A stretch of 64,000 nucleotides of DNA, taken from Pedobacter indicus (GTDB lineage: Bacteria > Bacteroidota > Bacteroidia > Sphingobacteriales > Sphingobacteriaceae). Positions 1 through 64,000 of the stretch are shown piece after piece (position 1 is the stretch's first letter; the number at the start of each line of letters is the position of its first letter). The translations under genes and the position numbers were made by a program. The stretch lies in assembly GCF_003449035.1 (NCBI RefSeq), contig NZ_QRGB01000001.1, forward strand, positions 1,240,001 to 1,304,000, given 5' to 3'. The notes beneath the pieces are model-generated. The model did no database searches. It saw only the letters and a program-made list of their open reading frames with translations, and was not told the DNA's origin.

Positions 1-2372
1 CGAGCGATATCGCGTCTGCGGTAAAATCTGTTCCAGGCGTGTCAGTTCAGGGAGGGAAATACGTTTACGTCAGAGGGTTAGGTGATCGCTATACCAAGTC
101 TATCCTGAATGGTATGGATATTCCGGGATTAGATCCAGATAAAAATACCATCCAAATGGATATTTTCCCAACCAATATTTTAGAGAATATCGTGGTGGTT
201 AAATCGGCTTCAGCCGAGTTGCCAGCTGATTTTACTGGAGGAGTTGTTGATATAGTAACGAAAGACTTTCCGACACAAAAACAGTTTGGTGTTTCTATTT
301 CAGGGGATTTTAACCCCGATATGCATTTTAAAGATAATTTTCTGTCGTATCAAGGCGGTGGAACGGATTTTCTGGGTTTTGATGATGGAACGAGGAAATT
401 GCCAGTTTCAAAAGAATTGGACATTCCCTCCCCATACGGTTCGAATCGTGACCAATTGGAAGGAATCACTCGCTCCTTTAATCCGACAATGGCTGCTTTG
501 ACAAAAAACAGCATGCCCGATTTTTCAGTGGGTCTTAATTATGGAAATCAGTTTGATGTGGGCGATCATAGACTAGGCTTCATCGCTTCCATTGACTATA
601 AAAATAGTACCTCATTTTATGAAGGTTTCGAAAATGGTATCTACCAAAGACCGGTTTCAAAGAGTGACTATGAGCTCAGGTTTGACAGAAGACAACGAGG
701 AAATCTGGGAGAAAATAATGTTCTTGCATCCATATTGACAGGTCTGGCCTATAAAACCGATCGCTCTAAATATGTACTTAATCTTTTGCGAATCCAAAAT
801 GGTGAAACTCGTGCCGCTATATTCGATCAGCGTACTGAAATTTCGAACACCATCGATGTTGTCAAAGATAATCTGGAGTATACTCAACGATCGATTTCTA
901 ATTTGCTGTTAAGCGGTAAGCATACGAACGAAGATGCATCTTTTACAACCGAGTGGAAGATTTCACCGACCTTGTCAAAGGTGCATGATAAAGATGTGAG
1001 GTTAACAACATTTATTAAGAACAATAACGGTAGCCTAACAATCGGGTCAGATGCTGGTTTTCCTACACGTATATGGAGGGATCTCGAAGAAATAAATTTG
1101 GTGGGAAAGATTGATCTAGCGAAGAAATATCAATTAATGGATCAAAATGCCACTTTGAAATTCGGTGGTCTGTATAGCTATAAGCAACGTGATTTTGGTA
1201 TCTATAAATACAATATTGCTAATCGAAATGTGAATACATCTGATTTGGATGGTGATCCGAATGCTATTTTAGCTGATGACAATATCTGGACAACAGGGAG
1301 TGACAGAGGTTATTATATTGAAGGTAGCTACCAGCCATCAAATACTTTTGATGCCGCGCAGCATACTGCGGCTGTCTATGTTTCAAACGAATTTAAAGTA
1401 GGTGAGAAATTAAGAACAATTCTAGGTGTACGTGCAGAAAAATTTATGACCTTCTTTACCGGACAAAATGCTAGTGGTAGTCAGGTCTATGATAATGAAA
1501 AAACCATTGATAGGTTGGATTTCTTTCCTTCTGCTAATTTGATTTATGCACTGAAAGATAATAATAATCTACGTCTTTCATATTCGAGAACGACGGCTCG
1601 TCCAACGTTTAAAGAATTATCCGTAGTTCAGATTCAGGATCTTTTGACCGGTGTCATGTTTTTGGGAAATCTGGATTTAGTTCCGACGTATATCAACAAT
1701 TTTGATTTACGTTATGAACTTTTTGGTGATCAAGCTCAAATGTTCGCGGTAAGTGGTTTCTATAAGAAATTTAAGAATCCGATCGAGTTGGTGGTTTATT
1801 CTGATATTACACCAAATCAATTCACGCCGAAAAATGCTCCGGAAGCTGATGTATTCGGAGTTGAATTCGAAGCTCGAAAAAATTTCGGCTTTATTTCGGA
1901 TGATCTTGAAAAGTTGAGCCTTAATGTAAACCTCTCTCTTATTGAGTCAAAAATCAAGATGAGTGATAGTGAGTATCAGTCACGCCTTACCGCAGCAAGA
2001 GAAGGCGAAGAAGTTGAAGATACCAGAAAACTACAAGGTCAGTCTCCGTATCTCATTAACACAGGAATTTCCTATAATGTTGTAGATCAGGGGGTTGAGG
2101 CAGGGTTGTTTTATAACGTCCAAGGTAAAACACTGGATATCGTAGGGGCAAATGTGAATCCAGACGTATATGTACAACCATTTAATAGCTTAAACTTTAA
2201 GTTTTCAAAAAAATTAGGTGAGAAAAAAGCTTCAACAATTACCGTGAAAGTCGATAATATCCTAGGTGATGAAAGACAGAGTCTATATGAATCCTACAAC
2301 GCTGCCTCTCAAGCTTTCGAATACAGGAATCCTGGTCGTAGTTTCGGTCTGGGTTATAGCTGGACTTTTTAG
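1..2372 (+). CDS. TonB-dependent outer-membrane receptor (5'-truncated by window edge)
   Basis: The reading frame is open from base 3, so the true start lies upstream; about 789 residues are visible. The first ~85 residues read as a TonB plug domain (VRGLGDRY, followed by an IPGLDP segment and a GGVVDIVTK stretch typical of plug ends). The rest is alternating aromatic/polar beta-barrel sequence ending in the terminal aromatic residue (SWTF) expected of an outer-membrane barrel. Such receptors import siderophores, cobalamin or glycans using TonB/ExbBD energy. The N-terminal signal peptide and any carboxypeptidase-like domain are outside the window, and no SusD partner lies downstream, so the substrate cannot be named. 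A strong hairpin terminator follows. Confidence 0.92.
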   Translation, partial: SDIASAVKSVPGVSVQGGKYVYVRGLGDRYTKSILNGMDIPGLDPDKNTIQMDIFPTNILENIVVVKSASAELPADFTGGVVDIVTKDFPTQKQFGVSISGDFNPDMHFKDNFLSYQGGGTDFLGFDDGTRKLPVSKELDIPSPYGSNRDQLEGITRSFNPTMAALTKNSMPDFSVGLNYGNQFDVGDHRLGFIASIDYKNSTSFYEGFENGIYQRPVSKSDYELRFDRRQRGNLGENNVLASILTGLAYKTDRSKYVLNLLRIQNGETRAAIFDQRTEISNTIDVVKDNLEYTQRSISNLLLSGKHTNEDASFTTEWKISPTLSKVHDKDVRLTTFIKNNNGSLTIGSDAGFPTRIWRDLEEINLVGKIDLAKKYQLMDQNATLKFGGLYSYKQRDFGIYKYNIANRNVNTSDLDGDPNAILADDNIWTTGSDRGYYIEGSYQPSNTFDAAQHTAAVYVSNEFKVGEKLRTILGVRAEKFMTFFTGQNASGSQVYDNEKTIDRLDFFPSANLIYALKDNNNLRLSYSRTTARPTFKELSVVQIQDLLTGVMFLGNLDLVPTYINNFDLRYELFGDQAQMFAVSGFYKKFKNPIELVVYSDITPNQFTPKNAPEADVFGVEFEARKNFGFISDDLEKLSLNVNLSLIESKIKMSDSEYQSRLTAAREGEEVEDTRKLQGQSPYLINTGISYNVVDQGVEAGLFYNVQGKTLDIVGANVNPDVYVQPFNSLNFKFSKKLGEKKASTITVKVDNILGDERQSLYESYNAASQAFEYRNPGRSFGLGYSWTF

Positions 2373-2406
2373 ACTCAAGAATTATTAAACGCAATCAAAA
2401 TTCATA

Positions 2407-2440
2407 GAGAACGGCTGTTGATCTTCGACAGCCGTTTCTC
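2407..2440 (+). terminator. Rho-independent terminator after the TonB receptor
   Basis: A near-perfect 12-bp stem (2407-2418 with 2428-2440, one bulged T) with a 9-nt loop is followed by a short T-rich run. It lies 35 bp after the receptor stop codon and separates it from the next promoter. Confidence 0.8.
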
Positions 2441-2445
2441 ATTTC

Positions 2446-2475
2446 TTGGAAAGCATAGCTTTCTTTGTATTTTTG
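2446..2475 (+). promoter_or_regulatory. Bacteroidota sigma-ABfr type promoter for the HhH protein/apt pair
   Basis: TTG at 2446-2448, exactly 19 nt, then TATTTTTG at 2468-2475, matching the Bacteroidota consensus TTTG/TTG-N19-TAnnTTTG. The predicted mRNA start is near 2482, about 14 nt before the ATG at 2496. Confidence 0.7.
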
Positions 2476-2495
2476 TCTGAAGAATTGGTTGATTT

Positions 2496-3476
2496 ATGAA
2501 GAGCTGGTTTTTAACAAACTTTTCTTTTTCGAGAAAAGAAATTCAAGGTATTGCTTTTTTAACTTGTATTGTGATTGTGGTTTGGTTGGCACCTTTCGCC
2601 TATCCATTAATCATCGCAAAGAAGGTCGACCAAGACTTCGAATCACGAAAGCAGGAGATTATAAGCTTTGTAGCGTTAAACCGTAAGAGTGAAGCTCAAG
2701 AATCAAGTACCGAGTCGCTGACTACATACCCAACGAAACCGGAATATTTTATTTTTGACCCAAATGATCTTTCGACTGATGATGGTAGGCGTCTCGGACT
2801 GTCTGATGTACAGGTTCGCATGATTCATAATTATCGAAAAAGCGGCGGGAGCTTTTACAAAAAGGAAGATCTTGCAAAGATTTATTCGATCAGTGAAGAC
2901 GATTACAGTCGCCTAGCTCCTTATATTAATATTCAGTCTGTTTCCGTTGTTAGCGATAGTGTAAAAGCTCCGCGTAACAAGGTTCTCGCAAGTAAAGCAA
3001 TCGAATCGGCAAGACGGCAAGAGATAATGATTAACTTGAACCGGACCGATTCTATCGAGCTACTCGATCTCTATGGTATTGGGCCAGCTTTTGCTTCGCG
3101 TATCATCAAATATCGCAACCTCTTAGGCGGTTATCATCATAAAGATCAACTTTTGGAAGTCTACGGGATGGATAGGGAGCGTTTTGAAGGTTTTCAAAAG
3201 AATGTATTTGTTAAGCCTCAGGAAGTACAGATGATCCAAATCAATCAGATTGAGTATCGGGAGTTGCTAAAGCACCCTTATATTACACCGCGACAAGCCA
3301 ATACCATCGTTCAGTATAGGAATCAACACGGTATTTATCAAGAGCCGCGTGATTTATTAAAAATAGAGATAGTTGACGAAGATTTTTTGCGTAAAATTGT
3401 ACCGTATCTAAGTTTTGAGATAGAAGAATCAACATATGCAGATAATAGAGAAGACCCTACGCACAGTGATCCGTGA
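2496..3476 (+). CDS. Membrane-anchored helix-hairpin-helix protein (ComEA-like)
   Basis: 326 residues. One transmembrane segment at about residues 19-38 is followed by three helix-hairpin-helix units, at about 95-140, 178-236 and 246-305. Each has the pattern of a Leu/Ile-rich helix, a Gly-containing turn (for example YGIGPAFASRI) and then a YR....GGY/HGIY segment. This resembles the DNA-binding repeats of ComEA and related competence proteins, so a tethered DNA-binding role is plausible; the actual function is unknown. The ATG is preceded by a good promoter. The 3' end overlaps apt by 41 bp, an unusually long overlap for two real genes. Confidence 0.8.
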   Translation: MKSWFLTNFSFSRKEIQGIAFLTCIVIVVWLAPFAYPLIIAKKVDQDFESRKQEIISFVALNRKSEAQESSTESLTTYPTKPEYFIFDPNDLSTDDGRRLGLSDVQVRMIHNYRKSGGSFYKKEDLAKIYSISEDDYSRLAPYINIQSVSVVSDSVKAPRNKVLASKAIESARRQEIMINLNRTDSIELLDLYGIGPAFASRIIKYRNLLGGYHHKDQLLEVYGMDRERFEGFQKNVFVKPQEVQMIQINQIEYRELLKHPYITPRQANTIVQYRNQHGIYQEPRDLLKIEIVDEDFLRKIVPYLSFEIEESTYADNREDPTHSDP

Positions 3477-3969
3477 TGTCTATGATTTCCCCAAAAAAGG
3501 TATAATTTTCAAAGATATTACACCAATTTTCAAGGATGCGAAACTTTGTGAACAGATTATTGACGCGTTCGAGCAGAAATTTAAGGATCTTGATTTAGAC
3601 GCGATTGTAGGGATAGAGAGTCGCGGTCTCCTATTCGGTTTTCTATTGGCCAATCGTTTAAGTATTCCGTTTATTCCTATAAGAAAAGAGGGAAAATTAC
3701 CGGCTGAGACCTATAAGCAATCCTATGATCTGGAATACGGACAGGCTACCATTGAGATCCATCAAGACGCCTTTGAGCCTGGTGCAAAGATTTTGATGCA
3801 CGACGATTTGTTGGCCACTGGCGGAACAATTGCTGCAGCTAGTAAGTTGATAGAAAAAATGGGCGGTCAAATCATGGCTTTTGCATTTGTTGTTAGCCTT
3901 GATTTTTTACAAGGTAAAGATAGCATACGACCTTACTGTGACCGCATTTTTACATTAGTAGACTATTGA
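3436..3969 (+). CDS. apt: Adenine phosphoribosyltransferase
   Basis: 177 residues, normal family length. It converts adenine plus PRPP to AMP in purine salvage (cytosolic). Visible signatures are the YDFPKKGIIFKDITP N-terminal element, the substrate-loop segment GIESRG (residues 59-64), PIRKEGKLP, and the PRPP-binding loop DDLLATGGT at residues 123-131. The ATG at 3436 is inside the upstream HhH gene. It is kept as the start because the conserved N-terminal segment would be lost with any later start. The overlap implies cotranscription and probably translational coupling. Confidence 0.95.
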   Translation: MQIIEKTLRTVIRDVYDFPKKGIIFKDITPIFKDAKLCEQIIDAFEQKFKDLDLDAIVGIESRGLLFGFLLANRLSIPFIPIRKEGKLPAETYKQSYDLEYGQATIEIHQDAFEPGAKILMHDDLLATGGTIAAASKLIEKMGGQIMAFAFVVSLDFLQGKDSIRPYCDRIFTLVDY

Positions 3970-3988
3970 ATAGCTTTTTGATTTAAGA

Positions 3989-4882
3989 CTATAGTTTCGT
4001 GCCCGACATGCTGATAGTTGCATTCATTTTCATAGGTACTTCAAATCCATGAGATTTAATGACAGCGTCGATTTCCATTTGAATATCACCCGAAGAAACC
4101 ATGCCTGTATTGATATCGGTTTCCAACGTACCAGTTTGTTTACCAGTAAACTCCATGTCATAAGCTTCCTCGCTACCTAACGCAGAGATGTTTCCGTCAA
4201 CATTCAGCCATGTCAAATCTTCGCTAATCCCCTCTAGTGTGTAAATCAGGTCACTTTTCAACTGTAGGTTCCCCATGTTGTATGATCGGCTTTTATTCCA
4301 ACTATCGCCCATCCCTACGGGATCCGGAGCATAAAAGTTCATATCAACCGAATTCATAAGCATCGAGTCAGAAAAAATATTTTTGATTGTATTGTCCATC
4401 TCTAATCCATCCCATAGTTTCTCATAATCTTCTACGCGGGTCACTTTTCCCTCGTTGTTCATATAGATATAAAAAGGTTTGCCGATGATGCTGTTGAGCT
4501 TTGCTAACTTTTCATCTTGTGTAGACTCTTCTGAATCAAAAAGAAAGCTCCCTTGAGGTGCTTCAAAATTTATATGCAACCGCTCGTACTTTGCTTTTAT
4601 TTTAATTTCGTCTCCGGTATTACTTTCTACCTCGTAGTGGTAATCGATGGTCATTTCTTGTCGAACCTCAACAGAAGAACCCATAATCTCCTGCACAATA
4701 TTTTGATTGTAATCTGTTGTGTAGCGATACTGATCGCCAGTAGACAGGTTGAGATGCAGATCAATTTTAGCATCTGATTGCGACAAATTTCCGGTAATAT
4801 TCACCGAGTCTTGTTCAGTCTGTGCCCAGATATTTACATGAAAACCAAAGAAAAGGAGTGAAAAAGTAATAAATAGTCGCAT
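3989..4882 (-). CDS. Secreted DUF6263-like protein
   Basis: 297 residues with a signal peptide (residues 1-20, cleavage expected after IWA). The mature part is acidic and beta-rich, with repeated lipocalin-like strand patterns and no catalytic motif that I recognise. It resembles the Bacteroidota DUF6263 family, for which I know no established function. A periplasmic or surface location is inferred from the signal peptide. It is convergent with apt (19-bp gap) and divergent from the acyl-CoA dehydrogenase. Confidence 0.7.
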   Translation of the reverse strand: MRLFITFSLLFFGFHVNIWAQTEQDSVNITGNLSQSDAKIDLHLNLSTGDQYRYTTDYNQNIVQEIMGSSVEVRQEMTIDYHYEVESNTGDEIKIKAKYERLHINFEAPQGSFLFDSEESTQDEKLAKLNSIIGKPFYIYMNNEGKVTRVEDYEKLWDGLEMDNTIKNIFSDSMLMNSVDMNFYAPDPVGMGDSWNKSRSYNMGNLQLKSDLIYTLEGISEDLTWLNVDGNISALGSEEAYDMEFTGKQTGTLETDINTGMVSSGDIQMEIDAVIKSHGFEVPMKMNATISMSGTKL

Positions 4883-4910
4883 ATATAATGTATTTTGAGT
4901 GCTATCTAAG

Positions 4911-4918
4911 TATATTTG
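4911..4918 (+). promoter_or_regulatory. -7 element of the acyl-CoA dehydrogenase promoter
   Basis: TATATTTG fits the TAnnTTTG consensus and lies 40 bp before the ATG. No convincing TTTG element is seen 19 nt upstream. Confidence 0.5.
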
Positions 4919-4958
4919 TATATAATTAAGTTTCCTAACTTAACGAAAACCAGTTATT

Positions 4959-6113
4959 ATGTCACAGTCAACGCACAACGATAGCGAAAATAATGCCATG
5001 GTTAAAGAAATGGCGAAAAACTTCGCAGATAAATATATTCGGCCGCACGTAATGGAATGGGATGAAAGTCAAACATTTCCAATAGATATTTTTAAGAAGA
5101 TGGGAGGGCTAGGCTTAATGGGTATTTTGGTGCCGGAAGAGTATGGTGGATCCGGATTTGGTTATCAGGAATATGTAACTGTAATATCAGAAATTGCGAG
5201 TGTTTGTGGAGCGGTTGGACTGTCATTAGCTGCACACAATTCCTTGTGCACAGGGCATATTATGACCTTTGGCACCGAAGAACAGAAAAAGCGTTGGTTG
5301 CCTAAATTAGCATCAGCAGAATGGATCGGTGCTTGGGCACTGACGGAAGCCAATACAGGTTCTGACTCGATGAGAATGAATACGACCGCTGTTTTGGATG
5401 GTAGCGAATATATTGTCAACGGATCTAAGAACTGGATCACTCATGGTAAGAGCGGTGATATTGCAGTTGTAATGGTTCGAACTGGTGAAAAAAATGCATC
5501 TAATGGTATTTCAGCTCTCGTAGTAGAAAAAGGTACTTCTGGCTTCACTCATGGCAAGAAAGAAAATAAGCTAGGAATGCGCGCCTCAGAGACAACAGAG
5601 TTGATTTTTGATCAATGTCGTGTTCCAAAAGAAAATCTGCTTGGGCAAGAAGGAGAAGGGTTTAAGCAAGCAATGAAGGTTTTAGATGGAGGTCGTATAT
5701 CCATCGCCGCGTTAGGACTGGGGATTGCCAAAGGTGCGCTGAAAGCAGCGGTTGCTTATTCGAAAGAACGGCATCAGTTTGGGAAGCCGATTGCTAGTTT
5801 TCAAGGTATCTCATTTAAGTTAGCAGATATGGCAACAGAGGTAGAGGCTGCAGAGCTTTTAATCCGTAAGGCGGCCGATTTGAAAGATGCAGGGGAGCCT
5901 GTGACAAAGCATTCAGCGATGGCAAAGTATTTTGCATCTGAAGTTGCAGTGCGTTGTGCTACAGAAGCTGTACAGATTTTTGGTGGATATGGTTATATGA
6001 AAGATTTTCCTGTCGAAAAATTCTATCGGGATGCCAAGCTATGCACTATTGGAGAGGGTACCTCGGAAATTCAAAAACTTGTTATCTCTAGGGAAGTACT
6101 TAAAAGTACTTAG
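4959..6113 (+). CDS. Acyl-CoA dehydrogenase (short-chain type)
   Basis: 384 residues. A FAD enzyme that desaturates acyl-CoA at C2-C3 in fatty acid or branched-chain amino acid breakdown, passing electrons to ETF. The signature ALTEANTGSD (from about residue 130) and the C-terminal FGGYGYMKDFPVEKFYRDAK are present. The catalytic base is Glu366 in IGEGTSEIQ, the position used by short-chain/butyryl-CoA dehydrogenases. It is a single gene with no ETF or enoyl-CoA hydratase beside it, so chain-length preference cannot be set from context. Confidence 0.93.
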   Translation: MSQSTHNDSENNAMVKEMAKNFADKYIRPHVMEWDESQTFPIDIFKKMGGLGLMGILVPEEYGGSGFGYQEYVTVISEIASVCGAVGLSLAAHNSLCTGHIMTFGTEEQKKRWLPKLASAEWIGAWALTEANTGSDSMRMNTTAVLDGSEYIVNGSKNWITHGKSGDIAVVMVRTGEKNASNGISALVVEKGTSGFTHGKKENKLGMRASETTELIFDQCRVPKENLLGQEGEGFKQAMKVLDGGRISIAALGLGIAKGALKAAVAYSKERHQFGKPIASFQGISFKLADMATEVEAAELLIRKAADLKDAGEPVTKHSAMAKYFASEVAVRCATEAVQIFGGYGYMKDFPVEKFYRDAKLCTIGEGTSEIQKLVISREVLKST

Positions 6114-6196
6114 CGGTAGCTAACTTAATCTGTAAAAAATCATAAAATCTAATATAATTTAGAAACAATTCCTGTCAAGAAAAGTTATTTTTACAT

Positions 6197-6204
6197 AGTT
6201 TTGC
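6197..6204 (+). promoter_or_regulatory. -7 element of the TerC-family gene
   Basis: TAGTTTTG (TAnnTTTG) lies 14 bp before the ATG at 6218. The -33 region is weak (TGTC). Confidence 0.5.
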
Positions 6205-6217
6205 AAGAAAATAACCT

Positions 6218-7024
6218 ATGGAATGGATTACTAATCCAGAAATCTGGATTTCTCTTACCACCCTAACAGTACTGGAAATAGTATTAGGAATCGACAATAT
6301 TGTTTTTATTTCAATATTAAGTAATAAACTTCCTGAAAGTCAACAGAAAAGGGCTAGGCGAATTGGGTTGGCTCTGGCGATGATCACTCGTGTACTCCTA
6401 CTTCTTTCAATCAGCTGGATCATGTCACTGACCAAGCCTATCATTAATCTGGCTGAATTTTTTGGTCAAACAGAAGGGTATTTATTTGAAAAACTTGATT
6501 TCTCTGGTCGGGATATCATCCTCTTACTGGGTGGCTTGTTTCTAATTTATAAAAGTACGGTTGAGATTCATGGTCGCATGGAGGGTGAGGAACATGAGGA
6601 AATCGTATCCACAAAAAAGATTACGTTCGGTAGTGTTATTGCTCAAATCCTAGTGCTCGATATCGTATTTTCGCTAGATTCCGTTATTACGGCTGTCGGG
6701 ATGGCTAATGAAATTGGTGTTATGATTGCAGCTGTCGTTATCGCTGTCGGAGTGATGATGGTGTCTGCAGAATCCATCAGTGGTTTTGTGAATAAACATC
6801 CATCTGTAAAAATGCTTGCTTTAGCCTTTTTGCTTTTGATCGGCGTGTCACTCACTGCTGAAGCTTTTGAGCAACACATACCAAAAGGATATATTTACTT
6901 TGCGATGGCATTCTCCGTTCTTGTTGAAGTACTCAATCTAAAAGCGAAGAAAACACGCACGATTGCACCAAAACAGGCAATGGAAAATCTTCCAAAGGCT
7001 GGAGGTAAGGAAGAAAAAAGCTAG
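6218..7024 (+). CDS. TerC family integral membrane protein
   Basis: 268 residues with about seven hydrophobic helices. Conserved acidic intramembrane motifs occur at LGIDNIVFI (about residues 23-31) and in the repeat unit VLDIVFSLDSVITAVGMA (about 147-164), which typify TerC/Alx-type proteins. Family members are linked to tellurite resistance and, in several bacteria, manganese export or loading of exoenzymes. No ter operon partners are present, so a metal-homeostasis role is more likely than tellurite resistance. Its own promoter and flanking gaps suggest a monocistronic unit. Confidence 0.88.
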   Translation: MEWITNPEIWISLTTLTVLEIVLGIDNIVFISILSNKLPESQQKRARRIGLALAMITRVLLLLSISWIMSLTKPIINLAEFFGQTEGYLFEKLDFSGRDIILLLGGLFLIYKSTVEIHGRMEGEEHEEIVSTKKITFGSVIAQILVLDIVFSLDSVITAVGMANEIGVMIAAVVIAVGVMMVSAESISGFVNKHPSVKMLALAFLLLIGVSLTAEAFEQHIPKGYIYFAMAFSVLVEVLNLKAKKTRTIAPKQAMENLPKAGGKEEKS

Positions 7025-7076
7025 AAATCTTTTAACCGAGACTCTCTTCACTTTTTTAATTTTCCATAAATCGTTG

Positions 7077-7084
7077 TACTTTTG
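7077..7084 (+). promoter_or_regulatory. -7 element of the mqo promoter
   Basis: TACTTTTG (TAnnTTTG) lies 19 bp before the mqo ATG. A T-rich stretch near 7052-7057 may serve as the upstream element. Confidence 0.5.
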
Positions 7085-7102
7085 TAACGATTTCTTTGAA
7101 AA

Positions 7103-8629
7103 ATGACTAAAAAACATAAAAAAAACGCTGTTGAAGCGGATATCGTTTTAATCGGTGCTGGTATCATGAGTGCCACTCTGGGCATGCTCCTAAAACAACT
7201 GATGCCAGACGCTACCATACAGATTTTAGAACGTCTCGATGAGGTAGCAGCAGAGAGCTCCGATGCTTGGAATAATGCTGGAACCGGCCATTCTGCTCTA
7301 TGTGAATTAAACTATACGCCGGAACAACCTGATGGCTCCATCAAGATTGATAAAGCTACTAAAATTGCTGAATCGTTTGAAGTATCAAAGCAATTTTGGT
7401 CGACGTTGGTGGAAGAGGATTTGGTTTCCATGCCAGATCAGTTTATTCGCTCGATTCCACATATGAGCTTTGTTATTGGTGAAAAGAATGTTGCTTTTTT
7501 AAAGGCGCGTTACGAGGCTATGCAGCAAAGTCATCTCTTTAAGGGGATGGTTTATAGTGAAGACAAGGAAATGTTGAAGGAATGGATTCCACTGGTGATG
7601 GAGGGGCGTGATCCAAAGGACTCGGTTGCAGCCACTCGCATGGAAATTGGAACGGATGTAAACTTTGGGGCACTCACGCATGCGATGCTACAATACCTGT
7701 GGCGACAAAAAGGCGTAAAGCTAAAACTTGCTCATGAAGTGCAGGACATCGAAAGAGGTAACGATAACCGATGGAATGTCGAAGTGAAAAATCTCACTAC
7801 GAAACGCAAAGCAGTTATTTCTGCCAAATTTGTATTTATCGGTGCAGGAGGCGGTTCACTACTATTATTAGAGAAATCTGGTATACCTGAAGCGAAAGGG
7901 TTCGGAGGTTTCCCGGTTAGCGGCCAATGGCTTAAGTGTGTCAATTCTGAAATTATCGAAAGACATCATGCAAAAGTATATGGTAAGGCTGCGGTCGGTG
8001 CTCCGCCCATGTCTGTTCCTCATTTGGACACACGTTTCATCGATGGTAAGAAAGCTTTATTATTTGGCCCATATGCAGGGTTTTCTACAAAGTTTCTGAA
8101 AAACGGGTCCTATTTTGACCTAGCAACATCAATAAAGATAGGTAATATTCGCCCTTTATTAGCAGCGGGATGGGATAACATACCTCTTACTAAATATCTG
8201 ATCAGTGAAGTAATGCAATCTCCTGAAGATCGTATTAAAGCATTGCGTCAATACATGCCCGAAGCCAAACAAGAGGATTGGGAGTTAGAAATTGCAGGAC
8301 AACGCGTCCAGGTAATCAAAAAAGATGCTGAACATGGTGGTAAATTGGAATTTGGTACGGAAATCGTCACCAGCGCCGATGGTTCTCTTTCTGCTTTGCT
8401 AGGTGCTTCTCCAGGCGCGTCAACAGCCGTATCCATTATGCTAGATGTACTAGCACGGTGTTTCCCTAATCAAATGAAAGAAGTTTCATGGAAAAAGCGA
8501 CTTCAGGAAATGATTCCATCGTTTGGTTATTCTTTGGCGGAAAACGAGGAACTGACCAACGAAATGAGAGTGCGTAGCGCAAAGATATTAGGACTGAATG
8601 AATCAGAGCCAATGGTCAAGGTGAAATAG
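7103..8629 (+). CDS. mqo: Malate:quinone oxidoreductase
   Basis: 508 residues, usual family length. A peripheral membrane FAD enzyme that oxidises L-malate to oxaloacetate in the TCA cycle and reduces (mena)quinone. The N-terminal Rossmann motif GAGIMSA begins at residue 18. The family hallmarks [20 protein letters not shown] and ASPGASTAV near the C-terminus are visible. It fits the menaquinone genes elsewhere in the window. tRNA-Ala follows within 45 bp but has its own promoter. Confidence 0.96.
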
Positions 8630-8631
8630 GT

Positions 8632-8662
8632 TTTGTAGATATTAAATCTTTAATTAGATTTG
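8632..8662 (+). promoter_or_regulatory. Promoter of tRNA-Ala
   Basis: TTTG at 8632-8635, 19 nt, TAGATTTG at 8655-8662: an exact match to TTTG-N19-TAnnTTTG. The expected transcript start near 8669 is about 5 nt before the mature tRNA. Confidence 0.75.
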
Positions 8663-8673
8663 CGGTCGCTTTT

Positions 8674-8747
8674 GGGGGTTTAGCTCAGCTGGCTAGAGCG
8701 CTTGCCTGGCAGGCAAGAGGTCACCGGTTCGACTCCGGTAATCTCCA
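8674..8747 (+). tRNA. tRNA-Ala (anticodon GGC)
   Basis: A complete cloverleaf. The acceptor stem pairs 8674-8680 with 8740-8746 and includes the G3:U70 pair that specifies alanine. The D-arm contains AGCTCAGCTGG, the anticodon loop CTGGCAG gives GGC, and the T-arm loop is TTCGACT. The discriminator is A8747. The 3' CCA is not encoded (CTT follows), so it must be added enzymatically. Confidence 0.96.
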
Positions 8748-8757
8748 CTTCATAATC

Positions 8758-8795
8758 AAGCACTTGCAGGGCATTTCCGGTAGGTGCTTTTTTAT
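8758..8795 (+). terminator. Probable terminator after tRNA-Ala
   Basis: AAGCAC (8758-8763) pairs with GTGCTT (8784-8789), enclosing a GC-containing loop, and a T6 run follows. The stem is short, so confidence is moderate. Confidence 0.55.
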
Positions 8796-8875
8796 TGTAC
8801 AACCTATTACCCTTATATATTTCGTTTTACCAAACTTTTCTTTTATTGTTTGGTTATTTAATAAAAAATAAAACG

Positions 8876-9061
8876 ATGAATAATAAACTACAATTAATCT
8901 ATTCCATAGTAGCAATTTCCCTTGTAACTATGCTCAGTTCGTGCGATCTGATCGTCGGTATTTTTAAAGGAGGTATGTACTTCGGTATAATTCTCGTAGT
9001 TGTTGTCGTAGCTTTGATTATTTGGCTGCTAAGTCGAATAGGACGAAGACGACGCGATTAA
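8876..9061 (+). CDS. Small membrane lipoprotein, unknown function
   Basis: 61 residues from the ATG at 8876. An in-frame upstream start at 8795 would add a 27-residue stretch that overlaps the tRNA terminator and hides the signal peptide, so it is rejected. A lipobox (LSSC) at about residues 20-23 predicts a lipidated Cys. It is followed by a short Gly-rich linker, one strongly hydrophobic Val/Ile-rich helix (about 34-53) and a basic tail (RIGRRRRD). Similar tiny Bacteroidota proteins exist, but I know of no demonstrated role. Confidence 0.65.
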   Translation: MNNKLQLIYSIVAISLVTMLSSCDLIVGIFKGGMYFGIILVVVVVALIIWLLSRIGRRRRD

Positions 9062-9074
9062 GTTAAAAAGAGTT

Positions 9075-9105
9075 GAAAAAGAGGTTAGGATCCGACCTCT
9101 TTTTC
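9075..9105. terminator. Bidirectional terminator between convergent genes
   Basis: Perfect inverted repeat: GAAAAAGAGGT (9075-9085) and ACCTCTTTTTC (9095-9105), giving A/T tails in both directions. It ends the small lipoprotein gene and contains the stop codon of the convergent fatty-acid-hydroxylase gene (9085-9087), so the hairpin is partly coding. Confidence 0.8.
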
Positions 9106-10062
9106 AGTAACCAGACCTGCCTCTATTTCTCCATTCTTCATATTCGCTTTCTTTAAGTCCATTTCCTTCAATTTCTCATTATATACGGCGGTTGGACTAC
9201 CGAAAATATAGAATAGCTTTTTTTTCAAGCCTTTGGCTTTCTTTACATCGTTTACCATATCTCCGAATTCATGAAAGTTCAAAAAGATCGGATCCATTCG
9301 GTCGCCGATTTTAGTGGTGAGTCCGTAAATTGGACGTTCTTCCTCGGGTTGATAAGTACCAAACATTCTATCCCATATAATGAAGGTAGCGGCGTAGTTT
9401 TTATCCAAATATTTGTCTTGACTTCCATGATGTACACGATGATTGGATGGCGTTGCAAAGATATACTCAATCCATGGATGAAGACGACCAATATATTCTG
9501 TATGAACCCAAAATTGAAAAAGCACAGCTACTTGGCTAACGACGAAGAATACAATTGGGTGGAAGCCACATAAGGCCGCGGGTAAGAAAAATATGATCTT
9601 GAAATTTTGAATCCAGCTTAAGCGAAAAGAAACTGTGAGGTTATAATTTTCTGCTGAATGATGTACGCAATGGGTAGTCCAGAAAAAACGCTTCTGATGT
9701 GAGATTCTGTGAGCCCAATAACTGCAGAAATCAAAGATGATATAACAAGGCAAGAAGGTCCACCAGCTCATTTGCATTCTCCAAGGCACTAAGTTGTAGA
9801 CGAAAACAACTCCATATAAAAGTGCTACTTTGAGCAAGAAATTGATTAATACATTTCCTAAGCCCACCAGTGTAGATCCGATGCTTTCTTTCGTTCGGTA
9901 ATTCCCGTGTTTATGATACCAATTATAGCCTATTTCAAGAAGTGTAAAAAATGCCATGGCCGGTATTGCATAAACAATAACCTCTGGAGCGTCCTTCGTT
10001 ATATTAGTCAGATCTTCATAGGGAATTTTCGGTGCTCCGAAAAAAGATTGGAGTAAAGTCAT
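9085..10062 (-). CDS. Sterol desaturase / fatty acid hydroxylase superfamily membrane protein
   Basis: 325 residues with four or more hydrophobic segments. It carries the three histidine clusters that bind the di-iron centre: HRISH (118-122), HCVHH (131-135) and HRVHH (208-212), plus a further His at 187. Members oxidise C-H bonds of lipids at the membrane. In Bacteroidota the substrate could be a fatty acid, a sphingoid base or a carotenoid-like lipid; the sequence does not decide. The last 45 residues are a charged cytoplasmic tail. The gene is divergent from the M3 peptidase. Confidence 0.88.
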   Translation of the reverse strand: MTLLQSFFGAPKIPYEDLTNITKDAPEVIVYAIPAMAFFTLLEIGYNWYHKHGNYRTKESIGSTLVGLGNVLINFLLKVALLYGVVFVYNLVPWRMQMSWWTFLPCYIIFDFCSYWAHRISHQKRFFWTTHCVHHSAENYNLTVSFRLSWIQNFKIIFFLPAALCGFHPIVFFVVSQVAVLFQFWVHTEYIGRLHPWIEYIFATPSNHRVHHGSQDKYLDKNYAATFIIWDRMFGTYQPEEERPIYGLTTKIGDRMDPIFLNFHEFGDMVNDVKKAKGLKKKLFYIFGSPTAVYNEKLKEMDLKKANMKNGEIEAGLVTEKEVGS

Positions 10063-10158
10063 AAATGATGTAGATTTTTATGTTTCGTGTATATGTTAAC
10101 GGGTAATTTAAGGATAAACAACGTTAATCCACTATTGTTGGCAAAGAAAATCCTATTA

Positions 10159-10180
10159 TTTGTCATTTAAATTTGACAAA
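10159..10180. promoter_or_regulatory. Inverted repeat, candidate operator between divergent genes
   Basis: TTTGTCA (10159-10165) and TGACAAA (10174-10180) are perfect 7-bp arms around an 8-bp A/T spacer. They sit 94 bp upstream of the M3 peptidase gene and 97 bp upstream of the hydroxylase gene. The factor is unknown. Confidence 0.4.
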
Positions 10181-10252
10181 GCCGCTAATTATTTTTCGCT
10201 AAGTTTGCTTCAGTGCACTTTTTAAGCACATACTAGAGATATTATTTTTTAT

Positions 10253-12376
10253 ATGGAACTAAAACATACTGTAACATCAACTTTGTTGATTTTTTCGATT
10301 CTAAGTACCGACGAAAGTAAGGTAAAAGCACAAACAAGTTTAGAAAACCCCTTTCTGGCAGAATACAATAGCTCTTTTGAGGTTCCTCCTTTTGACCAGA
10401 TCAAAAATGAGCATTTTATGCCAGCTTTTGAAGTGGGTATGAAGGAGCAAGCAGCGGAAATATCAGCGATTTATCGGCAACGGTCAACCCCCACTTTTCA
10501 GAATACAATAGAAGCGATGGAAAATAGTGGTAAAATCTTGAATAAGGTAAGTACGGTCTTCTTTAATTTAAATTCAGCAAATACTAATGACGAGATTAAA
10601 GAAATTGCAAAGAGCATAGCACCGAAACTATCACAGCATTCTGATGATATTTATTTAAATAAACTGTTGTTCCAACGTGTAAAACAAGTATATGATCAGC
10701 GTAGTCAGGCTAACTTAAATGGCGAGCAAGAGCGTTTATTGGAAAAAACTTATAAGGCTTTTTTGAGAAGTGGGGCTAACCTAAGTGAGCAGGATCAGCA
10801 ACGGATGAGGAAAATCAATAGTGAACTTTCATTATCTACCCTAGCATTTGGTCAGAACCTCCTTTCAGAGACAAATAGCTTTGAGCTGATTGTGACTGAT
10901 GATGTGGAACTTTCAGGTTTGCCAGAGTCTTTAAAAACCGCGGCGAAGCAATCAGCAGAAAATTCTGGAAAAGAAAATGCTTGGCGCTTCACTCTGCATA
11001 ATGCAAGTGTAATGCCTTTTCTACAGTATGCCCATAATCGTTCACTTCGCGAGAAAATGTATAAAGGCTACATTAATCGAGCTAATCATGACAATGAATT
11101 TGATAATAAAGAACTCGCAGCTAAAATAGCTGTTTTGAGGGCAGAGAAAGCCGGTCTCTTAGGTTATGAGAGTCATGCTCACTACGTACTAGAAGAAAGT
11201 ATGGCGAAAAACCCCGACCGCGTCTACGAACTGTTGGATCAACTTTGGGCAGCCGCTTTACCTGTGGCTAAGTCAGAGGCAGATGAGATGCAGAAACTAA
11301 TGGACAAGGAAGGGAACGGCGAAAAATTAGAGGCTTGGGATTGGTTCTATTATGCCAATAAAGTCAAAATGGAAAAGTACAACTTTATGGCCGAAGATGT
11401 CAAGCCGTATTTCCAGTTAGAAAATGTTCGGGAAGGAATTTTTACATTGGTTGACAAACTTTATGGTCTATCATTTACGGAGGTGCCGGATGTTCCTACG
11501 TATCATCGAGATGCCAAAGCCTTTGAAGTTAAAGAGGCGGACGGGAGACTGGTTGGCGTTATGTATATGGATTTTTTCTCGCGTGAGTCGAAGCGCGGTG
11601 GAGCGTGGATGACCTCATATCGCAAGCAATCGATTAAAGAGGGTAAAAGAATAGCACCCATCGTGTCGATCGTTTGTAACTTTCCAGCTCCCGTTGGTAA
11701 CGATCCTGTGTTGCTGACTCCTGACGAAGTAACAACCTTTTTCCATGAATTTGGTCACGCTCTTCATGGATTGTTGTCCGATGTTCAATATAGGACACTC
11801 TCAGGAACATCTGTTCCACGAGATTTTGTGGAGCTTCCTTCGCAAATTATGGAGCATTGGGCGTTTGAGCCAGAGATGTTAGCGCTTTATGCTAAACATT
11901 ATGAAACGGGTGAAGTTATCCCGACCGAGCTTGTAACGAAGTTGGACGAAGCTTCAAAATTTAACCAGGGTTTTCAGACCGTCGAATATCTTGCAGCTTC
12001 GTTGTTAGATATGGCGTACCATACCTTGCCAGCTGGCTCAAAAGTGAATGTGCCGGAATTTGAAAAGCAAGCGATGGATAAAATAGGTTTGATCAACCAG
12101 ATCGCGCCACGCTACAGAAGTACGTATTTTCAACATATTTTCGCTGGTGGCTATTCTGCTGGTTACTATAGCTATATCTGGTCTGAAGTTCTCGATAGTG
12201 ACGCTTTTGCCACTTACAAGGAAAGCGGAGATATTTTTGATCGGGATATAGCAACTAAATTTAGAAAGACAGTTCTCGAAAAAGGTGGTACAGCTGAACC
12301 AATGGAGCTTTATAAAAATTTCAGAGGAAGGGAACCAGAAGTAAAGTATTTATTAAAAAATAGAGGCTTGCAGTAG
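10253..12376 (+). CDS. Secreted M3 family peptidyl-dipeptidase (Dcp-like)
   Basis: 707 residues. A signal-like N-terminus (hydrophobic stretch about residues 9-17, AxAQ-type end near 27) suggests periplasmic export. The mature start (ENPFLAEYNSSFEVPPFDQI) is typical of the Dcp/oligopeptidase A branch. The zinc site HEFGH lies at about residue 497 inside FFHEFGHALHG, with the third ligand Glu about 25 residues downstream. It probably removes C-terminal dipeptides from short peptides. A second, shorter M3 enzyme of the PepF type is encoded at 51952-53673. Confidence 0.92.
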   Translation: MELKHTVTSTLLIFSILSTDESKVKAQTSLENPFLAEYNSSFEVPPFDQIKNEHFMPAFEVGMKEQAAEISAIYRQRSTPTFQNTIEAMENSGKILNKVSTVFFNLNSANTNDEIKEIAKSIAPKLSQHSDDIYLNKLLFQRVKQVYDQRSQANLNGEQERLLEKTYKAFLRSGANLSEQDQQRMRKINSELSLSTLAFGQNLLSETNSFELIVTDDVELSGLPESLKTAAKQSAENSGKENAWRFTLHNASVMPFLQYAHNRSLREKMYKGYINRANHDNEFDNKELAAKIAVLRAEKAGLLGYESHAHYVLEESMAKNPDRVYELLDQLWAAALPVAKSEADEMQKLMDKEGNGEKLEAWDWFYYANKVKMEKYNFMAEDVKPYFQLENVREGIFTLVDKLYGLSFTEVPDVPTYHRDAKAFEVKEADGRLVGVMYMDFFSRESKRGGAWMTSYRKQSIKEGKRIAPIVSIVCNFPAPVGNDPVLLTPDEVTTFFHEFGHALHGLLSDVQYRTLSGTSVPRDFVELPSQIMEHWAFEPEMLALYAKHYETGEVIPTELVTKLDEASKFNQGFQTVEYLAASLLDMAYHTLPAGSKVNVPEFEKQAMDKIGLINQIAPRYRSTYFQHIFAGGYSAGYYSYIWSEVLDSDAFATYKESGDIFDRDIATKFRKTVLEKGGTAEPMELYKNFRGREPEVKYLLKNRGLQ

Positions 12377-12546
12377 TTTTTTGGCAAATAAGAAGGAATT
12401 GTGTTGATAAAGTATTTTTAAAATCACTATATTGACATGTCGTTTTTTGTAATCCTTTCTTTTACTCAGAAATCGATTACTATGATGTACAATGAAAGAT
12501 GACCAAGAAAATAATTAACTGAAATTTTTAACCAACTTAAAATAAG

Positions 12547-14019
12547 ATGACTCAAAAAACAGAGAAGAAATCAGTCTTCAATTCATCCAGAAGAGGATTT
12601 ATTCGAAACAGTGCTTTGGCTGCTGCAAGCTTTATGATTGTGCCCCGCCACGTATTGGGAGGTAAGGGCTTCCTTGCGCCAAGTGATAAGCTATTGATCG
12701 CCGGTGTCGGAGCAGGAGGAAAGGGTGCTTCTGATATTGCTAGTTTTCATGCAAGTGGGAAGGCTGAAATTGCATTCCTTTGCGACGTAGATGATAGACG
12801 AGCAGCAGGCACACGTAAGAAATTTCCGAAAGCAAAATATTATAAAGATTGGAGAGAGTTACTGGATAAGGAGTCTAAGAATTTTGATGCCGTTTCAGTA
12901 TCCACACCAGATCATAATCATGCGATCACGACCTTAGCAGCTATGCAATTAGGAAAACATGTGTATGTTCAAAAACCGTTGACGCACGATTTATATGAAT
13001 CCCGGATGTTACATGAAGCTGCAAAGCGCTATAAAGTAGTAACACAGATGGGTAATCAAGGTGCTTCCAATGACGGTACCCGTCTGATCAGCGAGTGGTA
13101 CGAGGCTGGTGAAATCGGTGATGTTCATACGGTTTACTGCTGGACAGATCGGCCCGTTTGGCCGCAAGGGATTCCATGGCCAAAAGGCAAAGCGGACGTG
13201 CCGAAAGAGTTGGACTGGGATCTTTGGCTAGGAACTGCTCCGTATACAGATTATATCGATAAATTGGTTCCATTCAACTGGCGTGGATGGTGGGAATATG
13301 GAACCGGTGCATTAGGCGATATGGGCTGCCACTTAGTTGAAGTTCCTTTTAGAGCACTTGAATTAGGTGCACCGAAAGACGTTCAATGTAGCGTAGGTAG
13401 TGTTTATGTTGATGAATTCCAACGTGGATATTTCCCTGAGAGCTGTCCGCCGTCAAGTCACGTAACGCTAACCTATCCAAAAACTAAGAAAACCAAAGGG
13501 GAAGTAACCTTGCATTGGATGGATGGTGGTATTCAACCGACACGTCCCGAAGAACTTGGGCCGGACGAGGTATTTGGTGATGGAGGAAACGGCGTATTGA
13601 TGATCGGCACAAAAGGAAAAGTGATGTGTGGCACCTATGGTAAAAATCCTCAGTTGCTTCCAACTTCCAGAACTGAACGTGCTTTAAACAAGGTGAAACC
13701 TAAATACGAACGTGTTCCTGATCAAGAAAATGGCCACTATGCACAATGGGTAGAGGCTTGTATTGCCGGATTGGGGAACAAAGAGGTAAGTGCACCATTT
13801 GAAGTGTCGTGTCCACTAACCGAGAGCTTACTGATGGCAAACTTGGCAATTCGTGGATTTGATATCCGTGAGGAAAGAGCTGATGGTAAAGGTTATAATT
13901 ACCCAGGTCGTTACAAGAAATTAGTTTGGGACGACAGCCAGATGCGCATAACTAACTTCGATGCAGTCAATCAGTTTGTGAAGAGAGAATACCGCAAAGG
14001 TTGGACACTAAGTGTATAA
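12547..14019 (+). CDS. Tat-exported Gfo/Idh/MocA family oxidoreductase
   Basis: 490 residues. The N-terminus carries a twin-arginine signal (SRRGF at residues 14-18, hydrophobic stretch 21-32). A Rossmann nucleotide loop GVGAGGKG (53-60) follows, with the family EKP element present as QKP (142-144). The C-terminal half is the GFO/IDH/MocA C-terminal fold plus a Bacteroidota-type extension. Tat export means it folds with its NAD(P) cofactor before reaching the periplasm. Relatives oxidise or reduce C3 of sugars. The DUF1080 lipoprotein 35 bp downstream is its likely partner. The exact substrate is not readable. Confidence 0.9.
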   Translation: MTQKTEKKSVFNSSRRGFIRNSALAAASFMIVPRHVLGGKGFLAPSDKLLIAGVGAGGKGASDIASFHASGKAEIAFLCDVDDRRAAGTRKKFPKAKYYKDWRELLDKESKNFDAVSVSTPDHNHAITTLAAMQLGKHVYVQKPLTHDLYESRMLHEAAKRYKVVTQMGNQGASNDGTRLISEWYEAGEIGDVHTVYCWTDRPVWPQGIPWPKGKADVPKELDWDLWLGTAPYTDYIDKLVPFNWRGWWEYGTGALGDMGCHLVEVPFRALELGAPKDVQCSVGSVYVDEFQRGYFPESCPPSSHVTLTYPKTKKTKGEVTLHWMDGGIQPTRPEELGPDEVFGDGGNGVLMIGTKGKVMCGTYGKNPQLLPTSRTERALNKVKPKYERVPDQENGHYAQWVEACIAGLGNKEVSAPFEVSCPLTESLLMANLAIRGFDIREERADGKGYNYPGRYKKLVWDDSQMRITNFDAVNQFVKREYRKGWTLSV

Positions 14020-14054
14020 ATTAATAACGAATCATAATATAACAAACAGAAAAA

Positions 14055-14753
14055 ATGAAATTTAAAATATTATCAATTGTATCCATGATTGCTTTGGTGT
14101 CTTGTAGTTCTGCTAATAAGATCTCTGGTGATGATGGGTGGGTAGATCTTTTTGATGGAGAGACTACCAATGGCTGGCATACTTACGGAAAGGAAGAAGC
14201 TGGCGCTGCTTGGGAAGTGGTAGACGGCAGTCTGTATCTGAATGTAGAAGGCAAGAGCAAAGAAGACCGTGGTGACCTGGTAACGGATAAAGAATATGAG
14301 AATTACCACTTGAAGCTGGAATGGAAAATATCTGAAGGTGGTAACAGCGGTATTATCTTCAATGTACATGAAGACAAAGATAAATACGGAGCTACTTATA
14401 GTACTGGACCGGAAATGCAGGTGCTTGATAATGATAAGCATGCTGACGGGAAGATACATAAACACCGCACAGGTGATCTATATGACCTGATTGCTTCAAG
14501 CTCAGAGCCGATGAAGCCAGTAGGTGAATGGAATCAGGCTGAGATCATCAGCAACCAAGGCGAGTTGGAGTTTATTTTAAATGGCGTTTCCGTTGTGAAA
14601 ACTACGATGTGGGATGATAGCTGGAAAGAGTTGATCGCAGGAAGCAAGTTTGCTGACTGGCCAGGCTTCGGTACCTACCGTAAAGGTAAAATTGCTTTGC
14701 AAGATCACAATGATCCGGTTTGGTATAGAAATATCAAGATTAAAGAGTTATAA
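14055..14753 (+). CDS. DUF1080 lipoprotein (3-keto-disaccharide hydrolase family)
   Basis: 232 residues. A lipoprotein signal with Cys17 in ALVSC is followed by a concanavalin-like beta-sandwich. DUF1080 signatures WVDLFDGETTNGWHTYG, GNSGIIFNVHE and the C-terminal GKIALQDHNDPVWYRNIKIKE are visible. The family is now named for cleavage of 3-keto-glycosides. It is immediately downstream of the Tat-exported oxidoreductase, probably in the same mRNA, and both act outside the cytoplasm. Substrate specificity is inferred only at the family level. Confidence 0.88.
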   Translation: MKFKILSIVSMIALVSCSSANKISGDDGWVDLFDGETTNGWHTYGKEEAGAAWEVVDGSLYLNVEGKSKEDRGDLVTDKEYENYHLKLEWKISEGGNSGIIFNVHEDKDKYGATYSTGPEMQVLDNDKHADGKIHKHRTGDLYDLIASSSEPMKPVGEWNQAEIISNQGELEFILNGVSVVKTTMWDDSWKELIAGSKFADWPGFGTYRKGKIALQDHNDPVWYRNIKIKEL

Positions 14754-14782
14754 AGTTTTTTATAACTCAACATAAATAAAAG

Positions 14783-14822
14783 GAAAGCCCCGATGTTCAT
14801 AAAGAGCATCGGGGCTTTTCCA
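14783..14822. terminator. Strong bidirectional terminator
   Basis: AAGCCCCGATG (14785-14795) pairs perfectly with CATCGGGGCTT (14808-14818), with A/T runs on both sides. It serves the DUF1080 operon and the convergent ribonucleotide reductase gene. Confidence 0.9.
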
Positions 14823-14841
14823 TTTATTTAACCTTAAACTA

Positions 14842-17403
14842 TTAACCACATTTGGATGATCCACAATCTTTACAAGTCAGACAACCTTCCTGATAATGCA
14901 GGTTCGTCGAGTTGCAATTTTGACACTTCTGCTTAGTAGCTTCAGTTCCGTCCGGAACATAGTGCTTCAGAGCTCTGGCAACACCATTCTTCCAGGTATT
15001 GATAGCCTCGTCTAGTTGTAGACTGCTAATTAAGTCAACGACCTTTTCAATAGGCATCCCATGGCGGAGCGTGCTTGAGATCAGTTTCGCATAATTCCAG
15101 TATTCCGGGTTGAATTTGTGTGACAGACCCTCAATCGTGGTCTTATAACCCCTTTTATTCTCATATTGGAAGTCATAGCGGGAAACGCCTTCAGCGTTCC
15201 TGCTTTTTATGATTAGTCCTTTGTTTAGCCAACGAGGAAGCGTGATACCATCTTCATCATCTGCCAAACCGGTAAAGATCTCGTAAGGTCGCTCATCAAT
15301 CAGACCAATAAATGCAATCCATTTCTCTTTATTATTCTGGAACCGAACAATGTCAGCATCGAGTATAGTTGGGCGCGTTGTAGGGAAGGTTGAAGCTGCC
15401 GGGGCTGTGGTTTCTTCCTTTTTTTTCTCATCGTTTGAGATCAGGACACCCGCACGTGATCCATCACGATAAACGGTAACTCCTTTACACCCTGCTTTCC
15501 AGGCCTCCATATAAAGTTCGCCAACTAGTTCTTCAGAAACATTGTTAGGCATATTAATGGTCACACTGATTGAGTGATCTACCCATTTTTGGATAGCACC
15601 CTGCATCTGCACCTTTTTTAGATAGTCAACATCATTCGAAGTCGCTTTGTAGTAAGGTGAAAGCTCAATGAACTTGTCAAGCTCTTCTTGTGAATAATTC
15701 TTTGTTGTGTCGTATCCGTTTATTTCCATCCATTCTTTAAACCGGTGATGGAATACGACGTATTCTTCCCACGAGTCACCCACTTCATCGACGAAATCAA
15801 CACGCACATCCTTGTCATTCGGGTTTACTTTTCTTCTTCTTTTATAAACAGGAAGAAATACTGGTTCAATTCCTGAAGAGGTTTGCGACATCAAACTTGT
15901 CGTCCCTGTAGGTGCAATTGTTAATAAAGCAATGTTTCTGCGACCGTATTCAGTCATTTGATAGTAGAGCTCTGGGTCTGCATCTTTTATGCGTAGCATA
16001 AATGGGTTGTCTTTCTCGCGCTCAGCATCATAAATAGCGAATGCACCTCGTTCTTTTGCTGTTAATACTGAACCACGATATGCTTCCAACGCCAGTGTTT
16101 TATGAATTTTTACAGAAAAATCAACGCCTTCATCACTACCATAACGCAAGCCCAAGGCAGCAAGCATATCTCCTTCCGCTGTAATTCCAATTCCCGTTCT
16201 TCTTCCTTCTTCAGCCTTTTTTCTGATAGCAAGCCATAGATTATGTTCAATCCCTTTAATCGACATGTCTTCAGGGTCTTGCTCAATTTTTTGTAGGATA
16301 GCATCGATCTTTTCAAGTTCGAGATCAATGATGTCATCCATGATTCTTTGTGCGTGTTGCACATGCTTTTTGAATAAATCCCAATTAAAGGAAGCTTCTT
16401 TAGTGAAAGGTTTTTCTACATAAGAAAATAAATTGATCGCCAAAAGACGACATGAGTCATAAGGGCAAAGAGGAATTTCACCACAAGGGTTCGTTGAAAT
16501 GGTTTTGTATCCTAAATCAGCATAGCAGTCTGGCAGCGATTCTCCGATAATCGTATCCCAGAATAGGATACCTGGTTCAGCGGACTTCCATGCATTATGA
16601 ACAATTTTTTTCCAGATAGCCTGGGCGTCTGCTTCTTTTTTAACCATCGGCTTTTTGCTATCAATCGGATATTGCTGTACATAAGGGGTATTGTTTTCAA
16701 CCGCTTTCATAAAAGCATCGTCGATCCTTACCGAAACATTCGCTCCTGTAACCTTCCCTTGTGTCATTTTTGCGTCGATAAAACTCTCAGCATCCGGGTG
16801 TTTGATGGCAACTGAAAGCATTAAAGCACCACGCCTACCGTCTTGAGCAACTTCACGAGTAGAGTTGGAATACCGCTCCATAAAAGGAACCAGACCTGTA
16901 GAGGTTAAAGCCGAGTTTTTAACAGGAGAGCTTTTCGGTCGGATATGAGAAAGGTCATGGCCTACGCCACCTCTTCTTTTCATTAACTGAACTTGTTCCT
17001 GATCGGTCTTCATAATTCCTCCGTAAGAATCAGAAGGACCATCTGAGCCAATTACAAAACAATTTGATAAAGATGCAATTTGAAAAGGGTTTCCAATACC
17101 CGTCATGGGGCTCCCTTGTGGAATGATGTATTTGAAACCTTTGATTAAATCAAACACCTCATCTTCACTTAACGGGTTGGGGTAGGTAGCTTCGATTCTT
17201 GCTATTTCCTTTGCAATTCTTCGATGCATATCATCGGGGGTTTTTTCAAACAAGGTTCCGAAAGAATCTTTCAGCGCATATTTGTTCACCCAAACACGGG
17301 CGGCGAGTTCATCGCCTTTGAAGTATTTCAGAGAAGCTTCATAAGCTTCATCTAATGAATACGTCTTTGGCTTTTCTGTAGGTTTAGTTAATTCCATATC
17401 CAT
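14842..17403 (-). CDS. Adenosylcobalamin-dependent (class II) ribonucleotide reductase
   Basis: 853 residues. It reduces ribonucleotides to deoxyribonucleotides using a B12-generated thiyl radical. Visible elements are SLSNCFVIG (Cys115, one of the active-site redox Cys), the finger-loop motif NPCGEIP (305-311, radical Cys307 and Glu309), and a C-terminal Cys-rich tail (about 832-852, five CxxC-like cysteines) that shuttles electrons. No small subunit or NrdG-type activase is needed or found nearby. I see no cobalamin riboswitch upstream; the promoter instead carries repeats described separately. Start codon ATG at 17403; a second ATG two codons later is possible. Confidence 0.94.
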   Translation of the reverse strand: MDMELTKPTEKPKTYSLDEAYEASLKYFKGDELAARVWVNKYALKDSFGTLFEKTPDDMHRRIAKEIARIEATYPNPLSEDEVFDLIKGFKYIIPQGSPMTGIGNPFQIASLSNCFVIGSDGPSDSYGGIMKTDQEQVQLMKRRGGVGHDLSHIRPKSSPVKNSALTSTGLVPFMERYSNSTREVAQDGRRGALMLSVAIKHPDAESFIDAKMTQGKVTGANVSVRIDDAFMKAVENNTPYVQQYPIDSKKPMVKKEADAQAIWKKIVHNAWKSAEPGILFWDTIIGESLPDCYADLGYKTISTNPCGEIPLCPYDSCRLLAINLFSYVEKPFTKEASFNWDLFKKHVQHAQRIMDDIIDLELEKIDAILQKIEQDPEDMSIKGIEHNLWLAIRKKAEEGRRTGIGITAEGDMLAALGLRYGSDEGVDFSVKIHKTLALEAYRGSVLTAKERGAFAIYDAEREKDNPFMLRIKDADPELYYQMTEYGRRNIALLTIAPTGTTSLMSQTSSGIEPVFLPVYKRRRKVNPNDKDVRVDFVDEVGDSWEEYVVFHHRFKEWMEINGYDTTKNYSQEELDKFIELSPYYKATSNDVDYLKKVQMQGAIQKWVDHSISVTINMPNNVSEELVGELYMEAWKAGCKGVTVYRDGSRAGVLISNDEKKKEETTAPAASTFPTTRPTILDADIVRFQNNKEKWIAFIGLIDERPYEIFTGLADDEDGITLPRWLNKGLIIKSRNAEGVSRYDFQYENKRGYKTTIEGLSHKFNPEYWNYAKLISSTLRHGMPIEKVVDLISSLQLDEAINTWKNGVARALKHYVPDGTEATKQKCQNCNSTNLHYQEGCLTCKDCGSSKCG

Positions 17404-17474
17404 TTTTTACGTTATGTATACTAATAATTTGAATTCCAGTTGAACGAACGTGATAGTTCTTAAATAGGGTATCG

Positions 17475-17498
17475 AAAAGTATACACAAAGATACTTTT
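17475..17498. promoter_or_regulatory. Palindrome overlapping the ribonucleotide reductase -7 element
   Basis: AAAAGTAT (17475-17482) and ATACTTTT (17491-17498) form perfect 8-bp arms with an 8-bp spacer. The spacer and right arm contain the minus-strand -7 element, so a bound protein would block transcription. It does not match the NrdR box I know. Confidence 0.55.
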
Positions 17499-17516
17499 TT
17501 AAAAACTTAGAATAAA
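17486..17516 (-). promoter_or_regulatory. Promoter of the class II ribonucleotide reductase
   Basis: On the minus strand, TTTA (17516-17513) and TATCTTTG (17493-17486) are separated by 19 nt, fitting TTTG-N19-TAnnTTTG with one change. The predicted transcript start near 17479 gives a leader of about 75 nt. Confidence 0.6.
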
Positions 17517-17539
17517 ACTTTTTGAAACTTAGAATAAAA
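17503..17539. repeat. 15-bp direct repeat, 22-bp spacing, upstream of ribonucleotide reductase
   Basis: AAACTTAGAATAAAA occurs at 17503-17517 and again at 17525-17539. A spacing of 22 bp is two helical turns, placing both copies on the same DNA face. The proximal copy overlaps the -33 position, so it looks like a tandem operator. Confidence 0.6.
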
Positions 17540-17662
17540 ATAAATCTTAAAAGTTTACAAACATTTATGTGTAACTAGTTGTTTTGCAGCAATTTGAATT
17601 GTGGAAAGTTTTTTATAGTTATCTTTTTTTAATAACTTGTTGTAACAAAACGTCAAGAAATA

Positions 17663-19228
17663 TTATTTTTCTGAGAGTTTGAACTGACCGTACAAGTTAG
17701 TAATAAATCGGTCATCATTACCAGAGAGTTGAAAAGAAAATGCATAAAAATCTTCAAAACCGTAATTGTCAGAGTCTTGGTAGTTTTGCCGCATCTGTCT
17801 ATTCAGATTATTCCTGATAGTTCGATCCGCATTTTCACGATGGATGAAAAGCGAATAGTTAGCCGTAGTGGATTGCAGATTTTCGTAGGCCTGATATTCT
17901 TCCTCTTCAATTAATAAATTGCCAGCTTCGATGTCATCCAAATAGTTACTTATATTACTCGGACGGTTAGCCAGTATCATATAGCCATGTGTATAGGTAA
18001 AGTAAGGTCTTTTAAAATTTTTGAAAGGATCGCCCAGGGAGTAATAGAGTAAATTTGAGTTGTCGAAATGCCAGACGGTACTATCGGCATTTGGTGTGCT
18101 GATCTTTTCGGCGATTTGTGCATATTCCAGTGAGTCCCGGATGGCGATGATGCCGATTTCTTCGCCAGAGCGCAGGGTCAGCTTGGCAAACTCATTTCCC
18201 CAAATCCGGAGCAGTTCATCATCAATCACCACATTTTCCTTTGATTTGATATACCTGAATTGCTCCTGGAGCTGGTCGATTTCCGCTCTGTTTTCCAATA
18301 AAGTTCTAATCCCGTCATGAAATTGTTCATAATCGGATACTCCGAAAATCTCCACCAAAGCGGTATGATCAGGAATCCAATTTTTTAACTGGTATGAAAC
18401 AGGCTCCTGGTTCATAAATAAACTTAGATAGGATGAGTCGGTCGGTACGATTGACATCGTTCCACTGAACATAAGCACATCTGATTTATAATTCAGATCA
18501 AATGCAGAGATTCCGTTTAAGTTTTCAAATAAAGCTAGCGGGCTGGTTGTTTTCGATGCGATCAGCGAAAGCAGCTCGGGTAGTTTTTCATGATTTACAT
18601 ATGCTTGTAGAGGTGCGTTAGCTGAAAAGTTTGTTTTGAATTTCTCCAGAAAAAGCTCTGACAAATGATCCTCCGAGTTATTTAAAGCTCGCTCCATTAA
18701 TGGTTTCGAAAAACTCAAGATCGCTCGGTCTGGTAAAATTGATGTGTATATTTTTCGCTCAATATCAGGTATTTCCAGTTCAATAAAACTTGTATCACCA
18801 ACACCATTAACCGTTAGGTTTAAGGTAGAATCTAAGCCATTTTTGACAGCTTCTATATCCATGTTCTCCTTTAAAGGGATACTTAACAGCCATTCAATTT
18901 GCTCGTTTTCCGGATGAAAGGAAAAATAGAGTGGTTGGTTCATGCTTGCCATTTTCAGCATCGTGTTTTGAAGTACGAATTGCTGTAGGGTTTTTAAATC
19001 ATCCATTTCATCAGATCCCATCACCAAACGAAAACCTTCATAGTCTTTAAAGAGATCGAAAAAGCTTGAGTCGTTATTCAATGTTATCAACAACGCAGCG
19101 TCTGCCGGAATAGATGAAATTGACCGGCTATTGATATTCTGTGTTTGTTTCAGCTGAGAAAAATAGAGGATGGACACGATGATCATCACTATGAACAGGA
19201 AGACGGTGAGAATGATTGTTCTTTTCAT
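17663..19228 (-). CDS. Membrane-anchored protein of unknown function (DUF3352-like)
   Basis: 521 residues. One N-terminal transmembrane segment (about residues 4-24) is followed by a large extracytoplasmic region of alternating helices and strands, without Cys or a recognisable catalytic motif. The opening after the anchor (SSIPADAALLITLNN) resembles DUF3352-type proteins, a weak assignment. It has its own transcription unit, divergent from DUF423/priA. Nothing in the neighbourhood points to a role. Confidence 0.65.
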   Translation of the reverse strand: MKRTIILTVFLFIVMIIVSILYFSQLKQTQNINSRSISSIPADAALLITLNNDSSFFDLFKDYEGFRLVMGSDEMDDLKTLQQFVLQNTMLKMASMNQPLYFSFHPENEQIEWLLSIPLKENMDIEAVKNGLDSTLNLTVNGVGDTSFIELEIPDIERKIYTSILPDRAILSFSKPLMERALNNSEDHLSELFLEKFKTNFSANAPLQAYVNHEKLPELLSLIASKTTSPLALFENLNGISAFDLNYKSDVLMFSGTMSIVPTDSSYLSLFMNQEPVSYQLKNWIPDHTALVEIFGVSDYEQFHDGIRTLLENRAEIDQLQEQFRYIKSKENVVIDDELLRIWGNEFAKLTLRSGEEIGIIAIRDSLEYAQIAEKISTPNADSTVWHFDNSNLLYYSLGDPFKNFKRPYFTYTHGYMILANRPSNISNYLDDIEAGNLLIEEEEYQAYENLQSTTANYSLFIHRENADRTIRNNLNRQMRQNYQDSDNYGFEDFYAFSFQLSGNDDRFITNLYGQFKLSEK

Positions 19229-19284
19229 CAGGATCTTTTGTTGTGAAAACGAGTGCTGACTCTCGATAAGTTAACCCATAACTT

Positions 19285-19314
19285 TCTCACAAAGTTAAAA
19301 ATTTAACAATGAGA
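19285..19314. promoter_or_regulatory. Nested inverted repeat in a divergent promoter region
   Basis: Outer arms TCTCA (19285-19289) and TGAGA (19310-19314) enclose inner arms GTTAAA (19294-19299) and TTTAAC (19302-19307). It sits between the DUF3352-like gene (minus) and DUF423 (plus), so one regulator could control both. Confidence 0.4.
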
Positions 19315-19360
19315 GAACGAAAATCTAAAAGGTTTATTAAATTTAACGGAAATTAGAAAC

Positions 19361-19744
19361 ATGAACAAACGAATCATACTTACCGGTGCACTTTTTGGAT
19401 TGATTGCGGTCATTTTAGGTGCATTTGGTGCTCATGGGTTAGAGAATAAGATTAGCGAAGATAGTTTGGATAATTGGAAAACTGCCGTAAGTTATCAGTT
19501 TTATCATACGTTTGCTATCCTATACCTGGCGACATTTTCTAGAGCAAAAAATGGACTTATTAATTTCGCTTTCTTGACCTTCACTCTTGGTATTCTGTTA
19601 TTTTCAGGATCACTTTATTTACTGTCCACACGCGAAATAACCAGTCTAAAAGCGTCATTTCTTGGTCCGATAACCCCAATTGGAGGGCTCATGTTTATAT
19701 TGGGGTGGATAAGTTTATTCATTGCAACGATAAGGCATAAGTAA
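19361..19744 (+). CDS. DUF423 small integral membrane protein
   Basis: 127 residues with four predicted transmembrane helices. It opens with the family signature LGAFGAHGLENKI and contains YQFYHTFAIL, as in E. coli YgdD. The function is not established. Its stop codon directly abuts the start codon of priA, so the two are likely cotranscribed. Confidence 0.88.
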   Translation: MNKRIILTGALFGLIAVILGAFGAHGLENKISEDSLDNWKTAVSYQFYHTFAILYLATFSRAKNGLINFAFLTFTLGILLFSGSLYLLSTREITSLKASFLGPITPIGGLMFILGWISLFIATIRHK

Positions 19745-22195
19745 TTGAGAACCTATTTTGTAGACGTCATACTCCCTTTAGCGATAGCAGGAACCTATAC
19801 CTACCGTGCCCCGCAGGAAATGAACAGTGAACTGGCTATTGGGAAGCGAGTTGTTGTCCAGTTTGGCAAGACGAGGGTGTACTCAGCCATTATTTCCCAA
19901 ATTCACGAAGTTCCACCTGAAAAGTACGAAGCAAAATATTTACTCGATATATTGGATGACCGTCCGGTAGCTACCGAAAAACAGTTAGCCCTGTGGGGCT
20001 GGATCTCGACATATTATCTGTGTCAGGTAGGCGAGGTCATGCAAGCAGCTTTACCTTCTGTACTGAAATTGGCCAGTGAGACCAAAATTATCGCTAATAA
20101 TCAGCAAGATCGAGACCGTTCGCAGTTAACAGATCGGGAGTTCCTTGTCATGGATGCATTGGATATGGTTCCTGAATTGCGCGTTAGCGATGTGATGAAG
20201 GTTTTGGGACAAAAGACCGTCCTCCCTATCCTAAAGTCACTTTTGGAAAAGAATTTTATTCGGATATCTGAAGAGGTTGTCGATCGCTACAAACCAAAGA
20301 AAAAAGCTTTTGTACAGCTAAATACTATTTTCGACTCGCAGAGCGCAAAAAAAGAACTGCTGGATGGTTTAGAGCGAGCTCCAAAACAATCTGATGCAGT
20401 ATTAGCTTATTTGCAGCTTGTTAAAACACAAAAGGAGGTATCGAAAGCAGAACTTCTTGAGCGCTCGGGTTGTGGCGCATCGGCTTTTGCTGCCTTAGTA
20501 AAAAAGGAAATCTTCGTGATCGAAGAGAAAGTTATTAGCAGGTTTTCGGTTTCAAGTGAAGGTTTTTCATCCGAAGTAAATTTGAATGCCAATCAGCAGC
20601 AGGCTTTTGGAGAGATCAAGACTGGTTTCGCCGAACAAGGCATCTGTTTGCTGAATGGAGTAACCGCTTCAGGAAAAACAGAAATCTATATCAAGCTGAT
20701 TCAGGAGGTACTCAAGCGTAACCAGACGGCACTTTACCTTTTACCGGAGATTGCTCTAACTACGCAGATTGTTGAACGTCTCCGGCTTCATTTCGGGCCG
20801 GTAATAGGCACCTATCACTCCCGTTTAAATGAAAATGAACGGGCTGAAATGTGGAAGAAAGTACTTGACGGTGAGGTTCGCGTTATCTTAGGGGCACGTT
20901 CATCCGTGTTTTTGCCGTTTCAGGACCTCGGACTGGTGGTAGTCGACGAGGAGCATGAAATTTCTTATAAACAATTTGATCCGGCACCGCGTTATCAAGC
21001 CCGGGACACGGCCGTTTATTTGGCAAGTTTATATGGAGCTGATGTCTTGTTAGGATCGGCAACTCCGTCTTTAGAAAGTTATTACAATGCAAAGGCCGGT
21101 AAATATGCTCTGATTAAGCTGGATCAGCGTTACGGTAATGCCCAATTGCCTGATATTGAGATTGTCAGCCTCAAGGACATTCAGGGACAGCATAGTCCAA
21201 GTCCGTATTTTACCCCTGCTTTATTAAAGGGCATACAGGCAGCTCTGGACAAAAAAGGACAGGTGATCTTATTCCAGAACCGCAGAGGGCATACTCCTTT
21301 ATTGCTTTGTGCGACATGTGGCTACTCACCTCGTTGTATTCATTGCGATGTGAGCCTGACTTACCATAAAAGTAGCGGTCAGCTCCATTGTCATTATTGT
21401 GGATTTAAGGAAAACCTAATTGAGTTTTGTCCGGCTTGCGGTTCGACACATATTGAAAGCAAAGGCTTTGGTACACAGCGTGTAGAGGAGGAATTATCAG
21501 TGCTTCTTCCTGAAGCGAAAATCGGGCGGCTAGATCTGGATACCACGCGTGCCAAAAATAGCTTTGAGCGAATTTTAGATGATTTTGATGAACATCGGTT
21601 TGATATCCTGATAGGTACCCAAATGGTCACGAAGGGACTGGATTTTGGAAAGGTAAGTTTGATTGGTATTGTAAACGCCGATAGCATCATTAACTACCCA
21701 GATTTTCGGGCTTTTGAAAGAAGCTTTTCCATGTTGGCTCAGGTTGCGGGAAGGGCAGGGCGAAGAGATGCGCAAGGGAAGGTAATTATCCAGGCTTATG
21801 CAACTACCCACAGAATCCTCGACCAAGTGGTTAAACATGATTATGAAGAAATGTTTCAAACGGAAATAGTGGAACGGAAAAAGTTTTTATATCCACCTTT
21901 TTTCAGACTGATTCGGGTTGATGTGAAGCATAAGGATCAGCATTTAGCGGTCGACTGCGCCCAACGTTTAGCGACCATGTTGCGAGCTCATTTTGGTGAG
22001 CAGGTTTTGGGTCCAGAACCCCCATTGGTCGGGCGAATCCGAACCTATTATATTAACAGCATTCTTCTGAAGTTCAGCAGGGCAAATGTTAGTATAGCAA
22101 AGGTGAAGGAAGTTTTAAAACAGACGATTCAAAGCTATCAACTGGATAAACTCAACAAGGGTTCACGACTGACTGTTGATGTAGACCCTTATTAA
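19745..22195 (+). CDS. priA: Primosomal protein N', replication restart helicase PriA
   Basis: 816 residues, TTG start directly after the DUF423 stop. The start is supported by the conserved N-terminus (FVDVILPLAIAGTYTYR). It contains an N-terminal DNA-binding domain, the Walker A loop GVTASGKTE (about 305-313), the Walker B DEEH box (about 400-403), and eight cysteines in paired CxxC motifs (about 521-566) that bind two zinc ions. It reloads the replisome at stalled forks. The rare start codon and absent spacer suggest translation is coupled to DUF423. Confidence 0.95.
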   Translation: MRTYFVDVILPLAIAGTYTYRAPQEMNSELAIGKRVVVQFGKTRVYSAIISQIHEVPPEKYEAKYLLDILDDRPVATEKQLALWGWISTYYLCQVGEVMQAALPSVLKLASETKIIANNQQDRDRSQLTDREFLVMDALDMVPELRVSDVMKVLGQKTVLPILKSLLEKNFIRISEEVVDRYKPKKKAFVQLNTIFDSQSAKKELLDGLERAPKQSDAVLAYLQLVKTQKEVSKAELLERSGCGASAFAALVKKEIFVIEEKVISRFSVSSEGFSSEVNLNANQQQAFGEIKTGFAEQGICLLNGVTASGKTEIYIKLIQEVLKRNQTALYLLPEIALTTQIVERLRLHFGPVIGTYHSRLNENERAEMWKKVLDGEVRVILGARSSVFLPFQDLGLVVVDEEHEISYKQFDPAPRYQARDTAVYLASLYGADVLLGSATPSLESYYNAKAGKYALIKLDQRYGNAQLPDIEIVSLKDIQGQHSPSPYFTPALLKGIQAALDKKGQVILFQNRRGHTPLLLCATCGYSPRCIHCDVSLTYHKSSGQLHCHYCGFKENLIEFCPACGSTHIESKGFGTQRVEEELSVLLPEAKIGRLDLDTTRAKNSFERILDDFDEHRFDILIGTQMVTKGLDFGKVSLIGIVNADSIINYPDFRAFERSFSMLAQVAGRAGRRDAQGKVIIQAYATTHRILDQVVKHDYEEMFQTEIVERKKFLYPPFFRLIRVDVKHKDQHLAVDCAQRLATMLRAHFGEQVLGPEPPLVGRIRTYYINSILLKFSRANVSIAKVKEVLKQTIQSYQLDKLNKGSRLTVDVDPY

Positions 22196-22249
22196 CGCTT
22201 TTATAATCAATGTTCTGTATTTTCTTTAATAGTTAAGCCTTTTTTTGAG

Positions 22250-22257
22250 TAATTTTG
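22250..22257 (+). promoter_or_regulatory. -7 element abutting the pcm start codon
   Basis: TAATTTTG (TAnnTTTG) ends 6 bp before the ATG at 22263. If it is used, the mRNA would start at or next to the start codon. Confidence 0.5.
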
Positions 22258-22262
22258 AAGGT

Positions 22263-22919
22263 ATGGCGTACAAGTTCATTGATAATTACCGTGAAAAGGG
22301 GGCACGAAAAAGGCTTGTTAAGTTACTCGAAAAGCGGGGTATTGAAGATAAAAATGTGCTCAATGCGATTGGGAAGGTTCCCCGGCATTATTTTTTTGAC
22401 GAAACATTCTGGGGGAAAGCCTATGAAGATATTGCTTTCCCCATTGGGGACGGTCAAACCATATCGCAACCTTATACCGTCGCTTATCAAACGGAGTTGT
22501 TGCATATAAAGCGAGGGGATAAGGTGCTTGAAATTGGCACCGGATCGGGTTATCAGACTTGTATTCTAATGGAGTTAGGCGCCGAAGTCTATACGATTGA
22601 GCGACAAAGAAACCTATACGAAAGAACCATCCAGGTTCTTCCTTATATGGGCTACCGTCCACACTTTTTCTTTGGGGACGGTTCTAAAGGGATTGAAAAA
22701 TATGCACCTTATGACAAAATCATTGTCACAGCAGGGGCGCCCATGGTTCCTGAAATAATGCTAAAACAGTTGAAGATAGGGGGGATCCTTGTCATTCCTG
22801 TAGGCACTGAGAAAGAACAAAAAATGATGACCATTCTCCGCGTCGCAGAAGATGATTACGAGCGGATAGAGCTAGATACCTTCCGATTTGTACCGCTACT
22901 GGGTGATGAAGCTTGGTGA
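22263..22919 (+). CDS. pcm: Protein-L-isoaspartate O-methyltransferase
   Basis: 218 residues from the ATG at 22263. A TTG at 22245 would add six residues but overlaps the -7 element, so the ATG is preferred. The enzyme uses S-adenosylmethionine to methylate isoaspartyl residues and start their repair. Motifs: GDGQTISQPY (substrate-side loop), the SAM-binding EIGTGSGYQT near residue 90, and the C-terminal GGILVIPVG. It is convergent with panB with a 4-bp gap and no obvious terminator. Confidence 0.93.
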   Translation: MAYKFIDNYREKGARKRLVKLLEKRGIEDKNVLNAIGKVPRHYFFDETFWGKAYEDIAFPIGDGQTISQPYTVAYQTELLHIKRGDKVLEIGTGSGYQTCILMELGAEVYTIERQRNLYERTIQVLPYMGYRPHFFFGDGSKGIEKYAPYDKIIVTAGAPMVPEIMLKQLKIGGILVIPVGTEKEQKMMTILRVAEDDYERIELDTFRFVPLLGDEAW

Positions 22920-22923
22920 AACC

Positions 22924-23739
22924 CTAGTATTGTTCGTTCTCGCTCGGAAAGCTATTGTCCTTAACGTCCATAATGTACTGGCGCACCGCGTTGGTAATTT
23001 CGTTGTGCAAATTTAGGTATTGACGTAAAAACTTGGGCTTAAAATTTTCAGTTAATCCAAGCATGTCGTTCACAACCAATACCTGTCCATCACAACCAGC
23101 GCCAGCACCAATGCCGATCGTTGGAATTCTGGAATGGTTCGTGAGTTCTTGTGCCAGTTTAGCCGGTATTTTTTCAAGAACGACAGCGAAGCAACCTGCT
23201 TCAATTAGGGCTGCATAATTGTGATGCAATACATGTGCTTCACCTTCATCGCTTGCCCGAAGGCCGAAATTGCCAAACTGATTGATCGACTGTGGTGTCA
23301 ACCCCAGGTGCCCTACGACTGGAATGCCAGCTTGAGTGATTTTTTCGACAGCCTCTTTGATTTCCACACCACCTTCTAATTTAATTCCGTGGGCTCCCGA
23401 TTCTTTCATTACCCGAACTGCTGAGTCCAATGCCTTGTTGGCATCGCCTTGGTAGCTACCAAAAGGCAGGTCGACAATTACCATCGCTCTTTTCACTGCG
23501 CGGACTACCGCTGACGCATGGTAGATCATTTGATCGAGTGTAATGGGAAGCGTGGTTTCATAACCTGCAAAAACATTAGCTGCTGAATCACCAACCAAGA
23601 TCATTTCAATACCGGCTTGGTCCAAGATCCGGGCAGTAGAATAATCATAGCCCGTTAACATGGTTATTTTTTCACCTGACAGCTTCATCTCCGCGATGAC
23701 AGCAGTCGTAATGCGTTTCGTTTCCTTGTGTACTGACAT
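22924..23739 (-). CDS. panB: 3-methyl-2-oxobutanoate hydroxymethyltransferase
   Basis: 271 residues. The first step of pantothenate (CoA) synthesis: transfers a hydroxymethyl group from methylene-THF to alpha-ketoisovalerate. Conserved blocks are MLTGYDYSTA, VGDSAANVFAGYETT (Mg-binding Asp), MVIVDLPFGSY, GIKLEGG and GHLGLTPQS. No other pan gene is adjacent. It is transcribed divergently from the DtxR-type regulator across only 46 bp. Confidence 0.95.
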   Translation of the reverse strand: MSVHKETKRITTAVIAEMKLSGEKITMLTGYDYSTARILDQAGIEMILVGDSAANVFAGYETTLPITLDQMIYHASAVVRAVKRAMVIVDLPFGSYQGDANKALDSAVRVMKESGAHGIKLEGGVEIKEAVEKITQAGIPVVGHLGLTPQSINQFGNFGLRASDEGEAHVLHHNYAALIEAGCFAVVLEKIPAKLAQELTNHSRIPTIGIGAGAGCDGQVLVVNDMLGLTENFKPKFLRQYLNLHNEITNAVRQYIMDVKDNSFPSENEQY

Positions 23740-23743
23740 ATCA

Positions 23744-23751
23744 CAAATGTA
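23744..23751 (-). promoter_or_regulatory. -7 element abutting the panB start codon
   Basis: On the minus strand TACATTTG (TAnnTTTG) ends 5 nt before the ATG, predicting a leaderless or nearly leaderless mRNA. Confidence 0.5.
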
Positions 23752-23771
23752 AATAAATCATTTCGTTTTTT

Positions 23772-23779
23772 TACCTTTG
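23772..23779 (+). promoter_or_regulatory. -7 element abutting the DtxR-type regulator start codon
   Basis: TACCTTTG (TAnnTTTG) ends 7 nt before the ATG at 23786. It is back to back with the panB element in a 46-bp spacer. Confidence 0.5.
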
Positions 23780-23785
23780 CTTAAT

Positions 23786-24442
23786 ATGTTAACAATAACA
23801 GAAGAGAATTATTTAAAGGCTCTATTGCATCTGTCCTCCCACGAAAAGGATTATGTCGGCGTAGGGATCAACCAATTGGCCGATCGTTTGAGTGTGCGCC
23901 CTGCTACTGTTAATAACATGGTGAAAAAATTGAGAGATAAACAACTAGTTGACTATGAGCGTTACGGGAAGATTAACCTGACTGAGCAAGGTAGAAACCT
24001 CGCCGTTCAGATTATCAGAAAACACCGCCTTTGGGAGACCTTTTTATTTACGAAACTTGATTTTTCTTGGGACGAGGTTCATGAGGTTGCTGAGCAGCTT
24101 GAACATATCCAGTCGGAAAAGCTGATCGAGAAATTAGACAAGTTTCTCGACTACCCTCGCTTTGATCCGCATGGTGACGAAATTCCTTCAAAAAATGGCT
24201 CTTACCAGATAAAGGAAAAAAAAACACTGGCCGATTGCTTACCAGGTACTACCTGTGAAGTTATTTCTGTCAGAGATAACGACACGGATTTTTTGCAACA
24301 CGTTGATGCACTAGGTATTGGTATCAATAGCAAGGTGGAAATAATCAGTCGTTTTGCTTTTGATGGTACTCTTTCATTGAAAGTAAACGATGGAAACGTA
24401 AACGTATCACGGAAAGTGGCGGAAAATATTTACATCAGTTAA
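23786..24442 (+). CDS. DtxR/MntR family metal-dependent transcriptional regulator
   Basis: 219 residues from the ATG at 23786 (an upstream TTG at 23777 lies inside the -7 element). The N-terminal winged helix (about 1-60: ENYLKALLHLS, then a recognition helix SVRPATVNNMVKKL) is followed by the metal-binding dimerisation domain (HRLWETFL...HEVAEQLEHIQSEKL). A C-terminal SH3/FeoA-like domain ends the protein (about 150-219). Such proteins sense Mn2+ or Fe2+ and repress uptake genes. No metal transporter lies next to it; the TerC-type gene is 17 kb away. Confidence 0.9.
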   Translation: MLTITEENYLKALLHLSSHEKDYVGVGINQLADRLSVRPATVNNMVKKLRDKQLVDYERYGKINLTEQGRNLAVQIIRKHRLWETFLFTKLDFSWDEVHEVAEQLEHIQSEKLIEKLDKFLDYPRFDPHGDEIPSKNGSYQIKEKKTLADCLPGTTCEVISVRDNDTDFLQHVDALGIGINSKVEIISRFAFDGTLSLKVNDGNVNVSRKVAENIYIS

Positions 24443-24445
24443 AAC

Positions 24446-24901
24446 ATGAAGCTGTCTTCAGAAATCAATATTAAGAACAAGAAAGCTACGTTCGAATATC
24501 ATATTTTGGATCGTTACGTGGCCGGAATCTCGCTGTTGGGAACCGAAATTAAATCGATCCGCGCCGGAAAAGCCAATATTAATGATTCTTTCTGCTCATT
24601 CCTGAAAGATGGGCTCTACATCCGTAATATGCACATATCTGAGTATTCGCATGGGTCTTTCTATAATCATGAAGCTAAGCGCGACCGCAAACTGCTGTTG
24701 ACAAAGAAGGAATTGAAAAAACTTCGCGTAAAAGGGGAAGAACGCGGATATACGATTGTTCCGCTTAGAATGTTTATCAGTGACCGAGGGTTCGCGAAGG
24801 TTGAAATTGCATTAGCACAGGGGAAAAAGGATTTTGATAAGCGTGATTCAATTAAAGAAAGGGAAACGAAGAGGGAGCTCAATCGCGCTATGAAACGTTA
24901 A
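24446..24901 (+). CDS. smpB: SsrA-binding protein SmpB
   Basis: 151 residues, normal length. It binds tmRNA and the ribosome in trans-translation. Features are the N-terminal [18 protein letters not shown] and [18 protein letters not shown], and the basic C-terminal tail ([19 protein letters not shown]) that mimics codon-anticodon pairing. It starts 3 bp after the regulator stop, so it is probably cotranscribed. Its TAA overlaps the TAA of obg on the other strand. Confidence 0.95.
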
Positions 24902-25914
24902 TCGTAGCTGTTGTCTCCGTCATGAATTGATGACCAAATAAGATCTTTTAATTCCGTAATATTCTTTTGAGCAACAGACGAAATGAAAATAGAAGGGATT
25001 TGTGCTGGGAGGCCAGCTCTCATTTCTGCTTGCAGCTCATCATCAAGTAAGTCAGATTTTGTTATCGCCAAAACACGTGGTTTATCAATTAATTCTGGAT
25101 TGTATTCCGTTAGCTCTTTTAGCAATATATCATATTCCTCAGAAACGCTTCGCGTAGTATCAGCAGGAATTGTGAACAACAGAACGGAGTTTCTCTCAAT
25201 GTGGCGCAGAAAACGATAACCTAAACCTTTACCTTTCGAGGCACCTTCAATAATCCCTGGAATATCGGCCATGATAAACGATTTATTATCGCGGTATTGT
25301 ACAATTCCGAGGTTTGGAACCAATGTTGTAAAGGGGTAATCAGCTATCTCAGGTTTGGCTGCTGAAACAACCGATAGAAGGGTTGACTTTCCTGCATTAG
25401 GGAAGCCTACCAGTCCAACGTCAGCTAATATTTTCAGCTCCAAAACCATCCAGCGCTCCTGACCTGCTTCTCCGGGTTGAGCAAATCGTGGTGTTTGTCG
25501 GGTAGCACTCTTAAAATGCCAGTTTCCTAAACCTCCGCGCCCACCAGGGGTCAAAATCTTGGTTTCTCCATCTTCTGTGATTTCAAAAAGAATCTCACCT
25601 GTTTCGGCATCCTTGGCCACCGTGCCTAACGGTACTTCCAATATCTCGTCATCTCCATCCTTTCCCGTACGAAGAGACAGCCCACCAGGCTCGCCATTTT
25701 TAGCGATGACATGTTTTCGGAATTTTAGATGCAGGAGTGTCCACAGCTGAGCATTGCCTTTGAGTATAATATGGCCGCCGCGTCCTCCGTCACCACCATC
25801 CGGGCCGCCCTTCGCAGTTTTTTTGTCCCGATGCAAATGCGCAGAACCTGCACCCCCGCGTCCCGAACGACAGCAGATCTTAACATAATCAACAAAGTTT
25901 GAGCCTTGAGACAT
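24898..25914 (-). CDS. obgE: Obg family GTPase
   Basis: 338 residues. The N-terminal Obg domain is rich in Gly ([12 protein letters not shown] around 36-47). The G domain follows with G1 GFPNAGKS (170-177), G3 DIPGIIEG and G4 TKSD. It acts in 50S ribosome assembly and stress control. It lacks the C-terminal OCT extension of Gram-positive Obg. It lies 28 bp downstream of adk in the same direction. Its stop codon overlaps that of smpB tail to tail, with no hairpin between. Confidence 0.95.
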
Positions 25915-25942
25915 TTTGTAGCAATGAGGAAAGTGAATCAGT

Positions 25943-26518
25943 TTATTTTAAACGATCAACCTGCTCGGAAATTTTCTGAAAAATATCTTCGATCGAGCCG
26001 ATACCGTTAATGGCGGTCAATTTACCTTGACCATTATAATAGTTGGCGACTGGCGCAGTTTTGGACTTGTATTCATTGATTCGTTTGCGGATCACTTCTG
26101 GATTAGCATCATCCGGGCGTCCTGAATCTTTCCCTCTCAGCAATAGTCGCTTCTCTAATTCCACCTCTTCCACTTCCAAGGCAATCATCCCGGAAATTTG
26201 AGAATCAACAGATGTTAAAAGTTTGTCCAATGCTTCTGCCTGAGCCACCGTTCTCGGAAAGCCATCAAAGATAAAACCTTTCGCTTCTGGGTTTTCTTTT
26301 AATTTATTATGGATCATTCCGATGACCACCTCATCAGGTACCAGCTTCCCATCGTCCATTAATTTTTTCGCTTCCAGGCCCAATGCTGTACCGTTGGTAA
26401 TCTCGTTGCGTAGCAAATCTCCTGTTGATAAGTGCACTAAGTTGTACTTGTCGATCAGTTTTTGTGATTGGGTACCCTTGCCGGCACCTGGAGGGCCAAA
26501 TAAGACTAAATTTAGCAT
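25943..26518 (-). CDS. adk: Adenylate kinase
   Basis: 191 residues, a short-form enzyme. It interconverts ATP + AMP and 2 ADP. The P-loop GPPGAGKGT is at residues 8-16, the AMP-binding STGDLLR at about 31-37, and the conserved [12 protein letters not shown] at about 83-94. The LID region is short and lacks the Cys zinc site. It is followed by obg. Confidence 0.96.
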
Positions 26519-26532
26519 AGTGGTTTAAAGTT

Positions 26533-26566
26533 AAAAAGCCTAATCAGTTGTTAGATTAGGCTTTTG
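26533..26566 (-). terminator. Terminator after tRNA-Arg
   Basis: AAAAGCCTAATC (26534-26545) and GATTAGGCTTTT (26554-26565) are perfect 12-bp arms with an 8-nt loop. On the minus strand a T5 run follows. It separates tRNA-Arg from adk. Confidence 0.85.
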
Positions 26567-26579
26567 AAATGTAATTATG

Positions 26580-26653
26580 TGCACTTGAAGGGAGTCGAAC
26601 CCCTAACCTCCTGATCCGTAGTCAGGTGCTCTATCCAGTTAAGCTACAAGTGC
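26580..26653 (-). tRNA. tRNA-Arg (anticodon ACG)
   Basis: A minus-strand cloverleaf. The acceptor stem pairs GCACTTG (26653-26647) with CAAGTGC (26587-26581), discriminator A at 26580. The anticodon stem CCTGA/TCAGG encloses the loop CTACGGA, giving ACG (read as ICG after deamination). The T-loop is TTCGACT. The CCA end is not encoded. Confidence 0.96.
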
Positions 26654-26669
26654 GTCCTGAATCGGAACG

Positions 26670-26677
26670 CAAAGATA
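26670..26677 (-). promoter_or_regulatory. -7 element of tRNA-Arg
   Basis: On the minus strand TATCTTTG (TAnnTTTG) ends 17 nt before the first tRNA base. Confidence 0.55.
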
Positions 26678-26825
26678 TAATTCAATTTCTATATGAAGAA
26701 ATTTTTTTCATAAAATATCGTATTATTTTTTATTCTCGCTATATAATTGGATGATCCTGATGCTTTTTTGTTAATTTTATCGTTCTATCATAAAGGGTAG
26801 TCAGAACAAAAAAACACGAAGGAAC

Positions 26826-27647
26826 ATGAGCGAGATTAAGCGTAAAAAAGTGAGACTAAGGGATATTAGCATATCATATTTGCTGAGCGATTCTGACGAA
26901 GCGGAAGCTACCATCATATTTATCCATGGTTTTCCTTTCAATAAAAACACTTGGGTGCCCCAATTACAGGATCTGCCAGATCAGGTGCGAGGGATAGCTT
27001 ATGATGTTAGGGGGCATGGAAACAGCACAACCGGCCACGGCTATTTTAATTTGGATGTATTTGCTAAAGACCTGCTGGCGTTTATCGAATGGCTAGATGC
27101 TGGCCCTGTTGTCGTTTGCGGCGTGTCGATGGGTGGTTATATCGCTTTGCGTGCTCATGAAATGGATCCGGAAAAGTTTAGGGGCCTCATCCTCTGTGAC
27201 ACCCATTCTTTTGATGATCCAAACGAGGGGAGGATCAAGCGTTTTGCGACGATCGAATCGGTTTTGAAAAATGGTAAAAGAACATTTGCAATTGGCTTCG
27301 CAAAAAATGTGTTGTCCGAGAAAACCCGGACAAATAAAAAAGAAGTTGTCGATTTGATAAAAAGCTCGATTCGACGAAACAATGAGCGCAACATCTGCGC
27401 AACGCTTTTGGCTCTTGCCTCTCGGACAGATACAACGCATACGCTAAGTCATATCCGTGTGCCGGTCTTGCTTTTGCGGGGTGAAGAGGATCAGATTGTT
27501 TCGAAAGAGCAGATGAATAAAATGGAAAAGATGATTCCTGATGTCCGATATCTGGAGTTTCCGGGTTGTGGCCACCTTCCCAATCTCGAGAATGACACCC
27601 GTTTCAACGGAGAAATCCGTAACTTTTTTATCAGTAAAATAATGTAA
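26826..27647 (+). CDS. Alpha/beta hydrolase
   Basis: 273 residues with the canonical alpha/beta hydrolase fold. FIHGFPFNKNTW forms the oxyanion loop, the nucleophile elbow GVSMGGY puts Ser near residue 101, the acid is in GEEDQIV, and the His is in GCGHLPN near the C-terminus. Esterase, lactonase or C-C hydrolase activity cannot be told apart. It lies 9 bp upstream of gap and may share its transcript. Confidence 0.88.
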   Translation: MSEIKRKKVRLRDISISYLLSDSDEAEATIIFIHGFPFNKNTWVPQLQDLPDQVRGIAYDVRGHGNSTTGHGYFNLDVFAKDLLAFIEWLDAGPVVVCGVSMGGYIALRAHEMDPEKFRGLILCDTHSFDDPNEGRIKRFATIESVLKNGKRTFAIGFAKNVLSEKTRTNKKEVVDLIKSSIRRNNERNICATLLALASRTDTTHTLSHIRVPVLLLRGEEDQIVSKEQMNKMEKMIPDVRYLEFPGCGHLPNLENDTRFNGEIRNFFISKIM

Positions 27648-27656
27648 TAACGCTTT

Positions 27657-28655
27657 ATGCTTCGAGTTGCCATCAATGGTTTTGGGCGCATTGGTAGAAA
27701 TACCTTGCGAACGCTCATTTATCGAAATGAGGATATTCAGGTTGTAGCCATTAACGACTTAACCGACAGTGCTACCTTAGCACATCTATTTAAATATGAC
27801 TCCGTTCATGGCCCTTTTCAGGGTGAAGTTACTAGTGGAAACAACAAAATTACGATCAACACAAAGGAAATCCTGATTTTAAATGAACGAGAGCCATCGA
27901 ATTTGCCTTGGAGGGATCTGGATGTCGATGTAGTTGTCGAGTCGACAGGTTTTTTTACGAAAAAAAAAGACGCTGAAAAGCATTTGAAAGCCGGTGCCAA
28001 CCAGGTTATTGTATCAGCACCTTCGCCTAGTAAGGAAATCCCCACCTTGGTTCTAGGGGTTAACGATTCAACAATTGATCTATCTTTGCCTCTTCTGTCC
28101 AACGCATCATGTACGACGAACAATGTTGCACCGATGGTTAAGGTTCTGGATGAGAATTGGGGAATTATAGATGGTTATATTACGACCGTTCACTCCATGA
28201 CAGGAGACCAGAACCTTCACGATGCGCCGCATCGGGACTTGCGAAGAGCGCGTGCGGCGTCTGCTTCCATTATCCCAACCACGACCGGGGCTGCGAAAGC
28301 AATTACCAATGTTTTTCCTCATTTAGATGGAAAGCTCGGAGGCGCAGGGATACGTGTACCGGTTCTCAACGGATCATTGACTGATTTTACTTGTATTTTA
28401 GAAAAGCAACCCACCGTTGAAGAGATCAATGCGGTCTTTAGAGAGGCGTCTGAATCAGATTTGAAAGGGATTTTAAAGTATACCGAAGATCCCATTGTTT
28501 CAGTTGATATTCTCAATAGTCCTTATTCTTGTATTTTTGACTCGTTGCTTACTTCCGTCGTTGGCGGATTGGTAAAAGTGGTAGGTTGGTACGACAATGA
28601 ATACGGATATTCAAACCGAATAGTCGATTTGTTAAGTCGGATCAATGCAATTTGA
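27657..28655 (+). CDS. gap: Glyceraldehyde-3-phosphate dehydrogenase (type I)
   Basis: 332 residues. It oxidises glyceraldehyde-3-phosphate with NAD+ and phosphate. NAD-binding INGFGRIGR is at the N-terminus, the active-site Cys lies near residue 151 in SNASCTTN, and His follows in TTVHSMTGDQ. WYDNEYGYSNR closes the C-terminus. It is followed by pgk, the next glycolytic step, which also has its own promoter starting inside the last codons of this gene. Confidence 0.95.
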   Translation: MLRVAINGFGRIGRNTLRTLIYRNEDIQVVAINDLTDSATLAHLFKYDSVHGPFQGEVTSGNNKITINTKEILILNEREPSNLPWRDLDVDVVVESTGFFTKKKDAEKHLKAGANQVIVSAPSPSKEIPTLVLGVNDSTIDLSLPLLSNASCTTNNVAPMVKVLDENWGIIDGYITTVHSMTGDQNLHDAPHRDLRRARAASASIIPTTTGAAKAITNVFPHLDGKLGGAGIRVPVLNGSLTDFTCILEKQPTVEEINAVFREASESDLKGILKYTEDPIVSVDILNSPYSCIFDSLLTSVVGGLVKVVGWYDNEYGYSNRIVDLLSRINAI

Positions 28656-28681
28656 TACTCTCATGATTTATTCTAATTTTG
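28651..28681 (+). promoter_or_regulatory. Promoter of pgk
   Basis: TTTG (28651-28654), 19 nt, TAATTTTG (28674-28681): an exact consensus match. The upstream element overlaps the last coding codon and the stop codon of gap, so pgk can be expressed independently of it. Confidence 0.75.
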
Positions 28682-28717
28682 TTGCGTTAATCTTAAAATT
28701 ATAAAGGAAATAATATA

Positions 28718-29905
28718 ATGAAGACAATAGACGATATAAATTTCTCAGGTAAAAAAGCACTGATCCGCGTCGATTTCAACGTGCCATTAGACGAACAGTT
28801 CAACATTACGGACGATACCAGAATCAAAGGTGCGTTGCCAACAATTAAGAAAATTCTTGATGACGGAGGGGCTGTTATTTTAATGTCTCATTTAGGTAGA
28901 CCGAAAAATGGACCGGATAATAAATTTTCGTTACGTCATATTGTCAACCACCTCTCGGATGCATTGGATCTTCAGGTTCAATTTGCAGATGATTGTGTCG
29001 GAGAGCAAGCAAAGGAGAAAGCCGCTGCCTTGAAGTCGGGCGAAGTGTTGCTGCTAGAGAACTTGCGCTTTTACGGAGAAGAGACAAAAGGCGATGCCGA
29101 CTTTGCAAAAAAATTGGCTGAACTCGGAGATGTATATGTAAATGATGCCTTTGGAACCGCTCACCGGGCACATGCATCGACTGCCATTATCGCTGACTAT
29201 TTTCCGGAAAATAAATATTTTGGGTACTTGATGGCAGCTGAATTGGAGAACGCGAAAAAAGTACTGGAAGATGCCGAACGACCTTTCACTGCAATTATGG
29301 GAGGGGCAAAAGTGTCTGACAAGTTGGAACTGATAGAAGCTCTTCTAAGCAAGGTTGATAACTTAATTATTGGTGGTGGTATGGCCTATACCTTCGTGAA
29401 AGCGCAAGGTGGCGAAATCGGCAACTCCTTAGTTGAACTTGATAAACTGGACCTGGCACTTGAGCTGATAAAGAAAGCGGATGAAAATGATGTAAATCTT
29501 GTTTTGCCAACGGATGCGATTATCGCGGACGAATTTTCAAATGATGCACCACATTCTCCAGGGCCGAATAGCACCATAGCGGCAGACAAAATGGGATTGG
29601 ATATCGGTCCTGAATCTGCAGAGCATTTCGCTGAAATTATCGGTGCTTCGAAAACTATTCTATGGAACGGTCCAATGGGAGTTTTTGAAATGGATAGCTA
29701 TGCAAAAGGAACCCGGGCTGTTGCCAGTGCTATCGTAGCAGCAACGGAACGAGGTGCCTTTTCTCTGATCGGCGGTGGTGACTCAGCAGCGGCAATCGCT
29801 AAATTCAAGATGACTGAACATGTGAGCTATGTAAGCACCGGTGGTGGTGCATTGTTAGAATACATGGAAGGGAAGGAATTGCCAGGCGTAAAAGCTATCT
29901 CCTAA
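28718..29905 (+). CDS. pgk: Phosphoglycerate kinase
   Basis: 395 residues. It makes ATP from 1,3-bisphosphoglycerate. Signatures are [36 protein letters not shown] and the nucleotide-site [12 protein letters not shown]. The ATG is preceded by AAAGGA. A very strong terminator follows. Confidence 0.96.
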
Positions 29906-29962
29906 GTCGAGGGAGCACCGACATATGTAGTCGGTTTCGGAGAATACTTTACTGATAAAATT

Positions 29963-30013
29963 AAAGGACTGTCTTTTTTCTAGTGAACAGAAAAAAGACA
30001 GTCCTTTTTTTAT
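29963..30013 (+). terminator. Very strong terminator after pgk
   Basis: A perfect 18-bp stem (29963-29980 with 29990-30007) with a 9-nt loop, followed by a T run. The stem contains GGACTGTC/GACAGTCC. The 9-mer ACAGTCCTT (29998-30006) recurs in the repeat array about 100 bp downstream. Confidence 0.93.
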
Positions 30014-30085
30014 GGGTTTCGCTACAGAACTTGTTTTGAAATTGCTCTAAAATGCTTCTGGATTTCTGGAACACTTCTGCTAATT

Positions 30086-30185
30086 AAACAGTGGTCTAAC
30101 AGTGGTCAAACAGTCCTTGAACAGTGGTTTAACTGACCTCTTACCACTGTGCAAGGACTGTTAAATCACTGTTAAGTCACTGTTC
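30086..30185. repeat. 11-bp-phased ACAGT array with inverted half (pgk-mraZ spacer)
   Basis: Four forward ACAGT cores start at 30088, 30099, 30110 and 30121; four inverted ACTGT cores start at 30146, 30157, 30168 and 30179. All steps are exactly 11 bp. Together they form 42-bp arms (35 of 42 positions complementary, some mismatches allowing G-U pairing) around a loop of about 16 nt. The innermost 20 bp match with one mismatch. The spacer 29906-30395 holds no gene; the rest of it is the pgk terminator, this array and the mraZ control region. Confidence 0.85.
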
Positions 30186-30306
30186 TTTAAAAGCCAGTCT
30201 CAAACCAGGAATTAATATATCTTTCGGCAGGCAGATTTTCTCATGATTTTTTTCGTTACATCGCGTTGTTTGGAGTCTAACCGAGTTCACTTAAACACGT
30301 GAAATT

Positions 30307-30350
30307 GTGGTGTGGAAAACTTTTTTGTGGGGGAAAGTGGGAGAAAGTGG
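30307..30350 (+). promoter_or_regulatory. Candidate MraZ operator: in-phase GTGG repeats
   Basis: GTGG occurs at 30327, 30337 and 30347 with exact 10-bp steps (two of them as AAAGTGG), and again in phase at 30307. MraZ proteins bind short G-rich direct repeats spaced about one helical turn upstream of their own gene. The last repeat overlaps the expected -33 region, which fits autorepression. Confidence 0.7.
30311..30319 (-). promoter_or_regulatory. DnaA-box-like 9-mer upstream of mraZ
   Basis: The minus strand reads TTTTCCACA, a full match to the relaxed DnaA box TTWTNCACA. The same 9-mer occurs twice between ftsA and ftsZ. Confidence 0.4.
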
Positions 30351-30366
30351 AAGAATTTTATACTTT

Positions 30367-30374
30367 TACATTTG
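30367..30374 (+). promoter_or_regulatory. -7 element of the dcw cluster promoter (mraZ)
   Basis: TACATTTG (TAnnTTTG) lies 22 bp before the mraZ ATG. The -33 position is occupied by the GTGG repeats rather than TTTG. Confidence 0.6.
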
Positions 30375-30395
30375 ATTAGTAGAATTTTTTGAAGA

Positions 30396-30863
30396 ATGAG
30401 TTATTTCCTCGGCGAATATGAATGCAAGCTAGACACCAAAGGTAGGATGGTGTTGCCGGCCGCGCTCAAAAGGCAAATGCCTGATGTTGAGCGGGAAGGG
30501 CTTGTTGTGAACCGGGGATTGGAAGAACATCTGGTGATTTACACTCGTTCAGAGTGGAATAAAATCATGGATGAACTCAGTAAGTTGAATCAATTTGAAA
30601 GGAAGAGTCGTGAGTTTATCCGCAAGTTTATGCGGGGTGCTACTGAGTTGACGTTGGATGCTGCTGGTCGGGTTTTGATTCCGAAGGCGTTGCAGGCTTA
30701 TGCAGGGATTACATCGGAGGTGGTTTTGGCAAGTCAGTTTGATAAGATAGAAATCTGGTCGAAAGCGAAATATGATGAGCAATGGGAGGATGAAGGTGAT
30801 GATTTTGCGACGTTGGCTGAAGAAGTTATGGGAAATTTGAGGAGGAAGGAAAATGAACAATGA
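30396..30863 (+). CDS. mraZ: Transcriptional regulator MraZ
   Basis: 155 residues with two SpoVT-AbrB-like swapped-hairpin domains: DTKGRMVLPAALKRQ (about residues 13-27) and DAAGRVLIPKALQAYAGI (about 88-105). It is the first gene of the division/cell-wall cluster and is expected to repress it by binding the GTGG repeats just upstream. Its 3' end overlaps rsmH by 11 bp. Confidence 0.95.
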   Translation: MSYFLGEYECKLDTKGRMVLPAALKRQMPDVEREGLVVNRGLEEHLVIYTRSEWNKIMDELSKLNQFERKSREFIRKFMRGATELTLDAAGRVLIPKALQAYAGITSEVVLASQFDKIEIWSKAKYDEQWEDEGDDFATLAEEVMGNLRRKENEQ

Positions 30864-31758
30864 TTACCACATACCGGTAATGCTAACGGAGTGCATTGAT
30901 GCGCTCAATATTGACCAGCATGGAATTTATGTAGATGTTACGTTCGGTGGTGGTGGGCATTCTCGTGAAATTTTGCGGAATCTGGGTGAAGGTGGTAAGC
31001 TGTATGCTTTTGATCAGGATCCGGATGCAATCGCTAATTCTATTCAGGATGATCGCTTTACATTGATTCATCAGAACTTTCGTTTCATGAAGAATAATCT
31101 GCGGGTGCATGGAGTTGTCGAAGTGGACGGAATTTTGGCAGACTTGGGTATTTCTTCTCATCAGATCAACGAAAGGGAACGCGGTTTTTCTACTCGCTTT
31201 GATGCGGATTTGGATATGCGGATGGATCAGGTCGGTACGTTGACCGCACGTGACGTGGTCAATACGTATCCAGAGGAAGAGCTTCACCGGATTTTTGGAA
31301 TGTACGGCGAGATACAGAATGCTCGGACTTTAGCGCGAACTCTTGTAGCAGCGCGGGTGATTGAGCCCATTGTTACGGTCTCCCAGTTAAAACGGGCGGT
31401 TGAAGCGGTTGTTCCTAAGAAAAGGGAAAATAAATACTATGCGCAGGTCTTTCAGGCATTGCGAATTGAGGTAAACAAAGAGCTACAGGCTTTAGAAGCG
31501 TTTTTGCTCCAGTCTGCTGATTTGTTAAAAACTGGAGGTCGGCTTGTTGTGATGTCTTACCATTCGCTTGAAGATCGTTTGGTAAAAAATTTTATTGCCA
31601 AGGGTAAGTTTAAGGGGGAAGTTGAGAAAGACTTTTTTGGAAATGAAATTAAGCCTTTGCGGGCCGTCAATAGAAAAGTAATGGTGGCCTCGGCGGAGGA
31701 GGTAGAGGCAAATAATCGAGCGAGGAGTGCCAAGTTGAGGATTGCGGAAAAGATATAG
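30853..31758 (+). CDS. rsmH: 16S rRNA (cytosine(1402)-N(4))-methyltransferase RsmH
   Basis: 301 residues, the classic second gene of dcw clusters (formerly mraW). It uses SAM to methylate N4 of C1402 in 16S rRNA. Motifs: HIPVMLTECIDAL, the SAM loop DVTFGGGGHS, ADLGISSHQINERERGFS and VMSYHSLEDRLVK. It starts within mraZ, so translation is probably coupled. Confidence 0.96.
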   Translation: MNNDYHIPVMLTECIDALNIDQHGIYVDVTFGGGGHSREILRNLGEGGKLYAFDQDPDAIANSIQDDRFTLIHQNFRFMKNNLRVHGVVEVDGILADLGISSHQINERERGFSTRFDADLDMRMDQVGTLTARDVVNTYPEEELHRIFGMYGEIQNARTLARTLVAARVIEPIVTVSQLKRAVEAVVPKKRENKYYAQVFQALRIEVNKELQALEAFLLQSADLLKTGGRLVVMSYHSLEDRLVKNFIAKGKFKGEVEKDFFGNEIKPLRAVNRKVMVASAEEVEANNRARSAKLRIAEKI

Positions 31759-31760
31759 TT

Positions 31761-32174
31761 ATGGGAAATACTTACAAAAAGAATGAGCCGTTGACTGAAA
31801 AGATGCAACAGGAAATTCAGGACTCTGTTGAAGAAAAGGCGAGTGCCTCGGAAGACTTTGTCCGCAAGGTGCTTTCTGGTGGTCGACTGTCATCTTTGAG
31901 TATCGTCAATAACATTCCTTTTATTCTTTTCGTGTCTTTCCTGGGGATTATTTATATCGCAAACCGGCATTATGCAGAAAATACGGTTAGAAAGATATCC
32001 AGTTTAAGCAGGGAGGTAAAGGTGATGAGTTGGGAGTTTAAGACACTAAAGGCTGACATGATGTTGCGTAGTACACAGTCAGAGGTGCTGAAATTAGTAG
32101 ATACGGTTGGTTTAAGGGAATTAGTGGTTCCACCGAGAAAGATAGTTATTAAAAAAGAGACAGATAAACAATAA
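31761..32174 (+). CDS. ftsL: FtsL-like cell division protein
   Basis: 137 residues: an acidic cytoplasmic N-terminus of about 50 residues, one transmembrane helix (IPFILFVSFLGIIYIA, about 53-69), then a periplasmic coiled coil of about 45 residues. That topology and the position between rsmH and the division PBP identify it as FtsL, which forms a complex with FtsB/DivIC and FtsQ. Sequence conservation is low, so the call rests mainly on context. Confidence 0.82.
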   Translation: MGNTYKKNEPLTEKMQQEIQDSVEEKASASEDFVRKVLSGGRLSSLSIVNNIPFILFVSFLGIIYIANRHYAENTVRKISSLSREVKVMSWEFKTLKADMMLRSTQSEVLKLVDTVGLRELVVPPRKIVIKKETDKQ

Positions 32175-32194
32175 GAAGTAAGCTTTAGGATAGC

Positions 32195-34270
32195 ATGAAT
32201 ATCAGAACCGACATATTGCTCAGAGTCTATATTTCCTTTGGAATTATGGTAGTGATAGCGTTGGCTGTTGTTTACAAGATGTTTAACATTCAGATGGTGC
32301 ATGGCGAGAAATGGGCGGCAATGGCAGACAGCTTGTCCACGCGCTATGTAGATATCGATGCAGCCCGAGGAAATATCTATTCAGTAGACGGGAGTTTACT
32401 GGCCACTTCTGTGCCCGAATATGATATCCGTATGGATATGTATGCTCCCGGTATTGAGGAAGACGACGTCTTTTATTCGAAAGTAGATTCTTTAGCACAT
32501 TCGTTGTCCGGTTTCTTTAAGGATAAATCGGCGACTCAGTATTCACGGGCTTTGAGGAGAGCAAGGAGCGATAAGAATCGTTATTTTCTGATTAAAAGAG
32601 ATGTTAGCTATCAATCTATGAAGAAAATGAGGTCTTTCCCCATTTTTAACCTTGGCATTATGGCCGGAGGCATGATTGCTGAACAGAAAAATAAGCGTGT
32701 TTTGCCTTTTGATGATTTAGCCAAAAGAACCATAGGTTATAAAAATGAAAATGTGCAGCCGGTAGGTTTAGAAGGTGCATATGCAAATTATATTGACGGC
32801 GAGGGGGGGAAGCGTTTGGTACAGCGGATTGCGGGTGGTGTCTGGATGCCGGTCAATCCGGAGATGGATGTAGCGCCTGTCGACGGTGCAGATATTATCT
32901 CTACCATTGATATCCGCATGCAGGATATCGCCCAAAGTGCACTGGAGCGCCAGCTGATTACAAGCAACGCTGATAATGGTTGTGTGATCGTAATGGAAGT
33001 AAAAACAGGTGAAGTACGGGCTATTGCCAATTATACCCGAGTTGCTGAAGGAACGTATGAAGAGAAATTCAATTATGCGATCGCTCAAAGTGCCGAACCT
33101 GGTTCAACATTTAAATTGGCGTCGTACCTCGTGGCGCTTGAAGATGGCAAAATAGATACGGGAGATATTGTAGACACCGGAAACGGTGTTTTCAGGGTTT
33201 ATAACAAAACACATCGCGACTCAAGACATGGTGGCTATGGGAAAATTTCCGTAAAAAAGGCGTTTGAGGTGTCTTCGAATACAGCAATAACCAAGTTAAT
33301 CCATACGTATTACAATGAAAGTCCGGCCGCTTTTACAAGAGGGCTCCATGAACTTCATTTAAATGATAAACTGGGTTTACAATTTCCGGGGGAAGGCAGG
33401 CCTCTGATAAAAACACCTGATTCAAAGTCGTGGAGCGGATTATCGCTTACGCAAATGTCCTATGGATATGAACTGTTGATGACTCCTTTACAGATGTTGA
33501 CTTTCTATAATGCTGTGGCAAATGATGGGGTTATGATCAGTCCTCTTTTCGTAAAAGAGATTCGTCGCTTAGGAAATACCGTAGAGCGTTACAAAGCGCG
33601 GGTCATTGATGAATCCATTGCTTCGCCACGTACCATCAAGGTTTTACAGGAAATGTTACTTGGCGCGGTTGAGGAAGGGACCGGCAAAGGTCTGAAGAAC
33701 TCATTGTTTAAGATTGCCGGAAAGACTGGTACGGCCCAGATGGCTGACGGTGCGGCCGGGTATCGGGGCAGACGGAGGTATCAGGCTTCTTTTGCGGGTT
33801 ATTTCCCAGCTAATAATCCCAAATACTCCATGATTGTTGTGGTTCAGAATCCGAGGAACGGGTATTATGCCGCAAGCGTCGCGGGACCGGTTTTTAGTGA
33901 GGTTGCCCAACGTATCTATGCCAGTGATATGGATATGTATCAGGGAGTTGGCGGTTTCCAGATGGCGCAGGCTTCTGTTTCACCAGAAACCAAAGCGGGT
34001 TCAATGGAGGCTGCAAAAAGGCTTTATCAAGAGTTTGATTTAGGCAACGCGATTAACAATGATTCTACGCTTATTGCATACAATGACACTGATGCAGTAA
34101 AAGGGAAGGTTCCAAACTTGATAGGGATGGGGCTTAAGGATGCTTTATATATTCTGGGAAATGCAGGCTTTAAAGTGTCAGTCAACGGTAAGGGAAAGGT
34201 AGTTCGTCAATCCTTGTCTGCTGGACAAGAAATAACAAATAATTTATCAATCGCAATTGAGTTGAAATGA
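32195..34270 (+). CDS. ftsI: Division-specific penicillin-binding protein with PASTA domain
   Basis: 691 residues. One N-terminal transmembrane helix, a PBP dimerisation (pedestal) domain, and a transpeptidase domain with the three active-site motifs: STFK (Ser near residue 303), SSN (about 361) and KTGTAQ (about 510). A single PASTA domain closes the protein (about 630-691, KVPNLIGMGLKDA). It cross-links septal peptidoglycan with FtsW. A PASTA-bearing FtsI is common in Bacteroidota. The stop overlaps the murE start (ATGA). Confidence 0.94.
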   Translation: MNIRTDILLRVYISFGIMVVIALAVVYKMFNIQMVHGEKWAAMADSLSTRYVDIDAARGNIYSVDGSLLATSVPEYDIRMDMYAPGIEEDDVFYSKVDSLAHSLSGFFKDKSATQYSRALRRARSDKNRYFLIKRDVSYQSMKKMRSFPIFNLGIMAGGMIAEQKNKRVLPFDDLAKRTIGYKNENVQPVGLEGAYANYIDGEGGKRLVQRIAGGVWMPVNPEMDVAPVDGADIISTIDIRMQDIAQSALERQLITSNADNGCVIVMEVKTGEVRAIANYTRVAEGTYEEKFNYAIAQSAEPGSTFKLASYLVALEDGKIDTGDIVDTGNGVFRVYNKTHRDSRHGGYGKISVKKAFEVSSNTAITKLIHTYYNESPAAFTRGLHELHLNDKLGLQFPGEGRPLIKTPDSKSWSGLSLTQMSYGYELLMTPLQMLTFYNAVANDGVMISPLFVKEIRRLGNTVERYKARVIDESIASPRTIKVLQEMLLGAVEEGTGKGLKNSLFKIAGKTGTAQMADGAAGYRGRRRYQASFAGYFPANNPKYSMIVVVQNPRNGYYAASVAGPVFSEVAQRIYASDMDMYQGVGGFQMAQASVSPETKAGSMEAAKRLYQEFDLGNAINNDSTLIAYNDTDAVKGKVPNLIGMGLKDALYILGNAGFKVSVNGKGKVVRQSLSAGQEITNNLSIAIELK

Positions 34271-35724
34271 GAAGTTTGACCGACATATTGACTGATGTGA
34301 AGATTCTTCAGACGAAGGGCTCGCTGGATATTGTGGTTAATCAGCTACATTCAGACTCAAGGAAGGTCGAAGAGGGTGATCTGTTTGTAGCCGTTAGGGG
34401 GATTGCTGTAGATGGACATTCGTATATAAGACAGTCGATCGAGCAGGGTGCGGTTGCGATCGTATGTGAAGAGCTGCCTGATGAGTTGATCGAAGGAATT
34501 GTTTATATTCTCGTTGAGAATTCAGCCGAGAACTTAGGGCAAATGGCTCATAACTTTTATGAGCGACCTTCAAATAAACTAAAATTAGTTGGGGTTACCG
34601 GTACCAATGGCAAAACCACCGTGGCCACCTTGTTATATCAACTATTTAAAGATCTAGGCTATTATGTCGGTTTGTTGTCTACTGTTCACAACCGGATCGG
34701 ATCCGAAATCCTACCTGCCGCGCATACCACTCCAGATCCGATCAGTCTGAACCGTTTGTTGGATCAAATGGTAGAGGAGGGCTGTGATTTCTGCTTTATG
34801 GAGGTTAGCTCACATGCGGTAGATCAGTCTCGCGTAGGCGGCCTGTCTTTTTCCGGCGGGGTATTTACAAATATTACACATGATCACTTAGATTACCATG
34901 GTACATTCGATAAGTATATCAAAGCAAAAAAAGCATTTTTTGATATGCTTCCTAAGTCAGCTTTTGCCCTGACAAATATGGATGATAAGAATGGCATGGT
35001 TATGTTGCAAAACACAAAAGCGTATAAGAAAAGCTATGGTCTGAAGAACTTGGCGGATTATAATGGGAAACTTATTGAAAGCCATTTTGATGGTATGCTC
35101 CTGAACGTTGATGGAGATGAGGTATGGGTGAAGTTAGTTGGTCAGTTTAATGCTTATAATTTGGTCTCGGTATACGCGACAGCCATGCTGTTGGAGCAGG
35201 ATCACAAACGAGTCCTCACGATATTAAGTCGGCTTCCCGGAGCAGCGGGGCGGTTCGAGACACAGATATCGGCGGATGGTCGAATTGCGATTGTCGATTA
35301 TGCTCATACGCCAGATGCGTTGGAAAATGTATTGTCTACCATCCAGCAATTGCGACAGGGTGGAGAACAGATTATTACTGTTGTGGGTTGTGGCGGTGAT
35401 CGTGATAAAACGAAGCGTCCGCTGATGGCAAAAGTGGCGGTGGAATATAGTGACAGGGTGATCTTGACGTCAGATAATCCGCGAACAGAAGATCCGATAT
35501 CAATATTAAGAGATATGGAAGTCGGCATCCCTGCGGATGGGCGACGGAAGACGTTTACTATTTCAGACCGGAAAGAAGCAATTCGTGCAGCTTGTCATCT
35601 GGCGCAGGCACATGACGTAATTTTGGTAGCTGGCAAGGGGCACGAGAATTATCAGGAGATCAATGGGATACGACATCATTTTGACGATAAGGAAATATTA
35701 ACAGAAACGTTTAACGAGCAATAA
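34267..35724 (+). CDS. murE: UDP-MurNAc-L-Ala-D-Glu:meso-diaminopimelate ligase
   Basis: 485 residues. It adds the third stem-peptide residue in the cytosol. The ATP loop GTNGKTT is at about 112-118. The DNPR motif (about 404-407, in SDNPRTEDP) is the known signature for meso-diaminopimelate rather than lysine, so the peptidoglycan is of the DAP type, consistent with dapA in the same window. It overlaps the PBP gene by 4 bp. Confidence 0.96.
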   Translation: MRSLTDILTDVKILQTKGSLDIVVNQLHSDSRKVEEGDLFVAVRGIAVDGHSYIRQSIEQGAVAIVCEELPDELIEGIVYILVENSAENLGQMAHNFYERPSNKLKLVGVTGTNGKTTVATLLYQLFKDLGYYVGLLSTVHNRIGSEILPAAHTTPDPISLNRLLDQMVEEGCDFCFMEVSSHAVDQSRVGGLSFSGGVFTNITHDHLDYHGTFDKYIKAKKAFFDMLPKSAFALTNMDDKNGMVMLQNTKAYKKSYGLKNLADYNGKLIESHFDGMLLNVDGDEVWVKLVGQFNAYNLVSVYATAMLLEQDHKRVLTILSRLPGAAGRFETQISADGRIAIVDYAHTPDALENVLSTIQQLRQGGEQIITVVGCGGDRDKTKRPLMAKVAVEYSDRVILTSDNPRTEDPISILRDMEVGIPADGRRKTFTISDRKEAIRAACHLAQAHDVILVAGKGHENYQEINGIRHHFDDKEILTETFNEQ

Positions 35725-35727
35725 CCT

Positions 35728-36981
35728 ATGTTATATTATTTAGTTCAATATCTTGAACAATACGTTCATATACCAGCCGGAGGTTTGTTTAACTACATTT
35801 CTTTCCGGACGGCAATGGCTGTTATTGTCTCGTTAATTATAACAACAGTATATGGAGGGCGACTAATCCGCCTCCTGCATAATAAGCAGGTAGGAGAGAC
35901 AGTCAGAAACTTGGGCCTAGAAGGTGAAAGTGAAAAACAAGGTACTCCCACTATGGGTGGTTTGATTATCTTGGGTGGTATCCTTGTTCCCACTATTCTT
36001 TTTGCAAAATTAGAGAATGTCTACGTTATCCTGATGATCGTTACAACCATTTGGATGGGTGCAATTGGCTTTCTGGATGACTACATTAAGGTTTTTAGGA
36101 AAAATAAAGAAGGTTTGGCGGGACGGTTTAAGATCATTGGGCAGGTGGGCCTAGGAATTATTATCGCCTGTACTATGCATTTTCATCCCGATATTCTGGT
36201 GCGTCAGAAAGTTCCGGTAAACAAGATTACGGAAGTGGATAGTGAGAATTTGACGGAACAGATGTCAAATAGCGGACGGACTTATTATACACAGGATGTA
36301 AAATCGACCGTAACCAATGTTCCTTTCTATAAGGAAAATGAATTTGACTATGGTAATGTACTGACAATTTTGGGCGTGCCTGCGGGAAAATTCGTGTTTC
36401 CTCTTTTTCTGGTCGTCGTTGTATTTATTGTTACCGCCGTGTCTAACGGAGCTAATATAACGGACGGGGTAGACGGTTTGGCTGCTGGTACTTCTGCTAT
36501 TATTGGCATTACACTCGCCATACTAGCGTATGTGTCGGGTAATACCATTTTTGCGGATTATCTAAACATCATGTACATTCCGAATTCGGGTGAGCTTGTT
36601 GTTTTTGCCGGAGCGTTTGTGGGTGCATGTGTAGGATTTTTATGGTATAACTCCTATCCCGCACAAGTTTTTATGGGCGATACGGGGAGCTTGGCTATTG
36701 GTGGGATCATAGCCGCCTTTGCTATTATGATCAGAAAAGAATTGTTGATTCCTGTATTATGTGGAGTGTTTTTAATTGAGTTGGTGTCTGTGATTATGCA
36801 GGTGTCCTATTTCAAGTATACAAAGAAAAAATATGGAGAAGGGATGAGGATTTTTCTGATGTCACCTCTTCACCATCATTTTCAGAAAAAAGGTTATCAC
36901 GAATCAAAGATTGTGACACGATTCTGGATCGTTGGGATTTTGTTAGCAATCATAACCATTGTAACGCTAAAAGTGCGCTAA
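35728..36981 (+). CDS. mraY: Phospho-N-acetylmuramoyl-pentapeptide-transferase
   Basis: 417 residues, ten or so transmembrane helices. It makes lipid I from UDP-MurNAc-pentapeptide and undecaprenyl phosphate. Conserved parts are [39 protein letters not shown] and the HHHFQKKG loop. It is longer than the roughly 360 residues of E. coli MraY because of an insertion of about 55 hydrophilic residues (about 152-206), probably an extramembrane loop. Three bp separate it from murE. Confidence 0.95.
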
Positions 36982-38348
36982 TGTTGGATAGGGATAAAAA
37001 TATAGGTGGACAAAAGCTTGTCATTTTGGGAGCAGGTGAAAGCGGTGTAGGAGCTGCTATTCTCGCTCAGCAAAAGGGCTATGATGTTTTTGTTTCAGAT
37101 TATGGTGTAATCCCTGATGAGGTTAAACAGCAGATGGATGAACTTCGGATTTCTTATGAAGAAAAACAGCATTCTGAGCAGCTGATTTTAGAATCACAAC
37201 TAGTGATAAAGAGTCCGGGTATTCCACAGAATGCCCCAATTGTAAAGAAAATCCGAGAAGCGGGAATACCTGTTTTATCGGAAATTGAATTTGCCGCTCG
37301 CTATACAGATGCGCGGTTGATCGGTATCACCGGTTCGAATGGCAAGTCGACCACCGCAACGCTCACATGGTTTATCTTGAATAGGGCCGGTTTGAACGTG
37401 GGGCTTGCCGGGAATATCGGCAAAAGCTTCGCCTTGCAGGTAGCGAGGGAAAAGCATGATTATTACGTGCTGGAGATCAGTAGTTTCATGCTGGATGATT
37501 TTAAAAAGATGAAACTCGATATCGCGGTTTTGCTAAATATCACACCAGATCATTTGGATCGCTATGACTATCGAATGGAGAACTATGCTGCTTCGAAATT
37601 CAGAATTAGCGAGAATCAGGATAAAGACAGTGTATTCATCTACAATCAGGATGACGAGGAGATTCAGAAAGGACTTGAACAATATAGAACACCGGCGATA
37701 CATTACCCTTTTACACAAAAGAAAAAGCTTAGCGAAGGGGCCTATCTGGATATGGATGGCACGATGATAATAAACGTTTTAAATCAAGATATATTTGATA
37801 TGTCAATCAATGAATTAGCTCTACAGGGCAAACATAATGTCTATAATAATATGGCTTCCGGCATTGTAGCCAAAGTTCTCGAATTGCGAAATGAGTCGAT
37901 ACGGGAAAGTATGGGCGAATACCAAAACATCCCACATCGGCTAGAGCATGTTTCCCAGATCGGGGGTGTCAATTTTATCAATGATTCCAAAGCGACAAAT
38001 GTAAATTCTGTTTGGTATGCTCTGGAGAGTATGCCCGGAGATGTTGTGCTGATGATGGGTGGAGTCGATAAGGGCAACGACTATCATATTCTGAAAGATC
38101 TGGTTCGGAACAAGGTGACTGCAATTATCTGTATTGGAAAGGATAATCAGCGGATTCATGAAGCCTTTGCGGATGATACAGAAATTATTGTCAATACGGA
38201 AAATATGCAGGATGCTGTGACAATGGCGTTTCACTTGGCGAAGAAAGGAGATACTGTGTTGTTGTCACCGGCCTGTGCTAGTTTTGACTTATTTAAGAAT
38301 TATGAAGATCGGGGCGATCAGTTTAAAAAGGCTGTTCGTGATCTATAA
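36981..38348 (+). CDS. murD: UDP-MurNAc-L-alanine:D-glutamate ligase
   Basis: 455 residues. It adds D-Glu to UDP-MurNAc-L-Ala. An N-terminal Rossmann-like UDP-binding domain (LGAGESGVGAA), ATP loop GSNGKST (about 118-124), NITPDHLDRY and the C-terminal NDSKATN are visible. Its ATG shares one base with the mraY stop. Confidence 0.95.
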   Translation: MLDRDKNIGGQKLVILGAGESGVGAAILAQQKGYDVFVSDYGVIPDEVKQQMDELRISYEEKQHSEQLILESQLVIKSPGIPQNAPIVKKIREAGIPVLSEIEFAARYTDARLIGITGSNGKSTTATLTWFILNRAGLNVGLAGNIGKSFALQVAREKHDYYVLEISSFMLDDFKKMKLDIAVLLNITPDHLDRYDYRMENYAASKFRISENQDKDSVFIYNQDDEEIQKGLEQYRTPAIHYPFTQKKKLSEGAYLDMDGTMIINVLNQDIFDMSINELALQGKHNVYNNMASGIVAKVLELRNESIRESMGEYQNIPHRLEHVSQIGGVNFINDSKATNVNSVWYALESMPGDVVLMMGGVDKGNDYHILKDLVRNKVTAIICIGKDNQRIHEAFADDTEIIVNTENMQDAVTMAFHLAKKGDTVLLSPACASFDLFKNYEDRGDQFKKAVRDL

Positions 38349-38362
38349 AAGAAAATGGGTCT

Positions 38363-39529
38363 ATGGTAAATAAGGTATTTAGTAAATTAAAAGGCGATCG
38401 GTGGATTTGGATTATTGTTATCATCCTATCCTTATGGTCTATGCTGGCTGTATACAGTTCGGTTGGAACGCTTGCGTATAAGAATAGCATGGCGTCTGAA
38501 GTGTATCTTGTAAAGCACATGTCCATGATTATCGGCGGATTTGCCTTAATGTATTTCTCACATTTACTGGACTATCGTTATTACGCGGGTATTTCGAAGA
38601 TTTTGATGATTGTTACCATTCCTATTTTACTTTATACCTTGATTTTCGGAGAATCGATCAATGATGCGAACCGTTGGGTCACGATTCCTGTCATCAACCA
38701 AACTTTCCAGACTTCCGATTTAGCAAAGTTGGCTTTAATTACTTTTTTAGCGAGAATGTTAACGCGGAAGCAAGGAAACATCAAGGACGTTAAAAAGAGT
38801 TTTATACCTGTTATGGGATCCGTGTGTATCATCTTTGTATTGATCGCCTGGGCGAACCTTTCTACGGCTTTGATGCTTTTTGGAGTGAGTATTTTATTGT
38901 TGATTATCGGACGTATTAGTTTGAAACAAATCGCCTTGGTGTGTTTTGGAGGTGGACTCCTCCTGATATTGGTGATTTTCGTTGGACCACGTCGCGATAC
39001 CTATATTTCACGTGTCAATACGTACATGAAAGGAGGGGAGGCAGATCCCGATAAATCCTATCAGTCAGATCATTCGAAAATAGCGATTGCCACGGGTGGC
39101 TTCTTTGGCAAAGGACCTGGAAATAGTACGGAAAGAAATGTATTACCACACCCATACTCCGATTTTATCTTCGCAATTATTGTTGAGGAATATGGCGCGT
39201 TGGGCGGGGTTGTTTTGGTAGCGTTGTACATCGTGTTCATGTATCGATGCATACGGATCGTAACACAGAGTCCCAAAGCCTTTGGAGCGCTATTGGCAGC
39301 TGGTTTGGGCTTTAGTTTAACAATACAAGCTTTAGCTAACATGGCTGTAGCTGTGGGGTTGGGACCAGTGACGGGAGTGCCCTTACCGTTAGTAAGTATG
39401 GGTGGTACGTCGATTTTATTTACCAGCATCGCTTTGGGAATTATATTGAGTGTAAGCAGGAATATTGAGGAAGTGAGATCTGAATCATCAAAAAAAGTAA
39501 TCGTCGGTGAAATTCCGGCTATGGGATAA
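38363..39529 (+). CDS. ftsW: Septal peptidoglycan polymerase FtsW
   Basis: 388 residues, about ten transmembrane segments of the SEDS family. Conserved: AVYSSVGTLAY, DANRWVTIP, the large extracytoplasmic loop with HPYSDFIFAIIVEEYG, and GPVTGVPLPLVSMGGTS near the C-terminus. It polymerises septal glycan with the PBP above. It lies between murD and murG, the usual order. Confidence 0.95.
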   Translation: MVNKVFSKLKGDRWIWIIVIILSLWSMLAVYSSVGTLAYKNSMASEVYLVKHMSMIIGGFALMYFSHLLDYRYYAGISKILMIVTIPILLYTLIFGESINDANRWVTIPVINQTFQTSDLAKLALITFLARMLTRKQGNIKDVKKSFIPVMGSVCIIFVLIAWANLSTALMLFGVSILLLIIGRISLKQIALVCFGGGLLLILVIFVGPRRDTYISRVNTYMKGGEADPDKSYQSDHSKIAIATGGFFGKGPGNSTERNVLPHPYSDFIFAIIVEEYGALGGVVLVALYIVFMYRCIRIVTQSPKAFGALLAAGLGFSLTIQALANMAVAVGLGPVTGVPLPLVSMGGTSILFTSIALGIILSVSRNIEEVRSESSKKVIVGEIPAMG

Positions 39530-39533
39530 AACA

Positions 39534-40649
39534 ATGAATGGCAAACGGATCATAATCAGTGGTGGCGGAACGGGTGGACATATATTCCCGGCCGTATCGA
39601 TAGCGAATGCTTTAAAACGCATTGCGCCAGATACTGAGGTGCTGTTTGTTGGGGCTTTGGGGAGGATGGAAATGGAACGCGTTCCAGCGGCGGGATACCG
39701 GATTGTCGGGCTCGATATTCAAGGTTTTAATCGCTCATCCCTGTGGATGAATATCAAGCTGCCCTTTAAATTGATAAAAAGCCTGCGCAAAGCGCGAAAA
39801 ATATTAGAAGAGTTCAAACCGCATGTAGCGGTTGGTGTTGGTGGGTATGCGTCTGGCCCATTGTTGCATGTTGCGGGAAATGCCTCGGTACCCTATATCA
39901 TTCAAGAACAGAATTCTTATGCGGGGATGACGAATAAACGTTTGGCAAGTAAAGCGAGTAAAATCTGCGTTGCTTTTGAACATATGGATCGTTTTTTCCC
40001 GAAAGACAAAATTATGCTGACTGGTAATCCGATCCGACAGGAATCAGTTGCGATCGAAGGCAAGCGGCAAGCGGCTCTGAACCATTTCAACCTATCAGCT
40101 GAAAGGAAGACTATTTTGGTGATTGGTGGAAGCCTGGGTTCTTCAACGCTAAACAAAAGCGTCATAGCGGCAATCGATTTGTTGATCGAGCAGGATCTAC
40201 AAGTTATTTGGCAATGCGGAAAGTATTATTTTGAATCATATCGCGCCCGGATTAGTGAAAGGCAGGGTGAGTACGTTAAAATTTATGCGTTTATGGATCA
40301 AATGGATTACGCCTATGCTGCTGCGGACGTCATCGTATCCCGGGCTGGGGCAGGTACGATTTCAGAATTATGTGTAATCGGTAAACCAGTTGTTTTGGTC
40401 CCTTCGCCGAATGTTGCGGAGGATCATCAAACGATAAATGCTAGATCATTGGTTGATAGAAGTGCCGCACTTATGGTTTCAGATGTTGATGCGGAAGAAA
40501 AATTAATGGCGAAGGTTATGGCTTTGCTTGCAGATGATGACGAATGTGATCGTCTTTCAACGGAGATAAAAAAAATGGCAATCGCAGATGCAGACGTTGT
40601 GATAGCTGAAGAAGTTTTAAAATTAGCAGACAGGAATGAATATCGATAA
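39534..40649 (+). CDS. murG: UDP-GlcNAc:undecaprenyl-PP-MurNAc-pentapeptide transferase
   Basis: 371 residues from the ATG at 39534. An upstream in-frame GTG at 39507 would overlap ftsW and add nine non-conserved residues, so it is rejected. It converts lipid I to lipid II at the inner face of the membrane. The GT28 motifs ISGGGTGGHIFPA, GGYASGP, GGSLGSSTLN and the nucleotide-sugar SRAGAGTISE are present. Confidence 0.95.
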   Translation: MNGKRIIISGGGTGGHIFPAVSIANALKRIAPDTEVLFVGALGRMEMERVPAAGYRIVGLDIQGFNRSSLWMNIKLPFKLIKSLRKARKILEEFKPHVAVGVGGYASGPLLHVAGNASVPYIIQEQNSYAGMTNKRLASKASKICVAFEHMDRFFPKDKIMLTGNPIRQESVAIEGKRQAALNHFNLSAERKTILVIGGSLGSSTLNKSVIAAIDLLIEQDLQVIWQCGKYYFESYRARISERQGEYVKIYAFMDQMDYAYAAADVIVSRAGAGTISELCVIGKPVVLVPSPNVAEDHQTINARSLVDRSAALMVSDVDAEEKLMAKVMALLADDDECDRLSTEIKKMAIADADVVIAEEVLKLADRNEYR

Positions 40650-41997
40650 TATAAAATATGTTTACCTGATCGGTATTGGCGGAATTGGGATGAGCGGGCT
40701 TGCTCGCTATTTTAATCATCTTGGTTATTGGGTAGAAGGCTATGATAAAACAGAAACATCCTTGACCCGGCAGCTCGAAGAAGAGGGGATTCGTATTGTT
40801 TATAAAGATGACCCGTCGACGGTGCCTGGCGAAGTTTTAAATAACCTTGAGGAAACATTGGTTATTTATACACCTGCTATACCTAAGGATTCAAAAATCA
40901 TTCGTGTCTTTCGAGATAAAGGACACGGACTACATAAGCGTTCGGAGGTGTTAGGCTTACTAAGTGCTCAAAAATATACCATCGCTATTGCCGGTACACA
41001 TGGTAAAACGACGACCTCGACGATGGTTGCTCATATTTTAACTGATAGCGGCTTTCCGTGCTCAGCTTTCTTGGGTGGTATTGCAACGAATTATAATACG
41101 AATGCGCTATTCTCAGATAGTGAGGTTATGGTTGTTGAAGCAGATGAATTTGACCGTTCATTCTTAACCTTGCATCCTGATATTGCCATCGTGACATCGA
41201 TGGATGCAGACCATCTGGATATTTACGGCAGCCATGAGCAGCTCAAAGACTCTTTCAGGCTCTTTATAGATCAGGTTAAAGGAACCGGTGTGCGCATTGT
41301 TCACGAAGGACTAGACTTGCCGTCCGACTGGGTTTATGGAATGAATTCCGGGACGCTGATTCATGCATCCAATGTACGCATCATAAATGGTGAATTTTAT
41401 TTTGACTACCATCAGGGCGGTGAACGGATTGAAGATATTCGCTTGGGTATTGCTGGTGGACATAATGTAGAGAATGCAGTTGCCGCGATTGCCGCATCAA
41501 GGGCATATGGTGTTCCGAACGAGTCAATCAAGAAATCGCTGGCAAGCTTCAAAGGTATTAAAAGACGCTTCCAGTATATTGTTAAGAATGAACGGCACAT
41601 CTATATCGATGATTACGCTCATCACCCGACAGAGTTGGCGGCATGCTTGGACGCAGTAAATAGTATTTATCCGAATAAAAAGCTGACGGTTGTTTTTCAG
41701 CCACACTTATTCTCTAGAACCAGGGATTTTGTGGATGACTTTGCAGCTGTTTTGAGTAATGATCAGATCGATAAACTTATCCTTTTGCCAATTTACCCTG
41801 CAAGGGAAGAGCCTATTGAAGGGGTTGATTCAGAGTGGTTGTTAGGAAAGGTAACGCTAGGTGAAAAACAATTAATGAGTCCTGAAGAAGCACTGGCATA
41901 TGTTGAGAAGGAGATGCCGGAGTTGGTTGTGACCGTTGGAGCTGGTGATATAGACCGTTTGGTTAAACCGATTGAACAGATATTGACGAATGCTTAA
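40636..41997 (+). CDS. murC: UDP-N-acetylmuramate:L-alanine ligase
   Basis: 453 residues. It adds the first stem-peptide residue. N-terminal IGIGGIGMSGLARY, ATP loop GTHGKTT (about 120-126), VVEADEFDRSF, DDYAHHPTE and QPHLFSRT are diagnostic of MurC. It overlaps murG by 14 bp and ftsQ by 8 bp. Confidence 0.96.
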   Translation: MNIDNIKYVYLIGIGGIGMSGLARYFNHLGYWVEGYDKTETSLTRQLEEEGIRIVYKDDPSTVPGEVLNNLEETLVIYTPAIPKDSKIIRVFRDKGHGLHKRSEVLGLLSAQKYTIAIAGTHGKTTTSTMVAHILTDSGFPCSAFLGGIATNYNTNALFSDSEVMVVEADEFDRSFLTLHPDIAIVTSMDADHLDIYGSHEQLKDSFRLFIDQVKGTGVRIVHEGLDLPSDWVYGMNSGTLIHASNVRIINGEFYFDYHQGGERIEDIRLGIAGGHNVENAVAAIAASRAYGVPNESIKKSLASFKGIKRRFQYIVKNERHIYIDDYAHHPTELAACLDAVNSIYPNKKLTVVFQPHLFSRTRDFVDDFAAVLSNDQIDKLILLPIYPAREEPIEGVDSEWLLGKVTLGEKQLMSPEEALAYVEKEMPELVVTVGAGDIDRLVKPIEQILTNA

Positions 41998-42808
41998 AAG
42001 ATTGAAACATATACGCTGGAAAAGAGTGCTACTGCTTTTTGTGTGGGCGGCTAGTTTAAGTGGCCTGTTCGTCCTCATGAGCTTTATTTCCGTAAAAAGC
42101 AACGATTTGGCTTGTCGTGATCTGGTCGTTATTATTCCGGGAGAGCAGTCGTTCGTAGCAAGGCAGGATATTGATCAGCTGATCTTGGAGAAGCATGGGG
42201 AGGTAGTTGGCCGGACATTAAAATCATTGCCGATTCATGATATAGAGGCTGACTTGAGGTCCATTCCATTTATCGAAAATGCGCTTGTCAATATGGATAT
42301 GAATGGGAAGGTTGAGATTCGGATCAATCAGCGGGAAGCTGTATTACGTGTTATCAACCGAAAAGGGGAAGATTTTTATCTGGATAAGAATCTAATAAAG
42401 ATACCACTTTCTAATCATTATGCACCCAATGTATTGGTTGCGAACGGTATGATCAATGAAGACTATGGATCAGGCTTGGATAGTGTTCAGAGTGATGTTT
42501 TGAAGGGGCTTTATGCGATTGCTGAGTATGTTGAGCAGGATTCTATTTGGGAAGCGCAGATTGAGCAGTTGTATGTTAACAGGGATGGGGAGATCGAAAT
42601 GGTGCCTCGGGTAGGTAGTCATCAGATTATTTTAGGGAATGCGGATTCGCTGGATCTAAAGTTTGAAAAATTGCGTTTGTTTTATAAACACATTGTCCCA
42701 AAAGTGGGGTGGGATACATATAAGGGGGTGAATTTAAGTTTTGCAAATCAGATAGTTTGTATAAGGAAAGAAGAAAATCTTATTAATAATAACAGCATTA
42801 ATCAATAA
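41990..42808 (+). CDS. ftsQ: Cell division protein FtsQ
   Basis: 272 residues: a basic N-terminus, one transmembrane helix (about residues 12-31), then a periplasmic POTRA-type region (about 45-115, with IEADLRSIPFIENALVNMDMNGKVEIRI) and a beta domain. Position between murC and ftsA and the topology support FtsQ. It links FtsL/DivIC to the ring. Confidence 0.9.
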   Translation: MLKRLKHIRWKRVLLLFVWAASLSGLFVLMSFISVKSNDLACRDLVVIIPGEQSFVARQDIDQLILEKHGEVVGRTLKSLPIHDIEADLRSIPFIENALVNMDMNGKVEIRINQREAVLRVINRKGEDFYLDKNLIKIPLSNHYAPNVLVANGMINEDYGSGLDSVQSDVLKGLYAIAEYVEQDSIWEAQIEQLYVNRDGEIEMVPRVGSHQIILGNADSLDLKFEKLRLFYKHIVPKVGWDTYKGVNLSFANQIVCIRKEENLINNNSINQ

Positions 42809-42814
42809 ACAGGT

Positions 42815-44158
42815 ATGGAAAAAAGAGTTACAACCAAGCATGAGGCTCCAATTGTGGTGGGCCTCGATATCGGTACCACAAAGATTTGTGTGACCGTTGG
42901 AAGGCGCAGTGGAGCGAATAAGATAGAGGTATTGGGGGTTGGACATGCCGAGTCTTCTGGTGTAAACCGAGGGATGGTTGCCAATATTCAAAAAACGGTA
43001 TCCAGTATTGTACAGGCCGTTGAGATAGCTAGTGCGCAATCGAACGTCAATATTAACGTGGTTCATGTTGGAATTGCCGGACAACATATTAAGAGTCTAC
43101 AGCATCGGGGGATCCTGACCCGAAAGGATGATACTGAAATTTCAAGAAAAGACATCGAGCAACTGGTGGAGGACATGTATAAATTGGTTCTTCCTCCGGG
43201 GGAAGAAATTATTCATGTTTTACCTCAGGAGTTTACGATTGATAATGAACCTGGTATTAAGGATCCGATCGGTATGGCAGGCAGACGAATGGAGGCTAAT
43301 TTTCACATCATTTCTGGACACGTTAGTGCTGTTAAAAATATCCAGAAATGTGTAACCAAGGCAAATTTGGAGGCACAGGAGCTTATCCTTGAACCTCTGG
43401 CATCATCTGAGGCTGTTTTAGGCGAAGATGAAAAGGATGCCGGCGTGGTGTTGGTCGATATTGGTGGGGGTACGACTGATGTTGCTATATTCCATGAAGG
43501 AATTATCCGACATACAGCGGTTATTCCTTTAGGGGGTAATATTGTAACGGAAGATATTAAGCAGGGTTGTTCGGTTTTAAGAAACCAGGCCGAGCTGCTT
43601 AAAATCCGTTTCGGATCTGCGCTTGCCGATGAAAATAGGGATAACGAGATTATCAGTGTTCCCGGTCTACGAGGCCGCGATCACAAAGAGATCTCAGTTA
43701 AAAATTTGGCTTATATCATCCAGGCTAGAATGGAGGAGATTATAGAGCACGTTTATTATGAGATTAAGTCGTCGGGTTACGAGCGGAAGTTGATAGGAGG
43801 TATTGTGATAACCGGTGGCGGGGCACAGTTGAAACACCTGGTTCAGCTTGTGGAATATGTAACCGGGCTGGATTGTCGGGTAGGTTTTCCGAATGAACAC
43901 TTGGCTAAAAATGAAGAATTGCCTAAGAAGGTATTCGAGGAATTAAAAAGTCCGCTTTACGCTACCGGCATCGGTTTGTTGATCAAAGGAATTGAAACCG
44001 CCGAATATCATACTGACTTAAGTGAAGAAAAAGGAAAATTGGACATCGCGGGCATTTCGGAGCGAGGTCGCTCACGATTTGGTTTCCTTGATCGGATTGT
44101 TAAATTCATCAATGACGATACGAATATCAACGTTGATGACAAAGATTATACGCGCTAG
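42815..44158 (+). CDS. ftsA: Cell division protein FtsA
   Basis: 447 residues. An actin-fold ATPase that tethers FtsZ to the membrane. Phosphate 1 loop GLDIGTTKICV, the phosphate 2 block VLVDIGGGTTDVAIF and the adenosine block GGIVITGGGAQLKHL are visible. The C-terminus (GRSRFGFLDRIVKFIND) forms the expected membrane-targeting amphipathic helix, followed by a short acidic tail. Confidence 0.95.
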   Translation: MEKRVTTKHEAPIVVGLDIGTTKICVTVGRRSGANKIEVLGVGHAESSGVNRGMVANIQKTVSSIVQAVEIASAQSNVNINVVHVGIAGQHIKSLQHRGILTRKDDTEISRKDIEQLVEDMYKLVLPPGEEIIHVLPQEFTIDNEPGIKDPIGMAGRRMEANFHIISGHVSAVKNIQKCVTKANLEAQELILEPLASSEAVLGEDEKDAGVVLVDIGGGTTDVAIFHEGIIRHTAVIPLGGNIVTEDIKQGCSVLRNQAELLKIRFGSALADENRDNEIISVPGLRGRDHKEISVKNLAYIIQARMEEIIEHVYYEIKSSGYERKLIGGIVITGGGAQLKHLVQLVEYVTGLDCRVGFPNEHLAKNEELPKKVFEELKSPLYATGIGLLIKGIETAEYHTDLSEEKGKLDIAGISERGRSRFGFLDRIVKFINDDTNINVDDKDYTR

Positions 44159-44218
44159 TTTTCCACAATTGGCAATTTTTCAACAAAGGACTTGTTTCTT
44201 GAAAAGATTTGTGGAAAA
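44159..44218. promoter_or_regulatory. Nested inverted repeats with two DnaA-box-like sites, ftsA-ftsZ spacer
   Basis: Outer arms TTTTCCACAA (44159-44168) and TTGTGGAAAA (44209-44218) are perfect. Inside lie TTTTCAA (44177-44183) with TTGAAAA (44199-44205), and AACAA (44182-44186) with TTGTT (44192-44196) around AGGAC. Each outer arm contains TTTTCCACA, matching TTWTNCACA. The right arm overlaps the TTTG of the ftsZ promoter. Confidence 0.6.
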
Positions 44219-44236
44219 GTGGTAATATTACATTAG
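44208..44236 (+). promoter_or_regulatory. Candidate ftsZ promoter
   Basis: TTTG (44208-44211), 17 nt, TACATTAG (44229-44236), one base off TAnnTTTG and two short of the ideal spacing. It would give ftsZ a leader of about 50 nt and expression separate from the upstream cluster. Confidence 0.45.
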
Positions 44237-44295
44237 AATAACTGAATAGAATTAAAATAGTACCGAGCTCAATAAGAGTTAAAAGATAAATTGAT

Positions 44296-45972
44296 ATGGC
44301 AGAATTAAAATTCGAAATGATTAAAGAGCAAGCATCGATTATCAAAGTAATTGGTGTTGGTGGCGGTGGAGGAAACGCTGTTAACCATATGTACAGACAA
44401 GGAATTAGTGGGGTAGACTTTATTATCTGCAATACGGATGCACAAGCACTGGAATTGAGCCCGATACCCAATAAAGTACAATTGGGATCGAGTTTGACCG
44501 AGGGCATGGGTGCGGGATCCGATCCGGATGTTGGAGAAAATTCTGCTATCGAAAGTATCGAAGATATTAAACGCATGTTGGGTGTGAACACCAAGATGTT
44601 ATTCATCACCGCCGGAATGGGAGGTGGTACTGGTACAGGAGCGAGTCCGGTTCTGGCAAAAGCTGCTAAAGAACTAGGGATCTTGACTGTTGCTATTGTA
44701 ACTACGCCTTTTACCTTTGAAGGGAAACGGAGAAAAATACAAGCAGAAGAAGGTTTAGAAGAGTTAAAGAAGTATGTTGATTCTTATTTGGTAATATCCA
44801 ATGACCGTCTTCGTGAAATCTTTGGCAATTTGACTATGGGAGCGGCATTTGCTAAAGCTGATGATATTTTAACGACCGCAGCAAAAGGAATTGCTGAAAT
44901 CATCACGATACCGGGTTATGTCAATGTGGACTTTAAGGATGTCCGTACTGTTATGAACGATAGCGGTGTGGCAATCATGGGTAGTGATAAGGCAGAGGGT
45001 GATAATCGGGCTCAAAAAGCTGTTGAAGGTGCTTTGGCATCTCCGTTATTAAAGGATAATGAAATCGAAGGTGCTCGCTATATTCTTCTTAATATAACTT
45101 CTGGAAAGAAAGAAGTAACGATGGATGAGGTCTCAACGATTACTGACTTTATTCAAAGCCAGGCGGGAATGACGGCCGATTTGATTTGGGGTAATTGTGT
45201 GGATGAATCTTTGGAAGAATCTCTTTCTGTGACCATCATTGCCACCGGTTTTCAAACTGCGGAGGATCGCTTGAAAGAAAAAGAAAACCAACGTATTGAA
45301 ATTCCCTTGGAAGAGGTGCCATTGGTGAGGCCGGTTAATCAGATAAATCCTAGCCGTTCGGTTGAGAGCGCGGCTACGGCGGAAGTGAAAGATGAAGCAA
45401 ATACTCCAATAGCTGGGAATCCTCAGGCGGAAAAGGCTAAAACACCACCGGCTGACCTATTTAGTAATCCTTCGAGAAAAAGCAATACGGGTGCTCAGGC
45501 GGAATCATCCGAACGCCCGATCGTCCGTCATACATTGGTCGAAGAAGATGTAGAGGAAGACGGTGCTGACGAAAAAAAGGATGATGAATATGTATTAAAG
45601 GAAAGTGAAACTCAGTTCTTTTTTGATATACCGAAAGAAACGGAAGAGAGAGAAGAACCACAACAAGCCTTTAGTCCAGCAGAAGAGGCAAAGCCGAATC
45701 CAGATGCTGATCGTACCGAAGAGTCTGTCGAGGAGCAGTTAAGAAAAGCAAAAGAAAGAATTTTGCGTTTGCGTGATTTAGGAATGAAATTGCGCTCAGC
45801 GAGCGGACTACAAGAAATTGAAAACGAGCCAGCATATAAAAGAAAGCAAATGGCTTTAGAAAATGTAGTACATTCATCTGAATCTCATGTATCTCGTTTT
45901 ACATTATCCAAGGATAATGATGAGACGGGGATACGACCGAATAACAGCTTCCTGCACGATAACGTGGACTAA
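44296..45972 (+). CDS. ftsZ: Cell division protein FtsZ
   Basis: 558 residues. A tubulin-like GTPase forming the Z ring. GVGGGGGNAVNHM opens the GTPase domain, the tubulin signature GGGTGTG is at about 110-116, and the core ends near residue 320. The remaining roughly 240 residues are a long, acidic, low-complexity linker, as in many Bacteroidota, ending in a conserved C-terminal peptide (GIRPNNSFLHDNVD) that likely binds FtsA. It is separated from ftsA by 137 bp with its own control region. Confidence 0.96.
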   Translation: MAELKFEMIKEQASIIKVIGVGGGGGNAVNHMYRQGISGVDFIICNTDAQALELSPIPNKVQLGSSLTEGMGAGSDPDVGENSAIESIEDIKRMLGVNTKMLFITAGMGGGTGTGASPVLAKAAKELGILTVAIVTTPFTFEGKRRKIQAEEGLEELKKYVDSYLVISNDRLREIFGNLTMGAAFAKADDILTTAAKGIAEIITIPGYVNVDFKDVRTVMNDSGVAIMGSDKAEGDNRAQKAVEGALASPLLKDNEIEGARYILLNITSGKKEVTMDEVSTITDFIQSQAGMTADLIWGNCVDESLEESLSVTIIATGFQTAEDRLKEKENQRIEIPLEEVPLVRPVNQINPSRSVESAATAEVKDEANTPIAGNPQAEKAKTPPADLFSNPSRKSNTGAQAESSERPIVRHTLVEEDVEEDGADEKKDDEYVLKESETQFFFDIPKETEEREEPQQAFSPAEEAKPNPDADRTEESVEEQLRKAKERILRLRDLGMKLRSASGLQEIENEPAYKRKQMALENVVHSSESHVSRFTLSKDNDETGIRPNNSFLHDNVD

Positions 45973-45987
45973 GCAGCTGATGTCTAC

Positions 45988-46053
45988 TTATAAACAAAAA
46001 AGCTGTGAATCAAATCGCAGCTTTTTTTGTTTATAACTGTTTCCAAGACAGTT
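45988..46053 (+). terminator. Tandem hairpin terminator ending the dcw cluster
   Basis: Arms 45988-46008 and 46015-46036 pair over about 21 bp with one mismatch and one extra T; the core AAAAAAGCTG/CAGCTTTTTT is followed by further T. A smaller hairpin (AACTGT 46035-46040, ACAGTT 46048-46053) follows at once. Confidence 0.85.
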
Positions 46054-46101
46054 TGTTGAGGCTCAGGCTTAGGTAGCTCAGTAGTTTTGATTAAAAAAAC
46101 C

Positions 46102-46109
46102 TATATTTG
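46102..46109 (+). promoter_or_regulatory. -7 element for the alpha-oxoamine synthase gene
   Basis: TATATTTG (TAnnTTTG), 41 bp before the TTG start at 46151. No clear -33 element. Confidence 0.45.
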
Positions 46110-46150
46110 TACATAATTTTTATATTGTATTAACAAAAAATAACTATACT

Positions 46151-47395
46151 TTGGATTTATTTGAGAAAATATCAAAGAACCTGGGACCTCTTGGCCAACA
46201 CCATAAATGGTCACACGGCTATTTTTCTTTTCCTAAGTTAGAGGGAGAGATCGCCCCACATATGAATTTCAGGGGGAAAGACCATTTGGTGTGGAGCCTT
46301 AACAATTATTTGGGATTGGCTAACCATCCCGAGGTTAGGGAGGCGGATACGCAGGGAACAATCGAGTACGGCTTGGCTTATCCAATGGGTGCAAGAATGA
46401 TGTCGGGTAACTCGACTCATCATGAAATGTTGGAGCAGGAATTGGCCGAATTTGTAGGGAAAGAAGATGCGTTCTTGCTAAACTATGGTTATCAAGGTAT
46501 GGTTTCTATCATCGACGCATTGGTTGACAGAAACGATGTGATCGTTTATGATGCTGAATCTCATGCTTGCATTATTGATGGCGTTCGTCTCCATATGGGT
46601 AAACGTTTCGTATATCAACATAACGATATTGACAGCTGTCGCAAACAGTTAGAGCGTGCAACGAAACTGGTGGAGCAGACAGGTGGAGCCATCCTTCTGA
46701 TTACTGAAGGAGTCTTCGGAATGTCTGGTGCACAGGGAAAATTAAAGGAAATTGGAGCATTGAGAAAAGAATTTCCATTCCGGATGTTGGTTGACGATGC
46801 TCATGGCTTTGGTACCATGGGGGCGACTGGTGCTGGTACGCACGAAGCTCAAGATTGTAATGAGGCTGTAGATATTTATTTTGGCACCTTTGCAAAGTCA
46901 ATGGCCGGAATAGGGGCCTTTGTAGCTGCGAACGAGGAAATTATAACATTTTTACGTTATAATATGCGGTCTCAGACTTTCGCAAAATCTTTGCCAATGC
47001 CTATGGTGATTGGACTTAGAAAGCGTCTTGAGCTGCTAAGAAACCATCCGGAACTTAGAGAAAAACTATGGGAGATTGCCCGTGCACTTCAGGATGGGCT
47101 ACGTCAGCGTGGCTTTGATATTGGAGATACTGATACGGTAATTACTCCAGTTTTCTTGAAGGGTGATTTGACGGAAGCAACATCTCTTACGATGGATTTG
47201 AGGGAAAACTATGGTATTTTTTGTTCCATTGTGGTATATCCTGTTATTCCAAAAGGTCAGATTGAATTACGTTTGATTCCTACAGCAACACACTCTTTAG
47301 AGGACGTTCAACGTACGCTGGAAGCTTATACAGAAATTGGCGAGAAATTGAAACAAGGATACTATAAACAACAAAACGTAGTTTCAACCCAGTAA
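46151..47395 (+). CDS. PLP-dependent alpha-oxoamine synthase family enzyme (KBL/AONS/SPT-like)
   Basis: 414 residues with a TTG start; the next in-frame ATG would remove conserved sequence. It has fold-type I aminotransferase features: SLNNYLGLANHPEV, a substrate-stacking His in DAESHACIIDG, DDAHGFGTMG, and the Schiff-base Lys249 in GTFAKSMAG. The family condenses an amino acid with an acyl-CoA (glycine C-acetyltransferase, 8-amino-7-oxononanoate synthase, serine palmitoyltransferase). It differs from known Sphingobacterium serine palmitoyltransferase in its N-terminus and around the Lys loop. A sphingolipid role is possible but unproven. No biotin gene is nearby. Confidence 0.85.
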   Translation: MDLFEKISKNLGPLGQHHKWSHGYFSFPKLEGEIAPHMNFRGKDHLVWSLNNYLGLANHPEVREADTQGTIEYGLAYPMGARMMSGNSTHHEMLEQELAEFVGKEDAFLLNYGYQGMVSIIDALVDRNDVIVYDAESHACIIDGVRLHMGKRFVYQHNDIDSCRKQLERATKLVEQTGGAILLITEGVFGMSGAQGKLKEIGALRKEFPFRMLVDDAHGFGTMGATGAGTHEAQDCNEAVDIYFGTFAKSMAGIGAFVAANEEIITFLRYNMRSQTFAKSLPMPMVIGLRKRLELLRNHPELREKLWEIARALQDGLRQRGFDIGDTDTVITPVFLKGDLTEATSLTMDLRENYGIFCSIVVYPVIPKGQIELRLIPTATHSLEDVQRTLEAYTEIGEKLKQGYYKQQNVVSTQ

Positions 47396-47396
47396 A

Positions 47397-47435
47397 AAGC
47401 GACTTTTAATGCAATTTATCGCGTTTTTAGTTTTT
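47397..47435 (+). terminator. Possible terminator after the alpha-oxoamine synthase
   Basis: AAAAAGCGA and TCGCGTTTTT can pair with one bulged G across a 16-nt A/T-rich loop. The stem is weak, so this is tentative. Confidence 0.4.
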
Positions 47436-47515
47436 TTTTTCGAAAAAAGATTCTACTTTTAGACATACATTCATTATTAACTTAATTTATAAATTAAAAA
47501 AAGGAGTAATTAATT

Positions 47516-47704
47516 ATGGCAAGTATGGAAAAATTCAATGAATTGAAAAGTCTTTTGGAAGGACTAGAGTCTGATGCAGATAAGTTTTTTAATAAAGGAA
47601 ATAGCGCTGCAGGTACACGCGTAAGAAAAGGTCTTCAAGAGTTGAAGAATCTTTCGCAGGATCTTCGTTTGAAAATTCAAGAAGCAAAAAACGCTGGGAA
47701 ATAA
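47516..47704 (+). CDS. Histone H1-like small protein
   Basis: 62 residues with a strong ribosome-binding site (AAAAGGAG, about 8 bp before ATG), rare in this window and suggesting high expression. The protein is entirely helical: residues 3-27 form an acidic helix (EKFNELKSLLEGLESDADKF), then NSAAGTRVRKGLQELK and a second helix. It resembles the small Bacteroidota proteins annotated as histone H1-like (chlamydial Hc1-related) nucleoid proteins, but lacks the long Lys/Ala/Pro tail. DNA binding is inferred from the family name only. Confidence 0.75.
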   Translation: MASMEKFNELKSLLEGLESDADKFFNKGNSAAGTRVRKGLQELKNLSQDLRLKIQEAKNAGK

Positions 47705-47715
47705 GAAATTAATTT

Positions 47716-47746
47716 AAAAAGGTCAATCATTAAGATTGGCCTTTTT
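47716..47746. terminator. Bidirectional terminator between histone-like gene and dapA
   Basis: AAAAAGGTCAATC pairs with GATTGGCCTTTTT (one G-U), 5-nt loop, with T runs in both directions. The right arm reaches into the dapA stop codon (47745-47747). Confidence 0.8.
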
Positions 47747-48626
47747 AAATTCCAAGTTGTTTGAGTTCTTGCTTGATCTGGTCTCGAGTAGGCTCTGTAA
47801 CAGGTACCAGAGGCAGTCTGGTTGCTTCGCTACAGAGTCTTTTTTCATTGAGCATAGCTTTGACACCAGCAGGGTTGCTCTCGGTGAAGCATAATTCGAA
47901 TAAAGGTAACAAATGAAGGTGAATTTCCCTCGCCTCATGCCATTTGTTATCCAATGTTAAGCTTGTTAATTGTTTGATCTCTTTGGGAAAAGCATTGCCG
48001 GCAACTGAAATCAAACCCTGTGCACCGATCGATGCCATGGGTAGAAACAATGCGTCATCTCCCGATATCAGCAGAAAGTCAGCGGGTTTATCTCTCATAA
48101 TTTTATTGTACTGATCAAAGTCGCCACAGGCGTCCTTAATTCCAACAATATTATTGAAATCATTAGCCAATCGTAGGATTGTCTTGGGTTCCATGTGGCT
48201 GCCTGTGCGACGTGGAACGTTATAAAGTATGATTGGAAGATCTGTCGCTTTGGCTAACCTCGCATAATGCTGATAAATTCCTTCTTGGGTTGGTTTATTA
48301 TAATAGGGGCTTACCGAAAGGATAGCCGAGTAGGCCGACAAGTCAGTCTCGCGTAAAAACGAAACTAATTCTGTGGTGTTATTGCCGCCTATTCCAGCAA
48401 CTAACGGGACTCTACCGTTTGCTTTCTTTGATGCATACTTAAAAATCTCTTTTTTCTCTTCGGTTGTCAGGGTTGCTGTTTCACCTGTAGTGCCCAGCAA
48501 AACGAGATAGTCTACTTCACCCTCAATCTGGAAATCAATTAGTTTTCCCAGCGTGTCAAAATCAACTTGGTCATTTTCATCAAATGGAGTAACTAGGGCG
48601 ACTCCGACGCCGATAAGACCCTTCAT
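47745..48626 (-). CDS. dapA: 4-hydroxy-tetrahydrodipicolinate synthase
   Basis: 293 residues. It condenses pyruvate with aspartate semialdehyde, the first committed step to diaminopimelate and lysine. GTTGE is at residues 45-49, the catalytic Tyr135 in ILYNVPRR, and the Schiff-base Lys164 in VGIKDACGD. It provides the precursor for the DAP used by MurE in the same window. It lies 34 bp downstream of ligA on the same strand. Confidence 0.95.
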   Translation of the reverse strand: MKGLIGVGVALVTPFDENDQVDFDTLGKLIDFQIEGEVDYLVLLGTTGETATLTTEEKKEIFKYASKKANGRVPLVAGIGGNNTTELVSFLRETDLSAYSAILSVSPYYNKPTQEGIYQHYARLAKATDLPIILYNVPRRTGSHMEPKTILRLANDFNNIVGIKDACGDFDQYNKIMRDKPADFLLISGDDALFLPMASIGAQGLISVAGNAFPKEIKQLTSLTLDNKWHEAREIHLHLLPLFELCFTESNPAGVKAMLNEKRLCSEATRLPLVPVTEPTRDQIKQELKQLGI

Positions 48627-48660
48627 TAAGTACTTTTTTGTTAATATTATGCAAATATGG

Positions 48661-51934
<3,274 letters not shown>

Positions 51935-51951
51935 TAAAAGATACTTAATTC

Positions 51952-53673
51952 TTAAAGTTGATCGAGCTGTTCTTTAATGAAGTCGGCCAACTCCTTGACG
52001 TAGTTTTCATCGAAGTTAAACTGAATGCCCGCTGTTTGATATGTTTCTGGGATTGTTTTCGTATATCCCAGTGTGAGAGCTTTTAGATAATTTTCCAAGC
52101 CTTTTTCAGGATCTTCAATATAGTTCTTCCAGATTGCTATAGCGCCCAGTTGTGCCATTCCGTATTCGATGTAATAGAATGGGACTTCGAATAGGTGTAA
52201 TTGCTTTTGCCAAAGATTTTCGCGGGCGTCTTCCAGTTCATTCCAATCAGCAAATTGATGACCGAATTGGTTGAAGATAGCAGTCCATTCACGTGCTCTA
52301 TCTTCATCGGTATGTTCTGGATGAGTGTAAATCCAGTGTTGGAAGCGGTCGATCGTAGCAACCCAAGGCAAAGTTTTGAGTACGTCGATCAACTGATCTC
52401 GCTTGGCTCTTTTCAAATCCTCTTCATTTTCGAAGAAGACATCCCAATGCGACATAGAGATCAACTCCATAGACATGGACGCTAATTCCGCGATCTCGCT
52501 CGGTAGATGTTTAAAATCGTTCAATTCCAGGTGAGACGAGATAAATGTATGCAAGGCATGCCCCCCTTCATGTACCATGGTGGTTAAATCTCGAAACGTA
52601 TTGGCAGAGTTCATAAAAATGAATGGTGCGCCAGTTTCCGAAAGCGGATAGTTGTATCCGCCTGGTGCTTTTCCTTTCCTGCTTTCAACATCGAAAAGCC
52701 CATTTGCCTGCATGATTTCAATACGCTCGCCGATATAGGGGTCTAATTTAGCGAAGCATGTTTTCGTTTTTTGAATCAGGTCCTCACCATTTTTAAAAGG
52801 TTGTAGAGGAGCCAGATTGTGCGGGTTGACATCCATATCCCAAGGTCGTAAGATTGGAAGATCCAATGTTTCCCTTCGCTCTTCAGCAATTTCCCTAAGA
52901 ATCGGAACGATGTTTCGTTCAATCGCATCATGAAACTGAAAACAATCCTCTGGAGTATAATCGAAGCGCCCCATCGCCTTGAACGCATAATCCCGATAGT
53001 TATCAAAACCAGCATTTTTTGCTATCTGATGCCTTAAGGATATCAATTGATTGAATAGGGAATTCAATGAACTTCTATCCTCCAGTCGCCGTTCTGTGAT
53101 CGCTTGCCAGGCTGATCGTCTTTTATCCCGATCTGTATCTTTCATAAATACAGCAGCTTGTTCCAGCGTATATTCCTTTCCGTTCAGTTCTACCGACATT
53201 GCCCCTGTGATGGATTGATATTTCTGTTGTTCAATCTGAACCTGAGTTTGCAGAGGAATGTTTTTTTCTCGAAATAAAGCCAGCGCATTCTTTACACTTC
53301 GTATATAAATGAAATATTTGTTGCGATCGAGTTCTTTAGTAAATGGATTGTCAATTAACTTTTTATTGAGGAAGTTGCTAACAGGGGCAATTTTTGGTTC
53401 GATTTCGGTAGCAAAGTATTGAAAATCTTGCAATAATTTTTCATCGTTTGTGTTGCAAGTCATCCGGATATATCGCCACGCAGCATCCTCTTCGAGCATA
53501 GCTTCCAGTTCACTACGATCAGCCATCCACTTTTCCAGCTCTTTTAAGGACTTTATTTCTCTGCTTTTTAGGTCGTCGAACAAAGGCGATAACTCTTCCC
53601 ATATAACGTTGATGTTTTCTGGTACAAAACTTCTGGTTTTCTTCTGAATAGTAAGGTCTTTCATTTCTTGCAT
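51952..53673 (-). CDS. M3 family oligoendopeptidase (PepF-like)
   Basis: 573 residues, no signal peptide, so cytosolic. The zinc motif HEGGH is in MVHEGGHALHTF near residue 369. A second block (YYIEYGMAQLGAIAIW) near the C-terminus is typical of the PepF/oligoendopeptidase branch. It degrades short peptides. It starts 3 bp after the UbiA-type gene; a start three codons later (MKDLT) is also possible. Confidence 0.92.
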   Translation of the reverse strand: MQEMKDLTIQKKTRSFVPENINVIWEELSPLFDDLKSREIKSLKELEKWMADRSELEAMLEEDAAWRYIRMTCNTNDEKLLQDFQYFATEIEPKIAPVSNFLNKKLIDNPFTKELDRNKYFIYIRSVKNALALFREKNIPLQTQVQIEQQKYQSITGAMSVELNGKEYTLEQAAVFMKDTDRDKRRSAWQAITERRLEDRSSLNSLFNQLISLRHQIAKNAGFDNYRDYAFKAMGRFDYTPEDCFQFHDAIERNIVPILREIAEERRETLDLPILRPWDMDVNPHNLAPLQPFKNGEDLIQKTKTCFAKLDPYIGERIEIMQANGLFDVESRKGKAPGGYNYPLSETGAPFIFMNSANTFRDLTTMVHEGGHALHTFISSHLELNDFKHLPSEIAELASMSMELISMSHWDVFFENEEDLKRAKRDQLIDVLKTLPWVATIDRFQHWIYTHPEHTDEDRAREWTAIFNQFGHQFADWNELEDARENLWQKQLHLFEVPFYYIEYGMAQLGAIAIWKNYIEDPEKGLENYLKALTLGYTKTIPETYQTAGIQFNFDENYVKELADFIKEQLDQL

Positions 53674-53676
53674 TTT

Positions 53677-54525
53677 CTAAATCCAAATATCTAATAAGAA
53701 AAAGATAGCGAAGATTACCGACGCAATGCCATTGGTGGTCATAAATGCACGGTTTACTCTTCTCAGATCCGTTGGACTGATAATAAGGTGTTGATAAACT
53801 AATAAACTGACGTAAAAAACAACTCCAATGTAATAAAGCCATCCGAGTTCTATGTAGAAAGCTGGCAGGATAACAAAAATGGCGGAAAGAAGGTGGAGCA
53901 GTTCTGATATCCTCAATGCTTTTTTCTTTCCAAAAAAAGCCGGTATCGAGTGTAGGTTTTCTTCTTTATCAAATTCCTCGTCTTGCAATGCATAAATGAT
54001 ATCAAAGCCGCTTACCCAGAAAATGACTGCTAATGAGTAGAAAACAGGTACAATATCAAATGCCCCGGTTATGACTAAATAAGCACCTAAGGGAGCGAGC
54101 CCTAAACCGAGCCCTAAAACAAGATGACACAGTGCCGTGAACCGTTTTGTGTAGCTATAACCAAGTATAACAAGAAGTGCAACAGGGGATAAATAGAAAC
54201 AAAGCGAATTGATGAAATAAGTAGCCATGATAAAGCAAATAGAATTTACGATTGTAAATGTAAGTGCTTGATTTGGAGATACCCTTCCTGACGGAATGTC
54301 TCTGTTAGCAGTCCTTGGATTTAGAATATCAATGCCCCGGTCGATGTATCGGTTAAAAGCCATGGCAGCGTTTCTAGCGAAGACCATGCAAAGGAGCATG
54401 AGAATAAATTTGATTGCACTGAAATCTGCCGAGTTAACTGTTGTGGCGAGAAAAAAACCGATGATAGCAAACGGTAATGCAAAGATGCTATGTGCAAATA
54501 AAACTAAAGAAAAATATTTCCTCAT
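53677..54525 (-). CDS. UbiA family polyprenyltransferase (menaquinone pathway candidate)
   Basis: 282 residues, about eight or nine transmembrane helices. The two Asp-rich Mg/diphosphate motifs are NRYIDRGID and DIIYALQDEEFD. It resembles the UbiA-like group that includes MqnP of the futalosine menaquinone route as well as 4-hydroxybenzoate prenyltransferases. With ubiE/menG close by and no ubiquinone genes seen, a role in menaquinone is more likely than in ubiquinone. The exact acceptor is not decided. Confidence 0.85.
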   Translation of the reverse strand: MRKYFSLVLFAHSIFALPFAIIGFFLATTVNSADFSAIKFILMLLCMVFARNAAMAFNRYIDRGIDILNPRTANRDIPSGRVSPNQALTFTIVNSICFIMATYFINSLCFYLSPVALLVILGYSYTKRFTALCHLVLGLGLGLAPLGAYLVITGAFDIVPVFYSLAVIFWVSGFDIIYALQDEEFDKEENLHSIPAFFGKKKALRISELLHLLSAIFVILPAFYIELGWLYYIGVVFYVSLLVYQHLIISPTDLRRVNRAFMTTNGIASVIFAIFFLLDIWI

Positions 54526-54546
54526 ATTGTTTGGTAATGACGGGTC

Positions 54547-55158
54547 TTAATGCGTTTGCTCATGGAAGCGCTGATTAATATTGTCTATTTCTTCTAACAA
54601 GCTTTCACATCCTTCCTGAGTTTCTGATGAAGTTAAAAAAAACGGTGGTACCGCTTCAAACCATTGTAAAAGAGCCTTTTTGAACTTCTGAATATTTTGC
54701 ATTGATTTTAAGTTTGATTGTTTGTCGGCCTTTGTAAAAACGAGCAGGAAGGGGATCCCGTTCTCTCCGAGCCAATGACAGAAATCAAGATCTAGTTTCT
54801 GAGGCTCATGACGACTGTCGATTAAAACAAAAATGCATTGTAAGTTTTCTCTTACCCGTAAATATCGTCTGATAAACTTTTCCCATTCAGCGCGATTCGT
54901 TCTGGATGTCTTTGCATAGCCATAACCGGGAAGATCAACGAGATACCATTCTCCGTTGATAAGGAAATGATTGATCAGTTGTGTTTTCCCAGGTGTCTGA
55001 GAGGTTTTAGCTAAATTTTTCTTGTTTGTAAGCGCATTAATCAGAGAAGATTTTCCAACATTTGAGCGGCCGATGAATGCGTATTCAGGCAAGTTGGGTT
55101 CGGGTAGTTTCTCTGTTCTCGTGTTGCTACATAAAAATTCGGCACTTCTGATAATCAT
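54547..55158 (-). CDS. engB: Ribosome biogenesis GTPase YihA/YsxC/EngB
   Basis: 203 residues. G1 GRSNVGKSS (30-38), G3 DLPGYGYA and G4 TKADK define the EngB family, which helps 50S subunit assembly. It starts a minus-strand run: engB, ubiA-type, pepF, transporter, ligA, dapA. Confidence 0.94.
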   Translation of the reverse strand: MIIRSAEFLCSNTRTEKLPEPNLPEYAFIGRSNVGKSSLINALTNKKNLAKTSQTPGKTQLINHFLINGEWYLVDLPGYGYAKTSRTNRAEWEKFIRRYLRVRENLQCIFVLIDSRHEPQKLDLDFCHWLGENGIPFLLVFTKADKQSNLKSMQNIQKFKKALLQWFEAVPPFFLTSSETQEGCESLLEEIDNINQRFHEQTH

Positions 55159-55162
55159 TTTA

Positions 55163-55170
55163 CAAAGTTA
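55163..55170 (-). promoter_or_regulatory. -7 element abutting the engB start codon
   Basis: On the minus strand TAACTTTG (TAnnTTTG) ends 5 nt before the ATG, predicting a leaderless or near-leaderless mRNA. Confidence 0.5.
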
Positions 55171-55219
55171 AACATTAAAAACTAGGAACTCTTTATACTA
55201 ATTTATAATTTGGCCTTTG

Positions 55220-55227
55220 TATCTTTG
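55220..55227 (+). promoter_or_regulatory. -7 element of ubiE
   Basis: TATCTTTG (TAnnTTTG) ends 9 nt before the ubiE ATG, leaving a leader of only a few bases. Confidence 0.5.
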
Positions 55228-55235
55228 TATAGTAT

Positions 55236-55967
55236 ATGACAAAAATCATTACACCGTATAGGCAGTCTGATGCTGGCAAGAAACAGCAGGTGGCTGCGAT
55301 GTTCAATAATATTTCTGCTAAATATGATTTTTTAAATCATTTTCTCTCTTTCGGTATTGACAAAATATGGAGAAGGAGAGCCATTTTAAGTCTTAAGAAT
55401 TTACAGCCAGCGCGTATTTTGGACGTCGCAACCGGTACAGGTGATTTCGCCTTAGAGTCGATCAAAAGGTTGCAGCCGTCACGCGTTATTGGAATTGATA
55501 TCTCGGAAGGTATGTTAGCAATTGCGAGGGAAAAGATTGAGCGCAATAACCTGACTGAAACATTTTCTGTAGAATTAGGCGACAGCGAAAATCTGGAGTT
55601 TGACGAGAATTCGTTTGACGCGGTAACGGTCGCCTTTGGTGTTAGGAATTTCGAAAATCTAAATGAAGGTTTGACGAATATCCATCGTGTTCTCCGTCCA
55701 GGCGGGCAAGCCGTGGTCTTGGAGTTTTCTAACCCCAAGAAGTTTCCTATTAAACAACTTTATTCTTTTTATTCGAAATATATTCTGCCGGCTATAGGTC
55801 GGCTATTTTCCAAAGATAATCGCGCATATACCTATCTTCCGGAATCAATTGCACAATTCCCCGATGGGGAAAAGTTTGCCGATTGTTTAAAAGACGCCGG
55901 CTTCAGGAAGGCGGAGTGCAAACCTCAGACTTTTGGTATTTGTACAATATATATAGCAACTAAATAG
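55236..55967 (+). CDS. ubiE: Demethylmenaquinone methyltransferase UbiE/MenG
   Basis: 243 residues. SAM-dependent methylation of demethylmenaquinone, the last step of menaquinone synthesis. Motifs: NNISAKYDFLNHFLSFGID, the SAM loop DVATGTGDFA, AFGVRNFENL and VLEFSNPK. Divergent from engB across 77 bp. It starts a plus-strand run with the SDR. Confidence 0.94.
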   Translation: MTKIITPYRQSDAGKKQQVAAMFNNISAKYDFLNHFLSFGIDKIWRRRAILSLKNLQPARILDVATGTGDFALESIKRLQPSRVIGIDISEGMLAIAREKIERNNLTETFSVELGDSENLEFDENSFDAVTVAFGVRNFENLNEGLTNIHRVLRPGGQAVVLEFSNPKKFPIKQLYSFYSKYILPAIGRLFSKDNRAYTYLPESIAQFPDGEKFADCLKDAGFRKAECKPQTFGICTIYIATK

Positions 55968-55974
55968 TTAAGAC

Positions 55975-56739
55975 GTGAATACAGCAAAAATTGCCATGAT
56001 TACCGGAGCTAGCGCTGGAATAGGAGAGCCTTGTGCGCGCACTTTTGCTCAGGACGGTTATAAACTTCTTCTGGTAGCCCGTAGGGGTAATAGACTTGAT
56101 CAATTAGCAAAAGAATTAATCGCTGCGTTTGATATTGAATGCAAAATCATAGAATTAGATGTTCGGGACAAAGGTCAGGTTAAAGAATCTTGGAATAATC
56201 TCCCAAAACAATGGCAGGAAATTGATGTTTTAATTAATAATGCCGGATTGAGTCAAGGTCTGGATCCAATAGATGAGGGTGATTGGGACGACTGGGACCG
56301 AATGATTGATACAAATATAAAGGGGCTTTTGTATATCAGTCGTATGGTTCTTCCTGGTATGAAGGAACGAAAGAGAGGACATGTGGTCAATATCGGGTCA
56401 ATTGCTGCTAAAGAGGTGTACCCTAAGGGGAATGTTTATTGTGCAACGAAACATGCAGTTGACTCATTAAGTAAGGCTATGAGAATAGATTTACTTCCTT
56501 TTTCAGTAAAGGTTTCCACAATTCATCCGGGTGCTGTCGAAACTGAATTCTCAATTGTCAGGTTTAAAGGAGATGCTGAGCGGGCAGAACAAGTATATCA
56601 GGGTTTTGATCCTTTGCTGGCAAACGATATAGCAGATGCGGTCTCGTATGTTGTTTCTCGTCCCAAGCATGTGAATATCAATGAACTATTGATTATGCCG
56701 ACTGCTCAAGCTAACGGAACAATGTTCCATAGAAAATGA
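55975..56739 (+). CDS. Short-chain dehydrogenase/reductase (YdfG-like)
   Basis: 254 residues, GTG start 8 bp after ubiE. Cofactor loop TGASAGIG (10-17), NNAG, and the catalytic Tyr155/Lys159 in YCATK with an upstream Ser (VVNIGSIAA) are all present. ARR after the second strand favours NADP. It resembles YdfG-type 3-hydroxy acid dehydrogenases; the substrate is unknown. Confidence 0.9.
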   Translation: MNTAKIAMITGASAGIGEPCARTFAQDGYKLLLVARRGNRLDQLAKELIAAFDIECKIIELDVRDKGQVKESWNNLPKQWQEIDVLINNAGLSQGLDPIDEGDWDDWDRMIDTNIKGLLYISRMVLPGMKERKRGHVVNIGSIAAKEVYPKGNVYCATKHAVDSLSKAMRIDLLPFSVKVSTIHPGAVETEFSIVRFKGDAERAEQVYQGFDPLLANDIADAVSYVVSRPKHVNINELLIMPTAQANGTMFHRK

Positions 56740-56756
56740 TTATCGATAGAATTAAG

Positions 56757-56764
56757 TAGTTTTG
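56757..56764 (+). promoter_or_regulatory. -7 element of the yqeY-like gene
   Basis: TAGTTTTG (TAnnTTTG), 20 bp before the ATG at 56785. No clear -33 element. Confidence 0.45.
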
Positions 56765-56784
56765 CTCATTATAATATTTTAAAT

Positions 56785-57234
56785 ATGTCACTAAAAGATA
56801 CAGTTAATCAAGATATAAAAAGCGCCATGCTTGCCAAGGATCAGGCACGCTTGCGTGGCCTTCGGGCTATTAAGGCTGCTATTCTTGTAGCAGAGACCGA
56901 TAAGAATGCTGGCACGTTTGGCGCGGAAGAAGAAATTAAAGTGTTGCAGCGCCTTGTTAAGCAACGCAGAGAGTCTGCCGAGATCTATAAACAACAACAG
57001 CGAGATGATCTGTTTGCGATAGAGCAAGAAGAGATCGACGTGATTGAGAGTTACTTGCCTAAACAATTAGACAAAGAACAGGTGAGAACAAAGATATTGA
57101 AAATCGTGGAACAGCTAGGTGCGAACAGTATGAAAGATATGGGAAAAGTCATGGGTGCTGCTAATAAAGAACTCGCCGGAAAAGCTGACGGAAGAACGAT
57201 ATCTGAAATCGTTAAGGAGGTTTTATCTGCTTAG
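56785..57234 (+). CDS. GatB/YqeY domain protein
   Basis: 149 residues, helical, with an N-terminal YqeY fold and the C-terminal GatB-tail-like element (KDMGKVMGAANKELAGKADG). The domain binds tRNA in GatB, so a role at tRNA or in amidotransfer has been proposed. In many Bacteroidota it sits next to ftsZ; here it is 11 kb away. Confidence 0.88.
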   Translation: MSLKDTVNQDIKSAMLAKDQARLRGLRAIKAAILVAETDKNAGTFGAEEEIKVLQRLVKQRRESAEIYKQQQRDDLFAIEQEEIDVIESYLPKQLDKEQVRTKILKIVEQLGANSMKDMGKVMGAANKELAGKADGRTISEIVKEVLSA

Positions 57235-57338
57235 AAACAATAGGTTTTTCTAAATCTAAATTATTACATTTAAAAAATAATAAGCAAACTTCTTCTTGAT
57301 ATATATCTTGAAAAAATGAATTAGCGAAATAGAAACCC

Positions 57339-58112
57339 ATGAATTTTACCGTAAAAGAAGACAAAGAATTTAAATATATTGATGAAGGTCAAGGAGATGT
57401 TATTATACTTCTTCACGGCTTGATGGGTGCACTCAGTAATTGGGAAGCGGTGGTTAATGAATTTAAAGGGCAATATAGAGTGATTATACCCATGTTGCCT
57501 GTTTATGAGATGCCCATTATAACGACCGGAGTAAAGACCTTGTCTAAGTTTTTAGCCAAGTTTATCCGCCATATGAAACTAAAAGATTTTGTTTTAGTTG
57601 GTAACTCTTTAGGAGGGCATGTGGGTTTGATGTATTGCGTTGCCTCTCAAGAGAATGTGAGGTCGCTTGTATTAGCTGGTAGTTCGGGTTTGTATGAAAA
57701 CTCTTTCGGCGGAAGTTTTCCTAAGCGCGGCAGCTATGAGTATATCAAGGAAAAGGTAGAGTTCACGTTTTACAGTCCACTCACCGCTACACCGGAGCTC
57801 GTTGATGATGTTTATGCAACAGTCAACAACAGGGAACGGGTTATCAGAATATTAGCGATGGCCAAGTCGGCAATACGTCATAATATGGCAAAAGACCTTC
57901 CTAAAATCAAGATCCCCGTATGCATTATCTGGGGAAAGCAGGATAAGGTAACTCCGCCAGATGTTGCCGAGCAGTTCAATGAGCTATTACCCGACTCAGA
58001 ACTGCATTGGGTAGACCAGTGTGGTCATGCGCCGATGATGGAACAACCTGAGAAATTCAATGTGCTGTTAAGAGATTACTTAGAACGGTTAAACCAATCA
58101 GTTTCTATATAG
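57339..58112 (+). CDS. Alpha/beta hydrolase
   Basis: 257 residues. HGLMGALSNWEAV forms the oxyanion loop, GNSLGGH holds the nucleophile Ser (about residue 90), Asp is in WGKQDKVTPP, and His in QCGHAPMMEQPE. It resembles 2-hydroxy-6-oxo-dienoate-type hydrolases or general esterases, with no aromatic-degradation genes nearby. It precedes the CBS/NAD-kinase pair by 22 bp and may share its mRNA. Confidence 0.88.
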   Translation: MNFTVKEDKEFKYIDEGQGDVIILLHGLMGALSNWEAVVNEFKGQYRVIIPMLPVYEMPIITTGVKTLSKFLAKFIRHMKLKDFVLVGNSLGGHVGLMYCVASQENVRSLVLAGSSGLYENSFGGSFPKRGSYEYIKEKVEFTFYSPLTATPELVDDVYATVNNRERVIRILAMAKSAIRHNMAKDLPKIKIPVCIIWGKQDKVTPPDVAEQFNELLPDSELHWVDQCGHAPMMEQPEKFNVLLRDYLERLNQSVSI

Positions 58113-58134
58113 TTTAATAGATAAGGAGAAGGTA

Positions 58135-58797
58135 ATGATTGCTCAAGATATGATTTCTGATACGATTTATGCGGCTAAGGCTTCAGATAGCCTTCAGTCT
58201 TTATTGGATCGTATGAATGAGTATAATGTGAAGCAATTGCCTTTTATTCGGTATAACCAATTTGTTGGCTTGGTGCACGAAGAAGATATCAAGTCTGCTC
58301 TCAGTGAGAATGAAGACAGCAAACTCAAAGACGTCTCTCATGAATTGATATTTATTTTCAATACACAGCACTTCTACGATGTCGTAAGATTATTTTTTAT
58401 TCATCAATTGGATGTTTTGGCAGTGGTAGACGAAAAGCATCATTATTGCGGGTGTATTACTTTGCACGATGTTATTCAAACACTTGCGCAGATTACGACA
58501 TCTGATGAACCCGGAGCAATCATTGTTTTAGAAGTTAATAATAGAGACAATTCTCTGGCTCATATTGCTCAGATTGTTGAGTCGGACAATGCGCAGATTC
58601 TCAGTTCATATGTTAGGAGGTTTCCAGATTCTACTCGTGTGGAGATTACAATAAAATTAAACCGGACGGATGTTGCATCTATTGTTGCAGCGTTTTTGCG
58701 GTATGAATACCATGTGAAAGCTACGTTCAATGAGTTGAGAGCGGACGATTCATCGCGTGATCGATATGAGCAACTTATGAACTATTTAAATATGTAA
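58135..58797 (+). CDS. CBS-domain protein with ACT-like C-terminus
   Basis: 220 residues with a good ribosome-binding site (AAGGAGAAGG). Two CBS motifs (about residues 5-55 and 70-120) usually bind adenine nucleotides. The C-terminal third (about 130-205, IIVLEVNNRDNSLAHIAQI) looks like an ACT regulatory domain, giving an AcuB-like layout. Its stop codon directly abuts the NAD kinase start with no spacer, suggesting tight coupling and a regulatory link to NADP synthesis (inference). Confidence 0.88.
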   Translation: MIAQDMISDTIYAAKASDSLQSLLDRMNEYNVKQLPFIRYNQFVGLVHEEDIKSALSENEDSKLKDVSHELIFIFNTQHFYDVVRLFFIHQLDVLAVVDEKHHYCGCITLHDVIQTLAQITTSDEPGAIIVLEVNNRDNSLAHIAQIVESDNAQILSSYVRRFPDSTRVEITIKLNRTDVASIVAAFLRYEYHVKATFNELRADDSSRDRYEQLMNYLNM

Positions 58798-59679
58798 ATG
58801 AAAGTTGCAGTCTACGGTATCGAGTTTCAGTCTTCAGTAATACCTTTTGTTGAACAACTATTTAACTTGCTTAGAGAAAGGGAAGTTGAACTTTGGGTAT
58901 ATGGAAGTTTTGATAGTTTCCTGTCGACCTTTATGGAATGTGGAACCTGGAAAGTGTTTGACAAACGGGATGATCTGCCTTCCGATATAAATTTTATGCT
59001 AAGTTTGGGCGGCGATGGAACGATGTTGTCTGCTGTGTCGATCATTCGGGACTCTGAAATACCGGTTACGGGCATCAACTTGGGTCGATTAGGCTTTTTG
59101 GCTAGTATTAATAAGAATGATATTTCAAGTGCCTTAGACTTATTATTGAAAGGCGATTACAGTGTCGAAAAACGGACCTTATTGTCAGTCAGCAGCTCAA
59201 GCCAGCCTCTATTCAATGGTGATAGTTTCGCGTTAAATGACATTACAGTTTTGAAGAGAAGATCTTCAGCTATGATTACAACCAGTGTATACCTGAACGG
59301 TGAACTCCTCAATGCATATTGGGCAGATGGTATCATTGTAGCTACACCTACCGGTTCCACTGCTTATTCATTAAGTTGTGGCGGGCCGATTATTCTCCCG
59401 GATTCAAACAATTTTGTGATTACACCGATTTCACCTCATAATCTAAATGTACGTCCCCTTGTTATTTCTGATCGTGATGTATTAACGATCGAAATAGAGA
59501 GCCGCAGTAACGAGTTTCTGTTGTCATGTGACTCAAAAACGACGGATCTGCACACCGATGTTAAATTGACCGTGGCCAAAGCAGACTTTCTTGTCAACTT
59601 AATCCGTTTAAAGGAAGAGAGTTTCTTGTCAACGCTGAGACGTAAACTACTGTGGGGTATAGACAGCCGAAACTATTAA
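58798..59679 (+). CDS. nadK: NAD kinase
   Basis: 293 residues. It phosphorylates NAD+ to NADP+. The GGDGT motif is at about 71-75 and NLGRLGFLA follows. The second conserved block DGIIVATPTGSTAYSLSCGG is present. The ATG follows the CBS gene stop with zero spacing. Confidence 0.95.
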   Translation: MKVAVYGIEFQSSVIPFVEQLFNLLREREVELWVYGSFDSFLSTFMECGTWKVFDKRDDLPSDINFMLSLGGDGTMLSAVSIIRDSEIPVTGINLGRLGFLASINKNDISSALDLLLKGDYSVEKRTLLSVSSSSQPLFNGDSFALNDITVLKRRSSAMITTSVYLNGELLNAYWADGIIVATPTGSTAYSLSCGGPIILPDSNNFVITPISPHNLNVRPLVISDRDVLTIEIESRSNEFLLSCDSKTTDLHTDVKLTVAKADFLVNLIRLKEESFLSTLRRKLLWGIDSRNY

Positions 59680-59683
59680 ATAT

Positions 59684-59714
59684 TTTAGGAATTTAGAACA
59701 TTCTTCTATCTTTG
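59684..59714 (+). promoter_or_regulatory. Promoter of uppS
   Basis: TTTA (59684-59687), 19 nt, TATCTTTG (59707-59714). One base off the ideal upstream element. It gives a leader of about 78 nt. Confidence 0.55.
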
Positions 59715-59797
59715 TTCCTGATTTTTCCTATTATAAAAAAAGGAATAGTGTTGTAATCTACTTGCCGTAATGAAATAGACCGGTAATAAAAATACAA

Positions 59798-60538
59798 ATG
59801 GAACTCAAGGAACAGCTTAACCTGGATAAATTACCAAAGCACGTCGCTATTATTATGGATGGTAATGGACGATGGGCAAAGGAGAAAGGTAAATTACGGG
59901 TTTTTGGACATAACCAAGGTGTCGAATCTGTCAGGCAGGCGGTTGAAGCAGCGGTCGAAATCGGTATCCCCTTTTTAACATTATACGCTTTCTCAACAGA
60001 GAATTGGAAACGCCCTAAATTGGAAGTAACCGCTCTGATGGAAATCCTTGTCAACGCTATTAATAAAGAAACCAAAACCCTGATGAAAAATGGTGTGAGA
60101 CTTAATACGATTGGGGATATTGAGCTGTTACCATCGTCCTGTTCTAGACTTTTGCTTAAGGCGATCGAAAAGACTTCGAGTAACACAAATTGCACGCTAA
60201 CTTTGGCCTTGAGTTACAGTTCTCGTCAAGAGATTGTTGAGGCAACAAAACACATCACGCAACGGGTCTTAGATGGCGAACTTAAAATAGAAGAGGTAGA
60301 TGAGGCGTTATTTGCCAATAATTTAGAAACTGCTGGTATTCCCGATCCGGAGTTGATGATAAGAACAAGTGGGGAGCAGCGGATCAGTAATTTCCTTCTC
60401 TGGCAATTAGCCTATTCTGAATTGTATTTCGTTGATAAGTTATGGCCTGATTTTAATAAACAGGACTTTTATGAGGCTATTATAGCGTATCAAAAACGAG
60501 AACGAAGGTTCGGTTTGACTAGCGAGCAGCTGTCATAA
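59798..60538 (+). CDS. uppS: Isoprenyl transferase (undecaprenyl diphosphate synthase)
   Basis: 246 residues. A cis-prenyltransferase making the C55 lipid carrier used by MraY and MurG. Asp21 in MDGNGRWAKEKG is the diphosphate/Mg site. TLYAFSTENWKRP, RTSGEQRISNF and the C-terminal RRFG box are diagnostic. bamA follows after 117 bp. Confidence 0.95.
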   Translation: MELKEQLNLDKLPKHVAIIMDGNGRWAKEKGKLRVFGHNQGVESVRQAVEAAVEIGIPFLTLYAFSTENWKRPKLEVTALMEILVNAINKETKTLMKNGVRLNTIGDIELLPSSCSRLLLKAIEKTSSNTNCTLTLALSYSSRQEIVEATKHITQRVLDGELKIEEVDEALFANNLETAGIPDPELMIRTSGEQRISNFLLWQLAYSELYFVDKLWPDFNKQDFYEAIIAYQKRERRFGLTSEQLS

Positions 60539-60655
60539 GAAAGATATACGTCAAACTATATGGAATTGTGGATTTTTTCCACTTTTTTTGCAAAAAAATA
60601 TTTTAACAAAAATTAACAACTGTTTGCGCTACATTAGCAGCGTTAAATTATATAA

Positions 60656-63238
60656 ATGAAGCACCTACTGATTATATTTTGTTCATTACTACTGGGAAGT
60701 ACAGTTTCTCTCGCTCAGATCCAAATGCCGACCAATACCAATTCCTCCGGAAGCCTCTTACAGCAAGTCCAAAATGAGGATATTAGTTATCTACGTCCCA
60801 AAGAATATATAATAGGCGGTGTTAAAGTGACCGGAACCGAGTATCTGGAAGATGATATTTTGATTACAATCTCTCGTTTGAACGTCGGGAATCGAATTGA
60901 GGTTCCGGGAGAAGCCATTACAACCGCAATAAAGAACCTCTGGGCACAGGGTCTGTTTGATGATATCGCAATCAACGTTGAACGCATCGAAGGAGATCAA
61001 ATATTTTTTGAAATTGTTGTAGTGGAACGTCCGCGCTTAACGCGAATAGAGATCAACGGGCTCAGTAAATCACAAACCACGGATATTCAAGAACGTGTCG
61101 ACGGTAGCGCCAATAAAATTATCAATGAAAACCTGTTGACTACAACTGAAAATACCATTAAACGTTATCTGGCAGAGAAAGGCTATCTGTACCCTGATAT
61201 TGAAATGACCCAGGTGAAAGATTCTACAGAAGCGAACAATCAAATTTTGGTCGTAAATGTAGATCGTAACAAGAAAGTAAAGGTCAACAAGATTAATTTC
61301 GAGGGAAATGAGGTCTTTTCAGACGCAAAACTCCGGAAGTTTATGAAGAAGGTGAAGCAAAGGACATGGTGGAGGTTTTGGGGACCTGGTAAGTTTAACT
61401 ACGAAAAATACGATGAAGCGAAAAAATCGTTAGTTGATAAAATTCATGCTGAAGGCTATCGTGATGCTGATCTTATTTCTGATACAGTACGTCAAGTCAG
61501 CAATAAACATGTTGAAATAGATATCGAAATTATCGAGGGCAAGCAATATTATTTTGGAAATATCAGTTGGTCGGGGAATGCAAAATATTCTGATACTGTA
61601 TTAAATCAAATATTGGGAATTCGGAAAGGTGATATATTTTCTGAAGAGAAGTTAATGTTAAAGCTATATGGTCCGTCGCGTTCGGAAGCTGATGTTTCTA
61701 CGTTATACATGAACGATGGGTATCTGACCTTCAATGTAGACCCTGTACAAACGAAAGTATATGGTGATACCATTGATTTGGAGTTGCGGATGTATGAGGG
61801 GCCTCAATATACTGTTAGCAAGGTGACAGTAAAAGGGAATGATGTTACAAACGATCGCGTGATCTTGCGTGAAATCGCGAATAAACCGGGACAGAAATTT
61901 TCAAAAGATTTGGTAATGCGAACTGTGCAAGAGATCGCGCAGTTGGGTAATTTTGATGAAACTAAAACCAATCCTGTACCAATCCCGAACCCGTTAGAAG
62001 GGACGGTAGATATGGAATACAATGTCGTTGAGAAACCTTCCGATCAGATCGAGCTATCTGGTGGGTTCGGTGGGAACCGGATTATCGGAACCTTGGGTCT
62101 GACCTTTAATAATTTCTCGACACGGAAGTTATTCGATAAGGGTGCCTGGAAGCCATTGCCGAGAGGAGACGGCCAGAAACTGAGCTTACGTGGGCAAACG
62201 AACGGTAAGCAATACCAGTCATATAGTTTCTCATTTTCAGAACCTTGGCTTGGTGGTAAGAAACCAATTTATTTTGGCTTGAGTGCTTTTACATCCTCCT
62301 CTTCATATGGTTGGAACCCATGGACCGGAAGGCAGACGGTACCTGATGAGGATATGCAGAGAATCCAGATGGATGGGGTATCTGTGAGTTTAGGTAAGAG
62401 ATTGAAATGGCCTGACAATTTCTTCCGAATTAACTATGCACTTAATTTCCAGCGTTACAAGCTCCAGAATTGGCAAAATTATTTATTCGAAACGGGAACC
62501 TCTTATAACTTTAACCTGACCCAAGAGATCAGTCGTAACTCATTGGATGCGTTGATTTATCCGACTTCCGGTACGAATTTAAGATTTACAATCCAAGTGA
62601 CTCCACCATATTCACTGATGAATAAGACGAACTATGCAACTGCCCCTGATGCTCAACGCTATCGTTGGACCGAGTATCATAAGTGGAAGTTCGATTCACA
62701 GTGGTTCCAACGAATATCAGGCAAATTGGTATTAAAAGCACAGGCACAATTCGGTTTCTTAGGAACTTATAGCAGTGCTACCGGTCAGCCTGCGTTTGAA
62801 CGCTTTAAACTGGGTGGTGACGGGATGCAGGGTTTTGATTTTATCCAGGGCTCTGAGATCATCGCCATGCGTGGTTATGCCAACGGTTATGTGATTCCAG
62901 AAGGTGTTGATGTAAATACAGCAATTAACTCGGGTAGCCCAATTTACACGAAGTATCAGTTAGAGCTTCGTCACCCGATTATGTTGAACGATCAAGCGAC
63001 AGTATTTGGATTGGTTTTCGCTGAAGCGGGTAATACCTGGAATAACTTTAAAGATTTTAATCCATTTAATGTGCGTAGAACGATTGGTGTGGGAGCAAGG
63101 GTATATCTGCCGATCTTCGGGATGTTGGGTATCGACTATGGTCATGCCTTTGATCCGATTCCATTACCTGCCAGCATTCGAGATAACTGGAAGCAAAACT
63201 TTACATTTAGTATCCAACAAAATATCGGCGGGTTCTAG
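60656..63238 (+). CDS. bamA: Outer membrane protein assembly factor BamA
   Basis: 860 residues. Signal peptide (about 1-20, cleaved before QIQM), then POTRA repeats up to about residue 450 (recognisable GNEVFSDAKLRKF and GNDVTNDRVILREI elements). A C-terminal Omp85 beta-barrel of about 400 residues follows, with the loop-6 VRGF-type motif possibly represented by MRGYANG and a C-terminal Phe. It inserts beta-barrel proteins into the outer membrane, including the TonB/SusC receptors at both window edges. The order uppS-bamA is typical for Bacteroidota. Confidence 0.95.
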   Translation: MKHLLIIFCSLLLGSTVSLAQIQMPTNTNSSGSLLQQVQNEDISYLRPKEYIIGGVKVTGTEYLEDDILITISRLNVGNRIEVPGEAITTAIKNLWAQGLFDDIAINVERIEGDQIFFEIVVVERPRLTRIEINGLSKSQTTDIQERVDGSANKIINENLLTTTENTIKRYLAEKGYLYPDIEMTQVKDSTEANNQILVVNVDRNKKVKVNKINFEGNEVFSDAKLRKFMKKVKQRTWWRFWGPGKFNYEKYDEAKKSLVDKIHAEGYRDADLISDTVRQVSNKHVEIDIEIIEGKQYYFGNISWSGNAKYSDTVLNQILGIRKGDIFSEEKLMLKLYGPSRSEADVSTLYMNDGYLTFNVDPVQTKVYGDTIDLELRMYEGPQYTVSKVTVKGNDVTNDRVILREIANKPGQKFSKDLVMRTVQEIAQLGNFDETKTNPVPIPNPLEGTVDMEYNVVEKPSDQIELSGGFGGNRIIGTLGLTFNNFSTRKLFDKGAWKPLPRGDGQKLSLRGQTNGKQYQSYSFSFSEPWLGGKKPIYFGLSAFTSSSSYGWNPWTGRQTVPDEDMQRIQMDGVSVSLGKRLKWPDNFFRINYALNFQRYKLQNWQNYLFETGTSYNFNLTQEISRNSLDALIYPTSGTNLRFTIQVTPPYSLMNKTNYATAPDAQRYRWTEYHKWKFDSQWFQRISGKLVLKAQAQFGFLGTYSSATGQPAFERFKLGGDGMQGFDFIQGSEIIAMRGYANGYVIPEGVDVNTAINSGSPIYTKYQLELRHPIMLNDQATVFGLVFAEAGNTWNNFKDFNPFNVRRTIGVGARVYLPIFGMLGIDYGHAFDPIPLPASIRDNWKQNFTFSIQQNIGGF

Positions 63239-63280
63239 AAAACTAAAAAAAATCTGATTTTCCATACTTGATAAAAAAGT

Positions 63281-63320
63281 TAAAGGAGGCTGATCTTTGG
63301 GGATAGCCTCCTTTATATTT
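63281..63320 (+). terminator. Terminator after bamA
   Basis: AAAGGAGGCT (63282-63291) pairs perfectly with AGCCTCCTTT (63305-63314), 13-nt loop, then a T-rich run. Confidence 0.88.
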
Positions 63321-63332
63321 TGTTTTACTCGT

Positions 63333-63402
63333 TAATGGATTTTTAATGGAATCAATCCGCATTGTATCCGCATTTTTTGGGTGGAAATGCGGATATAATG
63401 GA
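63333..63402. repeat. 11-bp-phased motif array with inverted copy (bamA-susC spacer)
   Basis: Units start at 63333 (TAATGGA), 63344 (TAATGGA), 63355 (ATCCGCATT) and 63366 (ATCCGCATT), each step exactly 11 bp. An inverted AATGCGGAT (63386-63394) pairs with the last unit as an 11-bp stem (63365-63375 with 63385-63395), and a third TAATGGA follows at 63396. The rest of the 63239-63589 spacer holds the bamA terminator and the susC leader, with no other gene seen. Confidence 0.75.
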
Positions 63403-63519
63403 CAAATAATCCAGGAAAAATCGTAATGGGTGTCATACAAGTCTACAAATATACATCACCAAATTCTGCTGAGGTTTTATTTCTTTTCAATTTTCTATTT
63501 AGTTAACGGAAGAATTTCG

Positions 63520-63527
63520 TACTTTAG
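63520..63527 (+). promoter_or_regulatory. Possible -7 element of the susC-like gene
   Basis: TACTTTAG, one base off TAnnTTTG, with TTTA 18 nt upstream (63498-63501). Weak; it may need an activator. Confidence 0.3.
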
Positions 63528-63589
63528 ATTTATTCTCTGGATTGACAGGGGATGGCATACTCACCCATTTGTTAAAATTAATCTAAACT

Positions 63590-64000
63590 ATGAAGCAAAG
63601 ACTTTTACTATTCACTATTTGTTTCTTTTTTTATCTTCATGTTTTTGCTCAATCGCAAGTTACGGGAACCGTAACGGCCGCTAATGGTGATCCGATTGTA
63701 GCAAGCGTGCAGGTGAAAGGAACTACGCAAGGACTGTCTACCGATGTGGACGGCCGGTTCTTGTTGACTGATGTAGCCACCGACGCTGTACTCGTAATAA
63801 CTTCCGTAGGGTATCACAGTCAGGAAGTCAATTTAAATGGAAGAAACAGTATCAATATTGTACTGGAGGTATCTGACCAAGCTCTTGAAGATGTTATTGT
63901 CGTTGCCTACGGAACCTCCACAAGAGGGACCTTTACCGGTTCGGCTTCAACAGTAAATCAGGAAGATATAAAAGATGCACCCTATACGTCGTTTGAGAGT
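63590..64000 (+). CDS. SusC/RagA family TonB-linked outer membrane protein (3'-truncated by window edge)
   Basis: Open from the ATG at 63590 to the window end (137 codons, no stop). A signal peptide (about 1-20, ending VFAQ) is followed by a carboxypeptidase-regulatory-like beta-sandwich (about 23-95: VTGTVTAANGDPIVASVQVKG, with a VDGRF turn). Then comes the TonB-box region LEDVIVVAYGT typical of SusC proteins, and the start of the plug. No STN domain, so no sign of direct anti-sigma signalling. Such proteins pair with a SusD lipoprotein to import glycans or peptides; the partner would lie beyond the window. Confidence 0.9.
   Translation, partial: MKQRLLLFTICFFFYLHVFAQSQVTGTVTAANGDPIVASVQVKGTTQGLSTDVDGRFLLTDVATDAVLVITSVGYHSQEVNLNGRNSINIVLEVSDQALEDVIVVAYGTSTRGTFTGSASTVNQEDIKDAPYTSFES

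Follow-up and report, generated by a model that had tools for sequence, protein, structure and literature searches.

The array located between pgk and mraZ is one copy of a dispersed intergenic element in which four to six tandem 11-bp units (YR-AACA-core) are followed by a 21-bp centre and then by three or four units in inverse orientation. We see an even chance that it represents a solo copy of a double-stranded DNA recognition array dispersed in Sphingobacteriaceae, the master copy of which belongs to a gene encoding a DUF6266 protein. The features surrounding the array in the window, i.e., the whole analyzed stretch of 64,000 nucleotides, are listed in the table.

Features of the pgk–mraZ region in window coordinates
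Feature	Position	Strand	Remarks
pgk, upstream neighbour	28718–29905	+	395-aa ORF; syntenic in A. bauzanense
pgk intrinsic terminator, outside the array	29963–30007	+	terminator-like hairpin
Leader-like flank	30037–30086	+	common to copies L075 and L077 of the same genome; BLAST
Forward arm (purer), four 11-bp units AACAGTGGTCT AACAGTGGTCA AACAGTCCTTG AACAGTGGTTT	30087–30130	+
21-bp centre AACTGACCTCTTACCACTGTG	30131–30151	.	holds the ninth unit (30131–30141) and the first inverted core (30146)
Reverse arm, three inverted 11-bp units CAAGGACTGTT AAATCACTGTT AAGTCACTGTT	30152–30184	-
mraZ, downstream neighbour	30396–30863	+	155-aa ORF; 88% identical in A. bauzanense

The original prediction described eight cores in an 11-bp phase, and these were recovered with every step exact: ACAGT at 30088, 30099, 30110 and 30121, and ACTGT at 30146, 30157, 30168 and 30179. 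The count was incomplete, as the 25-bp gap separating the two core halves contains a ninth, degenerate in-phase unit, AACTGACCTCT, which had been overlooked. The resulting layout, in which a 21-bp centre separates four forward from three inverted units, is that of the other copies; the family consensus of the centre, read on the other strand, is AACAGTGGTAAAAGGACTGTT. The claim that the array is too regular for chance is upheld: with one mismatch allowed, the two-unit pattern AACAGT-N5-AACAGT has six matches in the window, all inside the array, against 0.23 expected, and none of 100 shuffles reached six. The 42-bp arms (30088–30129 and 30142–30183) are complementary as described, with 34 of 42 Watson-Crick pairs rather than the 35 given before, or 37 when G-U pairs are counted, and the folding z-score of the array is -9.25. 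There is indeed no T run 3' of the array, and the sole terminator-like hairpin found near it is the pgk terminator, the stem of which includes GGACTGTC/GACAGTCC and thereby an ACAGTCC word as in some array units, possibly by chance. On the 5' side of mraZ, three GTGGGN-like repeats at 10-bp steps (30327–30355) form the usual MraZ box, which is conserved in Albibacterium bauzanense.

To assess the distribution of the element, the window's own genome (G000, 3.47 Mb) and that of A. bauzanense DSM 22554 (G001) were searched; all counts given for Albibacterium cover these two genomes. A three-unit pattern yielded 24 matches in G000 and none for the control, and a looser pattern and a sequence profile agreed on 13 intergenic loci in this genome, while the profile located 28 loci in A. 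bauzanense, falling into two subfamilies. The genome-wide search for copies suggested with the original prediction was thus positive. The prediction was to be given up if close relatives showed no conservation, no other copies existed and substitutions ignored the 11-bp phase; copies do occur elsewhere and respect the phase, but the pgk–mraZ position itself is not conserved.

The unit of the first subfamily is AACAGTGGTYR and that of the second AACAGGGNYCA. Once oriented, every copy of the first subfamily reads [AACAGTGGTYR]n, usually followed by AACAGTCCTYR, then the centre AACAGTGGTAAAAGGACTGTT and the inverted units. The 29 copies align without a gap over 120 columns, with a mean column identity of just 75%. 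Typically one arm is close to perfect, whereas the degenerate arm follows its own recurrent consensus (CTGTACATCTTCTGTT in several copies); this indicates common ancestors for the copies and not separate decay of each from a perfect palindrome. Twelve A. bauzanense loci, recorded as decayed copies in the first profile scan, proved on inspection to be the intact second subfamily, with the centre AACAGGGGCAATATGACTGTT and the same centre geometry.

By simple ORF calling, all 41 Albibacterium copies are intergenic, lying between convergent (15), tandem (16) or divergent (10) genes. A Pfam scan of 20 neighbours in G000 and 10 in A. bauzanense returned an unrelated mix with no transposase among them, and few neighbours are common to copies of the two genomes, which, together with the empty syntenic pgk–mraZ spacer of A. 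bauzanense, speaks for mobility. Several copies share sequence beyond the array. The window copy matches L075 at 90% over 92 bp from window position 30037 and L077 at 85% over 79 bp, and the G000 leader TTAACTTGTTCGAGAAG is almost confined to element copies within that genome. In A. bauzanense, the second-subfamily solo copy L264 and the DUF6266-linked copy L270 carry an identical 33-bp leader, which ties solo copies to the DUF6266-linked one. Three further G000 copies (L071, L079 and L081) share a more extended flank (about 230 bp at most in total), which terminates in the hairpin-like sequence GGTTAATTTTTGTTC; this is perhaps a longer form of the element. GC skew over 20 sampled blocks was too noisy for placing the origin and terminus.

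The same layout with other unit sequences is found in at least three more genera of Sphingobacteriaceae. The search for these arrays used a generic motif, AACA repeated four times at 11-bp intervals, for which control matches were zero in almost all genomes, G469 being the notable exception. G018 contains seven loci built from AACAGGGTRYT units; one array apiece, composed of different units around a 21-bp centre, is present in G445 and G462; G559 carries a near-perfect array, AACAGGGGGTT-AACAGGGGTATTACCCCTGTT-AACCCCCTGTT; and G004 has one array with the unit AATAGTGGGTT. Across these lineages the unit sequence varies, and what they have in common is the AACA word (AATA in G004) together with the 11-bp step and the 21-bp centre.

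The only pair of copies from G000 and A. bauzanense with the same adjacent gene, L074 and L098, leads to DUF6266 (PF19781). A DUF6266-type gene lies directly downstream of an array in seven cases from six genomes and at least four genera: L074 in G000, L098 (first subfamily) and L270 (second subfamily) in A. bauzanense, L284 in G018, L281 in G462, L232 in G004, and L304 in G559, where the gene product is a distant relative scoring 19.3 bits against a cut-off of 23.4. The array is situated 5' of the DUF6266 start codon, with its gene-proximal end about 30–110 bp away, the purer arm mostly being the one farther from the gene. Linked arrays account for 1 of 13 in G000, 2 of 28 in A. bauzanense (one per subfamily) and 1 of 7 in G018, and G004, G462 and G559 each gave a single array, which is linked; the exception is G445, which has an array and no DUF6266 gene within 3 kb. 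The DUF6266 survey comprised the loci found via arrays and 2.06 Mb (59%) of G000. This portion of G000 yielded one further clear DUF6266 gene and one weak relative, both array-free (L366, 9322–9948 and 12199–12948, at about 2.50 Mb of G000:C1), which indicates that DUF6266 genes are few; with a handful of them per several thousand genes, chance adjacency at the lone arrays of three genomes and in four more cases is, by estimate, very unlikely. The array-free G000 paralogue sits on a long branch of its own, separate from the Albibacterium proteins linked to arrays, and the proteins of L098 and L270 are 55% identical though their array units differ. The N-terminal 50 residues of DUF6266 proteins are net basic (+5 to +8). 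Searches found no relatives of known function, no DUF6266 in viral and plasmid reservoirs and, in the literature searched, no papers naming the family; a single-sequence structure model reached a pLDDT of 36 and was unusable.

The pgk–mraZ site itself is not special. The gap–pgk–mraZ synteny is kept in A. bauzanense, where the pgk–mraZ spacer consists of a terminator and the MraZ box and the array is absent, which indicates that the array is unrelated to pgk or mraZ. The comparison of this spacer across species, advised in the original prediction, went against a role for these two genes, and an operator of the division cluster was rejected, as the A. bauzanense spacer has mraZ and its box and no array.

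Constraint is seen at another site. L086 of A. bauzanense has an orthologous copy on an IMG/VR contig (L174); the M16 peptidase next to it is 89% identical between the two. Of 89 array positions, 82 (92%) agree without gaps, including 47 of 47 in the pure arm, whereas the 150-bp flanks show no better alignment than shuffled sequence and the peptidase gene differs at 60 of 148 fourfold sites (41%). As judged from this one orthologous pair of sequences, the contrast implies that the array is under constraint. Both species have their unit variants in one and the same order (GGTTG, GGTCA, GGTTG), making ongoing homogenisation an unlikely cause of the identity. All seven substitutions fall within one half of the array. 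A tRNA-Leu gene adjoins L086, and the IMG/VR contig has a prophage (L174, 1–6100; L086, 2757–2840), apparently integrated at this tRNA-Leu next to the conserved array.

Considering the linkage pattern, with one linked gene per subfamily in a fixed orientation, we hypothesize that the reader of the array is DUF6266 itself or a DUF6266-specific factor. The array would act as double-stranded DNA, providing a cooperative head-to-tail binding site in which one protein occupies each 11-bp unit, or helical turn, on each arm, from both sides of the centre. The copy before the DUF6266 gene would be the master copy, serving autoregulation or as the origin of the others, and solo copies would be duplicates of the array, sometimes with a leader of about 20–35 bp, placed into intergenic sites; some of them may be retained since the protein still uses them. 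The basic N-terminus lends weak support to DUF6266 reading the array, and DUF6266 may bind or move the array. Together, DUF6266 and the phased arrays point to an undescribed pair of DNA element and protein. A more far-reaching version, which we advance tentatively and consider somewhat doubtful, is that DUF6266 founds a novel class of proteins that would bind specific DNA sequences, or mobilise them, and polymerise along 11-bp-phased mirrored arrays, with lineage-specific unit codes, a master array before the gene and solo arrays kept by the host, independent of REP/RAYT, MITE/IS and known operators. Several observations weigh against DUF6266 as the reader: the presence of at least one array-free DUF6266-like gene in G000, the unlinked array of G445, the poor tracking of unit type by DUF6266 similarity (as in L098 and L270), and the restriction of orthologous-site constraint to one locus pair. 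The proposal gives DUF6266, a family without known function, a concrete and testable candidate DNA partner, and the element is a dispersed repeat defined by a constraint on helical phase, not by sequence. If DUF6266 reads the arrays, the units and proteins from several genera would form a natural series for unit-code recognition; if it also moves them, this would be a route of palindromic-repeat dispersal besides RAYT.

The chief alternative to DUF6266 as the reader is a tandem-binding regulator of the OmpR/PhoB type. The arrays would then be operators of, e.g., an OmpR/PhoB-family response regulator, with the DUF6266 gene as one target and the solo copies as regulon members or architectural sites, a reading we regard as possible but rather unlikely. 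The head-to-tail half-sites at 11-bp steps, present in all 29 copies without a gap over 120 columns, are also a feature of PHO boxes, and the reverse arms contain TGTTTA-N5-TGTTTA, which resembles a PhoP box. Three of the seven DUF6266-linked arrays have a TAnnTTTG-type -7 element nearby, and purifying selection on the L086/L174 array also agrees with an operator. Phase and constraint thus fit the multi-site operator on one DNA face that was originally offered, but not one serving the division cluster, given the array-free A. bauzanense spacer and the 15 of 41 copies between convergent genes. However, at least nine units in inverted halves far exceed the usual operator, both halves change together between subfamilies beyond the tolerance of one regulator, the pgk–mraZ site is not conserved, and the convergent copies and unrelated sampled neighbours do not correspond to promoters of a coherent regulon. 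PHO and PhoP boxes usually have two to four half-sites in promoters of such a regulon, whereas the arrays have 8–10 units in inverted halves at functionally unrelated intergenic sites; the PHO box is described as a pair of 7-nt repeats separated by 4 nt (PMC3131613). A transcribed hairpin (attenuator, terminator or small RNA) acting at DUF6266 and elsewhere, also among the original suggestions, would account for the strong fold and for both arms changing together between subfamilies, yet it is highly improbable. Pairing of a copy's own arms was compared with pairing between arms of different copies in three registers and was not higher (e.g. 27.7 versus 28.4 of 42) within a subfamily; this absence of arm co-variation, i.e., of compensatory changes, argues against a selected RNA hairpin. 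The L086/L174 substitutions are confined to one half and hence uncompensated, many copies have strongly unequal arms, all gene orientations are represented among them, and the array has no Rfam match. With no T run, no Rfam family and no co-variation, a terminator or RNA element was rejected.

A MITE-like palindromic repeat, purely selfish or mobile in the past, without host function and spread by some transposase, with the DUF6266 gene as a frequent passenger, also seems improbable, though less so than the hairpin. Its dispersed intergenic copies, lineage-specific bursts, common leaders and lack of a host theme among adjacent genes are as expected of such a repeat. On the other hand, no direct repeat at a fixed offset (target duplication) flanks the copies, although unsharp boundaries could hide variable ones, no longer relative with the same ends was found in the genome, and a MITE was rejected on the missing fixed duplication and the absence of a transposase among the sampled neighbours. 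Solo copies of such a repeat would be expected to decay, yet the L086/L174 array is constrained. No match to the RAYT/Y1 transposase (PF01797) was detected in G000 or A. bauzanense, whereas five other family members do match, so a REP with its RAYT was rejected as well; the term "REP-like element" used originally holds in the broad sense of a dispersed intergenic palindromic repeat, but not for REPs proper. Plasmid iterons are usually 17–22 bp direct repeats at a replication origin; they share with the arrays near-identical phased units upstream of a gene for a dedicated DNA-binding protein (a role DUF6266 would fill here) and a system-specific unit sequence, but the arrays are chromosomal, mirrored and dispersed. 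With REP/BIME and RAYT the arrays have in common dispersed intergenic palindromes, lineage-specific families and a protein gene beside a copy of its own repeat. REPs, however, are 20–40 bp long, GTAG-tagged and linked to Y1 transposases (PMC3733652), whereas the arrays are about 100–120 bp long, phased and linked to DUF6266, and the 29-copy alignment has no conserved GTAG (or CGTC) tag at the end of a 20–40 bp palindrome. The BrickBuilt MITE of Porphyromonas gingivalis (PMC4596501), likewise from Bacteroidota, is similar in having intergenic copies (19 of them), leader segments and a tandem minisatellite in its interior. Its 23-nt direct tandem repeats, bounded by terminal inverted repeats of the IS5 type, contrast with 11-bp units in inverted halves, for which no IS ends were evident and no fixed target duplication was found.

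Across 84,980 species, a three-unit pattern matched mainly tandem repeats of 11 bp that are unrelated; to count as a relative, an array therefore had to show both the mirrored layout and the 21-bp centre. Outside Sphingobacteriaceae, mirrored arrays were observed in the uncultured bacterium AlinenLipids bin-4377 (L137, L146 and L163) and in a Bacteroides sp. MAG (L138 and L141), with units resembling AACAGTAGTYG or AACAGTGGTTG; they are possibly the same kind of element. Long plain 11-bp tandem arrays without a mirrored half in Chitinophagales 33-2 (L159 and L143), Nitrososphaeraceae (L160) and a viral contig (L165) are probably unrelated minisatellites. In G469 alone, the reversed control pattern (ACAA at 11-bp steps) gave 31 + 7 matches, representing another 11-bp-phased repeat family.
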